Below are positions 1-64,000 of a stretch of 64,000 nt of DNA, one piece after another. The stretch covers positions 1-64,000 of the forward strand of contig JALWFG010000011.1 in assembly GCA_027038965.1 (NCBI GenBank). Direction: 5' to 3'. The position numbers and the translations under genes were made by a program. The notes under the pieces are model-generated. The model saw only the letters and a list, made by a program, of their open reading frames with translations. It did no database searches and was not told the DNA's origin. Source of the DNA: Candidatus Desulfofervidaceae bacterium. GTDB taxonomy: Bacteria; Desulfobacterota; Desulfofervidia; Desulfofervidales; Desulfofervidaceae. Within the stretch, counting starts at the first letter, position 1. Every line of letters begins with the position of its first letter.

Positions 1-1
1 A

Positions 2-720
2 GTCGCAATCCCCTCAAATCGGGTCAATGTTTCCAACGTTTAACTGGGATGCCCTCTGGGATGGGATAGGAAACAGAGGTCGCAATCCCCTCAAATCGGG
101 TCAATGTTTCCAACAGTGCAGGTTCTAAGGGTTTGTGGGACTTAGTTGCGTCGCAATCCCCTCAAATCGGGTCAATGTTTCCAACTAGAGAAAATGATGA
201 GGGACCTGTATGCCAAAGCACGTCAGGTCGCAATCCCCTCAAATCGGGTCAATGTTTCCAACAAGGAATGGTATGAAGGAAATTTTAAACACAAATATCC
301 GTCGCAATCCCCTCAAATCGGGTCAATGTTTCCAACGGGAAACAATCTTCGGGAGGTTTTAAGTGTAGCATTAACAGAGTCGCAATCCCCTCAAATCGGG
401 TCAATGTTTCCAACGTGGACAACCAATCTACTTTGCTATAAAAGCAGTGATATTGAGTCGCAATCCCCTCAAATCGGGTCAATGTTTCCAACTCAAGCTT
501 AGAATAGCAAGATATAATGGTAGTGCCTATGAAGAGTCGCAATCCCCTCAAATCGGGTCAATGTTTCCAACTCAGGGTCTATAACTTAGGAATAGAAGAA
601 GATGATGAATTAGTCGCAATCCCCTCAAATCGGGTCAATGTTTCCAACTCCATACAGAAGGAGAATTGCTTAATTGGGAATATTGTCGCAATCCCCTCAA
701 ATCGGGTCAATGTTTCCAAC
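2..720 (-). CRISPR. CRISPR array, 10 repeats and 9 spacers, type III
   Basis: Ten identical 36-nt repeats start at 2, 79, 150, 227, 301, 379, 457, 536, 613 and 685. The nine spacers are 35-43 nt long (41, 35, 41, 38, 42, 42, 43, 41, 36). On the plus strand the repeat begins GTCGCAATCCCC and ends GTTTCCAAC. On the minus strand it ends GGGGATTGCGAC, which matches, from memory, the 3' end of Thermus thermophilus type III repeats whose crRNAs carry the 8-nt handle AUUGCGAC. I therefore place transcription leftwards, with the leader at the 720 side and the newest spacer at 649-684. The leftmost repeat is not degenerate and starts at base 2, so the array very likely continues beyond the window. Open reading frames through this stretch are repeat artefacts. 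Confidence 0.97.
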
Positions 721-1039
721 AGTACCCCTTTTTTGCTTTGATTTTTAGGGCAGTTGGAAGGCCATTTTCGGAGACCTCCTCTTTAACCCCTCTTTTTTGC
801 ACTTTACATTTTTGTTAAAAATTGCAAACCACCTAAAAACCAACTAAATTTCTATGCGGGAACCGCCATGATTTTTTGGGCACTTAGGTTAAGGGGCTAG
901 GTCTCCGCAGTTTAGAATTATTCTAAACTGTTGCCTCCAAGCCTGCCCGGCTTACCAGTCGTTCCCAAACCCGATTTTCAAAAGAGCTTTACTTTAATGC
1001 CCTTATAGCATATTTTAGGGTCAGAGGGCAAGTATTTTT
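721..1039 (-). other. CRISPR leader region and 3' flank of the cas operon
   Basis: This 319-bp gene-free stretch lies between the last cas gene and the leader-proximal repeat. It is AT-rich next to the repeats. It contains a perfect 11-bp palindrome (908-930), an imperfect long inverted repeat (about 769-789 against 887-907, both with CGGAGACC and TTAACC blocks), a small hairpin AAGCC/GGCTT at 939-953 and a weak 6-bp pair (998-1003 with 1025-1030) just after the cas operon. No convincing minus-strand promoter could be fixed by eye. The leader role is inferred from array orientation and position. Confidence 0.6.
908..930. promoter_or_regulatory. Perfect 11-bp palindrome in CRISPR leader (operator candidate)
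   Basis: CAGTTTAGAAT at 908-918 and its exact complement at 920-930 are separated by one T. A 1-nt centre does not suit an RNA hairpin but does suit a site for a dimeric DNA-binding protein. It lies about 190 bp upstream of the first repeat in the transcription direction of the array. Confidence 0.5.
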
Positions 1040-2305
1040 TTAGTTTTGAAGTATTTTTTCTCTCAATACCCTTTTAAGGTTTCCTATTTGGGTTAAGGGC
1101 AGAATTTCGGTGTGCATGTGTCTGGCCCGCTTTTTTAGGCTGTCCTTGATTTCTCCTTTTTTGTCAAAGATGCTGGGTGATTGGGTGGCCAGAAAGGATT
1201 TGACCCTTAAACCAAAGTCGGATTGCAAGGCCCCAACTTTGTAGAGGATGTCCTGGTTTTTGTCGTGTCGTTGATCAAGGGATTTACATTCTACAAAATA
1301 CAGGGCGTTTTCATAAGTAAACATGACATCAAATTCGTTTTGAACCCCTTTGCGAAATAGCTGAAGGTTTAGCTGCACATCGGTCAGGCCCTCTTTTGTG
1401 AGCTCAAAGAGGGTGTTATAGACATATTCTTCAAGCCAGCCGCCGATAAAGTATTGATAGGTATCCGTGTTGAGCCTACAGTGAACCTTCTGGCCATGAG
1501 CTTTGAATCCCCAATGACGAAAGAGTGTGTGGAGGTCTTCATTAAGAAAATGGGAATAGGTAAAAGAGAAGGCAAGGCCTTGCTCTTGTTTGAGGGCATT
1601 TTGGAATTCGTTTGGACCTTTTTGTTCCAGTGTTTTTAGTTCACTCCAGATTTGCTTTAAAAATGGTTTTAACCGCGGGTAGTGGTCATAGATGAATTTG
1701 GTTTTGGCAAATCGGTCTCTGGCCAGTTTGCCCCTTTGTTCAATGCGTTTTATGTCTTGTTCGGTGATGTTTGTTATTCCTTTGGCTGTGATGCTTATGC
1801 CATAGGCTGTTAGGTATTCCACCACCCTGAGCCTGACTTCAATTGGGATGGGGGGCCTGACATTGTGGGGCGGGTAGGGAATGACAAATTCGTTTTGCGG
1901 GAAGGGGATGTAAATCATCTGGCAGGGAAGGCCCTTAAAGGCTTCATAGGCCCCAATGGACATCATTTTGGTGCCGCCGGTCAGGTTGACGATGATTTTA
2001 GAGCGGTTTAGGGAGAGCCCCTTTGTCCAATTTTTCAGTTTGTCCATACAATCTTTGACAGAGTTTTCTTCAACCTTGATTATGTCGTATTGCTCGGAAG
2101 AGAAAGGGAGGCCTTTTATCTCCAGGGCCTTTAAAATGGCCTCTACGGTGTGGTTTTGTTGCATTTTTTCTGTGCTGACAAATAGCAGTCTTTCTGGTTT
2201 AAAGTGCAAAATGGCTAGGACATTGGGAATGGTTTGCTGACTGACCAAAGAGACCATAACGCTTGCCCCGTTCAATAATTTAACCGGGCTTGCTTCTGGC
2301 ACCAT
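1040..2305 (-). CDS. CARF-domain effector nuclease, Card1/Can2 family (DUF1887)
   Basis: This is a 421-aa ancillary effector of type III CRISPR. The family binds cyclic tetra-adenylate through a CARF domain and then cuts nucleic acid with a PD-(D/E)XK domain. The CARF part is in the first roughly 170 residues: VSLVSQQTIPN at the start, LLFVSTEK, and the typical NLTGGTKMM loop. After a linker of helices, the nuclease part shows GGWLEEYVY, then NEFDVMF and LYFVECKS, that is, the E..D...ExK residues. An internal ATG at 2257 would still keep the CARF fold, but the start at 2305 has GGGAGGT five bases upstream, so I keep it. It is the last gene of the cas10-csm operon, three bases after csx20. Activation by Cas10-made cyclic oligoadenylate is inferred from the family and from the intact GGDD upstream. 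Confidence 0.92.
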   Translation of the reverse strand: MVPEASPVKLLNGASVMVSLVSQQTIPNVLAILHFKPERLLFVSTEKMQQNHTVEAILKALEIKGLPFSSEQYDIIKVEENSVKDCMDKLKNWTKGLSLNRSKIIVNLTGGTKMMSIGAYEAFKGLPCQMIYIPFPQNEFVIPYPPHNVRPPIPIEVRLRVVEYLTAYGISITAKGITNITEQDIKRIEQRGKLARDRFAKTKFIYDHYPRLKPFLKQIWSELKTLEQKGPNEFQNALKQEQGLAFSFTYSHFLNEDLHTLFRHWGFKAHGQKVHCRLNTDTYQYFIGGWLEEYVYNTLFELTKEGLTDVQLNLQLFRKGVQNEFDVMFTYENALYFVECKSLDQRHDKNQDILYKVGALQSDFGLRVKSFLATQSPSIFDKKGEIKDSLKKRARHMHTEILPLTQIGNLKRVLREKILQN

Positions 2306-2308
2306 CTT

Positions 2309-2698
2309 TTACCTCCCGTATTGTCTAAAGCCTTTATGCTTAAAGACCCTCTGAACGATTGTCTCCTGTCCTCGCAAAGTTTCTTTGACTATCCTTTCTG
2401 TGGTGGCATAGATGGGAGTAAGCTTCAGGGAAAGGGCATAGCCTACCATCAGGTAGGTGGCTCCATAATCGCCCTGAATTAAAGCCAAATCGCCTGGCCT
2501 TGCATTTTGTTTAAGCCAATGTTTAATCGGTTCTAAGTAGCCGTTTAATTCAGATAAATCTGGCGGAATGTTTGACCACAGAAATTGGAGCCTAGCTGGC
2601 AAGGGGATGATATTTTCTACCTGCCAGTTTTCCTTTAAATCCCCTGCCTGCTCAGGGGTCAGTTTATGTGAGAAGAGCAAAAAGCAACTTTTACCCAT
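2309..2698 (-). CDS. csx20: CRISPR-associated protein Csx20 (probable ring nuclease)
   Basis: The product is a small 129-aa protein between csm5 and the CARF nuclease gene. I recognise the Csx20 pattern: FLLFSHKLTPEQ near the N-terminus, then ENIIPLPARLQFLWSNIPPD, RPGDLALIQGDYGAT, and the C-terminal HKGFRQYGR. Csx20 is a type III ancillary family grouped with Csx15 and Csx16 as cyclic-oligoadenylate binders or ring nucleases that switch the signal off; no activity can be read from the sequence. I set the start at the ATG at 2698, which overlaps the csm5 stop by 8 nt. A longer frame from 2776 would need an 86-nt overlap and adds unrelated residues. It probably tunes the downstream Card1/Can2 nuclease. 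Confidence 0.8.
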   Translation of the reverse strand: MGKSCFLLFSHKLTPEQAGDLKENWQVENIIPLPARLQFLWSNIPPDLSELNGYLEPIKHWLKQNARPGDLALIQGDYGATYLMVGYALSLKLTPIYATTERIVKETLRGQETIVQRVFKHKGFRQYGR

Positions 2699-3800
2699 TT
2701 GTTTCCAATAAGCACCAGGCCATGGGCATGTTGTCCAGGGCCCAGATGGTGGTTTGAAAATCTTTGCCTCCAACAATTTTTCTAAAGCCTGCTATGGTTA
2801 CCGCTGCCGCCCCACTGTGTTTGCCCAGTTTGATAAAACAGGCCTGTTTTAGTTTGGGATTGTTTAGTTTTTCAGGCAAAGGTGCCCACATCTGGTAATC
2901 CTTGGTGGTGGCGGCCGAGATGTGAAACCGCTCTTTTTCTTCGGCCCAGATGTTTTGGTAGTGATAGCGGCAGGCCGTAATGAGGGTCTTTTGGTCCAGA
3001 CTTGTCTTTAAACCCGTTATTTGAGCATATTGCCTTTCAAAGAGGGCCTTGTGAATAGTGATGGTGCCGGTGAATGCGGCCCCTGGGGCAATGTATTCCA
3101 TTTTTACCGGAATGCCTTGGGCGTGTTTTTGGGTCTGAAATGACTTGAGGTTATAGGAGATGTCTATTTTGATATTGCCTTTTGTCATTTTTAGATCCGA
3201 GACCTTTAGGGCCCGAAAGGGGTCAGAACAGGTGTCATTGGCAGAGGCCTTTTTTAAGATACATTGCTCTAAAATGCGGGCCTTGTTTTGGCGGGGCTTG
3301 TCTGAATGGTCTGCCAGGCATTGCTTAACCGCCCCTTTTTGGGACTGACACAGATAGTTCAAAATGGCCGTCCTTAAACTACCTTTCAAAGAAGAACCAG
3401 GAATAAAAACCTGATGGTTTAAAGGATTTCTAGGCAGTTTGGCGATGGCCAGAGAGGCAATGACCGCAGTTTCAATCTGGGCGTAATCGCTTAAATTTTG
3501 GGAATAATTTTCTGCCACTGCTTGGGATACCTTGACTTTGTAAACCGAAAATTCGGGTCTAAAGTGGTCATAGATGAATTGCCTGATTTTAAATATGCCC
3601 TCTGGGCTTGAGATATTGCACAAAAACAGAAAGTGTTGATATTTACCTTCTTTAATAAGGTAATCCATAAAGGCATCTCTGTTGAGCACATGGAGGTAGC
3701 CGTCTTTTATGACATATTCGGTGGGGATGTAGTCTTCGCCTGTGCCCACATGGACCGGGCTCAAGACCGTTAAGGTGATAGGTATCCTTTGTTCAAACAT
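2691..3800 (-). CDS. csm5: Type III-A effector subunit Csm5 (RAMP)
   Basis: This 369-aa Cas7-like RAMP protein caps the 3' end of the crRNA in the Csm complex. Support comes from the N-terminal strand followed by LSPVHVGTGEDYIP, the glycine-rich loop FIPGSSLKGSLRTAIL near residue 150, and its fixed place after csm4. The start ATG at 3800 overlaps the csm4 stop by 8 nt, indicating translational coupling. Length is usual for the family. Nothing suggests damage. Confidence 0.93.
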   Translation of the reverse strand: MFEQRIPITLTVLSPVHVGTGEDYIPTEYVIKDGYLHVLNRDAFMDYLIKEGKYQHFLFLCNISSPEGIFKIRQFIYDHFRPEFSVYKVKVSQAVAENYSQNLSDYAQIETAVIASLAIAKLPRNPLNHQVFIPGSSLKGSLRTAILNYLCQSQKGAVKQCLADHSDKPRQNKARILEQCILKKASANDTCSDPFRALKVSDLKMTKGNIKIDISYNLKSFQTQKHAQGIPVKMEYIAPGAAFTGTITIHKALFERQYAQITGLKTSLDQKTLITACRYHYQNIWAEEKERFHISAATTKDYQMWAPLPEKLNNPKLKQACFIKLGKHSGAAAVTIAGFRKIVGGKDFQTTIWALDNMPMAWCLLETNG

Positions 3801-4689
3801 CCTTTTCTCCCTCTAGATGAATAAAAAGGGGTAGCATAAGGCCGCTGTGGAGGTGATTGCCCCTGTTGGGGGAAAGGCTAAGCAGTTGCCCATAGACCTC
3901 TTTTATTTCATTGACAAAGAAGACAGAGCCGGGAATGGTAAGGATAATCGGGTTTTTAAAGGGATTGGCAGCAATGGCCAGATAGCCGCCGTGTTTGGGA
4001 AATTTGGTAATGGTTTTGAAATAGCCCCTTTTTATAGAGCTGTCCGGAAGGCCGTGGGAGAGGGACATGAAACTTTTGCAATCTGGCCTTGGCCTTAAAA
4101 TCTCAGGAGATGTTTCGCACTCTTTGATTTCAAATCTTCCCTTGCCAGTAGAGGCATCTTTGCCATAACCTGCCTTGCCCATGTTTGTTAAGACTTCGTA
4201 TATTTCCTCTTTTTTTATGAGGTGGCTCTGATACTTGAGATAGACATCAAAACAAAGGCCTTCTTCAAAGAAAGTTTCTTCAGTGGAATAGAGATGGGAA
4301 GTTTGGTTGGAAAGGCGGTTAATGGTGTTTTTGAAAATCCGCTTTTGTTTCAAGGGGAGATTGAGGAAGTCCTCCTCAGTCAAATTTTGAAAGAGTCTGG
4401 TTTCAGTTAAGGGATGGGTGTTTAACAGGGTGTCTTTTCTGACAAAAGACAATTTTTTATGCCGTTTATCGGCCTGTCCTTGAGGTTTGAGTAGTGGTTT
4501 GGGCAGAAAACCGCTTGGAAATCCATCTGAAAAGGCAATGAAGGGCTCAGGATTTTGCAGACATTTCTCAAGGCGGCGTTCCCCATAGAGCTCCACAAAC
4601 TGCCAGCAGAAGTTTCCAAACAGAGTATCGCTCATTAGGGGTGAAGCAAAGGAGGACCTGGGCTTGAGGGTAATCTTTAAAGACTCCAT
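3793..4689 (-). CDS. csm4: Type III-A effector subunit Csm4 (Cas5-like RAMP)
   Basis: This 298-aa subunit holds the 5' crRNA handle and bridges Cas10 to the Csm3 backbone. Features seen: an N-terminal RAMP strand (SLKITLKPRSSFASPLMSDT), the conserved segment DTLFGNFCWQFVE, GLCFDVYLKY in the middle, and glycine-rich GYGKDASTGKGRFEI, a hallmark of Csm4. I choose ATG at 4689, one base after the csm3 stop and preceded by GAGG. A TTG 12 bases upstream would be the alternative. Confidence 0.93.
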   Translation of the reverse strand: MESLKITLKPRSSFASPLMSDTLFGNFCWQFVELYGERRLEKCLQNPEPFIAFSDGFPSGFLPKPLLKPQGQADKRHKKLSFVRKDTLLNTHPLTETRLFQNLTEEDFLNLPLKQKRIFKNTINRLSNQTSHLYSTEETFFEEGLCFDVYLKYQSHLIKKEEIYEVLTNMGKAGYGKDASTGKGRFEIKECETSPEILRPRPDCKSFMSLSHGLPDSSIKRGYFKTITKFPKHGGYLAIAANPFKNPIILTIPGSVFFVNEIKEVYGQLLSLSPNRGNHLHSGLMLPLFIHLEGEKDV

Positions 4690-4690
4690 C

Positions 4691-5395
4691 TTAATCCTCA
4701 AACAGGGTCAGGTTGTTGAATTGCTCTGCCATTTGAGGGTCGTCAAATGAAAATTGGATTCTGCCATATCCCCTTGAGCCACAGCCACCCAGGGCATCCA
4801 TTTCTAAAAGCTTCAGGGCCTGCAGCAGATATTTAAAATTCTCACGGTCCACTTGGCCGTTATCACCGTTAATGTCCATGATTTTATAATGAATTACAAA
4901 TTCAAACTCTGCTCCAGCCGGCACCCTTTCCATGTGTCTGGGACCACCGCCGCCTGAGGTGCCTTTGATACGGTCAATGGTTACCTCTATCTTTTCCTCA
5001 GTCAGGGCGTTGTATCTCCTGAGTTTATCTTTGCTGGCCTCGCTTAAAAAGCAGTCCCGAAACAGGGCTCGGGAAGGCCCTTCATTATAGCCCTCGGCCT
5101 CGGCCCCGGAGATGCCAAAGATGCGACAGATGGCCTTACCCTTGTCATCATCAGGCCTATCCCAGGGTTTTCCCTCTGGGTCTATTTTACCCAGATACCA
5201 CTCCAGCAACGACCGGACCTTGCCCTTTAAGGACGAACCAGGAATGTAGGGCTCCTTTGTGAATGGATGTCTGATAACAGGATTGTCAATGCCCCCAATC
5301 CTTATTTCATCACTACCTGCTCCAATGTGCAGACCCGTAAGGAGTTTAATCGTGCCCTTTATTTCTTTAATGTCAAGCAGGCGATAGCTCTCCAT
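4691..5395 (-). CDS. csm3: Type III-A backbone subunit and RNase Csm3 (Cas7)
   Basis: This 234-aa backbone RAMP forms the filament along the crRNA and cuts target RNA every 6 nt. The N-terminus reads LLTGLHIGAGSDE, then GGIDNPVIRHP, where Asp37 corresponds by position to the catalytic aspartate known in Streptococcus Csm3 (Asp33). The loop YIPGSSLKGKVRSLLEW and the C-terminal LGGCGSRGYGRIQF are typical. The start is the ATG at 5395 with GGAGGAA upstream; a longer frame from 5446 would run into csm2. Target RNA cleavage is therefore expected to be intact. Confidence 0.95.
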   Translation of the reverse strand: MESYRLLDIKEIKGTIKLLTGLHIGAGSDEIRIGGIDNPVIRHPFTKEPYIPGSSLKGKVRSLLEWYLGKIDPEGKPWDRPDDDKGKAICRIFGISGAEAEGYNEGPSRALFRDCFLSEASKDKLRRYNALTEEKIEVTIDRIKGTSGGGGPRHMERVPAGAEFEFVIHYKIMDINGDNGQVDRENFKYLLQALKLLEMDALGGCGSRGYGRIQFSFDDPQMAEQFNNLTLFED

Positions 5396-5408
5396 TAATA
5401 TTCCTCCT

Positions 5409-5858
5409 TTATCTGTTTTGATATCTTGACTTGTTGGCAGTGGCAAAGGCTACAATGGCCTCAAATAAATCACAAAAGGCGTCAAAGTCCCCTTTTTGGT
5501 TGACCTTATCAAGTTGTTTTTCTATAAAAATTTTAAAGTTTTTAGTAGCCCGCTTGCGGGCCTCGGCGTAAGTGGCCATTGCCTTCATCATTTTAATATA
5601 AGGCAACTGCCGTTTGAATTCTTCTTCAGGATTGTCTCTGGTTTCAATGCGTTGCTTGATGACAAGAAGATAATTATAAAATTTTCGCAGTTGGTGAATG
5701 CTCATTTTCTTCTCTGTTGCAAACCAATCCGATAGCCTGTGGGCATCTTCAGAAAGTAATTGTGGCCGTAGATACTTCTTTTCTTGATCAGCAAAGAATT
5801 CTATTGGTAAACGAACATCTTCTCCCTGTCTGGAGTAATGTTGTCTATTGGGGGTCAT
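5409..5858 (-). CDS. csm2: Type III-A small subunit Csm2 (Cas11)
   Basis: This 149-aa, mostly helical, charged protein follows cas10 with a 4-nt ATGA overlap. It forms the inner belly filament of the Csm complex. The pattern seen in the family is present: WFATEKKMSIHQLRKFYNYL, then LPYIKMMKAMATYAEARK, and a C-terminal FCDLFEAIVAFATANKS. There are no catalytic residues, as expected for this subunit. Confidence 0.93.
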   Translation of the reverse strand: MTPNRQHYSRQGEDVRLPIEFFADQEKKYLRPQLLSEDAHRLSDWFATEKKMSIHQLRKFYNYLLVIKQRIETRDNPEEEFKRQLPYIKMMKAMATYAEARKRATKNFKIFIEKQLDKVNQKGDFDAFCDLFEAIVAFATANKSRYQNR

Positions 5859-8305
5859 TTCCTTTTCCTCCTTTTGTAAATTGCTATTGAAAGGGGTATG
5901 GTTAACTTGGATTTATAGGCCTCTATCCAGTTATTTCCAATATCCAAAAGCCTTTCATAATAAGGTTTTTTACCAAAGTTTCTGGCCGTTATATAGGCAA
6001 AAATGGCCCGCCATTTAGCAAATTGCGGGGTTTCAGACATCTTTTCGGCCCAATCGGATAAGGTGAGCAGGCGATAAAAATAGGCCGTTGGCAATGGTTC
6101 AATCTGTTCAATTTGGTCTATTTCGGCTTCAAACAAAGAGAGATTCTTAAATTCCTTCCAATCTAATGTTTGTTGAAAGATGGTAATGGCGTTTTTGTCC
6201 CGGCGTTGTTTTGAGGCCTCAAGTGCCCTTTCTGCCTCTTCGGCCATTTGCCTTACTGGCACCATCGGTTTGGCCAGGATAAGCCCGGCTGAAATCGTGA
6301 TGTCTTCATTATGGCACACATATCGTTTAAAGTGTGTTCCGATTTCTTCCTGGGCAAATTGGTAAATCTGGGTATAGGGGCCGATGAGAAAAAGGTCGTC
6401 TCCGCCGGTGAAAACTGTATAAATTTCAGGATATCTTTTGGTGGCTATGTAAGGGATATATAAAGAGAAAAAGGCATCCAGCATGCGACTGAGGTAGGCA
6501 TAGCGCGAGGCGGTCAGAAGCTGTCCTTGGTCTCTTTTTAGGCCCTCTTTAAAGATAAGTCCTAGATTATCTACATCGGCCTTGAATATTCCTAAAAATG
6601 GGCTGCCTATTCGGTTACCTTTTCTGTCCAAGGTTAGGGCATCGCAGGCCAAATGATAAAAGGTCTTGATACTGCCTGCCTTGTAGTCCTGGGGGAGTTT
6701 TTCCTTTTTAAGGTCTTTATACCTTTTTTCCTGCCACTCATTGGCTTTGAACTTGGGCACTTGTTTGGCGATATGTTTTAAAGGATATCCCTTAAAACCC
6801 GTTTCTGGACTGAGCTGATAGACCAGGCCGGTTTGGGCAGCAGCATTATCTTTCCCAAATTCAAACCCATAATTGCCTATAATCCGATACTTCAAATTCT
6901 CACCCAGGGTGATGAATTCTTCTTTAACTAGCCTTTCACCTATTTCCTTAAAGGCCAAGCAATCCTCACAAATGGGCATTTCATCATCTATTTGTTTGGT
7001 CTTTGGATGTTTGCCACAAATGGCACAGATATCCTCAGAAGACCTTATTCTATCAAGATAGTCGTTAAAGACAAACAATTGGGGATCAAGATCAAGGGGG
7101 CTTAGCTTTTCCTCTTCAAGTTTTAAGGCCAGATTGGTCATAAAAGAGGCGTATCTGTCAGACTTGAATTCCTCAGTGCTAGCTCTCAACCAGGCCAGAC
7201 AAAAGTTGACCTCTCCATAGAATCTTTTGTGAAAGGTCCTTCTGATTTCCTGCTTTAATTCTTGGAGATGTTCATCAATGTTATCCAGATTAGGGGCTAA
7301 GACAAGAAATTTACCAGCGGCTGTGCTCAGTATAGAGGCGGGGTTTAGACCGAACTTCTGGATAACAAGGTAAGCGGCTGTCTCTGTGGCCAAGGACACA
7401 AAAAAGGACTTGGCCCTTAAAATCTTGGCTGCATACTTGTTGGCACTACCGCCCTGATCAAAGATGAAGGACTGAATTCCTGAGAAATCACCGACAATAA
7501 AAACAAATGGCTTGTCCTGGGTATGTTCCAAATAATTGAGACTGCATCTTTGAAGTTGGCCTTTGGCTTCATAATAGCCAAACAAGGCCGTCGCAATGGC
7601 CGCAGTGGTGGTCAAATGGTCGTACAACGGAATGTCAGGCACAGTCTTGATGGTGGCTGAGGGAATACACCAGGTGTAAACCTCTAGCAATGACCTGACG
7701 GCATTAAAAAAGGTATTAAAATTAGTGTATTTTATCCTTTTGAAGTCTCTCTCAAAATTATGCCATAGCCTTTGGTATTCCTCTTGACACTTCTCACCTT
7801 TTAAGTTTTTAAAAAGAGATTTCTCTTGAGGAAAGATCTTTTCAGGACTAAATGGAACCAGGGGATATAAAAATTCTTCTTTATAACAATCATGCCTTTT
7901 AAGACTTATTTCCTCAAAAATAGGTTTTAACCTAACGCAACGAAACCGCTTGACATCTTCTTCTTGCCCTAATTTGTCATAATGTTTTCTATCTAATCCG
8001 GCGCTCAAGCGATCAGCTACAGCAATGATGGATTCATAAGGGTTGGATGGATTGTGATGTCTGGCGGCCAGATTAATCAAGGCAGTTTCATCGTTAGTGG
8101 GACCTTCATTAAAAACACCCTCATTTTCTTCAAAAAAGCGGTAGGTGTAAAGGGCATGGGGATAACTATACTCCTTGGGGATATAATCATGCCAATTGCC
8201 CGGACGCTTAATTTCTAACCCGGTTCTTTGATAAAATTTGCCGATGTCATGTAACAACGCCGCCAAAGAAATTTTGTCAATCAACCTCAACCTGAAATCC
8301 TCCAC
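5855..8305 (-). CDS. csm1: Cas10/Csm1, HD nuclease and cyclic oligoadenylate synthase
   Basis: This is the large 816-aa subunit of the type III-A effector. The N-terminal HD domain has LLHDIGKFYQR, with His19-Asp20 intact, so DNase activity is possible. The first palm-like part contains GDFSGIQSFIF. A zinc ribbon with CAIC and CEDC lies near residues 423-446. The cyclase palm has FTGGDDLFLIG, with GGDD at residues 634-637, so cyclic oligoadenylate synthesis is expected. The start is GTG at 8305, only about 11 nt after the predicted transcription start and without a Shine-Dalgarno. It begins a tightly overlapping seven-gene operon. Confidence 0.97.
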   Translation of the reverse strand: MEDFRLRLIDKISLAALLHDIGKFYQRTGLEIKRPGNWHDYIPKEYSYPHALYTYRFFEENEGVFNEGPTNDETALINLAARHHNPSNPYESIIAVADRLSAGLDRKHYDKLGQEEDVKRFRCVRLKPIFEEISLKRHDCYKEEFLYPLVPFSPEKIFPQEKSLFKNLKGEKCQEEYQRLWHNFERDFKRIKYTNFNTFFNAVRSLLEVYTWCIPSATIKTVPDIPLYDHLTTTAAIATALFGYYEAKGQLQRCSLNYLEHTQDKPFVFIVGDFSGIQSFIFDQGGSANKYAAKILRAKSFFVSLATETAAYLVIQKFGLNPASILSTAAGKFLVLAPNLDNIDEHLQELKQEIRRTFHKRFYGEVNFCLAWLRASTEEFKSDRYASFMTNLALKLEEEKLSPLDLDPQLFVFNDYLDRIRSSEDICAICGKHPKTKQIDDEMPICEDCLAFKEIGERLVKEEFITLGENLKYRIIGNYGFEFGKDNAAAQTGLVYQLSPETGFKGYPLKHIAKQVPKFKANEWQEKRYKDLKKEKLPQDYKAGSIKTFYHLACDALTLDRKGNRIGSPFLGIFKADVDNLGLIFKEGLKRDQGQLLTASRYAYLSRMLDAFFSLYIPYIATKRYPEIYTVFTGGDDLFLIGPYTQIYQFAQEEIGTHFKRYVCHNEDITISAGLILAKPMVPVRQMAEEAERALEASKQRRDKNAITIFQQTLDWKEFKNLSLFEAEIDQIEQIEPLPTAYFYRLLTLSDWAEKMSETPQFAKWRAIFAYITARNFGKKPYYERLLDIGNNWIEAYKSKLTIPLSIAIYKRRKRK

Positions 8306-8322
8306 TTATCTATCTATCGTCA

Positions 8323-8351
8323 ATAATATTTTTGACATGAAAAATAGTCAA
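8323..8351 (-). promoter_or_regulatory. Promoter of the cas10-csm operon
   Basis: On the minus strand the -35 box TTGACT (8346-8351) and the -10 box TATTAT (8323-8328) are separated by exactly 17 bp. The start would fall near 8316, about 11 nt before the GTG of cas10. This is the best sigma-70-type match in the CRISPR locus. Confidence 0.75.
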
Positions 8352-8392
8352 GAAAAATTTTAATATTTTTTTACCCAAGGCCAAACAGGGCC

Positions 8393-9118
8393 TCATTTTA
8401 AGGGTCTATTTTGCTCTGCCAAATGTGACACCTGCCCAACATACATTAAGGCTGGTTTAGGGAAAGAGTGTTTTTTAACTTTTTGCACTGGGAACTGATA
8501 AGAAAAGTAAAGTTTTATACCCTTTTGTTGGACATAGTTTTGAACTTGGGGAGAGGCCTGATAGGTAACCAAAATGGGAAGGAGTTCCTGATTAAGTGTG
8601 ACTTTTATGATGTTGAGGTTTTTCAAGAAGCCATCTACATCTCGCTTTTTAAGCTGGGTTTTGCATTTGCCTACCACAAAAAGCTGTTTACCATTTTGAG
8701 CGGCCTTACCAATAATGTTCACTTCAAGGTATCTGCCAGGACCAATCTCTACAGAGTCCCTTTTTAAGGGGGTGAGTAGTTTTAGGCCATATTCTTTCTC
8801 AAGCAGAGGCGGGCCCGATCTTCAAAAGGATGTAGCCTGCGGCATGGGCCAGTTCCCCAAGCTGCTCTCGAGTCTTGCGATGCTCACCAATGAGCTTTGT
8901 GAGTTCGGCTTCAGTTTTTTTCTGGGCCTCGGCCAGCTCTTTCACGACCCGACTGAGGTCTTTAACGATGTCCTTTAGCTCATTGAATTCCCTCTTGGTA
9001 ACCGTGGCTTCTCGTTGACGCTCAATTTCCTCCAGGACAGCGATGAGGACTTCCCTTGTGGAGGGCTCAATTTTCTGGAGAAGTTTTATAACATTATACT
9101 GTAAGGCATAAATCCTTT
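8393..9118 (-). pseudogene. Frameshifted DUF3782-like PD-(D/E)XK protein
   Basis: Conceptual translation gives one recognisable protein split over three frames. The first part (about 9118 to 8835) is a coiled coil with STREVLIAVLEEIERQREA, KREFNELKDIV and LGELAHAAGYIL. The second, very short, reads EDRAR in the next frame. The third (about 8815 to 8393) reads LLEKEYGLKLLTPLKRDSV, then NIIGKAAQNGKQLFVVGKCK and RDVDGFLKNL. Together they match the family with a coiled coil, a G-Y-x-L-E-D-x-A motif and a nuclease-like core. At least two small indels in a stretch of about 20 bp break it. An intact 109-aa frame from 8722 is only the tail. It lies between the effector and adaptation modules. Confidence 0.75.
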
Positions 9119-9178
9119 ATATCAAAAGCAGGCGGAGATGGCGAAAACATCCGCCCACAAAGTAACTTAAATTTTAGT

Positions 9179-9206
9179 TTGACTTTTTGGCAAATTTTTA
9201 TTATCT
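9179..9206 (+). promoter_or_regulatory. Promoter of the CAPP-cas1-cas2-cas2 operon
   Basis: TTGACT at 9179-9184 and TTATCT at 9201-9206 have 16-bp spacing. The predicted start near 9213 is only about 3 nt before the ATG at 9216, and no Shine-Dalgarno is present, so the mRNA may be leaderless. A hairpin-forming sequence (GGCGG at 9131-9135, CCGCC at 9151-9155) lies just upstream. Confidence 0.55.
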
Positions 9207-9215
9207 CCTTTAAAT

Positions 9216-10946
9216 ATGAAAGAGGCCTCTGTTGAATGTTTAAAGAGGGTAGAAAAGGCCCTTCTTGAAGGCAAAGAAGGACGAGCTCAGGAGCTGGCCT
9301 TGAGGTATTTTTCTACCGACCATACTGATTCAGAACTTTTCTATAAGTGGGCTCAAGTCTTTGAGCTTTTGGGTATGGCCAAAAAGGCCATTTCTGCTTA
9401 TGGTTTAGCCCTTAAATTTTCGCCTGACAATCCCCGTTATCTAAAACCACTAGCGATTTTATTCTATGAAACAGGGAAACTTAAGGAGGCCTTTGGGGCC
9501 TTTAGGCGTTTAAAAGGGCTTAGACCTGGTGATGGCCAAATAGATGAGTATTGGCACCGAATTTTGAAGGAGCTTGGGTTTGAAGGCAGCATAGAGGAGA
9601 TCTCAGAGCAACCCTTTCGGGGGCAACACTTAAGATACTTTCCACCCAGCGTGGGAAAAAATGAAGCCCGTCTGTTCCTCCATCTTTTTTCAGGTCGCCA
9701 TAGAGGCCTGTTTGTCCAACAAAGGGATAAAAGGACTGGGCTTTCCCGCTTGGTTTATCAGGACATTTGTCTTGATGAGTCTTTGATGAAAGACCATGTT
9801 TTAGGTGAGAAGACAATTTTCTTTTTGCCCTTAAGGGAAGATAAGAAAGTTAAAACGGCAATCCTGGCCATTTTTATACCCAAACGTGACTTGTTTTATT
9901 ATGCCCGTCAGCCATCTTTTTTGGAGGTTAAGGCAGAGTCTTTGAAGGAGTTTACCCTTAAATCTTTTAATAAAATTTGTGGGTGGGGGTTACCTGCATA
10001 TCTGGAGAGGGTTAATCGGTTTTTTTATCGAATCTGGTGGTTCCTAGAAGAGTTTATACACTTTTTAAAGGTAAGACGGTTTTTGAAAGAGGTCATTACA
10101 AGACTTTCTCTGCCCCACTTTGGAGGAAGGATTGAGGCATATTTGCCCACTAAACCTATTGGGGTAGGTTGGCAAGAGCGGCCTATGCTTTTACCACTGG
10201 GTATTGAAAGGCAAACGGGGCAAAGAAGCCTTTTCATTGATGGTCATGGCGAGGCTTATTCAGAACAGCTCCGGTTTTTAAAAAGGGCTAAAGAGTTGCC
10301 AGTAGCTGAGTTGAAGAATTTTTTAAGGCATTTTCAGCAGTTGAAATTAGAACAAACAGAGTCGTTGAGCAAGGGACAAACTCCCCTGCTTGAGAGGCTG
10401 AAACAGGGCTGTAGTATTATCAAGGCCATTTTGGAAAAGACAGAGGAAGGCGGTCCCCTTTCCCGTAATGAAAAGGTAGTTTTGTTTTATACCATCGGTA
10501 TTTTGGATAAGGAGCTTTTGCATCAGGTGCTTTATCCCTTACCTGATTATAATTATCATCGGGTAAATCGCATTCTTAAAGGATTAAAACCCAATCCCAT
10601 AAGTTGTATTAAGATAAGAGAGCTTTTACCAGAACTGGCTCACAGTTTGACTTGCAATTGTGTATTTGACCTGAGCGATGGACGGTATCCATCACCGGTG
10701 ATGCACATAAATCCTGTTTTGGTACCTACAGAAATAGAGCGGTTTACGCTTAAGAGGAGTTCGCTCCAACAGCTGGCCCAGCGTTTTATCTGGCTCTGGC
10801 AGGAGAGGCAGAGGATTGAAGGGCAATTGAGGATATTGGAAAATGAATTAAAAGGCGGATTAAAAAAGAAGGGATGGGCTGAAATAAATGTTAGTGGAAG
10901 GAGACTTTGTTTGAAGGAAGGGCGTTTGGTGGTAGCAGGAACCTAA
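9216..10946 (+). CDS. TPR and primase-polymerase-like CRISPR protein (CAPP-like), catalytic motifs degenerate
   Basis: This 576-aa protein heads the adaptation operon. Residues 15-125 are TPR-like helices (AISAYGLALKFSPDN, PLAILFYETGKLKEAFGAF). Residues 148-360 align by eye with the archaeo-eukaryotic primase domain of CRISPR-associated primase-polymerases: LFSGRHRG, KDHVLGEKTIFFLPLRED, GLPAYLERVNR, PMLLPLGI, FIDGHGEAYSEQLRFL. Where a catalytic DxD is expected there is ILAIFIPKRD (about 217-225); the expected histidine strand reads YRIWWFL (271-277); the expected aspartate turn reads PTKP (311-314). So all three motifs seem lost. Residues 390-510 form a four-cysteine domain (Cys399, 464, 480, 482; PISCIKI, CNCVF, YPSPVMH) like the PriL-type cluster of this family. 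A coiled coil ends the protein. Possible role: structural partner in spacer acquisition. Confidence 0.72.
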   Translation: MKEASVECLKRVEKALLEGKEGRAQELALRYFSTDHTDSELFYKWAQVFELLGMAKKAISAYGLALKFSPDNPRYLKPLAILFYETGKLKEAFGAFRRLKGLRPGDGQIDEYWHRILKELGFEGSIEEISEQPFRGQHLRYFPPSVGKNEARLFLHLFSGRHRGLFVQQRDKRTGLSRLVYQDICLDESLMKDHVLGEKTIFFLPLREDKKVKTAILAIFIPKRDLFYYARQPSFLEVKAESLKEFTLKSFNKICGWGLPAYLERVNRFFYRIWWFLEEFIHFLKVRRFLKEVITRLSLPHFGGRIEAYLPTKPIGVGWQERPMLLPLGIERQTGQRSLFIDGHGEAYSEQLRFLKRAKELPVAELKNFLRHFQQLKLEQTESLSKGQTPLLERLKQGCSIIKAILEKTEEGGPLSRNEKVVLFYTIGILDKELLHQVLYPLPDYNYHRVNRILKGLKPNPISCIKIRELLPELAHSLTCNCVFDLSDGRYPSPVMHINPVLVPTEIERFTLKRSSLQQLAQRFIWLWQERQRIEGQLRILENELKGGLKKKGWAEINVSGRRLCLKEGRLVVAGT

Positions 10947-10983
10947 AGCTGAAACAAAAGGCTGGTAAAGTAGGAACAAACCA

Positions 10984-11967
10984 ATGGCCATTTTTTATGC
11001 TGTAGAACAGGGACTTTTTTTACAAAAAGAGGGGCAAAGACTTCTGGCCAAAAAGGACGGCCGGCTTTTGAGGTCTATTCATTTTCATGAGATTGAGCAG
11101 GTGATTTTGGTTGGACGCATTTCTTTATCTCCTGCAGTTGTAACTGCCCTGCTTAAAAGGCAAATTGATGTGGTGTTTTTGACCAAATCAGGCCGTTTTC
11201 TAGGAAGGCTTAGCCCAATGATGGGCAAGAATATAGAGTTGCGGCTTAGACAGTTTGAGCGTTTTAAGGATAAAGATTTTAAAAGAAGAGTGGCTGAGGC
11301 AATTGTCCAAGGCAAAATTGAAAACCAAAGATTGCTTTTGAGGCGTATTAATCGCAAGGCACTTGGGCTTGAAGATGCCATTTTAAGACTTAAGGCCTTG
11401 GCAAGGCAGGCTGAAGGTGTGGAGATTGAAACCTTAAGGGGGATTGAAGGGACAGCGGCCAGAATCTACTTTGAGGCCCTAGCAAAAGGATTCAATGAGA
11501 CTTGGGAATTTAGAAACCGGGAAAGGAGACCGCCCAAGGACCCTATCAATGCCCTTTTAAGCTTAGGCTACACTCTACTTTTTAGCAATGTGCTTTGTGC
11601 TATCAATTTGATAGGACTTGATCCCTATTTGGGATGTCTTCATAGCGTAGATTATGGAAGGCCTTCTTTGGCACTTGATTTGATGGAAGAATGGCGGCCA
11701 GTTATTGTGGATGCCTTAGTTTTAAGCATGATAAATCGCAAGGTGATAAATAGGGGCGATTTTGAATCTAAACAAGAAGGGATTTATTTAACTCCAGAGG
11801 GATGGCGCAAGTTTATTGCCCAATTTGAAAGGAAGATGAACGAAGTGTTAACCCGTCCTGAACGCGAAGAGAGGCTTTCTTACCGAGCTTACATAGAATC
11901 CCAGGTGAGGTCTTTTGTCAGGGACATAAAGGGGAAAGAAAAATATAAGCCAGCGGTGTTTAGATGA
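10984..11967 (+). CDS. cas1: CRISPR integrase Cas1
   Basis: The 327-aa product is the catalytic subunit of the spacer integration complex. The metal-binding residues are all present: Glu155 in RGIEGTAARIYF, His220 in GCLHSVDYG, and Glu235 in LDLMEEWRP. The segment DPINALLSLGYTLL is a standard Cas1 signature. It follows the CAPP-like gene by 37 bp and overlaps the first cas2 by ATGA. It is not fused to a reverse transcriptase or Cas4, and neither is encoded nearby. Confidence 0.98.
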   Translation: MAIFYAVEQGLFLQKEGQRLLAKKDGRLLRSIHFHEIEQVILVGRISLSPAVVTALLKRQIDVVFLTKSGRFLGRLSPMMGKNIELRLRQFERFKDKDFKRRVAEAIVQGKIENQRLLLRRINRKALGLEDAILRLKALARQAEGVEIETLRGIEGTAARIYFEALAKGFNETWEFRNRERRPPKDPINALLSLGYTLLFSNVLCAINLIGLDPYLGCLHSVDYGRPSLALDLMEEWRPVIVDALVLSMINRKVINRGDFESKQEGIYLTPEGWRKFIAQFERKMNEVLTRPEREERLSYRAYIESQVRSFVRDIKGKEKYKPAVFR

Positions 11968-12245
11968 AAAAGTGTTATCTAATTTCTTACGATATTTCCG
12001 ATGAAAAAAGGCTTCGTAAGATGGCAAAGTTGTTGGAAGAATATGGTTATCGGGTGCAAAAAAGCGTCTTTGTGTGTTTTTTAACCGAGTTTATGTATGA
12101 AACATTAAGACAAAAGATAAAATTGCTTATCGACCTTCATCAAGATCGAGTAAGAATTTATCAGCTATGCCGCAGTTGTCAAAAGACGGCCGAGGTAGAG
12201 GGTATTACTGAGGTGCCCCAAGAGGAGGACTTTGTTATCGTATGA
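11964..12245 (+). CDS. cas2: Cas2, first of two tandem copies
   Basis: This 93-aa ferredoxin-like protein bridges Cas1 dimers in the integrase. The first strand is YLISYDISDEKRLRK with the conserved Asp10, followed by LLEEYGYRVQKSVFVCFL. The C-terminus has a CRSC pair. The start overlaps the cas1 stop (ATGA), and the stop overlaps the start of the second cas2 in the same way, so all three should be translationally coupled. It differs clearly from its neighbour, so this is not a recent duplication. Confidence 0.96.
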   Translation: MKKCYLISYDISDEKRLRKMAKLLEEYGYRVQKSVFVCFLTEFMYETLRQKIKLLIDLHQDRVRIYQLCRSCQKTAEVEGITEVPQEEDFVIV

Positions 12246-12532
12246 AAAATAAGGTTTTTGTTCTGGCCTGCTATGATATTGCTGATGAAAGACGGTTGCA
12301 AAAGGTAGCCAAGATAATGGAAGATTATGGCGTTAGGGTGCTTTATAGTGTCTTTGAGTGTCTTCTTTCTAGAGGGCTCTTTGCCCAAATGAAATCTAAA
12401 GTAAAGGAAGTTCTTGACCCCCATGAAGATAGTGTTATTTATTATCTGCTTTGTAACCATTGCCGTCGGAAGATTGAGCACCTCGGACGGACACCCTTTT
12501 ATCTGGAAGAAGTAGATAGTATTGTAGTGTAA
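12242..12532 (+). CDS. cas2: Cas2, second tandem copy
   Basis: A second, diverged Cas2 of 96 aa. The conserved strand is VLACYDIADERRLQK with Asp12, followed by IMEDYGVRVLYSVFECLL. A CNHC pair near the C-terminus parallels the CRSC of the first copy. Identity between the two copies is low outside these motifs, which suggests separate roles or a heterodimer. Its last 34 bases overlap the end of the convergent cas6. Confidence 0.95.
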   Translation: MKNKVFVLACYDIADERRLQKVAKIMEDYGVRVLYSVFECLLSRGLFAQMKSKVKEVLDPHEDSVIYYLLCNHCRRKIEHLGRTPFYLEEVDSIVV

Positions 12533-13461
12533 TATCTGCCTAGCCCAAAGGCGGTATTTTTGCCAATGTGAATGTATTCGCCAAGGTGTAGTATAGGGAA
12601 AATATCAGAAACATCCCCTGAAATTTCCATTTCACCCATGGCCCCCCCGATTTGCAAATGAGCATTCTGGCGCTTAGAAAAGCGGGTAAAATCCTGCCAC
12701 TTGAAATTGGTTTTTACCTGAATCTTGCTTAGCATGGGCTCAAGGTTAAGTTCTTTGACCAAAAAGACTTTTCCCTGACCATAAAGTTGAGTTAAGGTCT
12801 TAAAACGGCGGATTATGGCAATAAGGATGTCTTTAAGAGAAATTTTGTCGGTTAACCTCCCTTTAATTTTGAATCGCAGGGGGGTGATGGTTTTGAGCAA
12901 AATGGCATGGGCAATCTCGTTTGTCTGCAAGATATCTGTGCTGTTTAAACAGGTGCTTGGAGAAAGGAGCCTTTGTGTTTTTTGGCTAAAAATAATGCGT
13001 TTGCGTTTAAAGGAAACATATTTTTTGATTTCTTTTATTTCAAATTTACCCCTGCCTTTGCCCATGCCCAGCTTGCCCATTTGCATTAAGGCATATATGA
13101 TGTAGGGCAGATATTCGTTGGCCTGACCAAAGAGGGTAAAGCCAAATTGATAGATGCTGCCCTGGCGCATCTTTTTGCCACCAAGCGAAAGGGGATAGAG
13201 CATCATTGGATGAGGGGGATTTTTGATTTCGGCAATATCTGTTTGGGTTTCAAACAGGAATTGATAGACACATCCCTTTTGAAGGAGACAGCTTTCACAT
13301 GAACGATTTTTATTAAGGCATACGACCCTTTTTAAGGCCACACCAAAGGCCCCTCGCAACATAGAGCCCGGAAAATGAGGAATCACAAAAGGGGTCAAAG
13401 CCTTGATGGTGACCTCATACCGATGAATGGCCAAATTGGGATGAAGATATTTAGTATCCAT
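12499..13461 (-). CDS. cas6: CRISPR pre-crRNA endoribonuclease Cas6
   Basis: This 320-aa RAMP endonuclease cuts the array transcript within repeats. Seen here: an N-terminal RAMP strand (HRYEVTIKALTPFVIP), then GSMLRGAFGVALKRVVC, a cysteine set CESCLLQKGC usual in the COG5551 group, GMGKGRGKFEI in the middle, and the C-terminal glycine-rich loop HIGKNTAFGLGRY. I choose ATG at 13461; a GTG at 13485 would add 8 residues. It is the only Cas6 in the window and must serve the csm complex 4 kb away. It is convergent with cas2 with overlapping ends. Confidence 0.92.
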   Translation of the reverse strand: MDTKYLHPNLAIHRYEVTIKALTPFVIPHFPGSMLRGAFGVALKRVVCLNKNRSCESCLLQKGCVYQFLFETQTDIAEIKNPPHPMMLYPLSLGGKKMRQGSIYQFGFTLFGQANEYLPYIIYALMQMGKLGMGKGRGKFEIKEIKKYVSFKRKRIIFSQKTQRLLSPSTCLNSTDILQTNEIAHAILLKTITPLRFKIKGRLTDKISLKDILIAIIRRFKTLTQLYGQGKVFLVKELNLEPMLSKIQVKTNFKWQDFTRFSKRQNAHLQIGGAMGEMEISGDVSDIFPILHLGEYIHIGKNTAFGLGRYYTTILSTSSR

Positions 13462-13684
13462 AGTCGCTGGAGAATATCCTATCACACTTCATAAAGTTTT
13501 TCCATCCTCATAATTACAATTGCGTTTATAGCATTTATCGCGTTAGAAGCCCTTTAGCTCCTAAGTGCCTAAGTTTCTACTCTATTTTTTTCCACTTAAT
13601 TATTTACCCATCCATTTTGCCCCTTGCCTTAAGGTCATTTTTCTGTCAAAATCCCTCCAAATTTGGTAAAATTCGGAAGGGCAA

Positions 13685-15529
13685 ATGAACTCTTTAACCA
13701 CACTTAAGAAAATTTTTCAACAAAGTGTTAAGAAAAATTCTCAGGCCACTTTCATAGAGATATGGAATGGGCAGCGGTATTTAATGTTTACCTATGATAA
13801 GATTGCGAACTGGGTTAAGCAATTAGGAGCCGGTCTTTTAAAGGTGGGACTTAAAAGGGGAGAGAAAGTGGCCTTGTTGGGGGAGAATTCCCCTGGTTGG
13901 ATTGTTGCTTATCTGGCCCTTGTCTGTGGCGGTTGGGTGGCAGTTCCCTTGGATAAAGAATTAACACCAAAGGAACTGATAAAGCAGATCAAACGGGTCG
14001 GGGCAAAGAGGATATTTGTGTCTTCTTTTTTGGTGTCAAAGTTGGGGAGTTTAGTGGGAAAGGAAAAATATCATGTTTATACCTTTGACCCTTTTTTACA
14101 AGACAAAATGGGGCTTGAATCCCTTTTAGAAAAGGATGAAAAATGGCACCAGGATTACCTTGGGATCCAAGTCAAACCGGCAGATTTGGCTTCTATTGTC
14201 TTTACCTCAGGGACTACAGGAGCGGCCAAGGCGGTTATGTTGACGCATCACAATTTTGCAAGTGATGTAATAGCTACTTGTGAACAGATCAAGATTCACA
14301 ATAGGGACAAGATGCTTCTGGTTCTGCCCTTACATCATACCTTCGGGTTTACAGCAGGGTTTCTTATCCCTTTGTATAAAGGGATTCCTGTAATTATGGA
14401 AAACAGTAAAACTCGGGTATTAAAGGCCTTTCAAGAAAAAAGCCCAACAGTTTTTATAGGAGTTCCAAGGATTTTTCATGTGCTTTATTCCCGCATTGAG
14501 AATGAAGTAAAGAAGCAAGGCAAATGGGACAGGTGGGTAAGGGCATTAGAATTGGCCCAAAAAATTAAACAAAAAACGAGGATTAACATCGGACGTCTTC
14601 TTTTTAGAAGGCTCCACAAACAGTTTGGGGGAAAACTCCGTTTATTGGTGAGTGGTGGGGCCTATCTTCCCCCAGAGCTTGCCTTGAAATATTTTGTTAT
14701 TGGTTTTCCCCTTATCCAAGGTTGGGGGATGAGTGAGCTATCCCCTGTGGGATGCGTTCAGCCGTTTTCGTCATGGCGTTTTTACTTCACAAATTATTAT
14801 GAAAGGCATGTAGGTTCTATTGGCCCCCCTATAAATGGAGTGGACATTGAACTTATAGATGTCCCGCCAAAGGGGCTTTATGCCAATTTGGGGAATAAAG
14901 AGGGAGAAATGGTTGTTTCTGGCCCCATTGTAACTCCTGGATATTATGAAGATGAGGAGTCCAATAAGCAGGTATTTATTTCCTTGAATGGACAAAGGTG
15001 GTTTAGAACAGGAGATGTGGCTAAAAAGGATTCGGCTGGAAATCTCTATATTACTGGGAGAAGCAAATATGTCATTGTGACCCCTGAAGGAAAAAATGTC
15101 CATCCTGAAGAGGTGGAAGAAATTTTGAATGAGAGTCCTCTTATTTATGAATCCCTTGTTTTGGGACATAAGTTTAACCAGGCTGAACAGGTGGTGGCCA
15201 TTATTGTCCCCCATGCCAAGAGCTTAAAGTCTTACCTAAAGGAGAGGGGACTAGAATTTAATTGGGAAAATATATATGAAGTGATGTATAAAGAAATAAA
15301 ACAACAGCTTAAAAATAGTGCTAGTTATAAATGCCCTGTTGATTTTGCCGTAACTAATTATGATGGGGAAAAGGGCGAATTTGTGGGCTTTGAGAAGACT
15401 ACTACGCTTAAAATTAAAAGGGAATTATATAAATTTTCTTCATTTTTGAGCTATCGGACTTTGAAAAAAGGGGGATGGAAAAAGGCCATTTTTAATCTCA
15501 AAAAGGGTAGTTTAAAACCAGATTGTTAA
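13685..15529 (+). CDS. AMP-forming long-chain acyl-CoA synthetase
   Basis: This 614-aa adenylate-forming enzyme activates a carboxylic acid with ATP and transfers it to CoA. The P-loop-like motif is FTSGTTGAAKAVMLTHHNF (about residues 176-194), then LPLHHTFGFT, GWGMSELSPVG, and the C-terminal hinge YITGRSKYVIVTPEGKNVHP. The lysine near the end lies in TTTLKIKRELY. The size and the insertions match FadD15-like long-chain ligases. The start has GGAAGGG upstream. It stands alone between cas6 and amrB, so the natural substrate cannot be named. Confidence 0.88.
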   Translation: MNSLTTLKKIFQQSVKKNSQATFIEIWNGQRYLMFTYDKIANWVKQLGAGLLKVGLKRGEKVALLGENSPGWIVAYLALVCGGWVAVPLDKELTPKELIKQIKRVGAKRIFVSSFLVSKLGSLVGKEKYHVYTFDPFLQDKMGLESLLEKDEKWHQDYLGIQVKPADLASIVFTSGTTGAAKAVMLTHHNFASDVIATCEQIKIHNRDKMLLVLPLHHTFGFTAGFLIPLYKGIPVIMENSKTRVLKAFQEKSPTVFIGVPRIFHVLYSRIENEVKKQGKWDRWVRALELAQKIKQKTRINIGRLLFRRLHKQFGGKLRLLVSGGAYLPPELALKYFVIGFPLIQGWGMSELSPVGCVQPFSSWRFYFTNYYERHVGSIGPPINGVDIELIDVPPKGLYANLGNKEGEMVVSGPIVTPGYYEDEESNKQVFISLNGQRWFRTGDVAKKDSAGNLYITGRSKYVIVTPEGKNVHPEEVEEILNESPLIYESLVLGHKFNQAEQVVAIIVPHAKSLKSYLKERGLEFNWENIYEVMYKEIKQQLKNSASYKCPVDFAVTNYDGEKGEFVGFEKTTTLKIKRELYKFSSFLSYRTLKKGGWKKAIFNLKKGSLKPDC

Positions 15530-15663
15530 GATTAATAACAAAAATAACCTAGCGATTTGGACTGCCTTTTTGGCTGATATGTAGTTTTAAAAAAAACGAC
15601 ACATTTTAGCCTACTTGAGAAATTTTTGTAGTAAGATTGCGGATTTTGGGGCAATAAATTTTC

Positions 15664-15692
15664 TTGCACGGTTTGAATGGCTGTGTTATAGT
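15664..15692 (+). promoter_or_regulatory. Promoter of amrB
   Basis: TTGCAC at 15664-15669 and TATAGT at 15687-15692 have a 17-bp spacer. The start would be near 15699, 30 nt before the ATG, leaving room for the GAGGGG ribosome site seen upstream of amrB. Confidence 0.6.
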
Positions 15693-15728
15693 GGTTGCAA
15701 GTTTAAATCGTTGAGGGGATTTTAAAGC

Positions 15729-16532
15729 ATGATTAGGCAACCTATTGTAGCCGGGCAGTTTTATCCAGATAGTCCAGCTTTGCTTAGAAGATATGTAGAA
15801 GAATATCTTTCTTTTCAAAGAACGAAAGAATCTGTGCTTGGGGCCGTATGTCCCCATGCAGGATATATGTTTTCTGGAGGGGTGGCCGGGGCCGTTTATG
15901 GAAAAATATCTATTCCTGATAATATCATTATTTTAGGTCCTAATCATACAGGTATTGGAGAGCCCTTTGCCGTTATGGATAAAGGAACGTGGCTTACTCC
16001 TCTGGGTAGTGTGGAAATAAACAAGACCCTTGCATCACTTATTTTAGAAGAAAGCGAGCTTTTTAGCCCGGATTTCAGAGCCCATCAATATGAACATTCT
16101 ATAGAAGTCCAACTTCCGTTTTTGCAATATTTAAAAAAGGATTTTAAATTTGTCCCTATTATTTTGGCCCATACTCAGTATCAAAACTGTGAAATTTTGG
16201 CCACTGCCCTTGCTAATGCCATAAAGAGATTAGGACAGCCGGTGCTTATTATTGCTAGCAGCGATATGACCCATTATGAACCAGACAAAGAGGCAAGGGC
16301 AAAGGATAAGCTTGCCATTGAACAAATGCTGGCTCTGGACCCAAAGGGCCTATATAATACGGTTCACAGCCACAATATTACAATGTGTGGGGTTATTCCC
16401 GCTACAGTGATGCTTATTGCTACAAAACTTTTAGGGGCACAATTTGCAGAAGTCGTGGCCTATGCTACTTCTGGAGACGTCTCTGGGGATTATGGTAGCG
16501 TAGTAGGTTACGCAGGAGTTATTGTAAAGTAA
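15729..16532 (+). CDS. amrB: AmmeMemoRadiSam system protein B (MEMO1 family)
   Basis: This 267-aa protein is of the MEMO1 family, related to class III extradiol dioxygenases. Conserved parts: RQPIVAGQFYP at the start, CPHAGYMFSGGVAG, LGPNHTGIG, EHSIEVQLPFLQ, IIASSDMTHYEP and ATSGDVSGDYGSVVGYAGV. The family is usually encoded with an AMMECR1 protein (AmrA) and a radical SAM protein (AmrS), but neither is nearby. Its stop codon overlaps the edge of the repeat element that follows. Confidence 0.92.
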   Translation: MIRQPIVAGQFYPDSPALLRRYVEEYLSFQRTKESVLGAVCPHAGYMFSGGVAGAVYGKISIPDNIIILGPNHTGIGEPFAVMDKGTWLTPLGSVEINKTLASLILEESELFSPDFRAHQYEHSIEVQLPFLQYLKKDFKFVPIILAHTQYQNCEILATALANAIKRLGQPVLIIASSDMTHYEPDKEARAKDKLAIEQMLALDPKGLYNTVHSHNITMCGVIPATVMLIATKLLGAQFAEVVAYATSGDVSGDYGSVVGYAGVIVK

Positions 16533-16774
16533 CCCAACTTGCCACCTAAGCGATGAGTGATAATAGTGAACAGTGTGAGTTATATTCCCTTGCAATCCTT
16601 AACGGTGCTCTGTTTTTCTTAATAATTTTGAATTATGGATTTGGAATTAGAAAAAGAAATTTGATTCAACATCCAAAATCAGAAATTAATCCAAAATCCA
16701 ACATCCAACATTAGATAGCCTTTTGACTTTCCCCTTTCACTCTCACACTCCAATAAAGGTAGCAAGTTGAGTTA
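16530..16774 (+). repeat. MITE-like dispersed element with 19-bp imperfect terminal inverted repeats
   Basis: The left end TAACCCAACTTGCCACCTA (16530-16548) and the right end AAGGTAGCAAGTTGAGTTA (16756-16774) are inverted repeats with three mismatches. Inner AGTGTGAG and CTCACACT blocks also pair. Bases 16532-16641 recur in opposite orientation at 35442-35547, with four substitutions and one 4-nt indel. The middle is an AT-rich stretch of ATCCAAAATCC-like units. No protein is encoded. Confidence 0.7.
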
Positions 16775-16798
16775 GGCTCTAGGCTGCCCTATAGAATT

Positions 16799-17176
16799 TC
16801 AGGTCTCTTTTGAATCAGAAGGAATTTCAATTCCTTCCTTTTCTTTCCATTCAATTCTTGGAGCATCGGCCCAAAGGCCTTCTAGGTCGTAATATTGACG
16901 TAGGGGTTCATAAAAAATATGGACCATGAAATCACCAAAGTCCAAAACAGCCCAACGACCTTCGGTAATGCCCTCTTCGCCCAAGGCCTGATGACCTGCC
17001 TTCTCCATTTTCAGAAGAATTTCTTCAGCAATGGCCTGAGTATGACGGTCTGAATTACTGCTCATGATTACAAAGCAATCCGTAAGGCTTGAAAGCCCTT
17101 TTAGGTCAATGACTACAATGTTTGTTGCTTTCTTTTCAAGGGCAGCTTCTATGGTGATTTTAATCCGTTTATCCAT
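16799..17176 (-). CDS. rsfS: Ribosomal silencing factor RsfS
   Basis: This 125-aa protein binds ribosomal protein uL14 and blocks subunit joining in starvation. Signatures: ATNIVVIDLKGLSSLTDCFV, SNSDRHTQAIAEEI, and ARWAVLDFGDFMVHIF-like GRWAVLDFGDFMVHIFYEP, with YDLEGLWADAP at the end. It overlaps the nadD stop by 8 nt, so the usual nadD-rsfS pair is conserved. Confidence 0.96.
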   Translation of the reverse strand: MDKRIKITIEAALEKKATNIVVIDLKGLSSLTDCFVIMSSNSDRHTQAIAEEILLKMEKAGHQALGEEGITEGRWAVLDFGDFMVHIFYEPLRQYYDLEGLWADAPRIEWKEKEGIEIPSDSKET

Positions 17177-17834
17177 CTTTCCTCCGATAAAGGCCTTTCT
17201 GATAAATATAATCAGCTACAGCCTCAGGCACAAGGTAACGAATAGACTTCCCCTGGGACAGCAACTGGCGAATGAAGGTAGCTGAGATATTCAAAGAAGA
17301 TATATCACAAAAATAGACATTTTTCTTGGTGGGCAATTGACAGATGTCTTTTCTTAAAAAAACGCTTTGCGAAAAAACCATTTTAAGGGGCTTTAAAATT
17401 TCCTCTTTTTTTAATCCCTTTCTGGGCATAACAATGAAATGCGCCAGTCTCAGCAATTCCTGAGGGGATTTCCAGGTATGAATTTCTATAAAGGCATCCA
17501 AGCCCACAATGAAATAATACTCATCATCTTGATTTTGCTGAGAGAAGTATTTCAGAGTCTCTACCGTATAAGACAGCCGTTTTTGTCTTCCTTCAATATC
17601 AGAAACCTCAAAAGAGGGGTTTGAGGCAATAGCCAACTTAACCATTTCATAACGGTCAGCAAATGAGACTACCTCTTCTAAAGGACGGTGAGGGGGAATT
17701 CCGGCGGGAATAAAGATAATTCTTTTTAACCCAAACTCCTCCCTGATTTCCTCTGCAGCCCTTAGGTGTCCAAGGTGAATGGGGTTAAACGTGCCTCCAA
17801 AGAGTCCGACTTTCCTCTTCACTTTTCCAGCCAC
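17169..17834 (-). CDS. nadD: Nicotinate-nucleotide adenylyltransferase NadD
   Basis: A 221-aa enzyme of NAD synthesis that adenylates nicotinate mononucleotide. The nucleotidyltransferase motif GGTFNPIHLGHLRAAEEI is near the start, and the second motif SSLNISATFIRQLLSQGKS (ISxTxxR) is near residue 185. The GTG start at 17834 shares a base with the proA stop, so proA-nadD-rsfS are one leftward operon. Confidence 0.97.
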   Translation of the reverse strand: MAGKVKRKVGLFGGTFNPIHLGHLRAAEEIREEFGLKRIIFIPAGIPPHRPLEEVVSFADRYEMVKLAIASNPSFEVSDIEGRQKRLSYTVETLKYFSQQNQDDEYYFIVGLDAFIEIHTWKSPQELLRLAHFIVMPRKGLKKEEILKPLKMVFSQSVFLRKDICQLPTKKNVYFCDISSLNISATFIRQLLSQGKSIRYLVPEAVADYIYQKGLYRRKDG

Positions 17835-19090
17835 TAACTCCGTATCTGTCCCTGCCCAAATACAATAAATTTGGTAGTAGTTAATTCCTCAAGTCCCATC
17901 GGGCCATAGGCATGAAGTTTTGAGGTGCTGATGCCGATTTCTGAACCAAGCCCCAATTGATTGCCATCGTTAAAACGCGTAGAAGCATTTACCAATACTA
18001 CTGACGCATCGACCCTTTCCAAAAAACGCCAGGCCCGAGTATAGTCTTCAGTAACAATGGCTTCGGTGTGATTAGAACCATAACGATCAATATGACTGAT
18101 GGCTTCATCCATGTCTTTGACTACCTTGACTGCCAAAATCAGGTCAAGATATTCAGCTGGCCAATCTTCTTCAGTAGCCACTTTGGCCTGAGGAAAGATT
18201 TTGCAAGTCTTTTCACAGCCCCTAATTTCTACCCCGGCTTCTACAAAACGCGTTAGCATCGGGGGCAAAAATGCCTCGGCTATGGCCTCGTGCACCAGCA
18301 TGGTTTCCATGGCATTGCATACCGCTGGCCGTTGCACCTTGGCATTGAAGCAAATCTCCTCGGCCTTCTTTAAATCTGCCTTTTCGTCTACATATACATG
18401 GCATACACCTTTATAGTGTCTTAAGACTGGAATACGAGAATTTTCAGTTACGAACCGAATGAGTCCTTCTCCGCCTCTAGGAATGATGAGATCAATATAT
18501 TCCTCAAGTTTGAGTAATTCGTGCACAGCCTCTCTATCTGTTATAGGCACCACCTGAATCGCCTTTTGAGGTAGTCCAGCCGAGATAAGGGCTTGAGTCA
18601 TAATCTTTCCAAGACAAAGGTTAGAATTAATGGCCTCAGAACCGCCCCTTAAGATAACGCTATTTCCGGCTTTAAGACAGAGAGCGGCTGCCTCTATAGT
18701 GGCATCAGGACGGGCTTCATAGACCATGGCAATGACCCCAAGAGGGATGCGCATTTTGCCCACTTTGAGGCCATTAGGGCGTTGCCACATCTTGACAATA
18801 CTACCTATGGGATCAGGTAAGGCGATGACTTCATACAGGTTGTTAATCATTCCCTTTATTCTGGCTTCATTTAGGGTAAGACGATCGACCAATGCCTTGG
18901 AGAGCCCTTTTTCTTGGGCATAGATGACGTCCTTTTTGTTTGCCTCAATAATGGTGGATATGTTTTCCTCTAACCCCCTGGCAATTCCCTTTAAGACTTG
19001 ATTCTTGACATCTGTTCGGGCTACTGCCAAGCTTTGGCTAGCCACCTTTGCCGCTTGAGCCATCTCCAGAATCTGGTCCTTTATTCCCAC
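17834..19090 (-). CDS. proA: Gamma-glutamyl phosphate reductase ProA
   Basis: This 418-aa enzyme reduces glutamyl-5-phosphate in proline synthesis. Typical segments are [31 protein letters not shown], and the catalytic cysteine in [16 protein letters not shown]. The C-terminal [20 protein letters not shown] and [12 protein letters not shown]-like end also fit. The start is GTG at 19090 with AAGGAGG upstream. It heads the proA-nadD-rsfS operon. ProB is not in the window. Confidence 0.97.
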
Positions 19091-19248
19091 TTCGCCCTCC
19101 TTAACTACCTGATTTTTATGCCAAAATTAGCATAAGTTTAGGTTTAAGGCAAGCAATTGTTTCTCCATGGGAATCCGAAGTTTTCTTTGAAGATTAAACG
19201 CCAATGTCCTTGGGTTCGGGAAGATTGCCGAAGGTATCAGCGATATTC

Positions 19249-20619
19249 TTATTTTAAATGGTGGAGAAAAAAGGTAGCAATGCTCATATAGACTAAGACT
19301 CCCATAATATCATTTAGGGTAGCGACAAAAGGACCAGCGGCTACCGCAGGGTCAAGACCTATTTTTCTCAGCAAGGCAGGAAAGATAGTACCCCAAAAAA
19401 CGGCAATGTTGATGGTGAAAAACATAGATACCCCAATAATAAGCCCTAGGGCCTTGTGTCCATGCCAAATATAAGCCGCTGTTCCCCCAACGGTTCCGCA
19501 AATAATAGCCATAATAAGGGCTACTTTTATCTCTTTTAGAAACTGCTGTTTAAAATTGAAAAAGTTGATTCTGCCTGTGGCCCAGCCTCTTACGGCAATA
19601 GATGAAGACTGTAGCCCGGCATTACCAGCGGTAGAATTGATAACAGGGATGAAACTTACAAGAATAATGGCATCAGCCAGTGTATGTTTGAAAAGCCATA
19701 AAAGGTAACCTGTGACAAACTCTCCTAAAATATTTACAATAATCCATGGCAGACGCATCTGGGCAATTTTGAAGATCCTGTCTGTGTACACTACCTCTTC
19801 AGCCTCTTCTATACCTGCCATCCGAAACAGGTCTTCAGAGACTTCCTCTTCTATGACATCTACAATGTCATCAATGGTAATCCTGCCTAAAAGTATTCCC
19901 TCTCTGTTTACTACTGGGGCCGTAACTAAATCATATTTTTGAAACTTTTTAGCGACTTCTTCCTGATCTTCATCTACATAGATAACGGTTTCTGGAGGAT
20001 CCATGATTTGACTCAACAATTGGTCTGGACGAGCTAGGATTAAGCGGTTTACAGACACAATACCTACAAGTTTATGCTCATGGTCAACGATGAACACATT
20101 GTGGAATTCTTCTTCTGTTTCTTCTACAATTTGCCTTAGTTTTTGAATGGCTTGTTCTACAGTAATATCCGCTGGAAGGGCCACAACCTCTGTCTGCATA
20201 AGCCCGCCAGCGGTTTCCTCATGATATTTTAAAAGATTTTTGACTTCTTCAGAATCTTCGGGTGAAATCCGAGCCAAAATTCTCTGGGCCCTTTCTTTCG
20301 GGAGTTCAGCAATGATGTCAGCGGCTTCATCAGACGGTAAATCCTCTACAATGTAGGCCAAACGTTCATTAGTAAGGCCTTTCAAAATGTCCTTTCTGGC
20401 GTCTTCAGAAAGTTCTACAATGACCTCAGAGGCCATCTCTATATCCAAAAGTGAAAAGACGATTCTCCTTTTGTTTTCCTCCGAAAGATCATCAATCAAA
20501 GTTGCGATATCGGTAGGGTGAAGTTTGAACAAAAGTTTCTTTAATTCGTTCAAGTCCTTCTTTTCTAGTAGTCTTTCTACTTGATTCTTAAGTCCTTTTT
20601 CCAAACTAGGCTCCTTCAA
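19249..20619 (-). CDS. mgtE: Magnesium transporter MgtE
   Basis: A 456-aa magnesium channel or transporter of the inner membrane. Residues 20-125 form the MgtE N superhelix with DLPSDEAADIIAELP. Residues 130-255 hold two CBS domains (TVEQAIQKLR, VNREGILLGRITIDDIVDV). Residues 285-450 contain about five membrane helices, including PVINSTAGNAGLQSSSIAVRG and the C-terminal GLDPAVAAGPFVATLNDIMG, which carries the pore aspartate. Family regulation is by cytosolic magnesium binding to the N and CBS domains. It is divergent from serS. Confidence 0.97.
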   Translation of the reverse strand: MKEPSLEKGLKNQVERLLEKKDLNELKKLLFKLHPTDIATLIDDLSEENKRRIVFSLLDIEMASEVIVELSEDARKDILKGLTNERLAYIVEDLPSDEAADIIAELPKERAQRILARISPEDSEEVKNLLKYHEETAGGLMQTEVVALPADITVEQAIQKLRQIVEETEEEFHNVFIVDHEHKLVGIVSVNRLILARPDQLLSQIMDPPETVIYVDEDQEEVAKKFQKYDLVTAPVVNREGILLGRITIDDIVDVIEEEVSEDLFRMAGIEEAEEVVYTDRIFKIAQMRLPWIIVNILGEFVTGYLLWLFKHTLADAIILVSFIPVINSTAGNAGLQSSSIAVRGWATGRINFFNFKQQFLKEIKVALIMAIICGTVGGTAAYIWHGHKALGLIIGVSMFFTINIAVFWGTIFPALLRKIGLDPAVAAGPFVATLNDIMGVLVYMSIATFFLHHLK

Positions 20620-20670
20620 AGATGCTGCGTTATGATAATCCTATTTTAGTATAAGAACAAGCCTAATTGA

Positions 20671-22950
<2,280 letters not shown>

Positions 22951-22954
<4 letters not shown>

Positions 22955-23478
22955 GTACCTTAAGGCTTTCTTCTCCAGTTAAGCTCATTGCAAGCGTCAT
23001 TTACCACAACCCCGAAATTGCCTATGAAGCCCTTGAGAGGCTATCTCAACTCTTCGGTAAGATGGATTTTATTAGCGAAGTTTTACCCTTTACCCACACT
23101 CAATACTACTATCCTGAGATGGGCAAGCCCCTTTTTAGACGTTTTGTAAGTTTTCAAGAGCTTATATATCCAGGGCAGCTTCCTAAAATTAAGATAAATA
23201 CAAATGCGCTTGAACAAAACTATGCCTTAGATGGTAAGAGGCAGGTCAATATTGACCCAGGATATCTTACGCCCGAAAGACTGATATTGGCGACCGGGAA
23301 GAATTATACGCATCGGGTCTATCTCAAAGATGGCGTCTATGCCGACTTGACTTTGATTTATCAAAAAGGGGACTTCCAAGACCTACCTTGGACTTATCCT
23401 GACTATGCAACGAAGCAGGTTAAAGAAATTTTGAAGTTGATTCGAAAAAAATATCTTTATCAAAGAAAGGGCAGGTAG
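22951..23478 (+). CDS. DUF4416 family protein
   Basis: A 175-aa protein of a family found mostly in Desulfobacterota and related thermophiles, function unknown. Typical segments are PVKLIASVIYHNPE, FTHTQYYYPEMGKPLFRRF, KRQVNIDPGYLTPERLILATGK, and RVYLKDGVYADLTLIY. The GTG start overlaps the rfaE1 stop by 4 nt. Its steady place before yicC suggests co-expression rather than a shared pathway. Confidence 0.9.
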
Positions 23479-24354
23479 ATGAAAAGCATGACGGCCTATG
23501 CTAGAGGCGAGAAGGTGTGGGAAAATTTAACCTTTACAATAGAAATCCGCACCTTGAACCATCGATATCGAGATATCGTTTTGAAGCTTCCCCAAAGGTT
23601 ATTTTTACTAGAAGAACGCATTAAAAGGCTCATCGGAAGTTTTATTCACAGAGGGCGCGTGGATTGTGTTATTAAGATGTCAGGGAATATGGAAGAACTG
23701 AATAAGGTTGCTATTAATTGGGAAGCGGCTAAGGCGTATAAGAGGCTTCTTGAAGAATTAAAAACAGGGCTTTCTCTTTCAGGAGAGATTACGATTGATA
23801 TGTTTTTAGGAGTAAAGGATATTTTTACGGTTGAAGAATCTGAAAATGATTTAGACAAACTTTGGCCTGCCCTTGAGGAGGCCCTAAGGGAAGTACTTAG
23901 TCAAGTAGATGAGATGCGCCTAAAAGAGGCAGAGAATTTAAAAGAGGATTTGAGGCAAAGAGTTGGATATATAACCGAAATGGTTGAAAAGATTGAACAG
24001 GCTGCGCCTAGCATTGTGGATTTATATCGCCAAAGGCTTAAACGCCGCTTACAAGAATTACTTGAAGACCAAGTGGACGAAGGTAGAATTGCCCAAGAAG
24101 TTGTCATTTTTGCCGAGCGGAGCGATATTACCGAAGAAATTGTTCGCTTAAAAAGCCATCTAAGGCAATTTAGCGGACTGATTGAGGGAACAGAGGAGCC
24201 TATTGGCCGTAAGTTAGACTTTTTGCTTCAGGAAATGCATCGGGAGGCCAATACCCTTGGGGTAAAGGCCAATAATTCCTTTATTAGTGGGCAGGTAGTA
24301 GAAATAAAAAGTGAATTAGAAAAAGTGCGCCAGCAGGTGCAAAATATTGAATAA
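23479..24354 (+). CDS. YicC/YloC family endoribonuclease
   Basis: A 291-aa protein of the YicC family, shown in E. coli and Bacillus to be an endoribonuclease. Hallmarks: MKSMTAYARGE at the start, IEIRTLNHRYRDIVLKLP, and the C-terminal GRKLDFLLQEMHREANTLG followed by KSELEKVRQQVQNIE. It starts immediately after DUF4416 and ends the serS operon. The next gene is convergent, only 4 bp away. Confidence 0.96.
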   Translation: MKSMTAYARGEKVWENLTFTIEIRTLNHRYRDIVLKLPQRLFLLEERIKRLIGSFIHRGRVDCVIKMSGNMEELNKVAINWEAAKAYKRLLEELKTGLSLSGEITIDMFLGVKDIFTVEESENDLDKLWPALEEALREVLSQVDEMRLKEAENLKEDLRQRVGYITEMVEKIEQAAPSIVDLYRQRLKRRLQELLEDQVDEGRIAQEVVIFAERSDITEEIVRLKSHLRQFSGLIEGTEEPIGRKLDFLLQEMHREANTLGVKANNSFISGQVVEIKSELEKVRQQVQNIE

Positions 24355-24358
24355 TTAT

Positions 24359-24991
24359 TTAAATATTCCCTTTAGAGAATTTTTTTGCCAATAGACAAAT
24401 TGTATCTTTCGCTTGACCGGGGTTGGAGGCTGTAATTTCTATATAAAACACGTTGTGCCTTTTTGTAAGGGCTAGGTGGTTTAGATCCCTCATAATCTGG
24501 GGGCTTAATAATTGAAAAAACTTGGCTTGGCAGAGGGATTGCTGACTTAATAAGATGAAGGAATTTCCCTTGAGAGCAAATTCCCTTTTTTGAAATTGAT
24601 CTTGGTTTTCCACATGGGGCATGTAAAGCCTTTTTTTGATTAAATGAATTTCCTCTTTAACTTTATAAGGTAAATAAAAAAGAAGCTGAAGGGTATCTCT
24701 TCTGCCTGTAAGCAAGGCTATTGGTAAATAAAAGAGACTCTGGCGGGGGATGAGCCTTAAAACGGCTTTAATCTTTTTAAAAGAGGGGTTAGAATATTCC
24801 GCACTGAACCCAATTACTCCACCTAACCAAGTATATTTTTTTGTTTGGGGAGTAAGGATTTCTTCCAAAGTCTGGGCCCAAAGCCGACAGAGTTTCAGGT
24901 TATGCCTCATACCCCATTGATAGAAGCCAATGATTAACAGGCTAAGGCCTAAAAAAGACCAGAATATATACCTAGAGATAAGCATCTTCAA
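24359..24991 (-). CDS. Hypothetical membrane-anchored protein after ArsA-like ATPase
   Basis: I do not recognise this 210-aa product. One membrane helix lies at residues 8-25 (IFWSFLGLSLLIIGFYQWG), followed by a basic soluble part rich in Leu and Lys with GGVIGFSAEYSN and LTGRRDTLQLLFYLPYKVK. It overlaps the ArsA-like gene by 20 nt, so it is co-translated with it and possibly a membrane docking partner. No catalytic motif is evident. Confidence 0.7.
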   Translation of the reverse strand: MKMLISRYIFWSFLGLSLLIIGFYQWGMRHNLKLCRLWAQTLEEILTPQTKKYTWLGGVIGFSAEYSNPSFKKIKAVLRLIPRQSLFYLPIALLTGRRDTLQLLFYLPYKVKEEIHLIKKRLYMPHVENQDQFQKREFALKGNSFILLSQQSLCQAKFFQLLSPQIMRDLNHLALTKRHNVFYIEITASNPGQAKDTICLLAKKFSKGNI

Positions 24992-25877
24992 CCCACAATG
25001 AGGCTATTTTAAGAAGGACCTGTTTTGGAAAAGGTCCTTCAAAAAGAGGAATTTTTTTCTGGGGTAAGTCATTAAAAAAGTTCAGTTCTTTAAGTTCCAT
25101 AGAATGGCCTGTTTTGTTCAACAACACAATTTTAATGGGAATACCAAATTTATTTAGAGTTTCAACAATGCGCTTGCCTTCGAGCAAAGATAGTTTATCG
25201 GGATTTATGACTAAAATTAAGAATGTTTTCTTGGGATTTGTAAACACGTCTTTAAGATATTGCATATCCTTTTGTTGCGCATTTAGTTCATTAAACACCT
25301 TATCCTTACTAAATTCAAGTTGGGCACCGGGTCCAAAATCAACATGCTTTATATGGGCTACTATCTGTCTTCTTTTTAAAATTTCTTCTCGCCAATGTCT
25401 AAGTTCTTTAAGCCATAGTTCTGTAACAAAAGGCAAGCTAAAAATCCGTAGCATTAATCCGGTAGGAGGGGTATCTATAATCAAATAGTCCTTATCTTCA
25501 TGTTTTTTAAAAACCTCTTTTAAGGCGTATAGACAGGCATATTCTTCCATAGCAGGGGTGTATTTGATAACCTTAAACATCTTGTCTAAATTTAAGATTT
25601 GGAGATATTGATAAACTTTTTGGGCCTTTTCCTGAATGTGTTCTAAAAAGCGCCTTAAATATCTATCTACATCAATTTCTTCTACCCACAACCCTGCTTC
25701 TATTTTTTGAACCTTGGGACTGGCAGGGAGGGATAAGAGGTCATAAATATTGTGGGCTGGGTCAATAGAGGCCCAGTAAACGGTCTTGTTTTTTTCTCTT
25801 AGATAATATGCCAAACTGGCTGAAAGGGTGGTTTTCCCTACCCCTCCTTTGCCTAAAAAAAAGAAAATTTTGTTCAT
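24972..25877 (-). CDS. ArsA/GET3-family ATPase
   Basis: A 301-aa P-loop ATPase of the ArsA/GET3 type. Deviant Walker A FLGKGGVGKTTLSASLA at the start, switch I SIDPAHNIYDLL, and switch II-like DYLIIDTPPTGLMLRIF (family DTAPTG). It is a single-domain form of about 300 residues. No arsenite genes (arsB, arsD, arsR) are nearby. Instead it is coupled with a cory-CC-star-like small protein and CstA, so an arsenic role is unlikely. It may handle a hydrophobic protein client; this is inference. Confidence 0.88.
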   Translation of the reverse strand: MNKIFFFLGKGGVGKTTLSASLAYYLREKNKTVYWASIDPAHNIYDLLSLPASPKVQKIEAGLWVEEIDVDRYLRRFLEHIQEKAQKVYQYLQILNLDKMFKVIKYTPAMEEYACLYALKEVFKKHEDKDYLIIDTPPTGLMLRIFSLPFVTELWLKELRHWREEILKRRQIVAHIKHVDFGPGAQLEFSKDKVFNELNAQQKDMQYLKDVFTNPKKTFLILVINPDKLSLLEGKRIVETLNKFGIPIKIVLLNKTGHSMELKELNFFNDLPQKKIPLFEGPFPKQVLLKIASLWVEDAYL

Positions 25878-26143
25878 AGCTCTACAAGGTCAGACCATAC
25901 GGCCAATTTATCATCCAAGAAAATTGTTTTGCTGAACATGATTTTCAATTCTCTCTCCATGTATGGCAAAAGACAAAGGCTTAGAAAGGCAGGAGGGGCT
26001 GGCATTCCACTTAGACTTCCACAGATTAAAAGGGCAAAGGCATTTTCCATCTCTTCCAATTCCCGCTGAATTTGATCTATACTTGCCTCTTTAAATCCCT
26101 GACCAAATTGAGATAGAAAGTCTTTTATTTGTTTTAAAACCAT
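25874..26143 (-). CDS. Small helical protein resembling the cory-CC-star family
   Basis: This 89-aa protein has the core pattern FALLICGSLSGMPAPPAF followed by LSLCLLPYMEREL. From memory this resembles the family named cory-CC-star, often encoded beside ArsA-type ATPases, in which a similar L-G-x-P-x-P-x-A-Y and LLPY pattern occurs. The name refers to two terminal cysteines, and these are missing here: the protein ends VEL. It overlaps the ArsA gene by 4 nt and abuts cstA, so the three are one operon. Function is unknown. Confidence 0.55.
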   Translation of the reverse strand: MVLKQIKDFLSQFGQGFKEASIDQIQRELEEMENAFALLICGSLSGMPAPPAFLSLCLLPYMERELKIMFSKTIFLDDKLAVWSDLVEL

Positions 26144-27844
26144 TTAAGCCCTCTTTGAGCTAAAAAAGTCATAAATAAGAAGCAAATTCAAAAAGAGCAT
26201 GACAATAATCATGGTACCGATGGCATAGGCTTGAAGGGGATTCTTGGCCATGAAAGTGGGCACTGCGGTAAAGAGGTACCAGACCATTGCCAGCGTAACC
26301 GTAATCCATAGAAAAAGGGCAGGGAGGAGACAAAACCACCCCCTTTGTCCCTGGACCCGAATTACCCAAGCAGCAATGGTAATCAGGGCAATTGAAGCAA
26401 GCATTTGATTAGCCCCTCCAAAGGCAGGCCAGATGATAGACCAAGCACCGGTCCAGGCAAGTCCAATTCCAATTGCGGCTGGAATAATAGAGGCCACCCA
26501 GCGGTTGGTTAGAAGGTTAAACAATCCCTTAATATCCTTTAAGGGCTCACATAGTTCAGTAAGGGTGTATCTGGCCAGACGATTGGTAGTATCCAGAGTG
26601 GTCATAGCAAAACTGGCTACCCACATTGCCGCCAGAATAGTTACGAACTCCTTTGGAAAATGGAGGACCGAGGAAACTGCCAGTCCATAGGCCTTGGCAA
26701 AAACCCCCACAGGGCCACCACTAGTATGAACGGCCTGGCCGTAATGTTGAGCAAAGGCCAAGGTATTTCCTTTAAGCAGGCTCAAAGATTGGGGTGAAAA
26801 AATAGCAAAGCCATAGGCACTTACGACAGCTACAACCAAAGTAGAGAGAAATCCCTCTGTAAGCATAGAGCCATAACCAATAAAAAGCCCTTCAATCTCC
26901 TTAGAAAGTTGTTTAGAGGTGGTGCCTGAAGCGACTAAAGAATGAAAACCTGAAAGGGAGCCGCAGGCAATGATTAAGGGCACGATAGGCCAGAAGGGAG
27001 TAGGTTTTCCAGCAATGAGGGGCACACTAAAATTGGTAAAGGCAGGAAACTGCATCTTATTCCAAGAAAAAATTACGGCTATAGCGCCCAAAACAAGACC
27101 GCCCACCAATAACCAGGCATTAAGATAATCCCTAGGTTGGAGGAGAACTTGAACTGGAAGGGAAGCAGCAATTATAATGTAAATCAGAAAGAAGGCCATC
27201 CAAAACTGATAATTGGCTTTAACAGGAAATTTTATACCTAACCAAATGGTTAGACAGAGCATTCCAATACCAATGACCGTAGAGGGACCAAAACCAAATC
27301 TTATCTGATAAAGAAGGGTTCCCAAAATAATGGCCGCAACTATCATCATGATACAAGAAGATGGCACTTGAGGCTTGGCCACGAAGATCTTTCCCAAAAC
27401 GGCCCCAAAGGCAGCGACGACCAAAATAAGGACAAAGAAAATAAACCAGGCAAAAATGTACCCGGTCCTCCTTTTGATAACCTTACCGGCAATCCATTGG
27501 ATTGAATGTCCATCATACCTTACTGAACTCATAAGAGATAAATAGTCGTGGACGGCCCCAATAAAGATATTCCCCAGCCAAATCCAAAGCAAGGCAGGTA
27601 ACCATCCCCAAGCCAAGGCGATGACTGGACCTACAATTGGAGCAGCTCCAGCAATAGAGGCAAAATGATGTCCGAAAAGGACATAATTGTTGGCAGGCAC
27701 ATAATCAATTCCATCTTGCAATCGAATAGCAGGTGTAGGTTGCTCCTTAACCTTTACTACATGATGTTGAAGGTAACGTCCATAAAACCTGTAACACACA
27801 AAATAAAGCGCTAGACCAAGAATCACAGCTACATTGGCCGGCAT
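26144..27844 (-). CDS. cstA: Carbon starvation protein CstA family transporter
   Basis: A 566-aa polytopic membrane protein with about 14-16 helices. The CstA signature is clear: GIDYVPANNYVLFGHHFASIAG, PIVGPVIALAWGWLPALLW, SGFHSLVASGTTSKQL, and DTTNRLARYTLTEL. In E. coli the family takes up pyruvate and peptides. At 566 residues it is the shorter form, lacking the C-terminal extension of E. coli CstA (701). It heads the cstA, small protein, ArsA-like, membrane-protein operon. GGAGC precedes the start. Confidence 0.95.
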   Translation of the reverse strand: MPANVAVILGLALYFVCYRFYGRYLQHHVVKVKEQPTPAIRLQDGIDYVPANNYVLFGHHFASIAGAAPIVGPVIALAWGWLPALLWIWLGNIFIGAVHDYLSLMSSVRYDGHSIQWIAGKVIKRRTGYIFAWFIFFVLILVVAAFGAVLGKIFVAKPQVPSSCIMMIVAAIILGTLLYQIRFGFGPSTVIGIGMLCLTIWLGIKFPVKANYQFWMAFFLIYIIIAASLPVQVLLQPRDYLNAWLLVGGLVLGAIAVIFSWNKMQFPAFTNFSVPLIAGKPTPFWPIVPLIIACGSLSGFHSLVASGTTSKQLSKEIEGLFIGYGSMLTEGFLSTLVVAVVSAYGFAIFSPQSLSLLKGNTLAFAQHYGQAVHTSGGPVGVFAKAYGLAVSSVLHFPKEFVTILAAMWVASFAMTTLDTTNRLARYTLTELCEPLKDIKGLFNLLTNRWVASIIPAAIGIGLAWTGAWSIIWPAFGGANQMLASIALITIAAWVIRVQGQRGWFCLLPALFLWITVTLAMVWYLFTAVPTFMAKNPLQAYAIGTMIIVMLFLNLLLIYDFFSSKRA

Positions 27845-28081
27845 TGCTCCTTTCCCCCTAATTTTTTCCCTTGCCTTAAATCAAAGATAAATAAAAGTCA
27901 AGTTTATTGGTCAGCCCAATTTGTCCGTTTATCATATTCCCTACGGAACTGCTCAGGAAAGGCCTTATGTTAGAAGCAAAGCAGTCTTAATTATGCAAAT
28001 AACTAACAACAAAAATAAACCTTATCTTTAGAAAAGGTTAGGAAATTTTTGGACCGACTAAACGGCCTAAGGCAGTAATGA

Positions 28082-29353
28082 CTATTGAGCCGCCCAAGAA
28101 AGGCTGACTAGATTATATTGAAACCCTCGAGGTAACCCAAACCTTGAGTTTCCGATATCACCAGTGATTACATGGGAGTCATAATAAATGTTCCAGTTAA
28201 CACCTAGTCTTACTTCACCTTTGGCCAAAATGCTGCCTTTAAAGATTCCACCACTAGGGTCGGTCCTGCACCGGTGCCAACATCCACATTTGCATTTGCA
28301 TCTTGATGTAGACACGCCCTTAAAGTCCACATTTCCTCTGGCACATATAACACCATTGATCACATTTGAAGCATCGCTGCCTATTATCACAATGTCACCG
28401 TAAGCAATTAAGGTTAACCTGCCGGTATCGCCTGTGGTTACTGGATTGTAGGAAGAATGACGACAACACCCACTTTTCTGGTTTTTTAAATAAATCGTCC
28501 CTGTAGCCACAAAGGTCACATCTTTATCCTTCCAATTCCCATAAAGAGAAATATCTCCATCCACAAAGATGAAATTAATGTCATGTCCTTGATCATCTTT
28601 TGGCAATATCCCATCATAAAAGGATTGGTCCCCTGTATAGTCCATCCTTTGGGTCCTAATTCCTTTAAAGTATTTTTTAAAGTCATCTAAAGAATCAAAT
28701 AATTTTTGGGGCAAAGTGACGCTATCTCCTATCTCTACATCACCCTGAACCTGAGCCAGGCTTTCTGTGTTTTGTTTGTATTTGTGGTGGCAACAGCCAT
28801 GATACCATCCTGGATCGTGCCATCCGTGACAGCAATCAGAACAAGGGGGACCTGGGGGTTCTACATAATAGATTTGAGCGGGAGTAGCAATAGCAACATT
28901 ATGATGGCCAAGAGAACCTGGTAGAGTTAACAAAACTTGCTCTTTAAGGACTTGTTCTTTTTTTTCTCCCTGACGGACTTGAGTAGGAACCTGGGCCTTT
29001 GAAATAAGGTCAATCACCAATCCACCCTTATCAAGATCAGACCCTTTGGTAGTTTTAGTTACTAAAATTTTTCCTCCTGGCTCTGGGATAAAGGTTTTAC
29101 CATCACTATCTAAAATGGTTATTGGCTTGTCTACAACATCTTCTTTAAGTTCGTCTGTAAATCTCAACCACCAATGTGCCTTTTGAAGCCCTGCCTCTGC
29201 TTCCCAAAATGCCTTTGTTTGGGCAATAGTCTCTTGAGTTAGCCCCCTTTCTATCCGAGCAAGGAAAAATAAAACTGCTCCCAAAACAACTAGGGCTAAA
29301 CCAATTCCCAATGTGATAACTAAGGCTATACCCTTTTGGTTCAATTTTCGCAT
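28082..29353 (-). CDS. PilX-like minor pilin with Cys/His-rich insertions
   Basis: A 423-aa type IV pilus assembly protein. The N-terminus (QKGIALVITLGIGLALVVLGAV) is a prepilin-like membrane helix with the KG cleavage context and EAEAGLQKAHWWL of PilX. The rest is beta-rich. Unusual are three clusters: CSDCCHGWHDPGWYHGCCHH (5 Cys, 5 His), GCCRHSS, and CKCKCGCWHRC (5 Cys), 13 Cys in all. These suggest metal binding or dense disulfides. No plain CxxCH heme motif is present, but CSDCCH fits the rare Cx3CH form. I start at ATG 29353, one base after the pilW-like stop with GGGGG upstream. Confidence 0.75.
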   Translation of the reverse strand: MRKLNQKGIALVITLGIGLALVVLGAVLFFLARIERGLTQETIAQTKAFWEAEAGLQKAHWWLRFTDELKEDVVDKPITILDSDGKTFIPEPGGKILVTKTTKGSDLDKGGLVIDLISKAQVPTQVRQGEKKEQVLKEQVLLTLPGSLGHHNVAIATPAQIYYVEPPGPPCSDCCHGWHDPGWYHGCCHHKYKQNTESLAQVQGDVEIGDSVTLPQKLFDSLDDFKKYFKGIRTQRMDYTGDQSFYDGILPKDDQGHDINFIFVDGDISLYGNWKDKDVTFVATGTIYLKNQKSGCCRHSSYNPVTTGDTGRLTLIAYGDIVIIGSDASNVINGVICARGNVDFKGVSTSRCKCKCGCWHRCRTDPSGGIFKGSILAKGEVRLGVNWNIYYDSHVITGDIGNSRFGLPRGFQYNLVSLSWAAQ

Positions 29354-29354
29354 T

Positions 29355-30041
29355 CTAGCCCCCAAAGTTGCGGCAGTAGACCAGAGAAGAGAAGCTACAT
29401 CCATAACCAAATTTTGTGTCCGTCAATTTCAAGTTAACATTTATTCCATCGTGAAGTTCATTGATTCCTTCTGCTTGAAGAAACTTTTTAAACGCCTCAT
29501 CACTAATTTGATCTACAGTCAATGTTTGACTGAAACTAGTAGGATAAGTAAACTGGACGCTAAGGTTATATTTAACAAAACTACTAGGAATAATAACCTC
29601 TGGGGTAGAAAGGATTCCATCATATTTATATCTAAACATTAAATTATTTCCTTCTTGATAAAACCAGCCTAAATAATAGATTTCTTTTGTTGAATCTTGA
29701 GGATCAGGACGTGATAAAACCACAACCAGTTTTTGATTCCCATCGTTGGTTTCAATCAACATTCCTTTGGCTTGCAAAAGGCCAAAGGCGATTGTATCGT
29801 TATTTAGCCTTTTTTTCAAAAACTTCATGGACTCAATGGCAAAATTGCCCTCGCGGTTTAACTCTACTTTAACTTGATCTTTATCATAACTTGTATTCAT
29901 ATTTATGGAAAAAAATGAGAGGCCAAGCAAAAATATCGCCAGAATTACCGTTGCGACCAAGGCTTCTACCAGAGAAAAGCCCTCATTATCAAACTGAGCA
30001 CCCCACCTATTAAATTTTGCCATCTCTTTTAGTTTAATCAA
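29355..30041 (-). CDS. PilW-like minor pilin
   Basis: A 228-aa prepilin. The class III signal is NEGFSLVEALVATVILAIF, with Glu5 after the Gly-Phe cleavage site. The rest resembles PilW-type minor pilins with long beta-rich tails (KLVVVLSRPDPQ, FRYKYDGILSTPEVI). It lies 12 bp after the pilV-like gene and 1 bp before pilX in the same leftward operon. A second ATG at 30023 would shorten the leader. Confidence 0.8.
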   Translation of the reverse strand: MIKLKEMAKFNRWGAQFDNEGFSLVEALVATVILAIFLLGLSFFSINMNTSYDKDQVKVELNREGNFAIESMKFLKKRLNNDTIAFGLLQAKGMLIETNDGNQKLVVVLSRPDPQDSTKEIYYLGWFYQEGNNLMFRYKYDGILSTPEVIIPSSFVKYNLSVQFTYPTSFSQTLTVDQISDEAFKKFLQAEGINELHDGINVNLKLTDTKFGYGCSFSSLVYCRNFGG

Positions 30042-30053
30042 CTTTAAACCCTT

Positions 30054-30437
30054 TTAAGGTGCTATCATTGTTTTGACACATAAAAGCACTTTATCAAACC
30101 GTTTATCTCTAATTTCAACTGTCCATAAATAATAATCAGTTCCATTTTGGAGTTCATCCACACCTTCTCGGTTCCAACTTAAAACCAAATCATCACTCGG
30201 GTCATTGGGGGTGTTTCGATTATCCAAAATACGCTCTCCTGATGGTTGTGCAGGTTTTTTCCTAATTTCTTCAAGTTTGCTGTTGACCAACGTTAGTTGC
30301 TGCCGCTTAAGACCCAAATTTTGTAGCTTCCCGCCCCCTAAACCATACATATAGGCAATGGCCACGGCCATAATCGCCAAGACTATGGCCGCAACCAAAA
30401 GTTCTATCAGGGTTAATCCCCTTTGATTACACAACAT
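30054..30437 (-). CDS. PilV-like minor pilin
   Basis: A 127-aa prepilin with a short leader: MLCNQRG then LTLIELLVAAIVLAIMAVAI, carrying Glu5. Downstream: ATTLVNSKLEEIRKKP-type region (QQLTLVNSKLEEIRKKP) usual for PilV. Leucine instead of Phe/Met at position 1 is tolerated by prepilin peptidases. Likely part of the tip complex that primes pilus assembly. Confidence 0.8.
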   Translation of the reverse strand: MLCNQRGLTLIELLVAAIVLAIMAVAIAYMYGLGGGKLQNLGLKRQQLTLVNSKLEEIRKKPAQPSGERILDNRNTPNDPSDDLVLSWNREGVDELQNGTDYYLWTVEIRDKRFDKVLLCVKTMIAP

Positions 30438-30470
30438 CGAATTCCCTCAAAGTTAACTACTACTGTTAAA

Positions 30471-30893
30471 TTAACTATTATAAGTAACTGTTGGTTCAGA
30501 AGGAGCAGTACCTGGAGTGTAGTTGAATGTCATTGTAATTCCTTTAAAATTCGTTTCATCCTTACCTGTAAGTGTAATCTGTAAGCTATTTCCCCCAGTT
30601 ATGGCAATCTCCCAATGTCCCCCCCATTCATTTATGTCGTTTGAATCAAGCAAATTTTCGTTGACTAAGGTCTGAAGATCAGTAAACTGCCCATGGCTTG
30701 CGTAATATGCCTTTTCGGCGTTAAAAATTGCACTAATAATGGTATTCCCTTCTGCGGTACGGGCCTTTCTGACATAACTTGTATAAAGCGGTATTGCTAC
30801 GGCAGTCAAGATTCCCAAAATAATCAAAACCACTAACAGCTCAACTAACGTAAAACCCCCTTCTCTTTGTAGCTTTTTGCATTGGCTCATCAT
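30471..30893 (-). CDS. pilA: Type IV major pilin-like protein PilA
   Basis: A 140-aa type IVa pilin. Leader MMSQCKKLQREGG, then FTLVELLVVLIILGILTAVA with Glu5. The following AIPLYTSYVRKARTAEGN and AYYASHGQFTDL match short delta-proteobacterial pilins. Start at ATG 30893, 7 nt after GGAGGGAGG; an upstream in-frame ATG at 30935 would give an overlong leader. A sigma-54 promoter lies about 38 bp upstream, and pilR is directly upstream. Confidence 0.9.
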   Translation of the reverse strand: MMSQCKKLQREGGFTLVELLVVLIILGILTAVAIPLYTSYVRKARTAEGNTIISAIFNAEKAYYASHGQFTDLQTLVNENLLDSNDINEWGGHWEIAITGGNSLQITLTGKDETNFKGITMTFNYTPGTAPSEPTVTYNS

Positions 30894-30930
30894 ATTTACC
30901 TCCCTCCTCAAGTTTTTGATTTGATATTTT

Positions 30931-30946
30931 TGCAAAATTTATACCA
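30931..30946 (-). promoter_or_regulatory. Sigma-54 promoter of the pilin operon
   Basis: On the minus strand the site reads TGGTATAAATTTTGCA: GG and GC are separated by exactly 10 bp, and the -12 part TTTTGCA fits well. It lies between pilR and pilA, giving a transcript that starts roughly 25 nt before the pilA ribosome site. Activation by PilR is inferred from family knowledge. Confidence 0.75.
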
Positions 30947-31029
30947 AATTTTATCGCCAATATCCAATGCTTTTATGTTGGTTTTAATCAAAAGAATGAC
31001 AAATAATGTAGGTCAAGCTACAAATTTTG

Positions 31030-32406
31030 CTATTGTTGTTTCATTTTAAACGGTTTTACATCAATCTTATACTTTTTGACTCTATGCCACAGGCTTCGCT
31101 CGTTAATTCCCAAAATTTTTGCTGCCTTTGCTTGAATCCCTTGAGCCTTTCTCAAGGCATCTACAATCATTTTTTTCTCAACCTCTTGAATAACTTCATC
31201 TAAATTTTTACTATGGAAAGATTCTTTCTCAAACTGCCCCAAAATCTGAGGTGGTAGTTCTTCTGGAGTGATTAAGTTTCCTGGAGATAGTAAGACAGCC
31301 CTTTCAATACAGTTTTCTAATTCCCGAACATTGCCAGGCCAAGGATATTGATAAAGCAAGGCCAAGGTCTGCTGTGAAACCCCTGTTACCTCTTTATTGA
31401 ATTTTTTATTAAATTTTTTAATAAAATGCTCCACAAGTAGGGGAAGGTCTTCTTTTCTGTCTCTTAGAGGAGGCAAATGGATATTTACCACATTTAATCG
31501 AAAATAGAGGTCTTCCCGAAATTCATTTTTTTGCACCGCTTCCCACAAATCTCGGTTACTAGAAGCAATCAATCGAACATCTACCTTTATTGTCTTGGTT
31601 CCGCCAAGCCTTTCAAATTCCCTTTCTTGAAGGACTCTTAACAATTTTGCCTGGGTAGAAAGGGGCATTTCTCCAATTTCATCTAAAAAGATAGTGCCTT
31701 TATGAGCTAGTTCAAACTTACCCGGTTTAGAGGATAGGGCCCCTGTAAAGGCCCCTTTCTCATATCCAAAAAGTTCGCTTTCAAGCAACATTTCAGGAAT
31801 AGCAGCACAGTTTATCTTTATGAAAGGCATCTCCCTTCTAGGGCTGTAATAATGCAGGACAAACGCGATAAGTTCCTTTCCTGTTCCGCTTTCCCCTGTG
31901 ATTAATACTGTTACATCAGTGTTTAAAATCTTACGAAGGAGATAAAAAACCTTCTTGATGGCCTCACTTTGGCCTACAATTTCTTTAAAGCCATTTTCAG
32001 CATATACTTGTTCCTTTAAGGCTAAAACTTCCCTTTGAAGCTGCCTTTTTTCTAGAGCCCTTTTGATTACTATCTCAATTTCTTCGGTTTTAAATGGCTT
32101 TGTAAAGTAATCATAGGCACCTTTTTTTATTGCTTCTATGGCTTTTTCTTTATCTCCATAGGCTGTGATGATAATGACTGGCAAAGTTACATCTATTTGC
32201 TGTAAAATGGGAAGGGCCTTTAAACCACTCATTCCAGGAAGTCTAATGTCCAAAATCACCAAGTCAATTGATTCTTTCTGGGCAATTTCAATAGCAGTTT
32301 CTGCATCTTCAGCCTCCACTACTTCATATCCCCTTTGGTCAAGCAATTCCCTCAAGGTGAAACGCATTACTTCGTCGTCTTCTACAATCAATAATCGCTC
32401 ACTCAT
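31030..32406 (-). CDS. pilR: Sigma-54 response regulator, PilR type
   Basis: A 458-aa NtrC-family activator. Receiver at residues 1-120 (LIVEDDEVMRF, VILDIRLPGMSG, TKPFKTEE), AAA+ at 140-375 with GESGTGKE Walker A, the sigma-54 contact loop YEKGAFTGALS and arginine finger region, then a Fis-type helix-turn-helix (RKAQGIQAKAAKILGINERS). It overlaps the kinase gene upstream by 4 nt. Position next to pilA supports the PilR assignment. Confidence 0.93.
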   Translation of the reverse strand: MSERLLIVEDDEVMRFTLRELLDQRGYEVVEAEDAETAIEIAQKESIDLVILDIRLPGMSGLKALPILQQIDVTLPVIIITAYGDKEKAIEAIKKGAYDYFTKPFKTEEIEIVIKRALEKRQLQREVLALKEQVYAENGFKEIVGQSEAIKKVFYLLRKILNTDVTVLITGESGTGKELIAFVLHYYSPRREMPFIKINCAAIPEMLLESELFGYEKGAFTGALSSKPGKFELAHKGTIFLDEIGEMPLSTQAKLLRVLQEREFERLGGTKTIKVDVRLIASSNRDLWEAVQKNEFREDLYFRLNVVNIHLPPLRDRKEDLPLLVEHFIKKFNKKFNKEVTGVSQQTLALLYQYPWPGNVRELENCIERAVLLSPGNLITPEELPPQILGQFEKESFHSKNLDEVIQEVEKKMIVDALRKAQGIQAKAAKILGINERSLWHRVKKYKIDVKPFKMKQQ

Positions 32407-33743
32407 TTCTCAAGAGGCAACTCCACAATAAAAGTGGTAATTTTTTCAGGAAGACTTTTAAGCCCTATCCGCCCATGATGGGCCTCAATAATGCGTTTGG
32501 CAATCGGAAGCCCCAAACCTGTCCCTTTCCTCTTTGTAGTATAGAAGGGAACAAATATTTCAGTGTGTTTTTCTGGAGGAATATAAGAGCCCGTATTTGT
32601 AATCTCTACCACTGCCTTATTGCCCATTTTTTTAGTAGCCACTCTAACCTCGCCCTCTTGAGAGGTTGCTTGAAAGGCATTACGAATAAGATTATTAAAC
32701 ACTTGAAATAGCTTTGTTTCGTCTCCCAGCGTCATTAAAGGCTCAGGGTGTAATTCCTTTGTCAACCTAATTTTATCCATATTAAACTCATAAGCGACTA
32801 TCGTCAATGTATTCTTTATTAGCAGATTTAAATCGATGGCCTTAAAACTTTCTGGGTCTGCATGAGCATATGCAAGCATATCGCTCACCATAGAATTGAG
32901 CCTAGTAATTACCTCATTCATTTTTTCCAAATATTGCTCGCATTTTTTGGGATTATTAAAATTTGTTTCAATCAGTTCTATCAAACCTTGCAAGGCCGCT
33001 AAGGGATTTCTGAACTCATGGGCCAAGCCTGCGGTTAACGTTCCCAGATATACTAAGCTATCAGCCTGCACTAATTGCCGTCTAAAGTTATCCAGTTGAG
33101 CAGCCTCTCTTAAGAAAACAATTATTCCAGGCTCCTTTTCCAAATCTTCTTTAAAGACGGTAACACTCACACTGAAAACCTGATTACCATTGCATCTCAC
33201 TTTTTGGGATGAAAGCGGTCTTTTTTCTTTTAAAGATTTTTCTATCACGGACAAAACTTCAGGAATGGCTTCAAATAGATTCTTATAATGTGTGCCCTGA
33301 ATGGCTTCCCTTCCGAAAATTTCTTTTACCTTGGAATTTGCACTTGTAATTTCCCCATTGCTATTTATGACCACCACGGCTGCTTCTAAGCTTTCTTTAA
33401 GATATTTGTTAAATGTGTTAATCAAATTGTCAAAGACTTCACTCAGGCTGCCAACTTCATCTTGAGTAGGGAAATTGAGTTTCTGGGCCAAGTTTCCTTT
33501 AGTTACAGCCTCTGCTGTCTGCTTTAAGATATGTAATGGGCCCAAAATTGCCTTGGCCAAAACAATTCCGGCAATTAAGGCCAAGGCTAATAGAGACAGG
33601 GCGGCTACAAAAATTGCTTGTAAAGAAGTTCCGGAAAGGAACATTCGGGTAAATAGTAAGATTGTAATAAGAACCAGACTTACACACAGAAAAGGAATAG
33701 CAAAAAACAGCCTTATGGTCATTCTTTTCTTTACTTTATCCAT
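32403..33743 (-). CDS. pilS: Histidine kinase, PilS type
   Basis: A 446-aa sensor kinase. Two closely spaced membrane helices in residues 10-65, HAMP (ILGPLHILKQTAEAVTKGN), a PAS domain near 120-220 (AAVVVINSNGEITSAN), HisKA with LAHEFRNPLAALQGL (His near residue 243), then HATPase motifs NLIRNAFQATS and TKRKGTGLGLPIAKRI. There is almost no periplasmic loop, so it senses a membrane or cytoplasmic signal, as PilS is thought to sense pilin levels. Confidence 0.9.
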   Translation of the reverse strand: MDKVKKRMTIRLFFAIPFLCVSLVLITILLFTRMFLSGTSLQAIFVAALSLLALALIAGIVLAKAILGPLHILKQTAEAVTKGNLAQKLNFPTQDEVGSLSEVFDNLINTFNKYLKESLEAAVVVINSNGEITSANSKVKEIFGREAIQGTHYKNLFEAIPEVLSVIEKSLKEKRPLSSQKVRCNGNQVFSVSVTVFKEDLEKEPGIIVFLREAAQLDNFRRQLVQADSLVYLGTLTAGLAHEFRNPLAALQGLIELIETNFNNPKKCEQYLEKMNEVITRLNSMVSDMLAYAHADPESFKAIDLNLLIKNTLTIVAYEFNMDKIRLTKELHPEPLMTLGDETKLFQVFNNLIRNAFQATSQEGEVRVATKKMGNKAVVEITNTGSYIPPEKHTEIFVPFYTTKRKGTGLGLPIAKRIIEAHHGRIGLKSLPEKITTFIVELPLEK

Positions 33744-33918
33744 TAAAAAGCAATTTTACATGTAATCTTAATTCTTGGCAACTTGGTTTCTTGGAGGCAA
33801 GGATAAAACCAGAAAAAGGTAACAAAAATAGTTATCCTTCCTAGTCCCTCGAGAGAAATGCCCAAAGGTAAAAATTGGATTTGGAAAGGAAATTTGTAGT
33901 TGTCCTATCGGTTTCCCC

Positions 33919-33947
33919 TTGACACTTAATCAAGAAGAGGCTAGAAG
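33919..33947 (+). promoter_or_regulatory. Promoter before the M99-like carboxypeptidase
   Basis: TTGACA at 33919-33924 and TAGAAG at 33942-33947 are 17 bp apart. The perfect -35 covers the TTG that would open the longest frame, which argues for the later ATG at 33982 as the real start. Confidence 0.5.
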
Positions 33948-33981
33948 ATATTTAGAAGAATTTCCCGTTATAGTGCTTGAA

Positions 33982-35067
33982 ATGGACTTATCAAGAAGAA
34001 AATTTGTAATTGGACTGACGGCCCTTTTAGGAAAAGTAATAGCTCCTTCTATGCTTCTAGCGGCCAATAATTTGAAGCCATTTCATGTGGTTTTGCCTCC
34101 TAAGCCTAAACAGAGTTTTTATAAAGAGGGAAGGAGAAAGGGAGGAAATATTTTAATAATTGGCGGCATTCATGGAAATGAGCCCGGGGCCTATAAGGCG
34201 GTAGACATTCTTTCTAGGCTCGACGTAATTCAAGGAAGGCTTATTTTAATCCCTAGGTCAAACTTCACTTCCATCTTGGCCAATGTGCGAGGCTATAATG
34301 GGGATATGAACCGTAAATTTGCTAGTCTTAATAAAACAGATCCAGATTTCCCCTGGGTTTGTTGGTTAAAAGAACACATTTGCTTAAATGATGTAAACGT
34401 GGTGCTTTCTCTCCATGATGGAGCAGGATTTCATATTAGGAACAAAAGGGCATGGGGAGAGTGCATTGTTATTGACGAAGCCAATTATAAAGAATGGTCC
34501 TTATATCAAACTGCTGCTTGGGTGATAGGACAGGTGAACAAAGATGTGGAATCCCCTTGGCACAGGTTCAGTATTTACAACACCCACACCTTTTCTCCCT
34601 TTACTACCCATAGAGAGCAACGAAAATCTTTGACCTACTATACCTTAACAAGGGCGAAAAAACCTGCCTTTTGTTTAGAGGTATCTAAACAATTGCCCTC
34701 TTTATATCTGAAGGTCAAATACCACCTTCTGATGTTAAGCTACTTTTTTAAGCTTTATCGTGTCAAAACTGATCCCCCTTTAGAATATGTTATTTCAAAC
34801 CTTGAGAGGTATCTATATCACCATCCTCAATTCCGCCTTGTTTTCCGGATAAATAACCATCCCTTAGAAATAAGGGAAAGTAAAACCATAAAAATTCCTC
34901 CCAAATCTGAAGTTAAACTAGAAAAGATATACTCAGAAAATGGTGTGTTTGTATCTCCGGTAGGTATTAACCTTAATTGGCAACAGTTCAGGGTTTACAA
35001 TTGTCTCCAGTTAAATGTGAAACAGGACTTTCAAACAATGGCTAAGATAAAATTCTTGGCGGGGTAA
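33982..35067 (+). CDS. Tat-exported zinc carboxypeptidase, M14/M99-like
   Basis: A 361-aa protein beginning MDLSRRKFVIGLTALLG, a clear twin-arginine signal, followed by an A-x-A-like site. The peptidase domain shows the zinc ligand motif GGIHGNEPGAYKAV (HxxE), LIPRSNFTSILANVRGYNGDMNRKF, the third ligand in LSLHDGAGFH, and a candidate catalytic glutamate in KPAFCLEVSK. The pattern is closest to Csd4/M99 carboxypeptidases, which trim cell-wall peptides, with a C-terminal beta domain. A cell-wall role is inference. It stands alone between pilS and a repeat-rich gap. Confidence 0.72.
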   Translation: MDLSRRKFVIGLTALLGKVIAPSMLLAANNLKPFHVVLPPKPKQSFYKEGRRKGGNILIIGGIHGNEPGAYKAVDILSRLDVIQGRLILIPRSNFTSILANVRGYNGDMNRKFASLNKTDPDFPWVCWLKEHICLNDVNVVLSLHDGAGFHIRNKRAWGECIVIDEANYKEWSLYQTAAWVIGQVNKDVESPWHRFSIYNTHTFSPFTTHREQRKSLTYYTLTRAKKPAFCLEVSKQLPSLYLKVKYHLLMLSYFFKLYRVKTDPPLEYVISNLERYLYHHPQFRLVFRINNHPLEIRESKTIKIPPKSEVKLEKIYSENGVFVSPVGINLNWQQFRVYNCLQLNVKQDFQTMAKIKFLAG

Positions 35068-35269
35068 GGTCTCCACAGGCTGCCTGTCAAATGAAATTTT
35101 AGTGCATTTGGTAATTAAGCAATGGAATATCCCATTTATAGCTCTTTGATTTTGTTGAATTTCGATTTTAAACACATTTCTTAAGAATTAGCTTTAGAAG
35201 GCAGACCCTCCACATTTGACGTTCAAAGTCAAGTAGCCCTTAGTGCCTGGTGCTTAGTGCTTAGTTATT

Positions 35270-35314
35270 AAGTTTTAAGTTTTAAGTTTTAAGTTTTAAG
35301 TTTTAAGTTTTAAG
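35270..35314 (+). repeat. Tandem heptamer (AAGTTTT)6
   Basis: Six perfect head-to-tail copies of AAGTTTT occupy 35270-35311, followed by a partial AAG. Directly downstream, TATAACCTCTACAACTTT and TATAGCCTCTACAACCTT form an imperfect 18-nt duplication with a further TACAACCTT. Confidence 0.95.
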
Positions 35315-35441
35315 AAAAATTCCTTCCCTTTACAGCTTCTATAACCTCTACAACTTTTATAGCCTCTACAACCTTTACAACCTTCGCCTTTAGCCTGCCC
35401 TATTTTACATTGAGCAACCTAATTCAAAATCCAAAATCCAT

Positions 35442-35547
35442 AATCCATAATTCAAAATTATTAAGAAAAACAGAGCACCGTTAAGGACTGCAAAGGAATA
35501 TCACACTGTTTACTATTCTCACTCATCGCTTAGGTGGCAAGTTGGGT
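35442..35547 (-). repeat. Second copy of the dispersed element, inverted
   Basis: The reverse complement of these 106 bases matches 16532-16641 with four substitutions and one 4-nt indel. Both copies share the outer end ACCCAACTTGCCACC. The other terminal repeat of the first copy was not found here, so this copy seems one-ended or truncated. Confidence 0.85.
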
Positions 35548-35638
35548 AAGTTAAATTGGTGAAATACAGGACCTAACCTATTCCTGTTCATCCTTACCAG
35601 AGAGTTTTTTAGAACCAAAAACTGATTTTTTAGGTTTC

Positions 35639-38281
35639 TTACCCTACCATTTTGGCTACAATATCATATACTGCCTTTAGAGCCTCAGGAAGTCTTTCAG
35701 GATTTTTGCCACCCGCTTGGGCCATATCAGGACGCCCACCACCTCCTCCATCAATGAAGGAGGCAATTTGCTTTATAATTTCCCCTGCCTTGATCCGATT
35801 GGTCAAATCTTTGGTGACCATTGCAATTACCGTGGCCTTTCCATTGGCCCTTGTTCCCAAGACAATAACCCCACTTTTGAGCTTATTTTTGAGTTTATCT
35901 CCCATTTCTCTTAAGGCCTTGGCATCTACCCCTGAAACCTCTTGGGCTAGGACATTAACATTGCCTATTTGTTTGGTTGTTTGTAAGAGTGTTGTTGCCT
36001 CTTTTGCCGCTAGAGAGGCCTTTAAGGCGCTGATTTGTTTTTCATATTCTTTGATTTCAATCAAGAGTCTCTCTATCTTTGAAATGGTTTCCTCTGCCTT
36101 TGTCCGTAGTAGGACTTCAATTTTGTTTAAAATTTGTTCTTGGCATTGAATGTATTTTATGGCTACTTCACTTGTAACCGCTTCAATTCTTCTTACCCCC
36201 GAGGCCACACTAGATTCAGAGATGATTTTAAAAAGCCCAATATCCCCTGTTTGATTAACATGGGTACCTCCGCATAACTCCTTGCTCCATCCAGAGATAG
36301 AGACCACCCGAACTATATCTGCGTATTTTTCTTCAAAGATTGCGATAGCTCCAGATTTTATAGCTTCTAACAAGGACATTTCCTGAATTTCAACGGGTTG
36401 GTTATCACGAATGGCCTGATTGACAATCCTTTCTACCTTATAAAGCGTTTCGGTATCCACAGGGGCATAATGGGTAAAATCAAAACGCAGTCTTTCAGGT
36501 GTGACCAAAGAGCCAGCCTGTTTTATGTGTTTACCTAATACCTGCCTTAAGGCCGCCTGTAAAAGATGGGTGGCAGTATGATTACAAGCGGTAGCCTGCC
36601 TTCTGGATTTATCTACTAATAATTGAACTAGTTCACCCTTTTTAATGCTCCCTTCTTTTACTTCTATCAAATGGACTATGAGATTGGAGGCCTTTTTGGT
36701 ATCCAAAACGAAGGCCTTGCCTGTAGGAGCAGTTATTACCCCTTGGTCGCCTACTTGTCCCCCAGCCTCGCCGTAAAATGGGGTTTCAAAGGTAATAACT
36801 TCTGCCCTTTGGCCTGCCTTAACTTCCTTACATTCCTTGCCATCTATGATAATGTGGGCAATTTTTGATTGAGCCTCTAGTGTTTGATATCCCAAAAAAA
36901 TTGTTTTTTCCCCTTTATAGGTCCATTCTGTGTATAAATCCATGCCACTTAAGGCCTGCTTGCCAGACTTTTGGGCCTTTCGGGCCCGCTGTTTCTGAAT
37001 TTCCATTTCCTTTTGGAATCCGGCTATGTCTACCGCAAAGCCCTCTTCACGGGCGACATCGGTAATGATGTCTATGGGAAATCCATAGGTATCATAAAGC
37101 TTAAAGGCTGTCTTTCCAGAGACGGTTTTGTGTCCAGTCTTCTTGAGCTTTTCTATCTCCTGGTTTAGCAAACCTAATCCAAAGTCAAGGGTTTCCAAAA
37201 AGCGTTCTTCTTCCCGATAGGTAATTTCTTTGATCAGGGGTCGGGCCTCTTCTAATTCAGGATATACTTTGCCCATATAGTCAATCACCACCTCAGCTAA
37301 TTTGTATAGAAAGGGTCTTTTAATCCCAATGATTCTTCCATAACGCACTGCCCTTCTAAGAATGCGGCGTAACACATAGCCTCGACCTTCATTTGAAGGC
37401 AAGATGCCATCAGCAATGACAAAGGCGATAGCCCGACTATGGTCTGCAATGACTCTAAAGGGAACTGCCAAAGGATGCCTGTGGGTATAGACGATGTTCG
37501 TCATTTCGCTCAAGGCGTCCAAAACAGGCTTAAATAAATCAGTTTCATAATTGGATTTTGCCCCTTGAAGGACCATCGTTATTCTTTCAAGTCCCATACC
37601 AGTATCAATACATGGATTAGGAAGAGGGGTTAATTTTCCCTCACTGTCTCGATTATATTGCATAAAAACAAGATTCCAAATTTCTAAATAACGATCGCAA
37701 TCACAGCCTACTTGGCATTCGGGTCTGCCACACCCAAAGTCCTCTCCAAGGTCAAAGAGGATTTCCGAACACGGGCCGCATGGACCAGTGTCTCCCATGG
37801 CCCAAAAATTATCCTTTGCTCCCATCCGCACAAGGCGGGAAGAAGGAATTCCCATTTTTTTATGCCATATATTATATGCTTCATCGTCGTCTTGAAATAC
37901 GGTGATCCAAAGTCTTTCTTTGGGAAGCCCTAATTCATTGGTTAAGAGTTCCCAAGCATAGGCAATAGCTTCCTCTTTGAAATAATCCCCAAAAGAAAAG
38001 TTCCCCAACATTTCGAAAAAGGTGTGATGACGAATGGTCTGGCCTACATTTTCCAAGTCATTATGTTTCCCACCAGCCCGCAGGCATTTTTGGCAACTTG
38101 CCGCCCGGCTATAGCTTCTTCTTTCTTCACCCAAAAACACCCGCTTAAATTGTACCATCCCTGCATTGGTGAACAACAAAGTAGGGTCTCCTGGGGGCAC
38201 TAGAGGACAACTGGGAACAATAGTATGCCCATTTTTCTGAAAATAGCCCAAGAATCTTTTTCTTATCTCTGATGAAAGCAT
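35639..38281 (-). CDS. alaS: Alanyl-tRNA synthetase
   Basis: An 880-aa class II synthetase with editing domain. Near the N-terminus: SSEIRKRFLGYFQKNGH, TNAGMVQFKRVFLG, RHHTFFEMLGNFSFGDYF. Editing site: HTATHLLQAALR and CGGTHVNQTGDIG, the zinc-binding His and Cys. C-Ala domain ends with FIDGGGGGRPDMAQAGGK. Full family length, no damage. It follows recA by 27 bp in a leftward cinA-thpR-recA-alaS cluster. Confidence 0.98.
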   Translation of the reverse strand: MLSSEIRKRFLGYFQKNGHTIVPSCPLVPPGDPTLLFTNAGMVQFKRVFLGEERRSYSRAASCQKCLRAGGKHNDLENVGQTIRHHTFFEMLGNFSFGDYFKEEAIAYAWELLTNELGLPKERLWITVFQDDDEAYNIWHKKMGIPSSRLVRMGAKDNFWAMGDTGPCGPCSEILFDLGEDFGCGRPECQVGCDCDRYLEIWNLVFMQYNRDSEGKLTPLPNPCIDTGMGLERITMVLQGAKSNYETDLFKPVLDALSEMTNIVYTHRHPLAVPFRVIADHSRAIAFVIADGILPSNEGRGYVLRRILRRAVRYGRIIGIKRPFLYKLAEVVIDYMGKVYPELEEARPLIKEITYREEERFLETLDFGLGLLNQEIEKLKKTGHKTVSGKTAFKLYDTYGFPIDIITDVAREEGFAVDIAGFQKEMEIQKQRARKAQKSGKQALSGMDLYTEWTYKGEKTIFLGYQTLEAQSKIAHIIIDGKECKEVKAGQRAEVITFETPFYGEAGGQVGDQGVITAPTGKAFVLDTKKASNLIVHLIEVKEGSIKKGELVQLLVDKSRRQATACNHTATHLLQAALRQVLGKHIKQAGSLVTPERLRFDFTHYAPVDTETLYKVERIVNQAIRDNQPVEIQEMSLLEAIKSGAIAIFEEKYADIVRVVSISGWSKELCGGTHVNQTGDIGLFKIISESSVASGVRRIEAVTSEVAIKYIQCQEQILNKIEVLLRTKAEETISKIERLLIEIKEYEKQISALKASLAAKEATTLLQTTKQIGNVNVLAQEVSGVDAKALREMGDKLKNKLKSGVIVLGTRANGKATVIAMVTKDLTNRIKAGEIIKQIASFIDGGGGGRPDMAQAGGKNPERLPEALKAVYDIVAKMVG

Positions 38282-38308
38282 ATCTCCTCCAACGCTAGAT
38301 TTCTGTAA

Positions 38309-39346
38309 TTATTGCTTACTTTCTTCCTTTGTCTTTTGCTTATTATTTTCCTCTTTAATCAAGCCGCATCTTTTCCTAACTTCTTTCTCTATTTCTGCCA
38401 TAACCTCAGGATGTTCTTTAAAATATCGCTTTACATTTTCTCTGCCCTGACCTAGGCGCTCATCCTTATAGGCATACCAAGCACCACTTTTGTCAATAAC
38501 CTTGTAATGAACACCTAAATCCAAGATGTCTCCTTCTCTGGAAATGCCTTCTCCGTAGATAATATCAAATTCAGCCTCTTTAAAAGGCGGGGCAATCTTG
38601 TTTTTAACGACCTTGGCTCGGGTTCTATTACCTATGACTTGATCCCCCTCCTTTATTGGTCCAATCCGCCGAATGTCTATCCGCATCGTGGCATAGAATT
38701 TTAGGGCATTTCCTCCGGTGGTGGTTTCAGGATTCCCAAACATGACGCCTAATTTCTGACGAATTTGATTGATAAAAATAAGGGCCGATTGTGACTTGCT
38801 GACAATACCGGTTAGTTTGCGCATAGCTTGGGACATGAGTCTGGCTTGAAGGCCCATGTGGGCATCCCCCATCTCTCCTTCTAGTTCAGCCTTTGGCACA
38901 AGGGCGGCTACAGAATCTACTACTACTATATCTACTGCCCCGCTTCTTACAAGCATCTCTGCAATTTCAAGGGCCTGTTCGCCATAATCGGGTTGTGAGA
39001 TGAGGAGTTCATCGGTATTAACACCCAACTTTTTGGCATAATAGACATCAAAGGCATGTTCCGCATCTATAAAGGCCGCTACACCTCCTTGTTTTTGAGC
39101 CTCGGCGATGATGTGGAGGGCCAGGGTAGTCTTTCCTGAAGACTCAGGCCCAAATATCTCTATTACGCGACCCTTGGGGATACCTCCAATCCCAGTGGCA
39201 ATATCTAGAGAGAGCGTTCCTGTAGGAATAGTAGGAATTTCGAATGCCTTAGGTTGAGCACCCAGGCGCATGATGGCCCCTTTCCCAAACTGCCTTTCTA
39301 TTTGACTGATAGCCGTCTGCAATACTTGCTGTTTTTCTGCCTTCAT
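38309..39346 (-). CDS. recA: Recombinase RecA
   Basis: A 345-aa recombinase. Walker [15 protein letters not shown] near residue 66, loop L1-L2 regions with [19 protein letters not shown] and [20 protein letters not shown], and an acidic/basic C-tail ([15 protein letters not shown]). AAGGAG precedes the ATG. I see no LexA-type box in the 53-bp gap to thpR, so any SOS control would act elsewhere, perhaps ahead of cinA. Confidence 0.98.
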
Positions 39347-39399
39347 AATTATTACTCCTTAAAAGTTTTAAAAATTTAACTACCTTGCATAGAAAAATA

Positions 39400-39957
39400 T
39401 TACCTTAATGGTACTCTTTCTAGGGGAGTATACCTTGCCCCTTCGGGGCGTAGTTCACTTTTATATAATATTAATTCTTTTACCTCAAATGCCGGGGTAG
39501 AAAAATTTTTGTATTCCTGCAAAAGTTCTAAAAGCTTGACTTGAGATACGGCACTTTTGATTCTCCCTAAGGTAAGGTGAGGATGAAAGCCTCGTGTTTC
39601 TCTTTTAAAACCATCTTTTTCTAAGGTTTTCTCAATCGAAAATTGGATCCTTTTTAAGGGAGATAATTCACCCTGCAAACCTACCCAGATGACACGGGGA
39701 CGCTTAATATTAGGAAATATGCCTAATCCATGCCCTTTAAGGCTAAAAGAAGGTATCATGCAAATCTCTTCCATTGCCATTTTGACCGCAGGAATCTGGC
39801 TAGAGTGAATATTGCCTAAGAATTTAATGGTTAGATGGATGTTTTGGGCCTTCGTCCAGCCTATTTTAGGCAAAGATGGTTTTATTTGAGATATCAATTT
39901 ACCAAGGGTTTCTTTTACCTCTTCTGGGATGTCAATAGCAATAAAACTTCTAATCAT
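39400..39957 (-). CDS. thpR: RNA 2',3'-cyclic phosphodiesterase ThpR
   Basis: A 185-aa 2H phosphoesterase (formerly 2'-5' RNA ligase). Both HxTx motifs are present: HLTIKFLGN near residue 45 and HPHLTLGRIK near residue 130. It starts MIRSFIAIDIPEEV, typical of the family, and overlaps the cinA stop by 4 nt (ATGA). The cinA-thpR-recA order is a known bacterial arrangement. Confidence 0.94.
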   Translation of the reverse strand: MIRSFIAIDIPEEVKETLGKLISQIKPSLPKIGWTKAQNIHLTIKFLGNIHSSQIPAVKMAMEEICMIPSFSLKGHGLGIFPNIKRPRVIWVGLQGELSPLKRIQFSIEKTLEKDGFKRETRGFHPHLTLGRIKSAVSQVKLLELLQEYKNFSTPAFEVKELILYKSELRPEGARYTPLERVPLR

Positions 39958-41171
39958 GAAAGTAAATATCTCCTTATCATATCTAGGCCTGTAAAGGCCG
40001 TTAAGAGTTTTATTTCTGTCCTAGAGCCCTCAAATTGGAATTTCTTTACCTCAGTGACTTTGGGAGTAGACATACCAATAAACACAGTGCCTACAGGGCC
40101 TTCTGGTCCAGCCGTGGGGCCAGCGTAGCCCGTTACAGCAAGGCCAATGTCTACGTGGGCAATTTTTTTTATGCCCTCAGCCATATAGCGAGCCGTAGGT
40201 TCGCTTACTGCCCCATGCTCCCTAATAATTGCTAAAGGGACACCCAAAACATCTATCTTAGCCTGATTGCTGTATGTAATGGCTCCTTGCTCAAAAAAAT
40301 CTGAACTTCCCGGGACCTGAGTAATTAAATGTCCAATTAATCCCCCAGTTAAAGATTCGGCCGTAGCCAGTTTTAGGCCTTGCTTTAAGAGCAACTTGGC
40401 TACCACTTCTGGTAATGTTTGGTCGCCTTCGCCAAAAATATTTTCCTTAAAGAGATTTTTAATTTCTAAGGCGGCCCTTTCTAAAGTATTCTTATTTGGC
40501 GTCCTTAAAATCAAATGTATTTCAGGAAAGTGGGGTAGAGAACTCATCTTTAATTGAGGATATGTTTCTAAAATAAGACTTATTTTTTCTTGAATTTGGC
40601 TTTCACTTATTCCAAAAAGTCGGAGTTTCTTTTTATACCAAGCAGTAACGTGGGGATAAATGCCTCTTAAGTCAGAGACAACCTTTTCCTTTAAAATTTG
40701 CCTCATCTGGTGAGGTACCCCAGGCAAAAAGTACAGAGGTTTATTTTGGTAAATCAACTTAAAACCGCAGGCACGATAGGCAATTCCTAGGGGCTTGGCC
40801 CCTCTAGGCAAAATGGTCATTTTTTGATGGCCACCAAGGAAATTTTTACCTTGTTTGGCTAGTGTTTCTTGCAAATGGCTATAGGCCTCGGCATTTTGCT
40901 CCAAAGGTAGATCTAAAGCTTCGGCTACTGCCCTAACGGTTTTGTCGTCCCAAGTAGGGCCTAGACCGCCTGTAAATATGAGGAAATCATATTGGGGGAT
41001 AGCCTCTTTTAAAACATTTTTGATGACGTCTTCGTTATCTCCAATGGCCAGCATTCGAGCAATACAAAAACCTGCTTCGCTCAAGGTTTTTGCCACATCA
41101 AAGCTATTGGTGTCTAAAACCTCACCCTCCAAAATTTCATCGCCAATGATGATAATTTCGCCACTAACCAT
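39954..41171 (-). CDS. cinA: CinA family protein (NMN amidohydrolase / molybdopterin-binding-like)
   Basis: A 405-aa two-domain protein. N-terminal MoCF-like domain: GDEILEGEVLDTNSFDVAKTL and FTGGLGPTWDDKT. C-terminal CinA (PncC) domain: ATAESLTGGLIGHLIT, FEQGAITYSNQAK, VTGYAGPTAGPEGPVGTVFIG. The family carries ADP-ribose pyrophosphatase and NMN deamidase activities in NAD recycling. It heads the operon that includes recA. Confidence 0.95.
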   Translation of the reverse strand: MVSGEIIIIGDEILEGEVLDTNSFDVAKTLSEAGFCIARMLAIGDNEDVIKNVLKEAIPQYDFLIFTGGLGPTWDDKTVRAVAEALDLPLEQNAEAYSHLQETLAKQGKNFLGGHQKMTILPRGAKPLGIAYRACGFKLIYQNKPLYFLPGVPHQMRQILKEKVVSDLRGIYPHVTAWYKKKLRLFGISESQIQEKISLILETYPQLKMSSLPHFPEIHLILRTPNKNTLERAALEIKNLFKENIFGEGDQTLPEVVAKLLLKQGLKLATAESLTGGLIGHLITQVPGSSDFFEQGAITYSNQAKIDVLGVPLAIIREHGAVSEPTARYMAEGIKKIAHVDIGLAVTGYAGPTAGPEGPVGTVFIGMSTPKVTEVKKFQFEGSRTEIKLLTAFTGLDMIRRYLLS

Positions 41172-41435
41172 TTTAGGTCCAAATCAAATAAATTTTATTC
41201 CTTTTTACCAAAGGATAATCACTTTGGCAATGATTTTTAGGTCTTAACCCCGCATTTGATCTTAAACAAAGTTTGTAAAGGAGGATGGAAAGAAGCTTAT
41301 TAAAAGGTTATTAAAATGAAAAGTTTTCTTTATAACCCGCTATATTCCTAATGTGATGGCTGGTGCTTTAATCTCTCAAAAAATGTTTACCAGCCACCAA
41401 TAAGCTCCGTTAAAAATTTGATGACTCAAAATCAA

Positions 41436-42164
41436 TTAGACCCAAAATTCAACCTTGCCGGTTTTGAGATAATAATAGGCACCAATAATTTTAAGCTCTC
41501 CTTTGGTTTGCATCTTGCGTAAAGAGGGACTTTGGTCTCTGATTTGTTTTATTACCATTTTTACATTTTCTCTGGCTGCAGCTTCGACTAAGACCTTACC
41601 TGTGGCCCCAGTTTTCTTATGGGCCTTTTTAACGGCAGGCATAATTCTCTCAATAATGTCTTCTATTGCTGGAGTTTCTTTACTTTCTGGGTGTTCAAAG
41701 GCGTGAACTGCAGCCCCTACAGCCCCACAGGATTCATGACCCATAACTACAACGAGCCGACTTGTAGAATGCAAAGAGGCATATTCAATGCTTCCTAATA
41801 AGGCTGGATTAATGATATTTCCAGCTACTCGAACGATGAAAAGCCTTCCTAATCCCTCATCAAAAATTATTTCAGGAGGGACACGAGAGTCCGAACAGCT
41901 TAGGATAGTAGCATAGGGCCATTGACCCTTAGTCAACATTTCCCTGACTTTAGGACCGATTCCAGGATCCTTCAGGCATTTCATACTCACATAGCGCTTA
42001 TTTCCTTCTTTTAAACGAGCTATAGCTTCATCTGGCGGTACAATTTTATGTCTACCATGTCCTCCATGATGAGAAGCCAAGCAAGGAATTTCTTCCAACT
42101 TTGACAGCATTAGTCCTGCAATCCCAACACCAAATCCCTTTAACAATTGACGCCGACTAACCAT
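41436..42164 (-). CDS. Tat-exported beta-carbonic anhydrase
   Basis: A 242-aa beta-class carbonic anhydrase with an export signal: MVSRRQLLKGFGVGIAGLML is a twin-arginine signal, followed by a His-rich linker (SHHGGHGRHK). Zinc ligands: CSDSRVPPE (Cys, with Asp-Arg pair) and GHESCGAVGA (His and Cys). It should convert bicarbonate and CO2 in the periplasm. It is divergent from tatA, and its own promoter is recognisable. Length without the signal is about 210. Confidence 0.93.
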   Translation of the reverse strand: MVSRRQLLKGFGVGIAGLMLSKLEEIPCLASHHGGHGRHKIVPPDEAIARLKEGNKRYVSMKCLKDPGIGPKVREMLTKGQWPYATILSCSDSRVPPEIIFDEGLGRLFIVRVAGNIINPALLGSIEYASLHSTSRLVVVMGHESCGAVGAAVHAFEHPESKETPAIEDIIERIMPAVKKAHKKTGATGKVLVEAAARENVKMVIKQIRDQSPSLRKMQTKGELKIIGAYYYLKTGKVEFWV

Positions 42165-42197
42165 TATTCTTCTCCTAAAAATGTTGTTAGTTAAAAA

Positions 42198-42226
42198 TAA
42201 TTAACTTAAAGATAGCCTAATGTCAA
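42198..42226 (-). promoter_or_regulatory. Promoter of the carbonic anhydrase gene
   Basis: On the minus strand TTGACA (42221-42226) and TAATTA (42198-42203) have a 17-bp spacer. The start would be near 42191, about 27 nt before the ATG at 42164. Confidence 0.65.
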
Positions 42227-42493
42227 GAAAAAAGAAAGAAAAAATTTTTTACAATTATTCCAATTTAATTCTGTTCTTAGTTAAATAGATTTCCTTTTTT
42301 TTGCTATAGAATCGTTTCTATTTTAGTTTGTTTACTAGTGATTATGGAGACTGTTTTGCTTTCTAGCAGATGTATTTAAAACAAAAAAAAGAAAACAAGA
42401 GACCTGAATGCTGAATCAGGACAAGGCAATAAAAAACAATTTTGAAAATGATTTTACTCAAAAGAAGTCGCAGATTTTGGTATCCAATTCATA

Positions 42494-42522
42494 TTGACAC
42501 CTATTCGAATAAGTGCTACCTT
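42494..42522 (+). promoter_or_regulatory. Promoter of tatA-resB-ccsA
   Basis: Perfect -35 TTGACA at 42494-42499 and weak -10 TACCTT at 42517-42522, 17-bp spacer. The spacer contains the palindrome TATTCGAATA. The start would lie about 40 nt before tatA, whose ribosome site is TTAGGAG. Confidence 0.5.
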
Positions 42523-42569
42523 GGAATCCGCTTTATAAAATTAAAACTGTTAAGGGTTAGGAGAAGCAA

Positions 42570-42785
42570 ATGTTTGGTATTGGATTACCAGAACTTTTAG
42601 TCATTCTTCTCATTGTGCTTGTAATCTTTGGAGCCAGTCGATTGCCAGAAATTGGAGCGGGGTTAGGCCAAGGCATTCGGAATTTCAAAAAGGCCTTTAA
42701 AGAGGATAAGGCTATTGATGTAACGCCTGAAAAGGAGTTGGATGATAAAGAAGAAAAGGAAGATAAAATAAAAAAAGAGGCTTAG
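42570..42785 (+). CDS. tatA: Twin-arginine translocase subunit TatA
   Basis: A 71-aa protein with one N-terminal membrane helix ([20 protein letters not shown]), the amphipathic helix [18 protein letters not shown] after the FGxxxLPE hinge, and a very acidic/basic tail. It pairs with TatC (not in the window) for folded-protein export. Two Tat substrates are in this window: the divergent carbonic anhydrase and the M99-like peptidase. Confidence 0.95.
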
Positions 42786-42798
42786 CTTTCTGTTTCTC

Positions 42799-44142
42799 AT
42801 GGTAAAGAAAATAATTGGCTTTTTGAAATCAGTAAGACTTGCTATCTTTTTGTTGATTCTTTTGGCTATTGCCTGCATAATAGGCACCCTTTTGCCTCAA
42901 AATCAGCCCTCGCAGGTTTATGTAGCTCAATTTGGTCAAGTAGGAGCGCGATTTATTAAGTCCTTCTGTCTTTATGACCTCTATCATGCCCCATGGTTCC
43001 AAGTGCTTTTGATAATTTTTACCATTAATTTGCTCATATGCTCTTTAGACCGTTTCCCTAAAACATGGCGTATTTTAAAACACGCAAAAGAGGTTAAAGA
43101 CAAAAGCTTCTTTCATCATCTGCCCTTGAGTGATCAGTTTGAGTGCAATATCGCCTTTGAACAGGCTAAAGGGAAAATATCCGCTTTTCTAAAAGGTAAA
43201 GGCCAGTTATCTAAAGTGCCTGGGAATCCTGAGCATGTTTTTTTCTTAAAAAAGGGACAAATAAGTCTTCTGGGTCCTTATATACTTCATGCTGGAATTT
43301 TGGTGATTTTGTTAGGGGGATTAATCACCTCTATGAAGGGTTTTTCGGGAATGATGATTATCCCAGAAGGGGGGAGGACCAATACCATATTTCTTCAAGG
43401 CAGAAGGCATCATCAAGTTTATAATTTGCCCTTTAGTCTTGAATGTGAAAAGTTTGTCGTTGAATATTATGAAAATGGACGGCCTAAGGAATATCGCTCT
43501 TATATCAAATTGATTGATGGGAAGAAGACCTTGAAAACTACCATTAAGGTCAATAGCCCTCTCGACTATAAAGGCTTTCGCTTTTATCAAGCCAGTTTTG
43601 GTGTAGCCCAAGAACCAACTATCCTGTTAGAAGTAAAGGATAAGAAAACTGGGAAAAGTTTTGAATTGAAGGTGCCTTTTCGAAAACCGGTTCCCCTTCC
43701 CAATAAAGATGGGGTAATAGAGCTTGCCCAAGCCGTAGGAGATTTTCGGAATTTAGGCCCAGCGTTCTTGCTATTATTGAAAAAAAATGGCGGTAAAGAA
43801 AGGCAGGTTTTGCTCTTTAGTAATTTCCCTGAGTTTGATGCTATGCACCGTAAAGGTAGTAATTATTTCTTTGTAGTGAAGGATTTCACTCATTATACAG
43901 GTCTGGAAGTAAAAAAGGACCCAGGGGTATGGATTGTTTGGGCAGGGTGTTTAATCTTAGTTGGGGGGTTAATGATTACCTTCTTTATCGTCCCGAGGAG
44001 TTTTTGGGTAATGATAGAACCTAGTAGAAAGGGTTCTAAGATTTGGGTTGGTGGAATGGCCCATAAAAGGAAGCAGGCGTTTCGAGATATGTTTGAAGAG
44101 TGGACAAAGGAAATCAAAGAGGTAGTGGGATGTGGAACATAA
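42799..44142 (+). CDS. resB: Cytochrome c biogenesis protein ResB (CcsB)
   Basis: A 447-aa membrane protein of the system II cytochrome c maturation pathway. Helices near residues 10-30, 65-85, 150-170 and 370-395 surround a large periplasmic domain. Family segments: SVRLAIFLLILLAIACIIGT, FNLLICSL-like TINLLICSLDRFPKTW, and PLDYKGFRFYQASFG. It acts with CcsA to move heme and reduce apocytochrome cysteines. It overlaps ccsA by 13 nt. Confidence 0.93.
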   Translation: MVKKIIGFLKSVRLAIFLLILLAIACIIGTLLPQNQPSQVYVAQFGQVGARFIKSFCLYDLYHAPWFQVLLIIFTINLLICSLDRFPKTWRILKHAKEVKDKSFFHHLPLSDQFECNIAFEQAKGKISAFLKGKGQLSKVPGNPEHVFFLKKGQISLLGPYILHAGILVILLGGLITSMKGFSGMMIIPEGGRTNTIFLQGRRHHQVYNLPFSLECEKFVVEYYENGRPKEYRSYIKLIDGKKTLKTTIKVNSPLDYKGFRFYQASFGVAQEPTILLEVKDKKTGKSFELKVPFRKPVPLPNKDGVIELAQAVGDFRNLGPAFLLLLKKNGGKERQVLLFSNFPEFDAMHRKGSNYFFVVKDFTHYTGLEVKKDPGVWIVWAGCLILVGGLMITFFIVPRSFWVMIEPSRKGSKIWVGGMAHKRKQAFRDMFEEWTKEIKEVVGCGT

Positions 44143-44963
44143 AGATTCTGAGTTGGGTAACATTTTTGTATTTAGGTTGTTTCCTACTCTATTTAAGCCT
44201 GTTAGTGTTTCGGAAAAAGGCCTTACAAAAGATAGCTACTTGGGCAACATGGTTAACTCTAGCGCTTCACACAGCGGGTATCATCTTGCGTTGGATAGAA
44301 TCTCACAAAATGGGAATAGGACATGCCCCTTTTTCCAATCTTTATGAATCGCTTATTTTCTTTGGATGGTGCATTACCTTCCTCTATTTAATTATTGAAA
44401 GAAAATACAAAAATTATTTACTTGGTGCCTTTGTCTTACCCTTTTCATTCCTCACTATGGCCTATGCCTCGTTCTCTCCTGATGTAAATAGCCGCATTGA
44501 GCCACTCCTACCTGCCCTTAAAAGTAACTGGCTTATTGTGCATGTAATTACTTGTTTTCTGGCTTATGGCGCCTTTGCAGTTTCTTGTGGCTTAAGCATC
44601 GTTTATCTTTTGAAAAAGTCCGAAAGCGGTTTTTGGGAGATTTTTCCTTCAAAAAGACAACTTGATGAATTGATTTATCAAACCATTGCCTTTGGATTTA
44701 CCTTACTTACTATTGGGATCATCACTGGGGCTGTTTGGGCAGACAAGGCTTGGGGGAGTTATTGGAGCTGGGATCCCAAAGAAACATGGTCACTTATAAC
44801 TTGGTTTATTTATGCCCTTTTCTTACACTGCCGCTTTGTCAAGGGATGGAAGGAAAAAAAGATGGCTGTAATTTCCATTATTGGATTTGCCTCGGTGTTA
44901 TTTACATATTTTGGAGTTAACTTTTTACTGGCTGGTCTTCACAGCTACGCAACTCCGGGTTAA
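44130..44963 (+). CDS. ccsA: Cytochrome c heme handling protein CcsA/ResC
   Basis: A 277-aa polytopic protein with about eight helices. The tryptophan-rich heme-handling motif is WGSYWSWDPKETWSLITWF (WWD type); histidines at FSNLYESLIF-flanking GIGHAPFS and VHVITCF are plausible heme ligands. I use ATG at 44130 with GAGG upstream; a GTG at 44100 is also in frame. Together with ResB it forms the system II synthetase, implying exported c-type cytochromes. Its end overlaps the convergent protease gene by 47 nt. Confidence 0.93.
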   Translation: MWNIKILSWVTFLYLGCFLLYLSLLVFRKKALQKIATWATWLTLALHTAGIILRWIESHKMGIGHAPFSNLYESLIFFGWCITFLYLIIERKYKNYLLGAFVLPFSFLTMAYASFSPDVNSRIEPLLPALKSNWLIVHVITCFLAYGAFAVSCGLSIVYLLKKSESGFWEIFPSKRQLDELIYQTIAFGFTLLTIGIITGAVWADKAWGSYWSWDPKETWSLITWFIYALFLHCRFVKGWKEKKMAVISIIGFASVLFTYFGVNFLLAGLHSYATPG

Positions 44964-45414
44964 GAATTGCCTTTATTTCTTCTCTTACAAGCTTGGCCAC
45001 TTTAGGGATGCATCCTTCAACTTCAGGGCTGAGTTCCATGCCCCAATCAATTTCCTTTGGTTCAATGCCAAAAATAAGCACCTTTTGAGGGGCTTTATTT
45101 ATCAAAGATGCCATTTGAAGGGCATCTATTAAACCTAAATCATGTAAGGAAACCGGGGAATTGTCTGGGGGGACTAAATCTTCTAGCCGCAACCGGTAAA
45201 TACTTCCTGGAGACATACCACCTTTTACAGCGTCAATTACAATTAGATAATCGGCCTCAGCAAACTCGGGAAATAAAAGAGGGGTGGAAGTGCCACCGTC
45301 TAAAAGTTCCACTTCTTGGGGCAAATCCTCTTTTTGCAGATACTCAATCGTTCTTACCCCTACTCCTTCATCCTTCATCAGAATATTTCCAATCCCCAAG
45401 ACAAGGATTTTCAT
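44917..45414 (-). CDS. Hydrogenase maturation protease (HyaD/HycI family)
   Basis: A 165-aa nickel-dependent endopeptidase that trims the large subunit of [NiFe]-hydrogenase. Seen: VLGIGNILMKDEGVGVRTI with the nickel-binding Glu, LLDGGTSTPLLF, VIDAVKGGMSPGSIY with the Asp, and SLHDLGLIDAL with the His. The hydrogenase itself is not in the window. It stands alone and is convergent with ccsA. Confidence 0.93.
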   Translation of the reverse strand: MKILVLGIGNILMKDEGVGVRTIEYLQKEDLPQEVELLDGGTSTPLLFPEFAEADYLIVIDAVKGGMSPGSIYRLRLEDLVPPDNSPVSLHDLGLIDALQMASLINKAPQKVLIFGIEPKEIDWGMELSPEVEGCIPKVAKLVREEIKAILNPELRSCEDQPVKS

Positions 45415-45507
45415 TATATGCCCTCCTTGGTTTGATTATTTTGACGCCCTCACTTGCCCAATTTTTGAATAAAAGGGTTATTCTCAAAAAAGATTAGTAT
45501 CAAAGCC

Positions 45508-46590
45508 TTACATTTCTTCTAATGCCTTAGGATATGAACCCAGAAGCTTCAAATAAGCAGAAACCTCTTTGAGCTCAACTAGGGCCTCTTTTACTGGGGT
45601 ATCTGTGTAATGACCTTCTAAGTCTACAAAAAACAAATAGTGCCAGGGGAGGTTTTTCATTGGTCTTGATTCCAATTTGCTCAAATTTACCCTTCTTTCT
45701 GCAAATGGCTTGAGACATTTATACAAAGCACCTGGCCTATCAGGTGTAGCAAAAAGTAGTGATGTTTTATCACTGCCTGTAGGATTGGGTAGCCTATGGC
45801 CAATAATCCAAAAACGGGTCGTATTATGAGCAAAGTCTTCAAGATGACGTTCTAATATAAACAAATCGGCCTTTTCTGCTGCCAGTTTGGTAGTGATAGC
45901 GGCAGCCTCTGGGTCTTCTTTAGCCTTCCTAGCAGCTAGGGCGGTGCTTGAGGTTTCAAAAATAGGAATGTTAGGCATATGGTAAGAAATCCAGTTTCTA
46001 CATTGGGCTACTGCTTGGGGGTGGGCATAAATTTTTTTAATTTTTTCCTTTTCCTTAAAAGATGCAGCCAAAAAATGGTTTATCCTGAGATATATTTCAC
46101 CTGCTACCTTTAATTCGGATTGCATAAACATGTCTAGAGTGTAAGCCACAATCCCTTCAGTAGAATTTTCAACTGGAACAACCCCATAGTCATAACTACC
46201 CTTTTCCACTTCCCAAAAGACGTCTTTGATGCTGGGTAGAGGATAGAAAATAGCCGTTTTGCCAAAATGTTTTATGGCAGCCATGTGGCTAAAGGTAGCC
46301 TCTGGTCCTAAAAAGGCTACCTTGGTAGGGTGTTGAATTTCCCTGGTGGCGGTTATAATTTCATGAAAGATATGAAAAATGGCTTGATGAGAGAGGGGGC
46401 CTTTATTAAGACTTTTCAAATGTTCAAAAATTTCCTTTTCTCTTTTTGGGTCCCAAAAATTTAATTGGTCTTTGCTTTTAAGCCTTCCTATTTCCAAGGC
46501 AATCCGAGCCCTATTACTTATAAGCTCCAAAATTTTCTTATCTAGCTTATCTATTTGTTCTCTCAGTTTAGAAAGCTCTTCTTTGCCCAT
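45508..46590 (-). CDS. pheA: Bifunctional chorismate mutase / prephenate dehydratase PheA
   Basis: A 360-aa enzyme of phenylalanine synthesis. Chorismate mutase at residues 1-90 (LREQIDKLDKKILELISNRA), prephenate dehydratase at 92-270 (AFLGPEATFSHMAAIKHFG, VPVENSTEGIVAYTLDMF, NTTRFWIIG), and a C-terminal ACT domain with LSKLESRPMK, the phenylalanine-binding ESRP motif, so feedback inhibition is likely. Confidence 0.96.
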   Translation of the reverse strand: MGKEELSKLREQIDKLDKKILELISNRARIALEIGRLKSKDQLNFWDPKREKEIFEHLKSLNKGPLSHQAIFHIFHEIITATREIQHPTKVAFLGPEATFSHMAAIKHFGKTAIFYPLPSIKDVFWEVEKGSYDYGVVPVENSTEGIVAYTLDMFMQSELKVAGEIYLRINHFLAASFKEKEKIKKIYAHPQAVAQCRNWISYHMPNIPIFETSSTALAARKAKEDPEAAAITTKLAAEKADLFILERHLEDFAHNTTRFWIIGHRLPNPTGSDKTSLLFATPDRPGALYKCLKPFAERRVNLSKLESRPMKNLPWHYLFFVDLEGHYTDTPVKEALVELKEVSAYLKLLGSYPKALEEM

Positions 46591-46825
46591 TTCCCCTCCC
46601 TAAGAAAGCAAAATACCCTTTACTGCAAGGTTTTAGTCTGAAACAAAGGAAAGGTATCAAATTGGTTGCTCAAAGTCAACCACCAAAACCAAAATCTGGA
46701 ATTATTATTCTGCTAACTATTCTATTTATATTCAATTTCGGTCAAGATACAGGAGCATTTTTAGGCCCTAGCCGATAGAATAGAATACTTGCATATAGAC
46801 ACTAAGATGATAGAATAGCCCAGTT

Positions 46826-47719
46826 ATGACAAATGGTTCTAAAGGGAAGGATTTGTTTAAAAGTAAAAGTGGCTTTTCTCAAACTTCAAAGCCCTATATT
46901 TTAGCAACTGATTTTCCGTTTTTGATATGGTCAAAATTGCCTTGGAGAAATAAACAAGTGCTTATTATTGCGGACTCAGGGGACAATATTCTCAATTTGT
47001 TATCACTTAAACCTAAACAAATCGTGGCGATAGACATTGCGCTTAAGGCGTGTTTTGTCAACGAAATTAAAACAAAGGCCATGCAATACTTAAGTTTTCA
47101 AGAATTTCGCAGCCTTTTTGCCCCCCCATTTTCAAATCCCTTTCTGCCTAAAATTACAAAAGAAGAAAAATTGGCAATTTACCTAAAGATAAAGCATTTT
47201 CTTTCTCTTCCAGTCCGTAATTGGTTGGCAGAAGAAATTAATTCTCATCCCAAAGGTTTTCTTTTCCCTAACTGGCGTGAATTGACATTTGCTCATCTAA
47301 TTCCCCATTTTGCTGATGAAAGGCAATTTGAAAGAATAAAGAGCTTTCTTAAGCCGTACTCCCTTTTAAATTTGCCAATCGAAAAGGCCTTAAAAGAACT
47401 GGAAGAAAACTACGATTTGATTTATCTCTCAAACATTCCCGAGTACATAAAGCAGAGTTTGAAGGAGCAAGATAAAGATTCAGAGATTTTAGACAATCTT
47501 ATGGAGATTTATGGTTTGTCATTTCAAAAACTCAAAAGGGGTGGTTATATCCTTTTTTATAGCTTTGGAGATGCCCTGAAGTGCCCAGAGCTTATTTTAG
47601 AAGAAAATCAAATTGCTAAGATTTTAGGACTCAAATTGAGGCTTATGCCCATTAAGTTTTCCACCCCACTAATAAAGGATTCTTGTTTTGTCCACACATT
47701 GGGATTAATGGCAAAATGA
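46826..47719 (+). CDS. DUF3419 family protein (BtaA-like methyltransferase fold)
   Basis: A 297-aa protein that I place in DUF3419, related to BtaA, which transfers the aminocarboxypropyl group of S-adenosylmethionine to diacylglycerol. Evidence: the nucleotide-fold segment VLIIADSGDNILNLLSLKP followed by QIVAIDIALKACFVNEIK, and the late YDLIYLSNIPEYIK and LKRGGYILFYSF. It overlaps the UbiA-like gene by ATGA. The substrate is unknown. Two GATAGAATAG repeats (46774, 46809) precede the start. Confidence 0.65.
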   Translation: MTNGSKGKDLFKSKSGFSQTSKPYILATDFPFLIWSKLPWRNKQVLIIADSGDNILNLLSLKPKQIVAIDIALKACFVNEIKTKAMQYLSFQEFRSLFAPPFSNPFLPKITKEEKLAIYLKIKHFLSLPVRNWLAEEINSHPKGFLFPNWRELTFAHLIPHFADERQFERIKSFLKPYSLLNLPIEKALKELEENYDLIYLSNIPEYIKQSLKEQDKDSEILDNLMEIYGLSFQKLKRGGYILFYSFGDALKCPELILEENQIAKILGLKLRLMPIKFSTPLIKDSCFVHTLGLMAK

Positions 47720-48582
47720 AGATTAAGACGTTACTTTCCAAAATAAAACTTGCTTTAGAGATGATTAAGTTTGAGCACAGTATTTTTGCCTTGCCTTTTG
47801 CCTTTATTGGAGCCTTTTTGGCAAAGGGAGGACTTCCTTCAACCACCAAGCTTTTTTGGATTTTCATAGCTATGCTAAGTGCCCGTAGTGCGGCAATGGC
47901 CTTTAACCGTTTAGTAGACAAAGACATAGATGCCAAAAACCCTCGGACCCAAAATCGCCATTTGCCAAAGGGCATTTTGACTCCAAGGTGGGTATACGGT
48001 TTCATCATCTTTTGGATAATAGTATTCTTTGTTGCTACTTATTGTCTCAATCGACTGGTTTTTTATCTTTCTCCTTTGGCCTTGATTATTGTAATGGGAT
48101 ATTCTTACACCAAACGCTTTACTTGGTTTTGCCACATATTTTTGGGGATTGCTGATGGTTTAGCGCCTTTAGGAGGATGGCTTGCTATAAGACCTGTCTT
48201 TGAATCTGCTCCTTTGTGGATGCTGGCTGGGGTGGCCCTTTGGGTGGCAGGTTTTGATGTGCTTTATAGCTGCTTGGACTATGAATTTGATAAAAAAGAG
48301 GGGCTTCATTCTATACCTGTCAAATTTGGCATCAAATGGGCCTTGCGTATATCCACCTTTTTTCATATCTTAACTATCTTTTGCTTTTATATGGTGGGCA
48401 AAGTCGTTCATTTACCCTTGATTTACTTTTATGGACTTGGTGCCATTGCGATTCTTCTTTTAGGGGAGCATCTCTTGGTAAAACCCAACGACCTCTCTAA
48501 AATCAATATGGCCTTTTTTACTATTAACGGTTTTGTATCTATTTTGATGTTTTTTCTTGTAATTTTGGGACTTGTTCTCTAA
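47716..48582 (+). CDS. UbiA-family prenyltransferase, MqnP-like
   Basis: A 288-aa membrane prenyltransferase with eight or nine helices. First Asp-rich motif NRLVDKDIDAKNPRT(Q)NR near residue 65, second DVLYSCLDYEFDKKEGLHS near 190. This set (long form of the first motif, FEHSIFALPFA start) matches the UbiA group used for futalosine-pathway menaquinone (MqnP). No other mqn gene is in the window, so the quinone type is inferred. Start ATG 47716 overlaps the previous stop by 4 nt. Its end overlaps the convergent cysteine desulfurase by 44 nt. Confidence 0.85.
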   Translation: MKIKTLLSKIKLALEMIKFEHSIFALPFAFIGAFLAKGGLPSTTKLFWIFIAMLSARSAAMAFNRLVDKDIDAKNPRTQNRHLPKGILTPRWVYGFIIFWIIVFFVATYCLNRLVFYLSPLALIIVMGYSYTKRFTWFCHIFLGIADGLAPLGGWLAIRPVFESAPLWMLAGVALWVAGFDVLYSCLDYEFDKKEGLHSIPVKFGIKWALRISTFFHILTIFCFYMVGKVVHLPLIYFYGLGAIAILLLGEHLLVKPNDLSKINMAFFTINGFVSILMFFLVILGLVL

Positions 48583-49672
48583 TCAATTCTATCGCCCTGT
48601 TTATCTCTTCTTCGGTGCTAAAATAACCTATACTAAACCTTACTGCCCCTTTGCCTTCTTCGAAAGATACCCCCATGGCAGCCAAGACATGAGAGAGCTT
48701 TATCTCCTTACTATGACATGCTGCTCCTGTTGAGGCCAAGATTTCAGGAATGGCATTTAAAACGTCTTGCCCAAGGAGGCCCTTAAATCCCACAAAAAGG
48801 GTGTTGGGCAAACAAATAGGGGGGCTAAACCGCACTACGTTTAAGTCTTTAATTCCATTCCATAACTTATCCCGAAGGTAAGCTATCCTTTCATTTTCTC
48901 CATTAGCTAGTCTTTTTTGCAAAATTTCACATGCCTTGCCTAGGGCTACAATATATGGCACGTTTTCTGTACCAGCCCGCCTGCCCATTTCTTGGCCTGC
49001 TCCATGGATTAAGGGCAAAAAAGGAATGTCTTTGCGAACATAGAGGGCCCCAATTCCCTTAGGGGCGTACAATTTGTGTCCTGCAATGGTGAGCAAATCA
49101 ACCCCCAACTTGTTTACATCCACCCTAATCTTTCCTAAGCTCTGAGCTGCATCACTATGAAGGACAATGTTATATTCCTTTGCCATCTTGGAAATTTCAG
49201 CAATTGGTTGAATGGCGCCAGTCTCGTTATTGGCATGCATCACGGAAATCAGTACAGTTTCTTTTTTTATATGCCTTTTAATTTCTTGTGGGTCTACGAT
49301 ACCCTCCTTGTTGGGAGGTACAAATGATATTTCAAATCCTAATTGTTCCATAAACAGGGCAGGATTAATTATGGAAGGATGTTCAATTTGGGTAGTAATT
49401 ACATGGTTGCCTCGTTTTTTTAAGGCCCAGAGGATTCCCTTGAACACAGTGTTGTTGCTTTCAGTTCCCCCACTTGTAAAGACAATCTCATTTTCCCTAG
49501 CATTGATTAAACTTGCTACCTGAGCTCTAGCCTTTTCTATAGCCCTATAAGCTTTCTTTCCCAAGGTATAACTACAGCTTGGATTCCCAAATTCCTTGTC
49601 CCAAAAGGGTTCCATAGCCTTTTTGACGTCAGGATGAATGGGCGTAGTGGCGTTATAGTCCAAATAAATCAT
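48539..49672 (-). CDS. Cysteine desulfurase (NifS/IscS family)
   Basis: A 377-aa PLP enzyme that moves sulfur from cysteine for Fe-S clusters and thio-cofactors. Start MIYLDYNATTPIHPDV, PLP pocket HSDAAQSLGKI, PLP-lysine in AGHKLYAPKGIGALY, and catalytic cysteine in STGAACHSKEIKLSHVL. The short loop around Cys is of the NifS/IscS type. No scaffold gene (iscU, nifU) follows, so its partner is unknown. Confidence 0.95.
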   Translation of the reverse strand: MIYLDYNATTPIHPDVKKAMEPFWDKEFGNPSCSYTLGKKAYRAIEKARAQVASLINARENEIVFTSGGTESNNTVFKGILWALKKRGNHVITTQIEHPSIINPALFMEQLGFEISFVPPNKEGIVDPQEIKRHIKKETVLISVMHANNETGAIQPIAEISKMAKEYNIVLHSDAAQSLGKIRVDVNKLGVDLLTIAGHKLYAPKGIGALYVRKDIPFLPLIHGAGQEMGRRAGTENVPYIVALGKACEILQKRLANGENERIAYLRDKLWNGIKDLNVVRFSPPICLPNTLFVGFKGLLGQDVLNAIPEILASTGAACHSKEIKLSHVLAAMGVSFEEGKGAVRFSIGYFSTEEEINRAIELIREQVPKLQEKTSK

Positions 49673-49954
49673 ATTTGCCCCCTTTGTCCCTAAGTCTAAT
49701 TAGTTTAGTTGTAAAAGGTTAACCTCTAAATGTCAAATTCCAAAGTTTTTGAGTAAAGAGATTTTACCCACTTGGGCTAGAGATATAAGAGAAATTAGAA
49801 TAAAAACTTAACAACTAAGCACTAAGGCCAAGAACTTGCAGGGTTTCTTTTAGAAACAAAGGAGGATTCCACTATAAAATACTTGACTTTAACTTGAAGT
49901 TAGTTTATACTTCGTTCCAAAATGAAACACTAATAAGAAAGGGGGGTGAAAAGG

Positions 49955-50245
49955 ATGAAAAAAGGAAAGAAAAAATGGATGTTTTTTTTGATGTTTCTGT
50001 TTTATCCTGTTTGGGTGTGGGCCGGTGAAGCCACTAAAGAACCCTTACATCATGTAGCGGACATTAGCAGGGCTACAAATTTTTTTACCAAATGGTTAGC
50101 TGAAACCTATAATAATAATCGTCTATTGCACTCCATTGCCTGTATAATCATCATGGCCGTGATGGGAATAGTATTGGCCTATCTGACAGAATGGATTATG
50201 GGAATGCTTGGGTACAAGGCAGAAAAAATGGACCATACAGAGTAA
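49955..50245 (+). CDS. Small membrane protein before TauE/SafE
   Basis: A 96-aa protein with a signal-like N-terminus (WMFFLMFLFYPVWVWAGEA), a periplasmic stretch (ATNFFTKWLAETYNNNR), and one C-terminal membrane helix (IACIIIMAVMGIVLAYLTE). I do not recognise a family beyond its tie to the following permease, 15 bp away. ATG at 49955 follows GGGGGG; a GTG nine bases upstream is in frame. It is the first gene of the sulfur-permease and kinase cluster. Confidence 0.75.
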   Translation: MKKGKKKWMFFLMFLFYPVWVWAGEATKEPLHHVADISRATNFFTKWLAETYNNNRLLHSIACIIIMAVMGIVLAYLTEWIMGMLGYKAEKMDHTE

Positions 50246-50260
50246 TTTTAGGAGGAAAAG

Positions 50261-51262
50261 ATGGATATTTTTCACATTTACCTTCCTATTGCAGGGGTGG
50301 AATTTAACATCCTTATCTTGTTAGCAATAGGATTTTGTTTAGGTGTAATGGGAGGTTTCTTTGGCATGGGAGGGGGATGGATTGTTACCCCTGCTCTTAA
50401 CATCTTTGGTTTTCCCATGCCTCTGGCCATTGGGACGGATTTGCTTCATATCTATGGTAAGTCTATTGTAGCCGTGAAAAAGCATGCCAAGCTAGGGAAT
50501 GTGGATATTCCTTTAGGCATCCTTGTTTCAATTGGCATGATGATTGGAGTAGAGTTAGGTGCCAGAGTAGTTATGTTTTTGGCTGCTAAGGGTCTAGCGG
50601 GTCCTATTATTCGATATGTGTATATGATCCTTTTGGCCTTTTTGGGTTGTTATATCCTTTATGATTATTATACTGCAATAAAAAAGGTTCCAGTAAAAGT
50701 TCCCAAAACATCTAAAGTTTCTTCTAAACCTGGTTTGGCTGCTAAGATTCAGCATATCAAGGTGCCTCCCATGATTTCCCTAAAGGCAAGTGGGGTAAAG
50801 GTGTCTTTTTGGACATTGTTTGGTATTGGTGTTTTAATTGGGATTATGGCAGGGTTTATGGGTGTAGGTGGGGGGTTTGCCTTGGTGCCTGCATTTATTT
50901 ATCTAGTAGGGGTTCCTACAGCCGTGGCAGTAGGTTCAAGCTTGCTTTGTTGTGTAATTTCTGGAGCTTATGGCGGATTTAGTTATTCTATGAAGGGAAG
51001 AGTAGAGATTGTGGCGGCCATGATTTTGCTCCTTGGAGCATCTATTGGTGCTCAAATAGGGGCCTCAGCCGTAAAATATGTAAGGGGTTATGGGATTAGG
51101 TTTCTTTATGGAGTTATGTTGCTGTTGGCTGCTACTTCTGTGCTCTTGAAACAAATGAAAATGTCTCAAGCAGCAGGAATAATGGTGTTGGGTTCGGCAC
51201 TTACTATTTCAGGCATCATTACCTTTTATTTGGTAAGGGGACTTATTGCCGAAAAAGGATGA
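50261..51262 (+). CDS. TauE/SafE family anion permease 1
   Basis: A 333-aa permease with about eight helices in two repeats. Each repeat carries the family glycine motif: GFFGMGGGWIVTPALNIFG near residue 30 and GFMGVGGGFALVPAFIYL near 205. The insert between repeats (PVKVPKTSKVSSKPG) is cytoplasmic or periplasmic and basic. The family exports sulfite, sulfoacetate or related anions; the substrate here is unknown. It has a paralogue at 54804-55742. Confidence 0.9.
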   Translation: MDIFHIYLPIAGVEFNILILLAIGFCLGVMGGFFGMGGGWIVTPALNIFGFPMPLAIGTDLLHIYGKSIVAVKKHAKLGNVDIPLGILVSIGMMIGVELGARVVMFLAAKGLAGPIIRYVYMILLAFLGCYILYDYYTAIKKVPVKVPKTSKVSSKPGLAAKIQHIKVPPMISLKASGVKVSFWTLFGIGVLIGIMAGFMGVGGGFALVPAFIYLVGVPTAVAVGSSLLCCVISGAYGGFSYSMKGRVEIVAAMILLLGASIGAQIGASAVKYVRGYGIRFLYGVMLLLAATSVLLKQMKMSQAAGIMVLGSALTISGIITFYLVRGLIAEKG

Positions 51263-51272
51263 TTTGAACTAA

Positions 51273-51305
51273 GGTACCCAGAAGAGCCTTGCTCTCTGTG
51301 GTACC
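51273..51305 (+). other. Hairpin inside a duplicated tauE tail
   Basis: GGTACC at both ends (51273-51278 and 51300-51305) and AGAGC / GCTCT inside form a stem around a short loop. It is flanked by a 26-bp direct repeat (51245-51270 and 51310-51335, 23 identical), the first copy being the last codons of the permease gene. No T-run follows, so it is not a standard terminator. Confidence 0.6.
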
Positions 51306-51368
51306 AACTATCGCCGAAAAAGGATAATTTAAACTTTGCTAATTTTTGAATAAACTGGTTCTTTAAAA

Positions 51369-51397
51369 TTGCGAATTATTGCTTTTTTGCTTAATTA
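51369..51397 (+). promoter_or_regulatory. Promoter before the cluster histidine kinase
   Basis: TTGCGA at 51369-51374 and TAATTA at 51392-51397 have 17-bp spacing. The start would be about 8 nt before the ATG at 51412, which has no Shine-Dalgarno. Confidence 0.5.
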
Positions 51398-51411
51398 ATT
51401 GATTAATTACA

Positions 51412-52887
51412 ATGCAGAACGATGAAAATAATAAAGGCCTTAGAAAGGTTTACAGGTGTTTATGTAAATGGTGGCAATCTCTACGTGGCAGAATTGCTGC
51501 TCTCTCAATCTTTTATTTTCTGTTGCTCTTATTGAGCGTTTTTTTACATTACTGGAATGTTAATAAAATTGTAAATAAATTCCTCTTTTTAGCGAAGTGT
51601 GATGAATATGTGAATAATATTTTGGAGGTAAGAAGATACGAAAAAAATTTTCTTTTATATGGAGAGAAAGATAGTTATACCCATGCTGTCCTTTATCTCC
51701 AAATTAGCGAGTCCTTTCTAGAATCCAACGAAAGTTTAATTGTAGATGTTCTTGGAGTTGATGTCTATTTTCACCTAAAAAGAAAACTTAAGCAATACAA
51801 GAATGTTTTTACTAACCTTTACCGTCAGGATTATCCTAAAAATAAAAAAGGGATTTTAGAAAAGGAACTCCGTAACTTAGGTCGGGATATTGTAAATACC
51901 TCAATTAATCTGGATTTACGAATAAAACTAAGCATTCAAAATGCCCTCCTTAGATGGAAGCATCTTTCTGTTTTGTTTGCCACAATTGTAGTTTTTGGTC
52001 TTATGATTTTACTATTTCTTGTATTCCACTATGTTATTGTTCCTTTACACTTTATTCAGCATTCTACAAAACAAATAGCTGAGGGCAATTTTAATTTGTT
52101 TCCTAAACCAAAACACTCTTTAGAAGAGATTAGTAGCCTTGTAGATGGCCTAAACAAAATGATGCAAGAGTTGGAGCTCCGGAGGGAACAATTGATTCAA
52201 GCCAAAAAAATGGCATCTTTAGGGACGTTTACTGCGGGAATTGCCCATGAAATCAATAATCCCCTTAACAATATCTATCTGAGCGCAGAGATGTTTTTGG
52301 AAGAATATGGGGAAAGGCTTACCCCTGATCAAAGGGAATATATTGAGGATATTTTGCAACAGGCCCAAAGGGCAAGCAACATTGTAGGTAATCTTCTAGA
52401 TTTTTCAAGGGCCAAACGGTATAAAATAGGGGAAGTGAATATTGCAGATGTGATTAATAATGTTGTTAAGGTTGCTAAAAATCAAATCCGAATAAGTCAC
52501 ATTGATTTAAAAATGGATTTGCCAGAAAATTTGCCTAGGATAAAGGCAGATCCCAATAGCCTTAGGCAGGTATTTATAAATCTTATTGAAAATGCCATTC
52601 AAGCTATGCCCAAAGGAGGGGTTTTAGAAATTAGGGCCAAAGAGGAGGGCAATTATCTAAAAATAGATGTATCGGATACGGGAATGGGCATTCCTCAAGA
52701 AAACCTTCATCGTATCTTTGAACCATTCTTTACTACTAAAGAAAAGGGAACTGGTTTAGGATTGGCAGTAACTTATGGTATTATAAAAAAACATGGAGGG
52801 ACTATTAAAGTTAAAAGTAAGCCTAATAAAGGAACTACTTTTACAATTCTTTTACCCATAGAAAGAGATGTTACGGAATCAGATTAG
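51412..52887 (+). CDS. Membrane histidine kinase of the TauE/Usp cluster
   Basis: A 491-aa sensor kinase. Membrane helix near residues 25-45, a helical periplasmic sensor of about 135 residues (RRYEKNFLLYGEKDSY suggests a four-helix bundle), second helix near 186-210, HAMP (FIQHSTKQIAEGN), a coiled coil, HisKA with TAGIAHEINNPLNNIYL (His near residue 279), then HATPase motifs NLIENAIQAMP, DTGMGIP and TKEKGTGLGLAVTYG. It overlaps the response regulator by 20 nt. The signal is unknown. Confidence 0.93.
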   Translation: MQNDENNKGLRKVYRCLCKWWQSLRGRIAALSIFYFLLLLLSVFLHYWNVNKIVNKFLFLAKCDEYVNNILEVRRYEKNFLLYGEKDSYTHAVLYLQISESFLESNESLIVDVLGVDVYFHLKRKLKQYKNVFTNLYRQDYPKNKKGILEKELRNLGRDIVNTSINLDLRIKLSIQNALLRWKHLSVLFATIVVFGLMILLFLVFHYVIVPLHFIQHSTKQIAEGNFNLFPKPKHSLEEISSLVDGLNKMMQELELRREQLIQAKKMASLGTFTAGIAHEINNPLNNIYLSAEMFLEEYGERLTPDQREYIEDILQQAQRASNIVGNLLDFSRAKRYKIGEVNIADVINNVVKVAKNQIRISHIDLKMDLPENLPRIKADPNSLRQVFINLIENAIQAMPKGGVLEIRAKEEGNYLKIDVSDTGMGIPQENLHRIFEPFFTTKEKGTGLGLAVTYGIIKKHGGTIKVKSKPNKGTTFTILLPIERDVTESD

Positions 52888-54214
52888 GATTGCCATTATA
52901 GAAGACGAAAAGGTTGCCTGTAAGCATTTGTTACGTCTCTTTACAAAGGAAAACTATGAAGTGGCCGTTTTCCATTGTGGAAGAGAGGCTTTCAAAGGAT
53001 TGTTTCAACAACCTTTCTCTATCGTTTTGCTTGATTTGAAGCTTCCTGATATAGATGGACTTCAAATTTTGGAAGAAATTAAAAGAAACTTTCCAGAAAC
53101 CGAAGTTATTATTATGACCGGTTATGGTTCTATTGAGACGGCTATAGAGGCGATTAAAAAGGGCGCCTTTCATTATTTAACAAAACCGGTGAAACTGGAT
53201 GAACTTAGATCTCTTGTTAAGAAGATAGAGGACAAAATTCAGTTAAAAGAGGAAAATCGCCGCTTAAAAGAAACCTTAGCTCGTTATACTTTTGCCGATC
53301 TTGTGGGTAAAAGTTTAAAGATGCAAAAAATATATCGGACAATCATCAAAGTTGCCAGGGTAGATTGTAATGTTCTTATTCATGGAGAGACGGGGACAGG
53401 TAAAGAGTTGGTAGCTAGGGCTATTCACTATTATAGCAAGAGAAGAGAGAACCCTTTTGTTCCTTTCAATTGTGGTGCCTTTACAGAAGAATTAATTGCT
53501 AGTGAGCTTTTTGGATATGAGAAAGGGGCCTTTACAGGGGCCTTTCGGACAAAAATTGGCCTCTTAGAAGCTGCAAACAAAGGGACCGTTTTTTTAGACG
53601 AGATAGGAGAGATGCCTCTTTCCATGCAGGTTAAACTCCTGCGTGCCATAGAAGAAAAGAAGATTACAAGAGTGGGGGGTATTCGACCCATTGAATTGGA
53701 TATTAGGATTATTGCGGCTACTAATCGAGACTTAAGAAAACTGGTAGCAACAGGTAAATTTAGAGAAGACCTTTTTTATCGTCTTAACGTGGTTTTTATC
53801 CATTTACCTCCACTTAGAGAAAGAAAAGACGATATCCCCCTTCTCATTCAATACTTTTTGAAAAAATACAACAATTTTTTCGGGAAAAAGATAAATGGAA
53901 TTGCTCAAAATGCCTTGAAGTGTCTTTTAAAATATCCCTATCCTGGGAATGTAAGGGAACTCGAAAATATCATTGAAAGGGCAGTGGCCTTGGCTGAGGG
54001 ATGCGAAATTAGCATAGAAGATTTGCCTCAAGATATCTCAGAATTTGAGATTATGGCAGAAGAAGAGATCCCCTTTTCTATAGCCGAGCAAGAAAAACAA
54101 CATATCCAAAGGGCCTTAGAAGTGACAGGCTATAATAAAACTGCTGCCGCCAAGCTTTTGGGACTTTCTCGAACTACCTTATGGCGCAAATTAAAAAAAT
54201 ATGGGCTATTGTAA
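52868..54214 (+). CDS. Sigma-54 response regulator of the TauE/Usp cluster
   Basis: A 448-aa NtrC-type activator: receiver (IIEDEKVACKH, VLLDLKLPDIDG, TKPVKLDE), AAA+ with GETGTGKELVARA and YEKGAFTGAFRTKIG, and a Fis-type helix-turn-helix at the end (YNKTAAAKLLGLSRTTLWRK). Its start lies inside the kinase gene. A sigma-54 promoter and three TGAAACACT boxes follow immediately downstream of its stop, so it probably controls the next genes. Confidence 0.93.
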   Translation: MLRNQIRIAIIEDEKVACKHLLRLFTKENYEVAVFHCGREAFKGLFQQPFSIVLLDLKLPDIDGLQILEEIKRNFPETEVIIMTGYGSIETAIEAIKKGAFHYLTKPVKLDELRSLVKKIEDKIQLKEENRRLKETLARYTFADLVGKSLKMQKIYRTIIKVARVDCNVLIHGETGTGKELVARAIHYYSKRRENPFVPFNCGAFTEELIASELFGYEKGAFTGAFRTKIGLLEAANKGTVFLDEIGEMPLSMQVKLLRAIEEKKITRVGGIRPIELDIRIIAATNRDLRKLVATGKFREDLFYRLNVVFIHLPPLRERKDDIPLLIQYFLKKYNNFFGKKINGIAQNALKCLLKYPYPGNVRELENIIERAVALAEGCEISIEDLPQDISEFEIMAEEEIPFSIAEQEKQHIQRALEVTGYNKTAAAKLLGLSRTTLWRKLKKYGLL

Positions 54215-54225
54215 CTGTTTTAATA

Positions 54226-54265
54226 TGAAACACTAAAAACAAGATTGAAACACTTTTGAAACACT
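54226..54265 (+). promoter_or_regulatory. Three TGAAACACT boxes, enhancer-site candidates
   Basis: Exact 9-mers at 54226-54234, 54246-54254 and 54257-54265 lie 52-91 bp ahead of the sigma-54 promoter at 54317. A fourth exact copy is at 49923-49931, just before the small membrane protein that opens the cluster. The spacing is what an NtrC-type activator would use. Confidence 0.6.
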
Positions 54266-54316
54266 TCTTAATTTTCATTTCTTGGCATTTTCATATATAT
54301 CCAGACTTTTTTAAAT

Positions 54317-54332
54317 TGGTCTATAATTTGCA
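54317..54332 (+). promoter_or_regulatory. Sigma-54 promoter before the first Usp gene
   Basis: The site TGGTCTATAATTTGCA has GG at 54318-54319 and GC at 54330-54331, exactly 10 bp apart, with a good TTTGCA -12 part. The predicted start near 54343 is about 3 nt before the ATG chosen for the Usp-like gene. Confidence 0.6.
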
Positions 54333-54345
54333 ATTTATCTTTTAT

Positions 54346-54780
54346 ATGCAGGCATTTATTTTAGTAGCCCTTAACGATCAGGACTCTATTTTCGCCCCGT
54401 TAACTTATGCCCAAGGCCTTGCTGAGAGGCTAAATGCTAGATTACAGATGCTGTTTGTGTTTACTAAAACTAGTCCGAGTAAACAAAGAGAAATCTTCAG
54501 GCTTATTGTGCCGTTTGTTGAGAGGTCTAAGACAAGGGGCCTAGAAATTGAATGTTTTTTTACTAAGGGGGATTTTATAGAAGAGGTTTTTAAGTTTTGC
54601 CAACAATACCGAGCGGATATTGTAGTAATGCCTTCAGCAGAAAATGAAGGAAAACGAAAGTCTTATAGCAGTCAGATTAATGAGTTTCAAAAGAAATTGC
54701 AGCGACCGGTAATTTTAGTCAATAAAAAATCCAAGAAAGGGGGGATGCCAGACGCAGAAACATTTGATGGGACGGATTAA
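54346..54780 (+). CDS. Universal stress protein-like, single domain
   Basis: A 144-aa Usp-like alpha/beta protein: strand AFILVALNDQDS, helix LTYAQGLAERLNARLQ, then FTKGDFIEEVFKFCQQYRADIVVMPSA and the final RPVILVNKKSKK. The usual ATP loop G-x2-G-x9-GS is not clear, so nucleotide binding is uncertain. I start at ATG 54346; a longer frame from 54256 would add 30 hydrophobic residues and run through the sigma-54 site and two TGAAACACT boxes. It is followed 23 bp later by the second permease. Confidence 0.7.
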   Translation: MQAFILVALNDQDSIFAPLTYAQGLAERLNARLQMLFVFTKTSPSKQREIFRLIVPFVERSKTRGLEIECFFTKGDFIEEVFKFCQQYRADIVVMPSAENEGKRKSYSSQINEFQKKLQRPVILVNKKSKKGGMPDAETFDGTD

Positions 54781-54803
54781 AATTTTAAAAAGGAGGGGAA
54801 ATA

Positions 54804-55742
54804 ATGAGCTGGTGGCTTTATTTACCGATTGCGGGGACAAGTATTAACATTTTTCTTTTGTTTGGATTAGGTGGTTTAGTAGGGCTTTTATCAGGCCTAT
54901 TTGGAGTTGGGGGTGGTTTTTTAATGACACCTCTCTTGATTATGATAGGAGTTCCTCCTACTGTAGCGGCGGCCTCAGACTCTAATCAAATTGTAGCGGC
55001 ATCTACTTCTGGTTGTTATGCCCACTATAAGTTGGGGAATGTAGACTTCAAAATGGGAACCCTTTTGCTTATCGGTGGCGTTGTTGGAGGTACAGTAGGT
55101 GTTAAATTTATTCAAATCTTAAGGGCGCTTGGTAATGCAGATTTTGTGATTAAGGTTACTTATGTTATCATGCTGGCCAGTATCGGTGGATATATGTTTT
55201 ATGAAAGTCTTCAAAGTCTTAAAAAGGCTAAGGCTCCTCAAATATCCGAGACGGCGGAAATAGAACCAAAACCTTCGGCCTTTAGTCGCTTTGTAGCTAA
55301 TTTGCCTTTTCAGATGGATTTTCCTAAATCAGGTGTACGCCATTCCCTGTTTTTACCCTTGATTTTAGGCACTTTTGTTGGAATTTTGGCCGCTATTATG
55401 GGTGTAGGTGGAGGATTCATTATGGTTCCAGTTATGGTTTACCTTTTGAGAATGCCCATGCATGTAGTTGTAGGAACCAGTCTTTTTCAAATCCTTTTTA
55501 CCTGTATAAATGTTACCATTATGCAGTCCTATATGAATCATACGGTAGATTTTATTCTGGCCTTGATTTTGCTCCTTGGTTCTACTATAGGGGCTCAAGT
55601 AGGGGCGAGGCTTTGCAAACTCCTTAAAGGCGATCAGTTAAAACTGCTTTTGGCCTGCATTGTCCTGCTGGTGATGGTGAAGATGCTAGTTGGTCTTTTG
55701 GTTACTCCACACCTCTTACTTTCTTACAAAGGAGGTCACTAA
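54804..55742 (+). CDS. TauE/SafE family anion permease 2
   Basis: A 312-aa paralogue of the first permease. Glycine motifs SGLFGVGGGFLMTPLLIMIG (residue 30) and AIMGVGGGFIMVPVMVYLL (about 200). Also ASDSNQIVAASTSGCYAHYK in the first repeat, with GSTIGAQVGARL in the last. AGGAGGGG precedes the start. It shares one base (TAATG) with the TIGR02186 gene, which is often its neighbour. Confidence 0.92.
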   Translation: MSWWLYLPIAGTSINIFLLFGLGGLVGLLSGLFGVGGGFLMTPLLIMIGVPPTVAAASDSNQIVAASTSGCYAHYKLGNVDFKMGTLLLIGGVVGGTVGVKFIQILRALGNADFVIKVTYVIMLASIGGYMFYESLQSLKKAKAPQISETAEIEPKPSAFSRFVANLPFQMDFPKSGVRHSLFLPLILGTFVGILAAIMGVGGGFIMVPVMVYLLRMPMHVVVGTSLFQILFTCINVTIMQSYMNHTVDFILALILLLGSTIGAQVGARLCKLLKGDQLKLLLACIVLLVMVKMLVGLLVTPHLLLSYKGGH

Positions 55743-56536
55743 TGATGAGAATAAAAAGAACAGGGTTAATTACCATTTTGGTTGTTTTGTTAGTAGGAAT
55801 GAGTTTTTCTCATGGAGCTGAAATAGAAAAAAAACCTGTCCTACACGTTCAACCCAATAAAATCCACATTGGTTCCTTTTTTAAAGGGCAGAAGGTAAAA
55901 ATCTTTGGATACGTTCCTGTCTCCTGGGAAAATATAGCTATAAAGATTTGTGGTTCAAGGCACGATGTTGCCTTAAAACGTAAAGGGAAGGTAGGTGTTC
56001 TATGGATGAATGTGGGGACGGTGGAAGTGAAACATGCCCCTAATTTTTATTTGGTGGCTACTTCTGCAAATATTAATCAGCTTGCTCCCAAGCCCATTTT
56101 GGATCAGACAGAGATTGGATATGAAGCCTTGGCCAAAGAAATTGAGCTTCATTCTACTGTGCCAGGGGACAGTCCTGAATTTTTGTTCAAACATTTCGTT
56201 GCTCTAAAAGAGAAAGAAGGGCTTTATAGTATTCTCCCTAAAAGGATTACCTTTAATAAAGCAGAAAATAAAAATCTTAAAGCGTTTTCTTTGGAGCTAA
56301 TTGCCCCGGCTAAGATTCCACCTGGAGAATATAAGGTAACGCTGTATGGATTTGACAATGGGCAATTAATGGGTAGTTTGGAAAGTTTTTTTCATGTGGA
56401 GCTTGTAGGTTTTCCTGCCTTTTGCCGTAATTTGGCCTTTAAACATTCATTAATTTATGGTATCTTAGCAGTAGTACTGGCTATTATTGTCGGATTTTTA
56501 ATGGGGGTCGTTTTTGGTTCTAAAGGAGGGCATTAA
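55742..56536 (+). CDS. TIGR02186 family membrane protein
   Basis: A 264-aa protein of a family I recognise from repeated linkage to TauE/SafE permeases. An N-terminal signal helix (LITILVVLLVGMSFSHGAE) is followed by a periplasmic beta-rich domain (FFKGQKVKIFGYVP, KGKVGVLWMNVGTVE) and a C-terminal membrane helix (LIYGILAVVLAIIVGFLMG). Function unknown; a role as periplasmic partner of the permease is inference. A strong terminator follows. Confidence 0.85.
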   Translation: MMRIKRTGLITILVVLLVGMSFSHGAEIEKKPVLHVQPNKIHIGSFFKGQKVKIFGYVPVSWENIAIKICGSRHDVALKRKGKVGVLWMNVGTVEVKHAPNFYLVATSANINQLAPKPILDQTEIGYEALAKEIELHSTVPGDSPEFLFKHFVALKEKEGLYSILPKRITFNKAENKNLKAFSLELIAPAKIPPGEYKVTLYGFDNGQLMGSLESFFHVELVGFPAFCRNLAFKHSLIYGILAVVLAIIVGFLMGVVFGSKGGH

Positions 56537-56550
56537 GGAAAGTGTTAACC

Positions 56551-56592
56551 AAGGTATCAGGCAAAATTTAGGCGCCTGATACCTTTTATAAA
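56551..56592 (+). terminator. Rho-independent terminator after the TIGR02186 gene
   Basis: A perfect 12-bp stem, AAGGTATCAGGC (56551-56562) with GCCTGATACCTT (56574-56585), 11-nt loop, then TTATAAAGTTTTT. It divides the sigma-54 controlled half of the cluster from the PEP-synthase-like half. Confidence 0.8.
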
Positions 56593-56607
56593 GTTTTTGG
56601 AGCTTAA

Positions 56608-59169
56608 ATGCTCAGTGTTTTAAAAAGAATTAAAGAAAAATTTTTTAACAAAAGACCTCCTAGAATATCAGGCGAAATTGCATTCAGAAGCGTTTTTGCC
56701 CGCTTTAGAGAGCTTCTTGATAACAACAATCGGGCCTTAGAAATCATTGCTGATATGGGAGAAAAGCTGAGTGGGGATTACATTTTTGATAAAACATATA
56801 TTATTAATTCCTATAATGAATTGGCAGATACAGTCTATAAAGTCATATACAATCTTAACATAATTTCCTCTAACAAATATATCAAACTTTATGACCGATT
56901 TGAGAATATAAATACTCAATTACGGGCCTTAATAGAAGGTAAAACCTATACCCTGATAGAAGACCTTGTTATTCCCATTGAGGGGTTAAACGAAGCCATT
57001 GCTGACATTGTTGGTAACAAGGCGGCTCGTTTAGGAGAAGTTAGGAATAAACTTAATTACCTTACTCCAGATGGATTTGCCATCACCATTACTGCTTATA
57101 AGCGATTTTTGGATTACAATGAGCTGAATGAAAGAATTGAAGAACTGTTGAAACTTTGGGACAGAGAAAGGGAAGAGAATACCGAAGAAATAACCACTGA
57201 AATTAGGTCTCTTTTTATAAAAGCAGAGTTGCCACCAGATCTTAAGGTAGAAATGGAAAGGGCAATACGCAAAATTGCAAGGCATAAAAATGTTCTCTTT
57301 GCTGTAAGAAGCAGTGCTGTAGGGGAAGATAGCGAATATAGTTTTGCTGGTCAATTTGAATCAGAACTTAATGTCCCTAAGGATGAAATCTTTAATGCCT
57401 ATAAAAAGGTTTTGGCCAGCCTTTTTAGCCCTAGGGCAATGACATATGCCTATCATAAAGGTTTTTCTCCCTTAGAATTACCTATGGCCGTGCTTTGTGT
57501 GGAAATGATTGCTGCCAGTGTAAGTGGTGTCATTTATACTATAGACCCTACAGATGCTTCTTCAAACACCCTGCTCATAAATGCCAATTGGGGATTAGGA
57601 AAAACCGTGGTTGAAGGAACCGCAAGTCTGGATCATTTTAAAATTTCACGAAATCCACCTTATCCTATTATAGAGCAAAAAATTAGTTCTGAGAAGACAA
57701 TGCTTTTGGCTCGCCCTGGAGGAGGGATTATCGAAACAGAGGCTCCGGCAAGCTCCTGCTTAACTGAAGAACAAATTAAAGAATTAGTAGAAGTGGTGCT
57801 TAATATAGAACGGTATTTCAAAAAACCCCAAGATATCGAGTGGAGTTATGATCAAAAAGGGGAATTGTATATTCTTCAAACCCGTCCCTTACGAGGAATT
57901 ACCGAGCCAACTAAGAGTTCGGTAGGACTTTCAGTCTTAAGAGATAAATATCGGGTTCTTTTAGAGAAAAAGGGAGTTATTGCTCAGCGAGGTGTTGGAG
58001 CTGGAAGGGTTTTTATAGCAGAAACCGATGAAGATATTGCTAACTTTCCGCAAGGGGGGGTTTTGGTAACTCGAAAGACATCTCCTCGCTTTGGACGCAT
58101 TATGCATAAGGTGGCTGCCATTATAACAGACATTGGCAGTCCTACTGGACACATGGCTTCTTTGGCAAGAGAATTTAGGGTTCCCGCCATAGTAGATACG
58201 GGAATTGCCACGCAAGTATTAAAAAATGGAATGGAGGTTACGGTTGATGCTGAAGAAAATGTTGTTTATGAAGGAATTGTTAAGGAGCTATTAGATTATT
58301 ATCTTATTAAAGAGATTCCCTTTGAAGATACTAGAGAATATCGGTTATTAAAACAAATTTTGTCTCGGGTGGCCCCGCTTAATCTTACTGATCCCAATGA
58401 TCCCAACTTTAATCCTGAAGGTTGTCATACCTTTCATGATATCTTAAGGTTTGCTCATGAAAAGGCAGTGGCTGAGCTTATTGAACTTCATATGGACAAG
58501 ACAGTTTGGGAAAATGTCCCTGCCAAAAAACTGAAAACGAAAATTCCCCTTGATTTGGTTTTAATTGATTTAGGTGGGGGGCTAGGTCCCGAGGCCGAAA
58601 AAAATACAACCATTTCCCCTCAGGATATAACCTCCTTACCCATGTCAGCCTTGTGGAAAGGACTTTCTGCCCCTGGCGTGTGGCGTACTGAGCCTGTATC
58701 GGTAGATTTTAAGGCCCTTATGTCAAGTATGACAAGCACTTTCCAAAGTCTTTCTTCTACGCCAAGATATTTAGGCCTCAACCTAGCCGTGGTTTCCAGA
58801 GAATATCTCAACCTGAGTTTGAGATTGGGATATCATTTTAACATGGTTGATGCTTATATGAGTGATAATATGGTGGATAATTATATCTACTTTCGTTTTT
58901 TAGGAGGGGTGACCGAAATTACTAGAAGAACAAGAAGAGCGCAACTATTAAGTAAAATTCTAGAAACTTATGATTTTAGAGTAGATACCAAAGGAGATTT
59001 AGTAGTAGCCAGAATTAGGGAAATTGGCAAAAAGGATGTGGAAGAAAGACTAGAGATGATTGGTCGTTTAATTGGTTTTACTCGTCAGTTAGATGTCATG
59101 CTGAAAAGTGATAAGGCCATAGATTATTATGTAGACCAATTTTTGTCTAATAAGTGGCAACAACACTAG
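56608..59169 (+). CDS. PEP-synthase-like protein with novel C-terminal domain, copy 1
   Basis: An 853-aa protein. Residues 1-125: helical N-domain. Residues 130-440: ATP-grasp PEP/pyruvate-binding domain (GNKAARLGEVRNKL, AVRSSAVGEDSEYSFAGQFE, DIEWSYDQKGELYILQTRPL). Residues 455-570: swivelling phosphohistidine domain with GSPTGHMASLAREFRVPAIV, His515. The C-terminal TIM barrel of PEP synthase is absent. Instead about 280 residues of unknown kind follow (LIDLGGGLGPEAE, SREYLNLSLRLGYHFNMVDA, RLIGFTRQLDVML). Autophosphorylation at His515 seems possible, but the target is unknown. A paralogue follows after a receiver gene. Confidence 0.85.
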   Translation: MLSVLKRIKEKFFNKRPPRISGEIAFRSVFARFRELLDNNNRALEIIADMGEKLSGDYIFDKTYIINSYNELADTVYKVIYNLNIISSNKYIKLYDRFENINTQLRALIEGKTYTLIEDLVIPIEGLNEAIADIVGNKAARLGEVRNKLNYLTPDGFAITITAYKRFLDYNELNERIEELLKLWDREREENTEEITTEIRSLFIKAELPPDLKVEMERAIRKIARHKNVLFAVRSSAVGEDSEYSFAGQFESELNVPKDEIFNAYKKVLASLFSPRAMTYAYHKGFSPLELPMAVLCVEMIAASVSGVIYTIDPTDASSNTLLINANWGLGKTVVEGTASLDHFKISRNPPYPIIEQKISSEKTMLLARPGGGIIETEAPASSCLTEEQIKELVEVVLNIERYFKKPQDIEWSYDQKGELYILQTRPLRGITEPTKSSVGLSVLRDKYRVLLEKKGVIAQRGVGAGRVFIAETDEDIANFPQGGVLVTRKTSPRFGRIMHKVAAIITDIGSPTGHMASLAREFRVPAIVDTGIATQVLKNGMEVTVDAEENVVYEGIVKELLDYYLIKEIPFEDTREYRLLKQILSRVAPLNLTDPNDPNFNPEGCHTFHDILRFAHEKAVAELIELHMDKTVWENVPAKKLKTKIPLDLVLIDLGGGLGPEAEKNTTISPQDITSLPMSALWKGLSAPGVWRTEPVSVDFKALMSSMTSTFQSLSSTPRYLGLNLAVVSREYLNLSLRLGYHFNMVDAYMSDNMVDNYIYFRFLGGVTEITRRTRRAQLLSKILETYDFRVDTKGDLVVARIREIGKKDVEERLEMIGRLIGFTRQLDVMLKSDKAIDYYVDQFLSNKWQQH

Positions 59170-59181
59170 GAGGGATCGAAA

Positions 59182-59568
59182 GTGAATAAAATAAAGGTGC
59201 TCGTTATAGATGATGAACCCATCGTATGCAAAAGATTAAAGGTAACTTTGGAGAAAATGGGTTTTGAAGTGGAAACCTTTACAGATAGTGTGGCAGCTCT
59301 GGAAAGGCTCAAAAAGACGGATTTTGACATTATAGTGACTGATTTAAAAATGGAAAAGGTAGATGGCATCCAAATTTTAGAGGCAGCAAAACAGAAAAAT
59401 CCTCAGACCGAAATTATCATTATAACCGGATTTGCCACCAGCGAAGCTGCCAAAGACGCCTTAAAGAAAGGGGCGTTTGATTTTATTGCTAAGCCGTTTC
59501 GCTTAGAAGACTTGCGCAATATTATTGTGCAGGCAACTGAGAAAATAGAACAGCAAAAAAATGTTTGA
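59182..59568 (+). CDS. Stand-alone receiver domain protein
   Basis: A 128-aa CheY-like protein: acidic pocket VIDDEPIV, phospho-acceptor Asp in IIVTDLKMEKVDG, Thr in IIITGFAT, Lys in IAKPF. It has no output domain. GTG start with AGGAGGG upstream. It sits 12 bp after the first PEP-synthase-like gene and overlaps the second by 8 nt, so the three are made together. It may take phosphate from the cluster kinase and touch the large proteins; inference. Confidence 0.93.
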   Translation: MNKIKVLVIDDEPIVCKRLKVTLEKMGFEVETFTDSVAALERLKKTDFDIIVTDLKMEKVDGIQILEAAKQKNPQTEIIIITGFATSEAAKDALKKGAFDFIAKPFRLEDLRNIIVQATEKIEQQKNV

Positions 59569-62134
59569 TTTCGTAAAAAAAATATTTTCCCGAAGAAGGA
59601 AGACTCGGAAAGAAATTGATGTTACTCAAAGATATTATAGTTTTAAAAATCTTCTTTTGACAAACAATGAATTGCTTGATCTCTTTAGTAGGCTTCAAAA
59701 GGAACTTAACAAATTTTATCTTAATGTTCCGGTAGTACGTTCTTTGATTATAAAAATTTTGGATACTACCTTTTTCCTTATTCAGAATCTTAATGAATTT
59801 ACCGATAACAAATATCAGGACCTTTATGAAGTTTTTATTAAATTAGATAGGCAAATTAGAGCCAACACAAATAGGCTTATTCCTGAATCCAAATTACTTG
59901 AACTGGCCATCCCCCTTTATGAAGCAGATGTAGATTTAATTGCCTTGGTGGGAGGAAAAGCCGCCCATCTTGGGGAGGTGCGTTCATACCTAAATCTTCC
60001 TGTACCTTCAGGTTTTGTGCTTACTACTACTGCATTTAAGAGGTTTATTGAACATAATAATTACAAAGAGATTATTGAAGAAAAGATAGAAAAAATAGAA
60101 TTAAACGATTTGGAAGCTGTCAATGAAGCAAGCCTTGAACTAACAGATTTGATCCGCAAAGGAGATATTCCTAATGATATTAAAGAAGCCATCGAGATTC
60201 AGTGGCAAAGACTTCAACAAAAATCAACTTTCTCAGGAATCGTGGCGGTGAGAAGTAGTGCTTATGGAGAAGATTCACAATTTTCTTTTGCAGGCCAGTT
60301 TAAGAGTGTTTTAGGTGTCAAAAAGGACAAATTATTAGAGGCCTATAAAGAAGTAATTGCCAGTAAGTATTCGCCTAGGGCTATTGTATACCGAATGCAA
60401 AAACGGATTAAAGATGAAGAGATGCCTATGGCGGTTTTGATTATAGAAATGGTTAATGCTAAGGCAGCAGGGGTTATTTATACTCGAGATCCAAGGCAGC
60501 CCCAGGAAGATAAAATGCTTATCACTAGCTATTGGGGATTAGGAGAGTATGTGGTAAGCGGTAAGGTCTCTACAGATTATTTTTGGGTTTCCCGAATAGA
60601 GGATGAAATAGAAGCTCACATTGCTCACAAAGAAGTAATGCTAGTTCTAGAAATAGATGGCATTAAAGAGAAACCTGTGCCATTAGACCTTAAAGATAAG
60701 TCTTCTTTAACCGAAAGTGAAATAAGTCTTTTAAAACAGTATGGATTGATTATAGAAGGACATTTTAATGCCCCTCAAGATATTGAATATGCCGTAAATA
60801 AGGAAGGCGTTTATATATTACAAACAAGACCTTTGAACATCTTAAGGGTTCTATCCCACAGATTTAATTCTCCAGCCAAGCCTCTTTTAAAGGGCATAAG
60901 CGTTAGTTTGGGGGTGGCTTCGGGCCCAGTGTTTATTTTAGATGGAAAGTCTTTAAGTGAAGTGCCCGAAGGGACAATCTTGGTGACCAAGCATACTTCT
61001 CCTGAGCTTGCTGCCTTAATCCCAAGGGTGTTGGGAATCATCACTGATCTTGGGAATCCAAGCGGACACATGGCAACTGTGGCCCGAGAAGAGGGTATTC
61101 CAGCAGTACTTAATACCCTTAAAGCAACCTCACTCTTAAGAGATGGCCAAATTGTTACTATAGATGGAAATAATGGAGTTGTTTATGATGGACGCGTAGA
61201 GGATATTCTTAAAACGGGAGAGGAATTAAAACCCAAGGCCGTTAAACGCGGGGAATCTGAAAACCTCAAGAAGACCTTAGAACTTATTTTGCCTCTGACG
61301 CTTTTAGACCCTCGGAGTCCCCAATTTCGCCCTCAGAGCTGTAAAACAATCCATGATATTATTCGGTTTATCCATGAAGTTTCTATTCAAGAAATGTTCA
61401 ATTTGAGTGATAAGGTGGCTTCTAGTAAACGCATGAAGGTGGTTCGGTTAATTTCCCATCTACCAGTGCCTGTGTTTATTATTGACTTGGGTGGAGGTAT
61501 AAACAAATCCGCTACCGAGGCAAAGGTAGTTAAACCAGAACAAATTACCTCTATTCCCTTTAAGGCCTTATGGCAAGGGATGAGTCATCCCAAGGTGCGT
61601 TGGAGTGGACCTGTTGGTGTTAATATCCAAGGCTTTATAGGGGTTTTAATGCGCAGTATGGCAGGCGCAGAAGGTAACTTGGGAGAACCTAGTTATGCTA
61701 TTATTTCCAAAGAATATATGAATTTCAATATTCGGCTTGCTTATCATTATTCCCTCGTGGATGCCTTTTGTAGTGAGATTGCAGCCAATAACTACATTAA
61801 TTTTCGCTTTTTTGGTGGTGGCGCAAGCGCAGATCGGCGCAGTCTAAGGGCCAAATGTATTGAAGAGATCTTGAAATATTTGGGTTTTTCAGTGATAAGG
61901 GAGGCTGATTTGATAAACGCTTGGTTTAAAAAATATCCCCTAGAAATTACAAAAGAAAAACTAGAGATACTTGGAAGATTGATGGGATTTACCCGTCAGT
62001 TGGATATGCTTATGGAGAATGAGGATGTTTGCTATATCTATGCGGACATATTTAAAAAAGGTGAATACGACTTAATTTATAAAGAAGACTTCTTAGAAAA
62101 GATAAGAAAGATCGGTGATCGTTCTCAAACATAG
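59561..62134 (+). CDS. PEP-synthase-like protein with novel C-terminal domain, copy 2
   Basis: An 857-aa paralogue of the gene at 56608. Same order: helical N-domain, ATP-grasp (GGKAAHLGEVRSYL, AVRSSAYGEDSQFSFAGQFK, DIEYAVNKEGVYILQTRPL), swivelling domain with GNPSGHMATVAREEGIPAVL, His503, and a C-terminal domain of unknown kind (FIIDLGGGINKSA, SKEYMNFNIRLAYHYSLVDA, RLMGFTRQLDMLM). The TIM barrel of PEP synthase and its catalytic cysteine are missing. Similarity to copy 1 is spread along the whole length, but well below that of a recent duplicate. Confidence 0.85.
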   Translation: MFDFVKKIFSRRRKTRKEIDVTQRYYSFKNLLLTNNELLDLFSRLQKELNKFYLNVPVVRSLIIKILDTTFFLIQNLNEFTDNKYQDLYEVFIKLDRQIRANTNRLIPESKLLELAIPLYEADVDLIALVGGKAAHLGEVRSYLNLPVPSGFVLTTTAFKRFIEHNNYKEIIEEKIEKIELNDLEAVNEASLELTDLIRKGDIPNDIKEAIEIQWQRLQQKSTFSGIVAVRSSAYGEDSQFSFAGQFKSVLGVKKDKLLEAYKEVIASKYSPRAIVYRMQKRIKDEEMPMAVLIIEMVNAKAAGVIYTRDPRQPQEDKMLITSYWGLGEYVVSGKVSTDYFWVSRIEDEIEAHIAHKEVMLVLEIDGIKEKPVPLDLKDKSSLTESEISLLKQYGLIIEGHFNAPQDIEYAVNKEGVYILQTRPLNILRVLSHRFNSPAKPLLKGISVSLGVASGPVFILDGKSLSEVPEGTILVTKHTSPELAALIPRVLGIITDLGNPSGHMATVAREEGIPAVLNTLKATSLLRDGQIVTIDGNNGVVYDGRVEDILKTGEELKPKAVKRGESENLKKTLELILPLTLLDPRSPQFRPQSCKTIHDIIRFIHEVSIQEMFNLSDKVASSKRMKVVRLISHLPVPVFIIDLGGGINKSATEAKVVKPEQITSIPFKALWQGMSHPKVRWSGPVGVNIQGFIGVLMRSMAGAEGNLGEPSYAIISKEYMNFNIRLAYHYSLVDAFCSEIAANNYINFRFFGGGASADRRSLRAKCIEEILKYLGFSVIREADLINAWFKKYPLEITKEKLEILGRLMGFTRQLDMLMENEDVCYIYADIFKKGEYDLIYKEDFLEKIRKIGDRSQT

Positions 62135-62201
62135 GTCAAATGTATTTTGAGGCAGGGCTGTTTTTGGCAGAAGTTTCAAAATAAAAAGTAGGAGGGGAAA
62201 A

Positions 62202-62942
62202 ATGGAAAAAAAGGTATTATGTCTTATTGACCACAGTTTGGAATCCAGCTATGCCCTTAGATTTGGATGTATGCTTGGTAAAAAGGGGGCTACTGTTCAT
62301 GCTATGCATGTGATTCAAACTATTCCTTTTGTGCTTAGGTGGGGTATGGGATATGCCAGGAGACACTGGGAAAAAGAGCAGATTGAAAAAATGGAAAGAG
62401 AGATTAAAAGAATGGTTACAAGCGAACCTCATTGCGATGCTGTTAAAATTAAGTCAGTAGTGAAGATTGGGAGTGTAAGTGGGGAAATATTGGATCAATT
62501 GAAAAAAGAATCTTACGATTTGGTTGTGGCCGGGGTTCATTATTCCCAGATTTCGCAAAAGCCATATTTGGGCAGACTGCATACAGACCTGATAGATCAA
62601 TCTCCTTATCCTATTGCTATGGTTACTTCATTTAAAATGCCAGACAAGGTTCTTTTATATCTAGACGGTACCATTTCTTCAGAGAAAACAAAGGAGTTTG
62701 TGAAACGCTTTTTTGAGGGAACTCAAATAAGTATTGTTACAGATTCCCATGAGGTTTTGGAACATTTCAAAGACATTGGGGAGGCCAAAATTATAGATAG
62801 AGACGAAGTTTTGGATGTCCTTAAGCAAATAGTGCCTAACATAGACACCTTTATAGTGGCTAGTGGGAATGTAGAGTTACTTTTATATCTATCTCGAGAA
62901 ATAGTTCCCGAAATAATGGGGGCCTTAATCCTCTATCGGTAA
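62202..62942 (+). CDS. Universal stress protein family, two-domain
   Basis: A 246-aa protein. Domain 1 starts KKVLCLIDHSLESSYALRFG, with HAMHVIQTIP and YDLVVAGVHYSQIS. The second half (about 146-246) is a shorter Rossmann-like unit (DKVLLYLDGTISSEKTKEF, DTFIVASGNVELLLYL) that looks degenerate. The ATP loop is not intact. AGGAGGGG precedes the start. It closes the cluster. Confidence 0.75.
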   Translation: MEKKVLCLIDHSLESSYALRFGCMLGKKGATVHAMHVIQTIPFVLRWGMGYARRHWEKEQIEKMEREIKRMVTSEPHCDAVKIKSVVKIGSVSGEILDQLKKESYDLVVAGVHYSQISQKPYLGRLHTDLIDQSPYPIAMVTSFKMPDKVLLYLDGTISSEKTKEFVKRFFEGTQISIVTDSHEVLEHFKDIGEAKIIDRDEVLDVLKQIVPNIDTFIVASGNVELLLYLSREIVPEIMGALILYR

Positions 62943-62958
62943 CATTATAATTTTCTTG

Positions 62959-62981
62959 CCCCGTCTTAGCCAAAGACGGGG
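62959..62981. terminator. 9-bp hairpin between convergent usp and trxB
   Basis: CCCCGTCTT (62959-62967) and AAGACGGGG (62973-62981) with a 5-nt loop. It covers the trxB stop codon. No clear T-run follows on either strand, so termination or 3'-end protection is likely but not certain. Confidence 0.5.
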
Positions 62982-63901
62982 TCGTGACCATTTAAATATT
63001 TTTCTGCACTTATAGCGGCAATGGCTCCATCCCCTACGGCGGTAGCGATTTGTTTTAAGGGGCCCTTTCTTACATCACCAGCAGCAAATATTCCAGGTGT
63101 AGAAGTGCGACCAAATTCATCGGTAATAATAAATCCATTCTCATCAAGCTCCACTAAATTTTTTACCAGATCCGAATTGGGCACAATTCCAATAAATATG
63201 AAACAACCATCCACCTTAAGTTCTGAGGATTCTCTGTTTTTTACATTTTCAAGCACCAAGGATTCTACGTTTTCCTTGCCTTTTATTTCTTTAACAATGG
63301 TATTCCAAATGAACTCTATTTTTTTATTGGCAAAGGCCTCTTCTTGGAGGGCTCTCTCGGCCCGAAGCTCATCCCGACGATGGATGACATAGACCTTTTG
63401 AGCAAATTTGGTGAGGTGAAGGGCCTCCACAATGGCTGTATTGCCGCCCCCTACAACGGCTACCTTCCTATCTCTAAAAAACGGAGCATCGCAAGTGCCA
63501 CAATAAGACACCCCCTTGCCGGTAAAATCCTTTTCACCAGGTACATTTAATGTTTTAAGATGAGCCCCTGTAGCTAGAATGATTGCCTTTGTCTCTATGG
63601 TTTCATTATCAGTATAGATAATCTTTTTATTACCGTTAATTTCCATTTTTTTCACTTCCAAAGGGGCTTTGATTTCCACACCTAGATTCTTTACTTGTTC
63701 TTCAAACCGCATCATAAGCTCTGGGCCATCTATACCGTTTGGAAAGCCGGGATAATTTTCTATCTTGGTAGTGGTTATTACCTGTCCGCCAGGAAGCATC
63801 TTTTCTATAATGATACTATTTATCCTGGCTCTGGCAGCATAAATGCCTGCTGTAAGCCCCGCTGGTCCTGCTCCAATGATTACTAAATCATATTGCAGCA
63901 T
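62966..63901 (-). CDS. trxB: Thioredoxin reductase TrxB
   Basis: A 311-aa flavoprotein that passes electrons from NADPH to thioredoxin. FAD motif IIGAGPAGLTAGIYAARA, redox-active pair in SYCGTCDAPFF (CxxC near residue 135), NADPH motif VVGGGNTAIVEALHLTKF, and the final FAD motif GIFAAGDVRKGPLKQIATAVGDG. GGAGGGG precedes the start. It is a separate leftward unit; 99 bp of unassigned sequence remain to the window end. Confidence 0.97.
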   Translation of the reverse strand: MLQYDLVIIGAGPAGLTAGIYAARARINSIIIEKMLPGGQVITTTKIENYPGFPNGIDGPELMMRFEEQVKNLGVEIKAPLEVKKMEINGNKKIIYTDNETIETKAIILATGAHLKTLNVPGEKDFTGKGVSYCGTCDAPFFRDRKVAVVGGGNTAIVEALHLTKFAQKVYVIHRRDELRAERALQEEAFANKKIEFIWNTIVKEIKGKENVESLVLENVKNRESSELKVDGCFIFIGIVPNSDLVKNLVELDENGFIITDEFGRTSTPGIFAAGDVRKGPLKQIATAVGDGAIAAISAEKYLNGHDPVFG

Positions 63902-64000
63902 TTTCCCCTCCTAGAATTATTAGATGTTCAAATAGTAAATGACCGTCTTTTCCTTAACTACCAGTTCAAACAGAACAACCTTCCCTACCCATTGCTAGTC

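Follow-up and report, generated by a model that had tools for sequence, protein, structure and literature searches.

The first gene of the CRISPR adaptation operon in the window (the whole 64,000-nucleotide stretch of Candidatus Desulfofervidaceae DNA analyzed here) encodes a protein that, judged from its sequence, is a CRISPR-associated primase-polymerase (CAPP) by descent but is without primase-polymerase function. It belongs to a clade of such proteins, here called dead CAPPs, whose loci carry a second, distinct Cas2. The dead CAPP is probably not a polymerase but a conserved non-catalytic subunit of adaptation. CAPPs have been proposed to make or fill DNA at spacer capture, and the dead clade is a natural experiment on that proposal: with a dead CAPP beside arrays and an intact Cas1, any structural role of CAPP can be told apart from its catalytic one. 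The branch is large and long-lived, and its retention by selection beside an intact integrase, always with a second Cas2, suggests that an enzyme became a structural part of a machine that records infections.

The dead CAPP gene adjoins cas1 and cas2, and the three genes that follow it in the operon are joined by two ATGA overlaps. The locus contains the following features.

2 to 720, plus strand: CRISPR array, 10 copies of a 36-nt repeat, spacers 35–43 nt, one edge at the contig start
1040 to 2305, minus strand: Card1-like CARF nuclease
2691 to 8305, minus strand: type III-A effector operon, cas10(csm1)-csm2-csm3-csm4-csm5
9216 to 10946, plus strand: dead CAPP type A1 (pseudo-primase), 576 aa, from the ORF call, NCBIfam, Pfam and a structural model
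residues about 1–130: TPR part of the dead CAPP
residues about 146–365: primase (AEP) domain of the dead CAPP
residues about 389–576: C-terminal domain (CTD) of the dead CAPP, with Cys 399, 464, 480 and 482
10984 to 11967, plus strand: cas1, Glu-His-Glu active site intact
11964 to 12245, plus strand: cas2a, ATGA overlap with cas1
12242 to 12532, plus strand: cas2b, ATGA overlap with cas2a, a paralogue seen only with dead CAPPs
12499 to 13485, minus strand: cas6, convergent with the adaptation operon

The reading frame at 9216–10946 (plus strand) is intact and encodes a full-length CAPP homologue. The protein matches NCBIfam model NF040561 (CRISPR-associated primase-polymerase type A1) with 309.8 bits over residues 19–545, against a cut-off of 200 bits, and the same model matched 14/14 dead-clade members scanned. 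Pfam places AEP-TOTE at residues 185–368 and TPR at the N terminus, and phmmer against MsCAPP (7nqd/7nqf) gave an E of 1.7e-12. An AlphaFold model, built with 14 dead-clade members, has a mean pLDDT of 85 (about 92 in the primase domain). Its top Foldseek match among solved structures is the Prim-Pol domain of MsCAPP (TMt 0.85, rmsd 3.2 Å), which places a Prim-Pol fold in the window protein. Profile and structure comparisons both support the likeness to primases noted in the initial annotation, as well as its statement that the gene is not broken, since the 576-aa frame is intact and the fold is kept. The full CAPP layout described there holds for the TPR part, the primase fold and the four cysteines; the PriL-like character of the CTD is at most putative. 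The order TPR, primase and C-terminal domain is present, as seen from Pfam, the model and the cysteines common with active CAPPs; all four cysteines are invariant across the dead clade. Pfam and PDB sequence searches with the CTD returned no matches, PriL included, and by fold a viral primase large subunit ranks 9th (TMt 0.34). At the C terminus, residues about 517–576 (window 10764–10943) form a long helix and then a beta hairpin. This segment matches PF22709, the Mu Gam/Gp157-like domain of TOTE systems, below threshold (E 0.04) and is possibly an end-binding element.

Two of the three catalytic motifs, comprising both aspartates and the histidine, are destroyed in the window CAPP. The motif positions are listed below.

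9867 to 9875, plus strand: motif I DxD position, codons 218–220 (A-I-F), aligned with D177/D179 of MsCAPP
10029 to 10031, plus strand: motif II His position, codon 272 (Arg), aligned with H226 of MsCAPP
10134 to 10136, plus strand: motif III acid position, codon 307 (Glu), kept, aligned with E260 of MsCAPP

All three motifs had been read as replaced. This was correct for the DxD, where A218 and F220 stand in place of D177 and D179 (phmmer and alignments), and for the histidine strand, where R272 stands in place of H226 (alignment). The third motif had been misplaced. PTKP (residues 311–314), said to replace a late aspartate, aligns with the K264/Q265 stretch, whereas the acid itself, E260 within VEIFPKQ of MsCAPP (placed by counting from D177), aligns with E307 within IEAYLPTKP and is kept. 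E260 coordinates the initiating nucleotide together with the A-site metal (PMC10345425). A shifted register of motif I was rejected; profile, alignments and model agree, and the strand at residues 211–220 contains no DxD. In MpCAPP, replacing both aspartates (D177A/D179A) abolishes polymerase and primase activity (PMC8211822), so we can safely infer from the sequence that the window CAPP lacks both.

Across the dead clade, DxD is lost in 30/30 members, and the motif II position is Arg in 29/30 and Tyr in the remaining one (L087). The motif III position is non-acidic in 9/30, with Glu kept in most of the clade, where it may support residual metal or nucleotide binding. FPKQ, which follows the motif III acid and is invariant or nearly so in active CAPPs, is gone from the window CAPP, and dead CAPPs also lack K277 and H283, which do not vary across 28 active sequences. 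A different set of residues (R272, H282, T312, G316, G318, W319 and E321) is invariant or nearly so in the dead clade around the old pocket. These residues look like a new binding surface and could also serve a new activity.

Relatives were located by genome searches, at the outset in the same family and order and then across the phylum, and the nearest named ones are Candidatus Desulfofervidaceae. All close relatives are without DxD and nearly all have Arg at motif II, whereas distant ones have DxD, His and EVFPKQ. In an unrooted tree of 57 proteins, built with the catalytic columns removed, a branch with 100/100 support parts 29 dead proteins from 28 active ones, MsCAPP among the latter; homologues with the same replacements therefore form one clade. 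The catalytic motifs are common to the whole Prim-Pol superfamily, so their absence is the derived state, and the sequences are best explained by one loss of DNA synthesis at the base of a Desulfobacterota clade. The most divergent dead CAPPs (L087 in G327 and L065 in G157) are about 460 aa long and miss most of the TPR part; L087, the member with Tyr at motif II, nonetheless has two cas2 genes.

In a sample of 395 Desulfobacterota genomes, an NF040561 match at E of at most 1e-40 was found in 54, of which 20 carry a dead and 34 an active CAPP. Each of these genomes has one NF040561 protein, so that dead and active forms never occur together in this sample. Dead CAPPs occur in at least 13 families (13 family codes). 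In six families (f9, f21, f22, f35, f52 and f91) some genomes carry the dead and others the active form, a pattern consistent with whole modules moving horizontally. Phyla beyond Desulfobacterota were covered by a peptide-pattern scan only. A single-protein scan of genome contigs gave no confirmed relatives, whereas an alignment scan did find relatives; plasmid and phage records held no match to the dead CAPP, and viral contigs gave none that was confirmed. For more than a third of the carriers in the phylum sample (20/54 genomes), the automatic NF040561 name 'primase-polymerase' misleads. Two dead members of family f66, L057 (G363) and L058 (G203), score 576 and 446 bits against NF040561, above many active members, and the seed of this equivalog model therefore probably includes dead sequences.

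The dead CAPP is tightly linked to a second Cas2. Where contig ends allow cas2 genes to be counted, two distinct ones are present in 25/25 dead-CAPP loci and in 0/19 active-CAPP loci, although these are loci of one clade and hence not statistically independent; further active loci also have one cas2. The cas1-cas2-cas2 neighborhood of the initial annotation was confirmed, and the specificity of the second Cas2 to the dead lineage goes beyond it. Cas2a and Cas2b each form a clade of their own that draws on all dead loci (SH-aLRT 89 and 99, respectively), so the pair are not recent copies. The YD catalytic region is kept in both. A Cas2b profile run over the 395 genomes scored at least 135 bits in 17, all with a dead CAPP. 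The next scores fall in a gap down to 117 bits, which holds two genomes, both of family f30: one has a relic without cas1 (G308) and the other a decayed dead-CAPP locus (G382). In family f66, cas2b lies upstream of the CAPP gene and is still present, so the link between the two outlives rearrangement. Dead CAPP and Cas2b arose on one branch, so their linkage counts as a single evolutionary event, after which the two were long retained together.

The modules that carry a dead CAPP look functional from their sequences. The Glu, His and Glu of Cas1 are kept in every dead locus that spans them. Adjacent arrays have up to 89 repeats, with spacers mostly of 33–43 nt, like those of active modules. 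Where dN/dS was estimable for pairs of dead CAPPs, it was 0.12–0.19 for the primase domain and 0.12–0.22 for the whole protein, with several pairs near saturation; the least diverged pair (L040/L047) gave 0.19 and 0.22. By these values, purifying selection on the dead clade continues. The earlier claim that a dead primase is retained with cas1-cas2-cas2 is therefore upheld by a single origin, wide spread, purifying selection, intact Cas1 and arrays.

The distribution of constraint differs between the two groups. In active CAPPs the primase domain is the best-kept part, with a mean pairwise identity of 0.59 in the nearest group and 0.49 in the rest. In dead CAPPs its mean identity is 0.40, as compared to 0.52 for the CTD and 0.53 for Cas1, and the TPR part and CTD are as well conserved as their counterparts in active CAPPs. 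On these comparisons the dead CAPP is in use, but less through its primase domain. A structural or nucleic-acid-holding role had been proposed. The structural or adaptor half is the better supported, because conservation moved from the primase domain to the CTD. Nucleic-acid holding by the dead primase domain is possible, and the near-invariant Arg at the motif II position would fit it. However, dead primase domains are less basic on average than active ones, which counts against a pure DNA-holding role: the charge is +13 in the window protein, but the dead-clade mean is +5.0 as compared to +8.3 for active CAPPs. The more basic domain expected of a nucleic-acid-holding protein is thus absent at the level of the clade.

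The simplest reading is that docking was kept and synthesis dropped, with the pseudo-primase persisting in the CRISPR spacer-integration machinery as a subunit without catalytic function. MpCAPP binds Cas1 through residues 1–360 and itself through its CTD and TPR (PMC8211822). The dead CAPP would likewise dock on Cas1 through its TPR and primase parts and would self-associate through its CTD. After remodelling, the primase domain (R272, H282, T312 and G316-x-G318-W319-x-E321) may hold partner proteins or prespacer ends. Gap filling would probably pass to host polymerases; in E. coli, DNA polymerase I is thought to fill integration gaps (PMC9048733). With two distinct Cas2 proteins, the bridge could be a heterodimer and the complex hence asymmetric. 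In the most speculative step, Cas2a and Cas2b would pair to form an asymmetric integrase. We tentatively suggest a distinct class of adaptation module: as Cas2 duplicated, a polymerase would have become a non-catalytic subunit, and the resulting integrase would consist of Cas1, a Cas2a-Cas2b heterodimer and the pseudo-primase. Such an integrase may set the orientation of spacers or grip one prespacer end. The strict link to the second Cas2 points to such asymmetry, and makes spacer orientation by the symmetric Cas1-Cas2 complex directly testable.

Other accounts of the dead clade were weighed against the same data. The primase domain might have been remodelled for other catalysis, or its metal site rebuilt from H282, R272, E307, E321 and D342. 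The clade-specific residues that are invariant or nearly so, together with the retention of E307 in most members, are in keeping with this, but the motif I positions are not reliably acidic, the E307 position is itself non-acidic in 9/30, and the primase domain is now less conserved than the CTD, unlike in an active enzyme, so that a new activity is unlikely. It is also improbable that the old nucleotide pocket now works as a sensor, controlling spacer capture through binding of a nucleotide or of a type III second messenger. The modules adjoin type III effectors with CARF proteins, and the change from His to Arg puts a phosphate-binding residue in the pocket; yet no similarity to a sensor domain was seen, and K277 and H283, the candidates for nucleotide contact that are invariant in active CAPPs, are lost.

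It is very unlikely that the dead CAPP serves as a regulatory subunit, dimerizing with an active polymerase whose gene lies elsewhere in the way that PriL pairs with PriS. Such an arrangement would suit the self-association of CAPPs and the continued requirement of gap filling for a polymerase, but 0/395 genomes have two NF040561 proteins. In the window's own genome (21 contigs, 2.19 Mb), no second CAPP, AEP-TOTE or Cas1 was found, and a search for a replacement polymerase near dead modules gave none that recurs. An active partner CAPP in the same genome was looked for in this genome and in the 395-genome sample and was not found. Ordinary decay, with the gene a pseudogene on its way out, is hardly credible: frameshifts or decay are seen at a few loci (G001, G382 and G389), but reading frames are intact in most of the 30 loci across at least 13 families, dN/dS is well below 1 and residues are invariant across the clade. 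Decay is refuted for the clade and applies to single loci only.

With MpCAPP and MsCAPP of Marinitoga (CAPP_A TPR type, NF040561, PMC8211822), the dead clade has in common the TPR-AEP-CTD architecture, the predicted fold, the position beside cas1-cas2 and the type III context. It differs from them in lacking DxD and the motif II His throughout, in having T-[KR]-P-x-G-x-G-W-x-E in place of FPKQ and the GNLIK stretch, and in the second Cas2 at its loci. The Cas1-Cas2 integrase (four Cas1, two Cas2) likewise has Cas1 with an intact active site, Cas2 genes and a growing array, but dead modules have two orthologous Cas2 groups rather than one, which would allow a heterodimer. Inactivated Cas10 of subtypes III-G, III-H and III-I (PMC12669027) is also a retained CRISPR polymerase-type domain without catalysis; Cas10 is an effector subunit, whereas the dead CAPP is probably a subunit of the adaptation module. 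The literature searched on two Cas2 proteins, CAPP and CRISPR classification describes neither the dead clade nor the Cas2 pair; the supplement of PMC8211822 lay outside the search and may list such proteins unremarked. CRISPR effectors are known to include inactivated polymerase domains (Cas10); as far as we found, none has been described in adaptation.

Several individual loci show other arrangements. At L083 (G292), positions 8607–10721 encode 705 aa in which a dead CAPP without its CTD end runs in frame into the second half of Cas1, with both cas2 genes downstream; the fusion reflects either a deletion or an error in assembly. The dead-CAPP modules at L112 (G382), L155 (G308), L036 (G001) and L121 (G389) are frameshifted or decayed, and the frameshifts may be real or come from assembly; G308 retains nothing but a Cas2b relic and has no cas1. 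The active CAPP at L096 (G294, 8853–10475) has no cas1 or cas2 detected within about 7 kb on either side. In the window, a small protein of about 150 aa without a Pfam match is encoded at 2309–2776 (minus strand), between csm5 and the Card1-like gene, and four other dead-CAPP loci (L077, L080, L087 and L121) encode relatives of it next to csm5.

What the first reader, a model, noticed from the sequence alone, without database searches (positions are those of the whole stretch)
56608..62134. Paired PEP-synthase-like proteins that lack the PEP-forming barrel
Both copies keep the ATP-grasp signatures and a swivelling-domain histidine (His515, His503), but residues 575-855 show a different conserved domain (GLG/LGGG segment, S+EY+N, RL+GFTRQLD) instead of the TIM barrel. 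They could phosphorylate a histidine and hand the phosphate to something other than pyruvate, for example the receiver encoded between them. The domain appears nameless to me.
Basis: partly seen in the sequence, partly recalled or inferred. Interest (0 to 1): 0.72.

Follow-up and report, generated by a model that had tools for sequence, protein, structure and literature searches.

The report
PEP-synthase-like kinases with unknown acceptor domain
Two neighbouring bacterial genes encode enzymes that look like the front two thirds of PEP synthase but end in an unnamed domain; many sulfate-reducing bacteria carry such genes beside an anion transporter and a signalling receiver, so they are probably ATP-driven switches rather than carbon-metabolism enzymes.

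Summary
Both proteins keep the ATP-grasp residues and the swivel histidine (His515, His503). The last ~285 residues have no Pfam, NCBIfam or PDB relative, do not match the PEP/pyruvate barrel in profile comparison, and are predicted as a mixed alpha/beta domain. A barrel-bearing protein of PEP-synthase length is encoded elsewhere in the genome.

The domain is widespread: 77 of 198 genomes of the phylum, up to 11 copies each, mostly dsrA-bearing. The best-matching copies sit in a conserved operon: TauE/SafE transporter, Alph_Pro_TM membrane protein, dikinase-like protein, single receiver. One branch sits in clusters matching the published Desulfovibrio 'nitrate cluster', where mutants in transporter, receiver and dikinase-like gene share one phenotype.

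A clade of tandem paralogues lost the ATP site, kept swivel His and acceptor-domain residues, and always lies beside two intact copies. This argues that swivel plus acceptor domain is the working unit.

Best reading: an ATP-charged phosphohistidine dikinase with a new acceptor domain that controls anion transport. The acceptor is unknown. The receiver is possible but not favoured: a histidine kinase precedes it in many clusters, and a dual-specificity phosphatase neighbour suggests a phosphate ester product. New variant of a known kind.

The parts
56608..59169 (+). Dikinase-like protein 1 (P0001, 853 aa)
   Evidence: PPDK_N 133-433, PEP-utilizers 480-550
56608..56961 (+). N-terminal helical domain of protein 1 (about residues 1-118), no Pfam match; also found fused directly to the acceptor domain in L205
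57004..57906 (+). ATP-grasp domain of protein 1 (residues 133-433; K138, R234, E411, Q424, R426)
58045..58257 (+). Swivel domain of protein 1 (residues 480-550), His515 codon at 58150-58152
58300..59157 (+). Unnamed acceptor domain of protein 1 (about residues 565-850); HDILRFAHE at 610-618 (58435-58461)
59182..59568 (+). Single-domain response-regulator receiver (128 aa, GTG start), Asp54, Thr82, Lys104
59561..62134 (+). Dikinase-like protein 2 (P0002, 857 aa), from a different deep subfamily than protein 1
59942..60838 (+). ATP-grasp domain of protein 2 (residues 128-426), all five ATP-site residues kept
60965..61177 (+). Swivel domain of protein 2 (residues 469-539), His503 codon at 61067-61069
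61217..62065 (+). Unnamed acceptor domain of protein 2 (about residues 553-835); HDIIRFIHE at 598-606 (61352-61378)
55742..56536 (+). Alph_Pro_TM membrane protein (PF09608)
   Evidence: 165.9 bits; upstream of the dikinase-like gene in 67 of 70 loci with room
54804..55742 (+). TauE/SafE-family transporter (PF01925)
   Evidence: upstream in 69 of 70 loci with room
54256..54780 (+). Small protein upstream of the transporter; reads like a universal stress protein to me but has no Pfam match
   Evidence: 0 families; homologues at the same place in many loci
52868..54214 (+). Sigma-54-dependent response regulator (AtoC/NtrC type)
51412..52887 (+). Sensor histidine kinase, presumably the partner of the sigma-54 regulator
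   Evidence: adjacency
50261..51262 (+). Second TauE/SafE-family transporter, at the head of the cluster
62202..62942 (+). Universal stress protein (PF00582), last gene of the run
   Evidence: 44.4 bits; homologue downstream of the receiver in 34 of 60 loci

Best explanation
These are dikinases of the PEP-synthase superfamily in which the pyruvate barrel is replaced by a new acceptor domain. ATP charges the swivel histidine (His515/His503) at the ATP-grasp domain (inferred from the superfamily mechanism; the residues are shown to be present). The swivel then turns to the acceptor domain, whose invariant residues (HD-xx-R-xx-HE, the Y-x-N...R..YH segment, FRF-x-GG, RR-x-RR, RQLD) hold the phosphoryl acceptor, most likely a hydroxyl group on a protein of the module or on a small molecule (inferred). 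The product switches on, or is needed for, transport by the TauE/SafE anion permease of the same operon, under control of the neighbouring receiver (inferred from gene order and from published mutants of a related cluster). Shown here: architecture, conservation, the missing barrel, the operon, and a paralogue clade whose ATP site decayed while swivel His and acceptor domain stayed, so that these two look like a unit that can be charged from outside.
For: (1) All five ATP-site residues plus His in 193 of 212 full-length proteins; His in 211 of 212. (2) 18 proteins lost at least three of the five ATP-site residues (16 of them four or five, as aligned) and all keep His; on a tree of the acceptor domain ATP state changes only twice, the other change being L089:8348, which lost His, so the 18 are one clade. 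Within it the ATP-grasp region is 33% identical on average against 56% for the swivel and 52% for the acceptor domain, whereas in their intact neighbours ATP-grasp is 49%; the 18 loci carry 36 further intact copies, two each by my reading. (3) Precedent for a swivel/acceptor unit charged in trans: HpeHI (PMC12167813, abstract and passages). (4) No barrel: hhalign 0.07-2.2% vs 100% control; the genome's two PF02896 barrels lie elsewhere, in open frames of 826 and 606 aa, presumably PEP synthase and PTS enzyme I. (5) Operon: receiver downstream 72 of 79, TauE/SafE upstream 69 of 70, Alph_Pro_TM 67 of 70 (the 80 loci were the best scorers, so biased to one subfamily). (6) Genetics: in D. vulgaris isolated insertion mutants of DVU0251 (TauE), DVU0247 (receiver), DVU0246 (PPDK_N + PEP-utilizers) and DVU0250 grew alike with and without 100 mM nitrate (PMC4001038 passages); 39 of 41 clusters of that kind that I read have a dikinase-like gene with this acceptor domain. 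(7) Presence goes with dsrA: 72 of 77 carriers vs 27 of 121 non-carriers; the five exceptions are 62-80% complete genomes.
Against: No biochemical evidence for any step. The transport link rests on one phenotype (nitrate resistance) in a related, not identical, cluster; the DVU0246 sequence itself was not held, only clusters of the same order in other Desulfovibrionaceae. The authors' own idea (leaky thiosulfate transport) is a hypothesis. DVU0245 (phosphatase) and its D. alaskensis homologue gave opposite fitness signs (-6.04 and +2.08), so kinase/phosphatase opposition is not clean; pooled fitness of DVU0250 (-5.82) disagrees with its isolated mutant. Relatives of 1,052-1,153 aa with a lectin-like tail (eight loci, L206-L213) do not sit beside TauE or a receiver, one (L211) only beside a DSP phosphatase, so transport control cannot be the role of the whole family. 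Three genomes of the same family as the window (G038, G107, G163) have dsrA but no copy, so it is not needed for sulfate reduction. The ATP-dead clade is one evolutionary event.
Confidence: 0.5

Rival explanations
1. Small-molecule dikinase: the acceptor domain binds a metabolite and phosphorylates it, in the way phenylphosphate synthase, HpeHI and rifampin phosphotransferase do; transporter and enzyme form an uptake pathway and the receiver only regulates it.
For: The characterised non-pyruvate members named in the passages I saw act on small molecules. Transporter and enzyme are adjacent. Some relatives have a lectin-like tail (PF06439 E 3.3e-6), which would suit a carbohydrate ligand in that branch.
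Against: No catabolic genes recur in the conserved neighbourhood, which holds receivers, kinases and stress proteins (only these gene types were looked for). Up to 11 paralogues per genome and ATP-dead partners look more like signalling than catabolism.
Confidence: 0.25
2. Dikinase-fed phosphorelay: phosphohistidine of the swivel domain passes its phosphoryl group to Asp54 of the neighbouring receiver, or the reverse.
For: Receiver downstream in 72 of 79 loci with Asp54 and Lys104 intact in 86 of 86; His-to-Asp transfer is ordinary chemistry; receiver and dikinase-like mutants share a phenotype; among the ORFs of 50-64 kb only one histidine kinase, next to the sigma-54 regulator, is present.
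Against: In 25 of 41 nitrate-type clusters the order is TauE, small protein, PtxB-like, HK, receiver, dikinase, phosphatase, giving the receiver a kinase of its own (my count from the listing); a histidine kinase directly follows the receiver in 7 of 60 canonical loci. No receiver-dikinase fusion noticed. This reading leaves the 285-residue acceptor domain without a job unless it docks the receiver.
Confidence: 0.15
3. Regulatory remnant: the proteins bind ATP and move the swivel domain as a sensor of energy charge, without phosphorylating any acceptor.
For: One clade tolerates loss of the ATP site.
Against: The swivel His, which only a phosphoryl carrier needs, is kept in 211 of 212 proteins, including the ATP-dead clade.
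Confidence: 0.07
4. Diverged PEP synthase/PPDK still making or using PEP.
For: The front part aligns with PEP synthase (2ols Z 38.7 over 303 residues, rmsd 1.6).
Against: No barrel by profile or Pfam; barrel-bearing proteins elsewhere in the genome.
Confidence: 0.03

Closest known systems
PEP synthase (pyruvate, water dikinase), e.g. 2ols
   Same: ATP-grasp domain followed by swivel domain in the same order; catalytic residues kept
   Different: Extra N-terminal helical domain; C-terminal barrel replaced by a domain that does not match it
Rifampin phosphotransferase RPH (5hv1)
   Same: ATP-grasp and His swivel with a third, non-pyruvate acceptor domain
   Different: Domain order (RPH: ATP-grasp, acceptor, swivel at the end); no likeness of acceptor domains seen in the searches run
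Two-component dikinases HpeHI / CreHI / PpsAB
   Same: Swivel plus acceptor unit charged in trans by a separate ATP-grasp protein, comparable with the ATP-dead paralogues found here
   Different: Here the ATP-dead paralogues keep a decayed ATP-grasp domain and lie beside full-length intact copies; different acceptor domain; signalling neighbours
Desulfovibrio 'nitrate cluster' DVU0251-DVU0245 / Dde_0598-0605
   Same: TauE-like permease, receiver and a PPDK_N + PEP-utilizers protein; matching clusters in relatives carry this acceptor domain
   Different: Has a phosphonate-binding-like protein, its own HK and a DSP phosphatase; Alph_Pro_TM is not among its listed genes
PTS enzyme I
   Same: Swivel domain with phosphohistidine
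   Different: No ATP-grasp; has the PEP barrel, absent here

Membership tests
PEP synthase (TIGR01418) | PPDK_N ATP-grasp domain with K, R, E, Q, R ATP-site residues | tested here: met
   all five present in both window proteins (that these are the ATP-site residues is partly recalled)
PEP synthase (TIGR01418) | Swivel domain with catalytic histidine | tested here: met
   His515 and His503
PEP synthase (TIGR01418) | C-terminal PEP/pyruvate barrel (PF02896) | tested here: not met
   no PF02896; one search finds PF02896 at two other places of the genome only; hhalign 0.07-2.2%
PEP synthase (TIGR01418) | Score over the equivalog cut-off | tested here: not met
   334.7 and 343.4 against 739.75 bits
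PEP synthase (TIGR01418) | Pyruvate + ATP to PEP + AMP + Pi | not testable with these tools
   needs an assay
Small-molecule dikinase (RPH/HpeHI type) | ATP-grasp plus His swivel | tested here: met
Small-molecule dikinase (RPH/HpeHI type) | Acceptor domain placed between ATP-grasp and swivel, swivel at the C-terminus (RPH order) | tested here: not met
   swivel directly follows ATP-grasp; order of RPH from PMC4844700 passages
Small-molecule dikinase (RPH/HpeHI type) | Acceptor domain homologous to that of RPH | tested here: inconclusive
   not among fold matches of the C-terminal model, which does not exclude it
Nitrate-cluster dikinase-like proteins (DVU0246 type) | Same acceptor domain | tested here: met
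   39 of 41 clusters; DVU0246 itself not held
Nitrate-cluster dikinase-like proteins (DVU0246 type) | Neighbouring receiver and TauE-like permease | tested here: met
   in the window
Receiver domain (PF00072) | Phospho-acceptor Asp and conserved Lys | tested here: met
   D54 and K104 in 86 of 86

The most novel reading that the evidence does not exclude
A third kind of phosphohistidine signalling beside histidine kinases and the PTS: ATP-charged swivel dikinases pass phosphoryl groups between paralogues (including obligate ATP-dead partners) and through a new acceptor domain onto a receiver or the transporter complex, and thereby gate anion uptake in sulfate reducers.
Probability: 0.2. Interest if true: 0.85.

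Novelty: new variant of a known kind. Interest (0 to 1): 0.62.

Why it matters
An unnamed domain occurring several times per genome in many sulfate-reducing bacteria replaces the business end of PEP synthase. It links a published but unexplained phenotype (loss of the cluster makes Desulfovibrio resistant to nitrate, which is used in petroleum production to hold these bacteria down) to a concrete enzyme chemistry that can be tested with purified protein, and it warns that genes annotated as PEP synthase or pyruvate phosphate dikinase on their front domains should not be counted in carbon-flow models without a look at their C-terminus.

Tried and rejected
Diverged PEP barrel: rejected by profile comparison (of 30 barrel loci, L246 and L247 were skipped for lack of length and three of the 28 used, L243, L265 and L266, came out short, probably in a wrong frame). 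Anti-phage defence: no PADLOC match. A sigma-54 promoter ahead of the operon: the consensus gave 33 matches in the window against 29.8 expected, so no support. A known fold for the C-terminal domain: Foldseek best E 0.014 (TM 0.23), VIA-align best Z 6.9 (phage T4 MotA, 105 residues, rmsd 4.1) and 6.3 (coproporphyrinogen oxidase, 141 residues, rmsd 4.7); these lie within the stated background, so neither a relation nor a new fold is claimed. TIM-barrel PEP enzymes were not among the listed C-terminal matches, which is no proof by itself. D. vulgaris Hildenborough was sought by published gene lengths among the 41 clusters; none had the full set. Receiver-dikinase fusions: none noticed among the loci. 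Coordinates of the models were not available, so the distance from His515 to the invariant acceptor residues could not be measured.

Rows dropped: A2 used 30 of 31 domain sequences (near-duplicate L027 left out). A3 used 105 of 107 locus copies (one with N, one cut) plus the window pair. The conservation count used 98 of 107 locus copies plus the two window proteins. The full-length model used 94 of those 100 sequences; six of the seven ATP-dead copies were left out. One search took 210 unique full-length sequences of 229 hits plus the window pair.

Papers: only passages found by search terms (with abstracts) of PMC4001038, PMC4641369, PMC3333781, PMC10102598, PMC4215793, PMC5840216, PMC12167813 and PMC4844700 were seen; none was read whole; PMC3333781 and PMC4215793 gave nothing on these genes. 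That the acceptor domain is not described in print rests on searches of the held open library only.
Full report
What is there. The two ORFs, 56608-59169 and 59561-62134, are real and adjacent on the + strand with a 128-aa receiver between them. They are 38% identical over 802 aligned columns. On a tree of the acceptor domain their nearest relatives are the two corresponding copies of another genome (L032), and beyond these different sets of proteins, so they belong to different deep subfamilies and are not a recent duplication. L032 is titled Candidatus Desulfofervidaceae and its first copy is 82% identical to protein 1 in the acceptor domain, so the window comes from that group (inference).

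Front part. Pfam gives PPDK_N and PEP-utilizers in both. K138, R234, E411, Q424, R426 and His515 of protein 1, and their counterparts in protein 2, are present; that these are the ATP-site residues is partly recalled knowledge of PPDK and partly seen in PMC4844700 (Lys22, Arg117, Glu297). The full-length AlphaFold2 model (mean pLDDT 86.1, pTM 0.69) aligns with PEP synthase 2ols (Z 38.7, 303 residues, rmsd 1.6) and with rifampin phosphotransferase within residues 117-556. The swivel part also matches swivel domains of pyruvate kinase and enzyme I.

C-terminal part. It has no match in Pfam (107 members scanned, only chance-level hits in one member each), NCBIfam or PDB sequences (profile, none at E 10). 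In profile comparison it does not match the PEP barrel (0.07-2.2% probability) while enzyme I and PPDK/PEP synthase barrels match each other at 100%. Its model (mean pLDDT 83.1, 107 sequences) alternates helices and strands without the eightfold strand-helix repeat of a barrel (my reading of the element list); fold searches gave no match above background. Conservation is that of an active site: among 107 sequences H56, D57, H63, H189, G212, G213 and R223 of the piece are invariant and R60, E64, D100, Y179, N181, N204, R209, D243, R272 and D275 nearly so.

Spread. In the phylum sample 72 of 77 carriers have dsrA over its cut-off against 27 of 121 non-carriers; the five exceptions are 62-80% complete. 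This is not corrected for relatedness.

Operon. In the 80 best-scoring loci (biased to relatives of protein 1) the order is transporter, Alph_Pro_TM, dikinase-like gene, receiver: TauE/SafE upstream in 69 of 70 and Alph_Pro_TM in 67 of 70 loci with room, receiver downstream in 72 of 79; a universal stress protein follows in 34 of 60, a histidine kinase in 7 of 60 and a second dikinase-like gene in 7 of 60. A histidine kinase with a sigma-54 regulator is often upstream. The window follows this plan and has a second copy after the receiver.

Link to published genetics. A second branch lies in clusters whose order TauE - small protein - phosphonate-binding protein - histidine kinase - receiver - dikinase-like - DSP phosphatase matches DVU0251-DVU0245 (L126; the receiver is seen). 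The phosphatase of L126 has relatives in 121 of 288 genomes of the family; of 41 clusters read (40 fetched of these, plus L126), 39 have a dikinase-like gene with the acceptor domain and 25 show all seven genes (the 25 is my count from the listing). In Korte et al. 2014 (passages) isolated insertion mutants of DVU0246, DVU0247, DVU0250 and DVU0251 grew alike with and without 100 mM nitrate, while the DVU0245 mutant and the control were inhibited. Pooled fitness was 11.44, 9.14, 2.18 and -6.04 for DVU0251, 0247, 0246 and 0245, and -5.82 for DVU0250, which disagrees with its isolated mutant. In D. alaskensis the listed genes including the phosphatase homologue were all positive. The authors suggest a leaky thiosulfate transporter. 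So transporter, receiver and dikinase-like protein act in one path there. Trotter et al. 2023 (passages) report a molybdate phenotype for a D. vulgaris cluster of histidine kinase, regulator, universal stress proteins and a PSE transporter, which resembles the upstream half of the window cluster in gene content; Marietou et al. 2018 (passages) note that functions of TSUP proteins in these organisms cannot be predicted. Whether the last two concern the same transporters was not tested.

ATP-dead paralogues. Of 212 full-length proteins, 193 have all five ATP-site residues and His; 18 have lost at least three of the five (16 keep at most one; L221 and L222 keep two Arg as aligned) yet keep His, R521, E522 and the acceptor residues; one (L089:8348) has lost His. 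All 18 have His in place of R614 of the acceptor domain, which is Arg in the other 194. On a tree built without that column ATP state changes twice in all, so the 18 are one clade. Their ATP-grasp region has drifted (mean 33% identity; length 246-408) while swivel and acceptor domain have not (56%, 52%); the 36 intact copies of the same 18 loci, sorted into 18 first-type and 18 other, show 49% in ATP-grasp. The conclusion that swivel and acceptor domain can work when charged by a partner is inference, with a precedent in HpeHI, where the H component lacks an ATP-grasp domain and alone moves phosphate between substrates (abstract).

Other variants. A 393-aa protein in a one-contig genome joins the N-terminal helical domain directly to the acceptor domain, without ATP-grasp or swivel, next to a DSP phosphatase; its first motif His is Tyr (L205). 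A 368-aa protein with the helical domain and what reads to me as a decayed acceptor part lies between a transporter and a receiver (L217). Copies of 1,052-1,153 aa carry a lectin-like tail and lie elsewhere.

Mechanism and verdict. The simplest account is a dikinase with a new acceptor domain that acts in control of anion transport. Charging of His by ATP: likely (0.8), from residues and superfamily. Acceptor held by the C-terminal domain: likely (0.7), from the ATP-dead clade. Control of TauE: about even (0.5), from gene order and mutants of the related cluster. Nature of the acceptor: open; receiver 0.15. It is not a PEP synthase (the defining barrel was tested and is absent) although it is built, and probably works, like one in its first half.

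Noticed in passing
L205:5308-6489 (minus strand): 393-aa protein made of the N-terminal helical domain and the acceptor domain only, beside a DSP phosphatase, in a one-contig 2.0 Mb genome; first motif His changed to Tyr.
   Followed up: partly
L206-L213 (e.g. L212:3314-6499): Dikinase-like proteins of 1,052-1,153 aa with a C-terminal lectin-like domain (PF06439 / PF21708 near cut-off), not next to TauE or a receiver.
   Followed up: partly
L217:1561-2667, L068:535-1641, L081:697-1956: Proteins with the helical domain and a decayed acceptor-like part, encoded between a TauE-type transporter and a receiver.
   Followed up: partly
L089:8348-10909: A copy that lost the swivel His (Pro instead) and two ATP-site residues but kept the acceptor-domain residues; the same locus has an ATP-dead copy that keeps His.
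   Followed up: no
window 49946-51262: A second TauE/SafE transporter preceded by a 99-aa protein that reads as membrane-spanning, at the head of the cluster; in gene content reminiscent of the molybdate-responsive PSE cluster DVU0542-0545 of D. vulgaris.
   Followed up: no
G038, G107, G163 (same family as the window): Genomes with dsrA but without any copy of the acceptor domain, so the system is dispensable for sulfate reduction.
   Followed up: no
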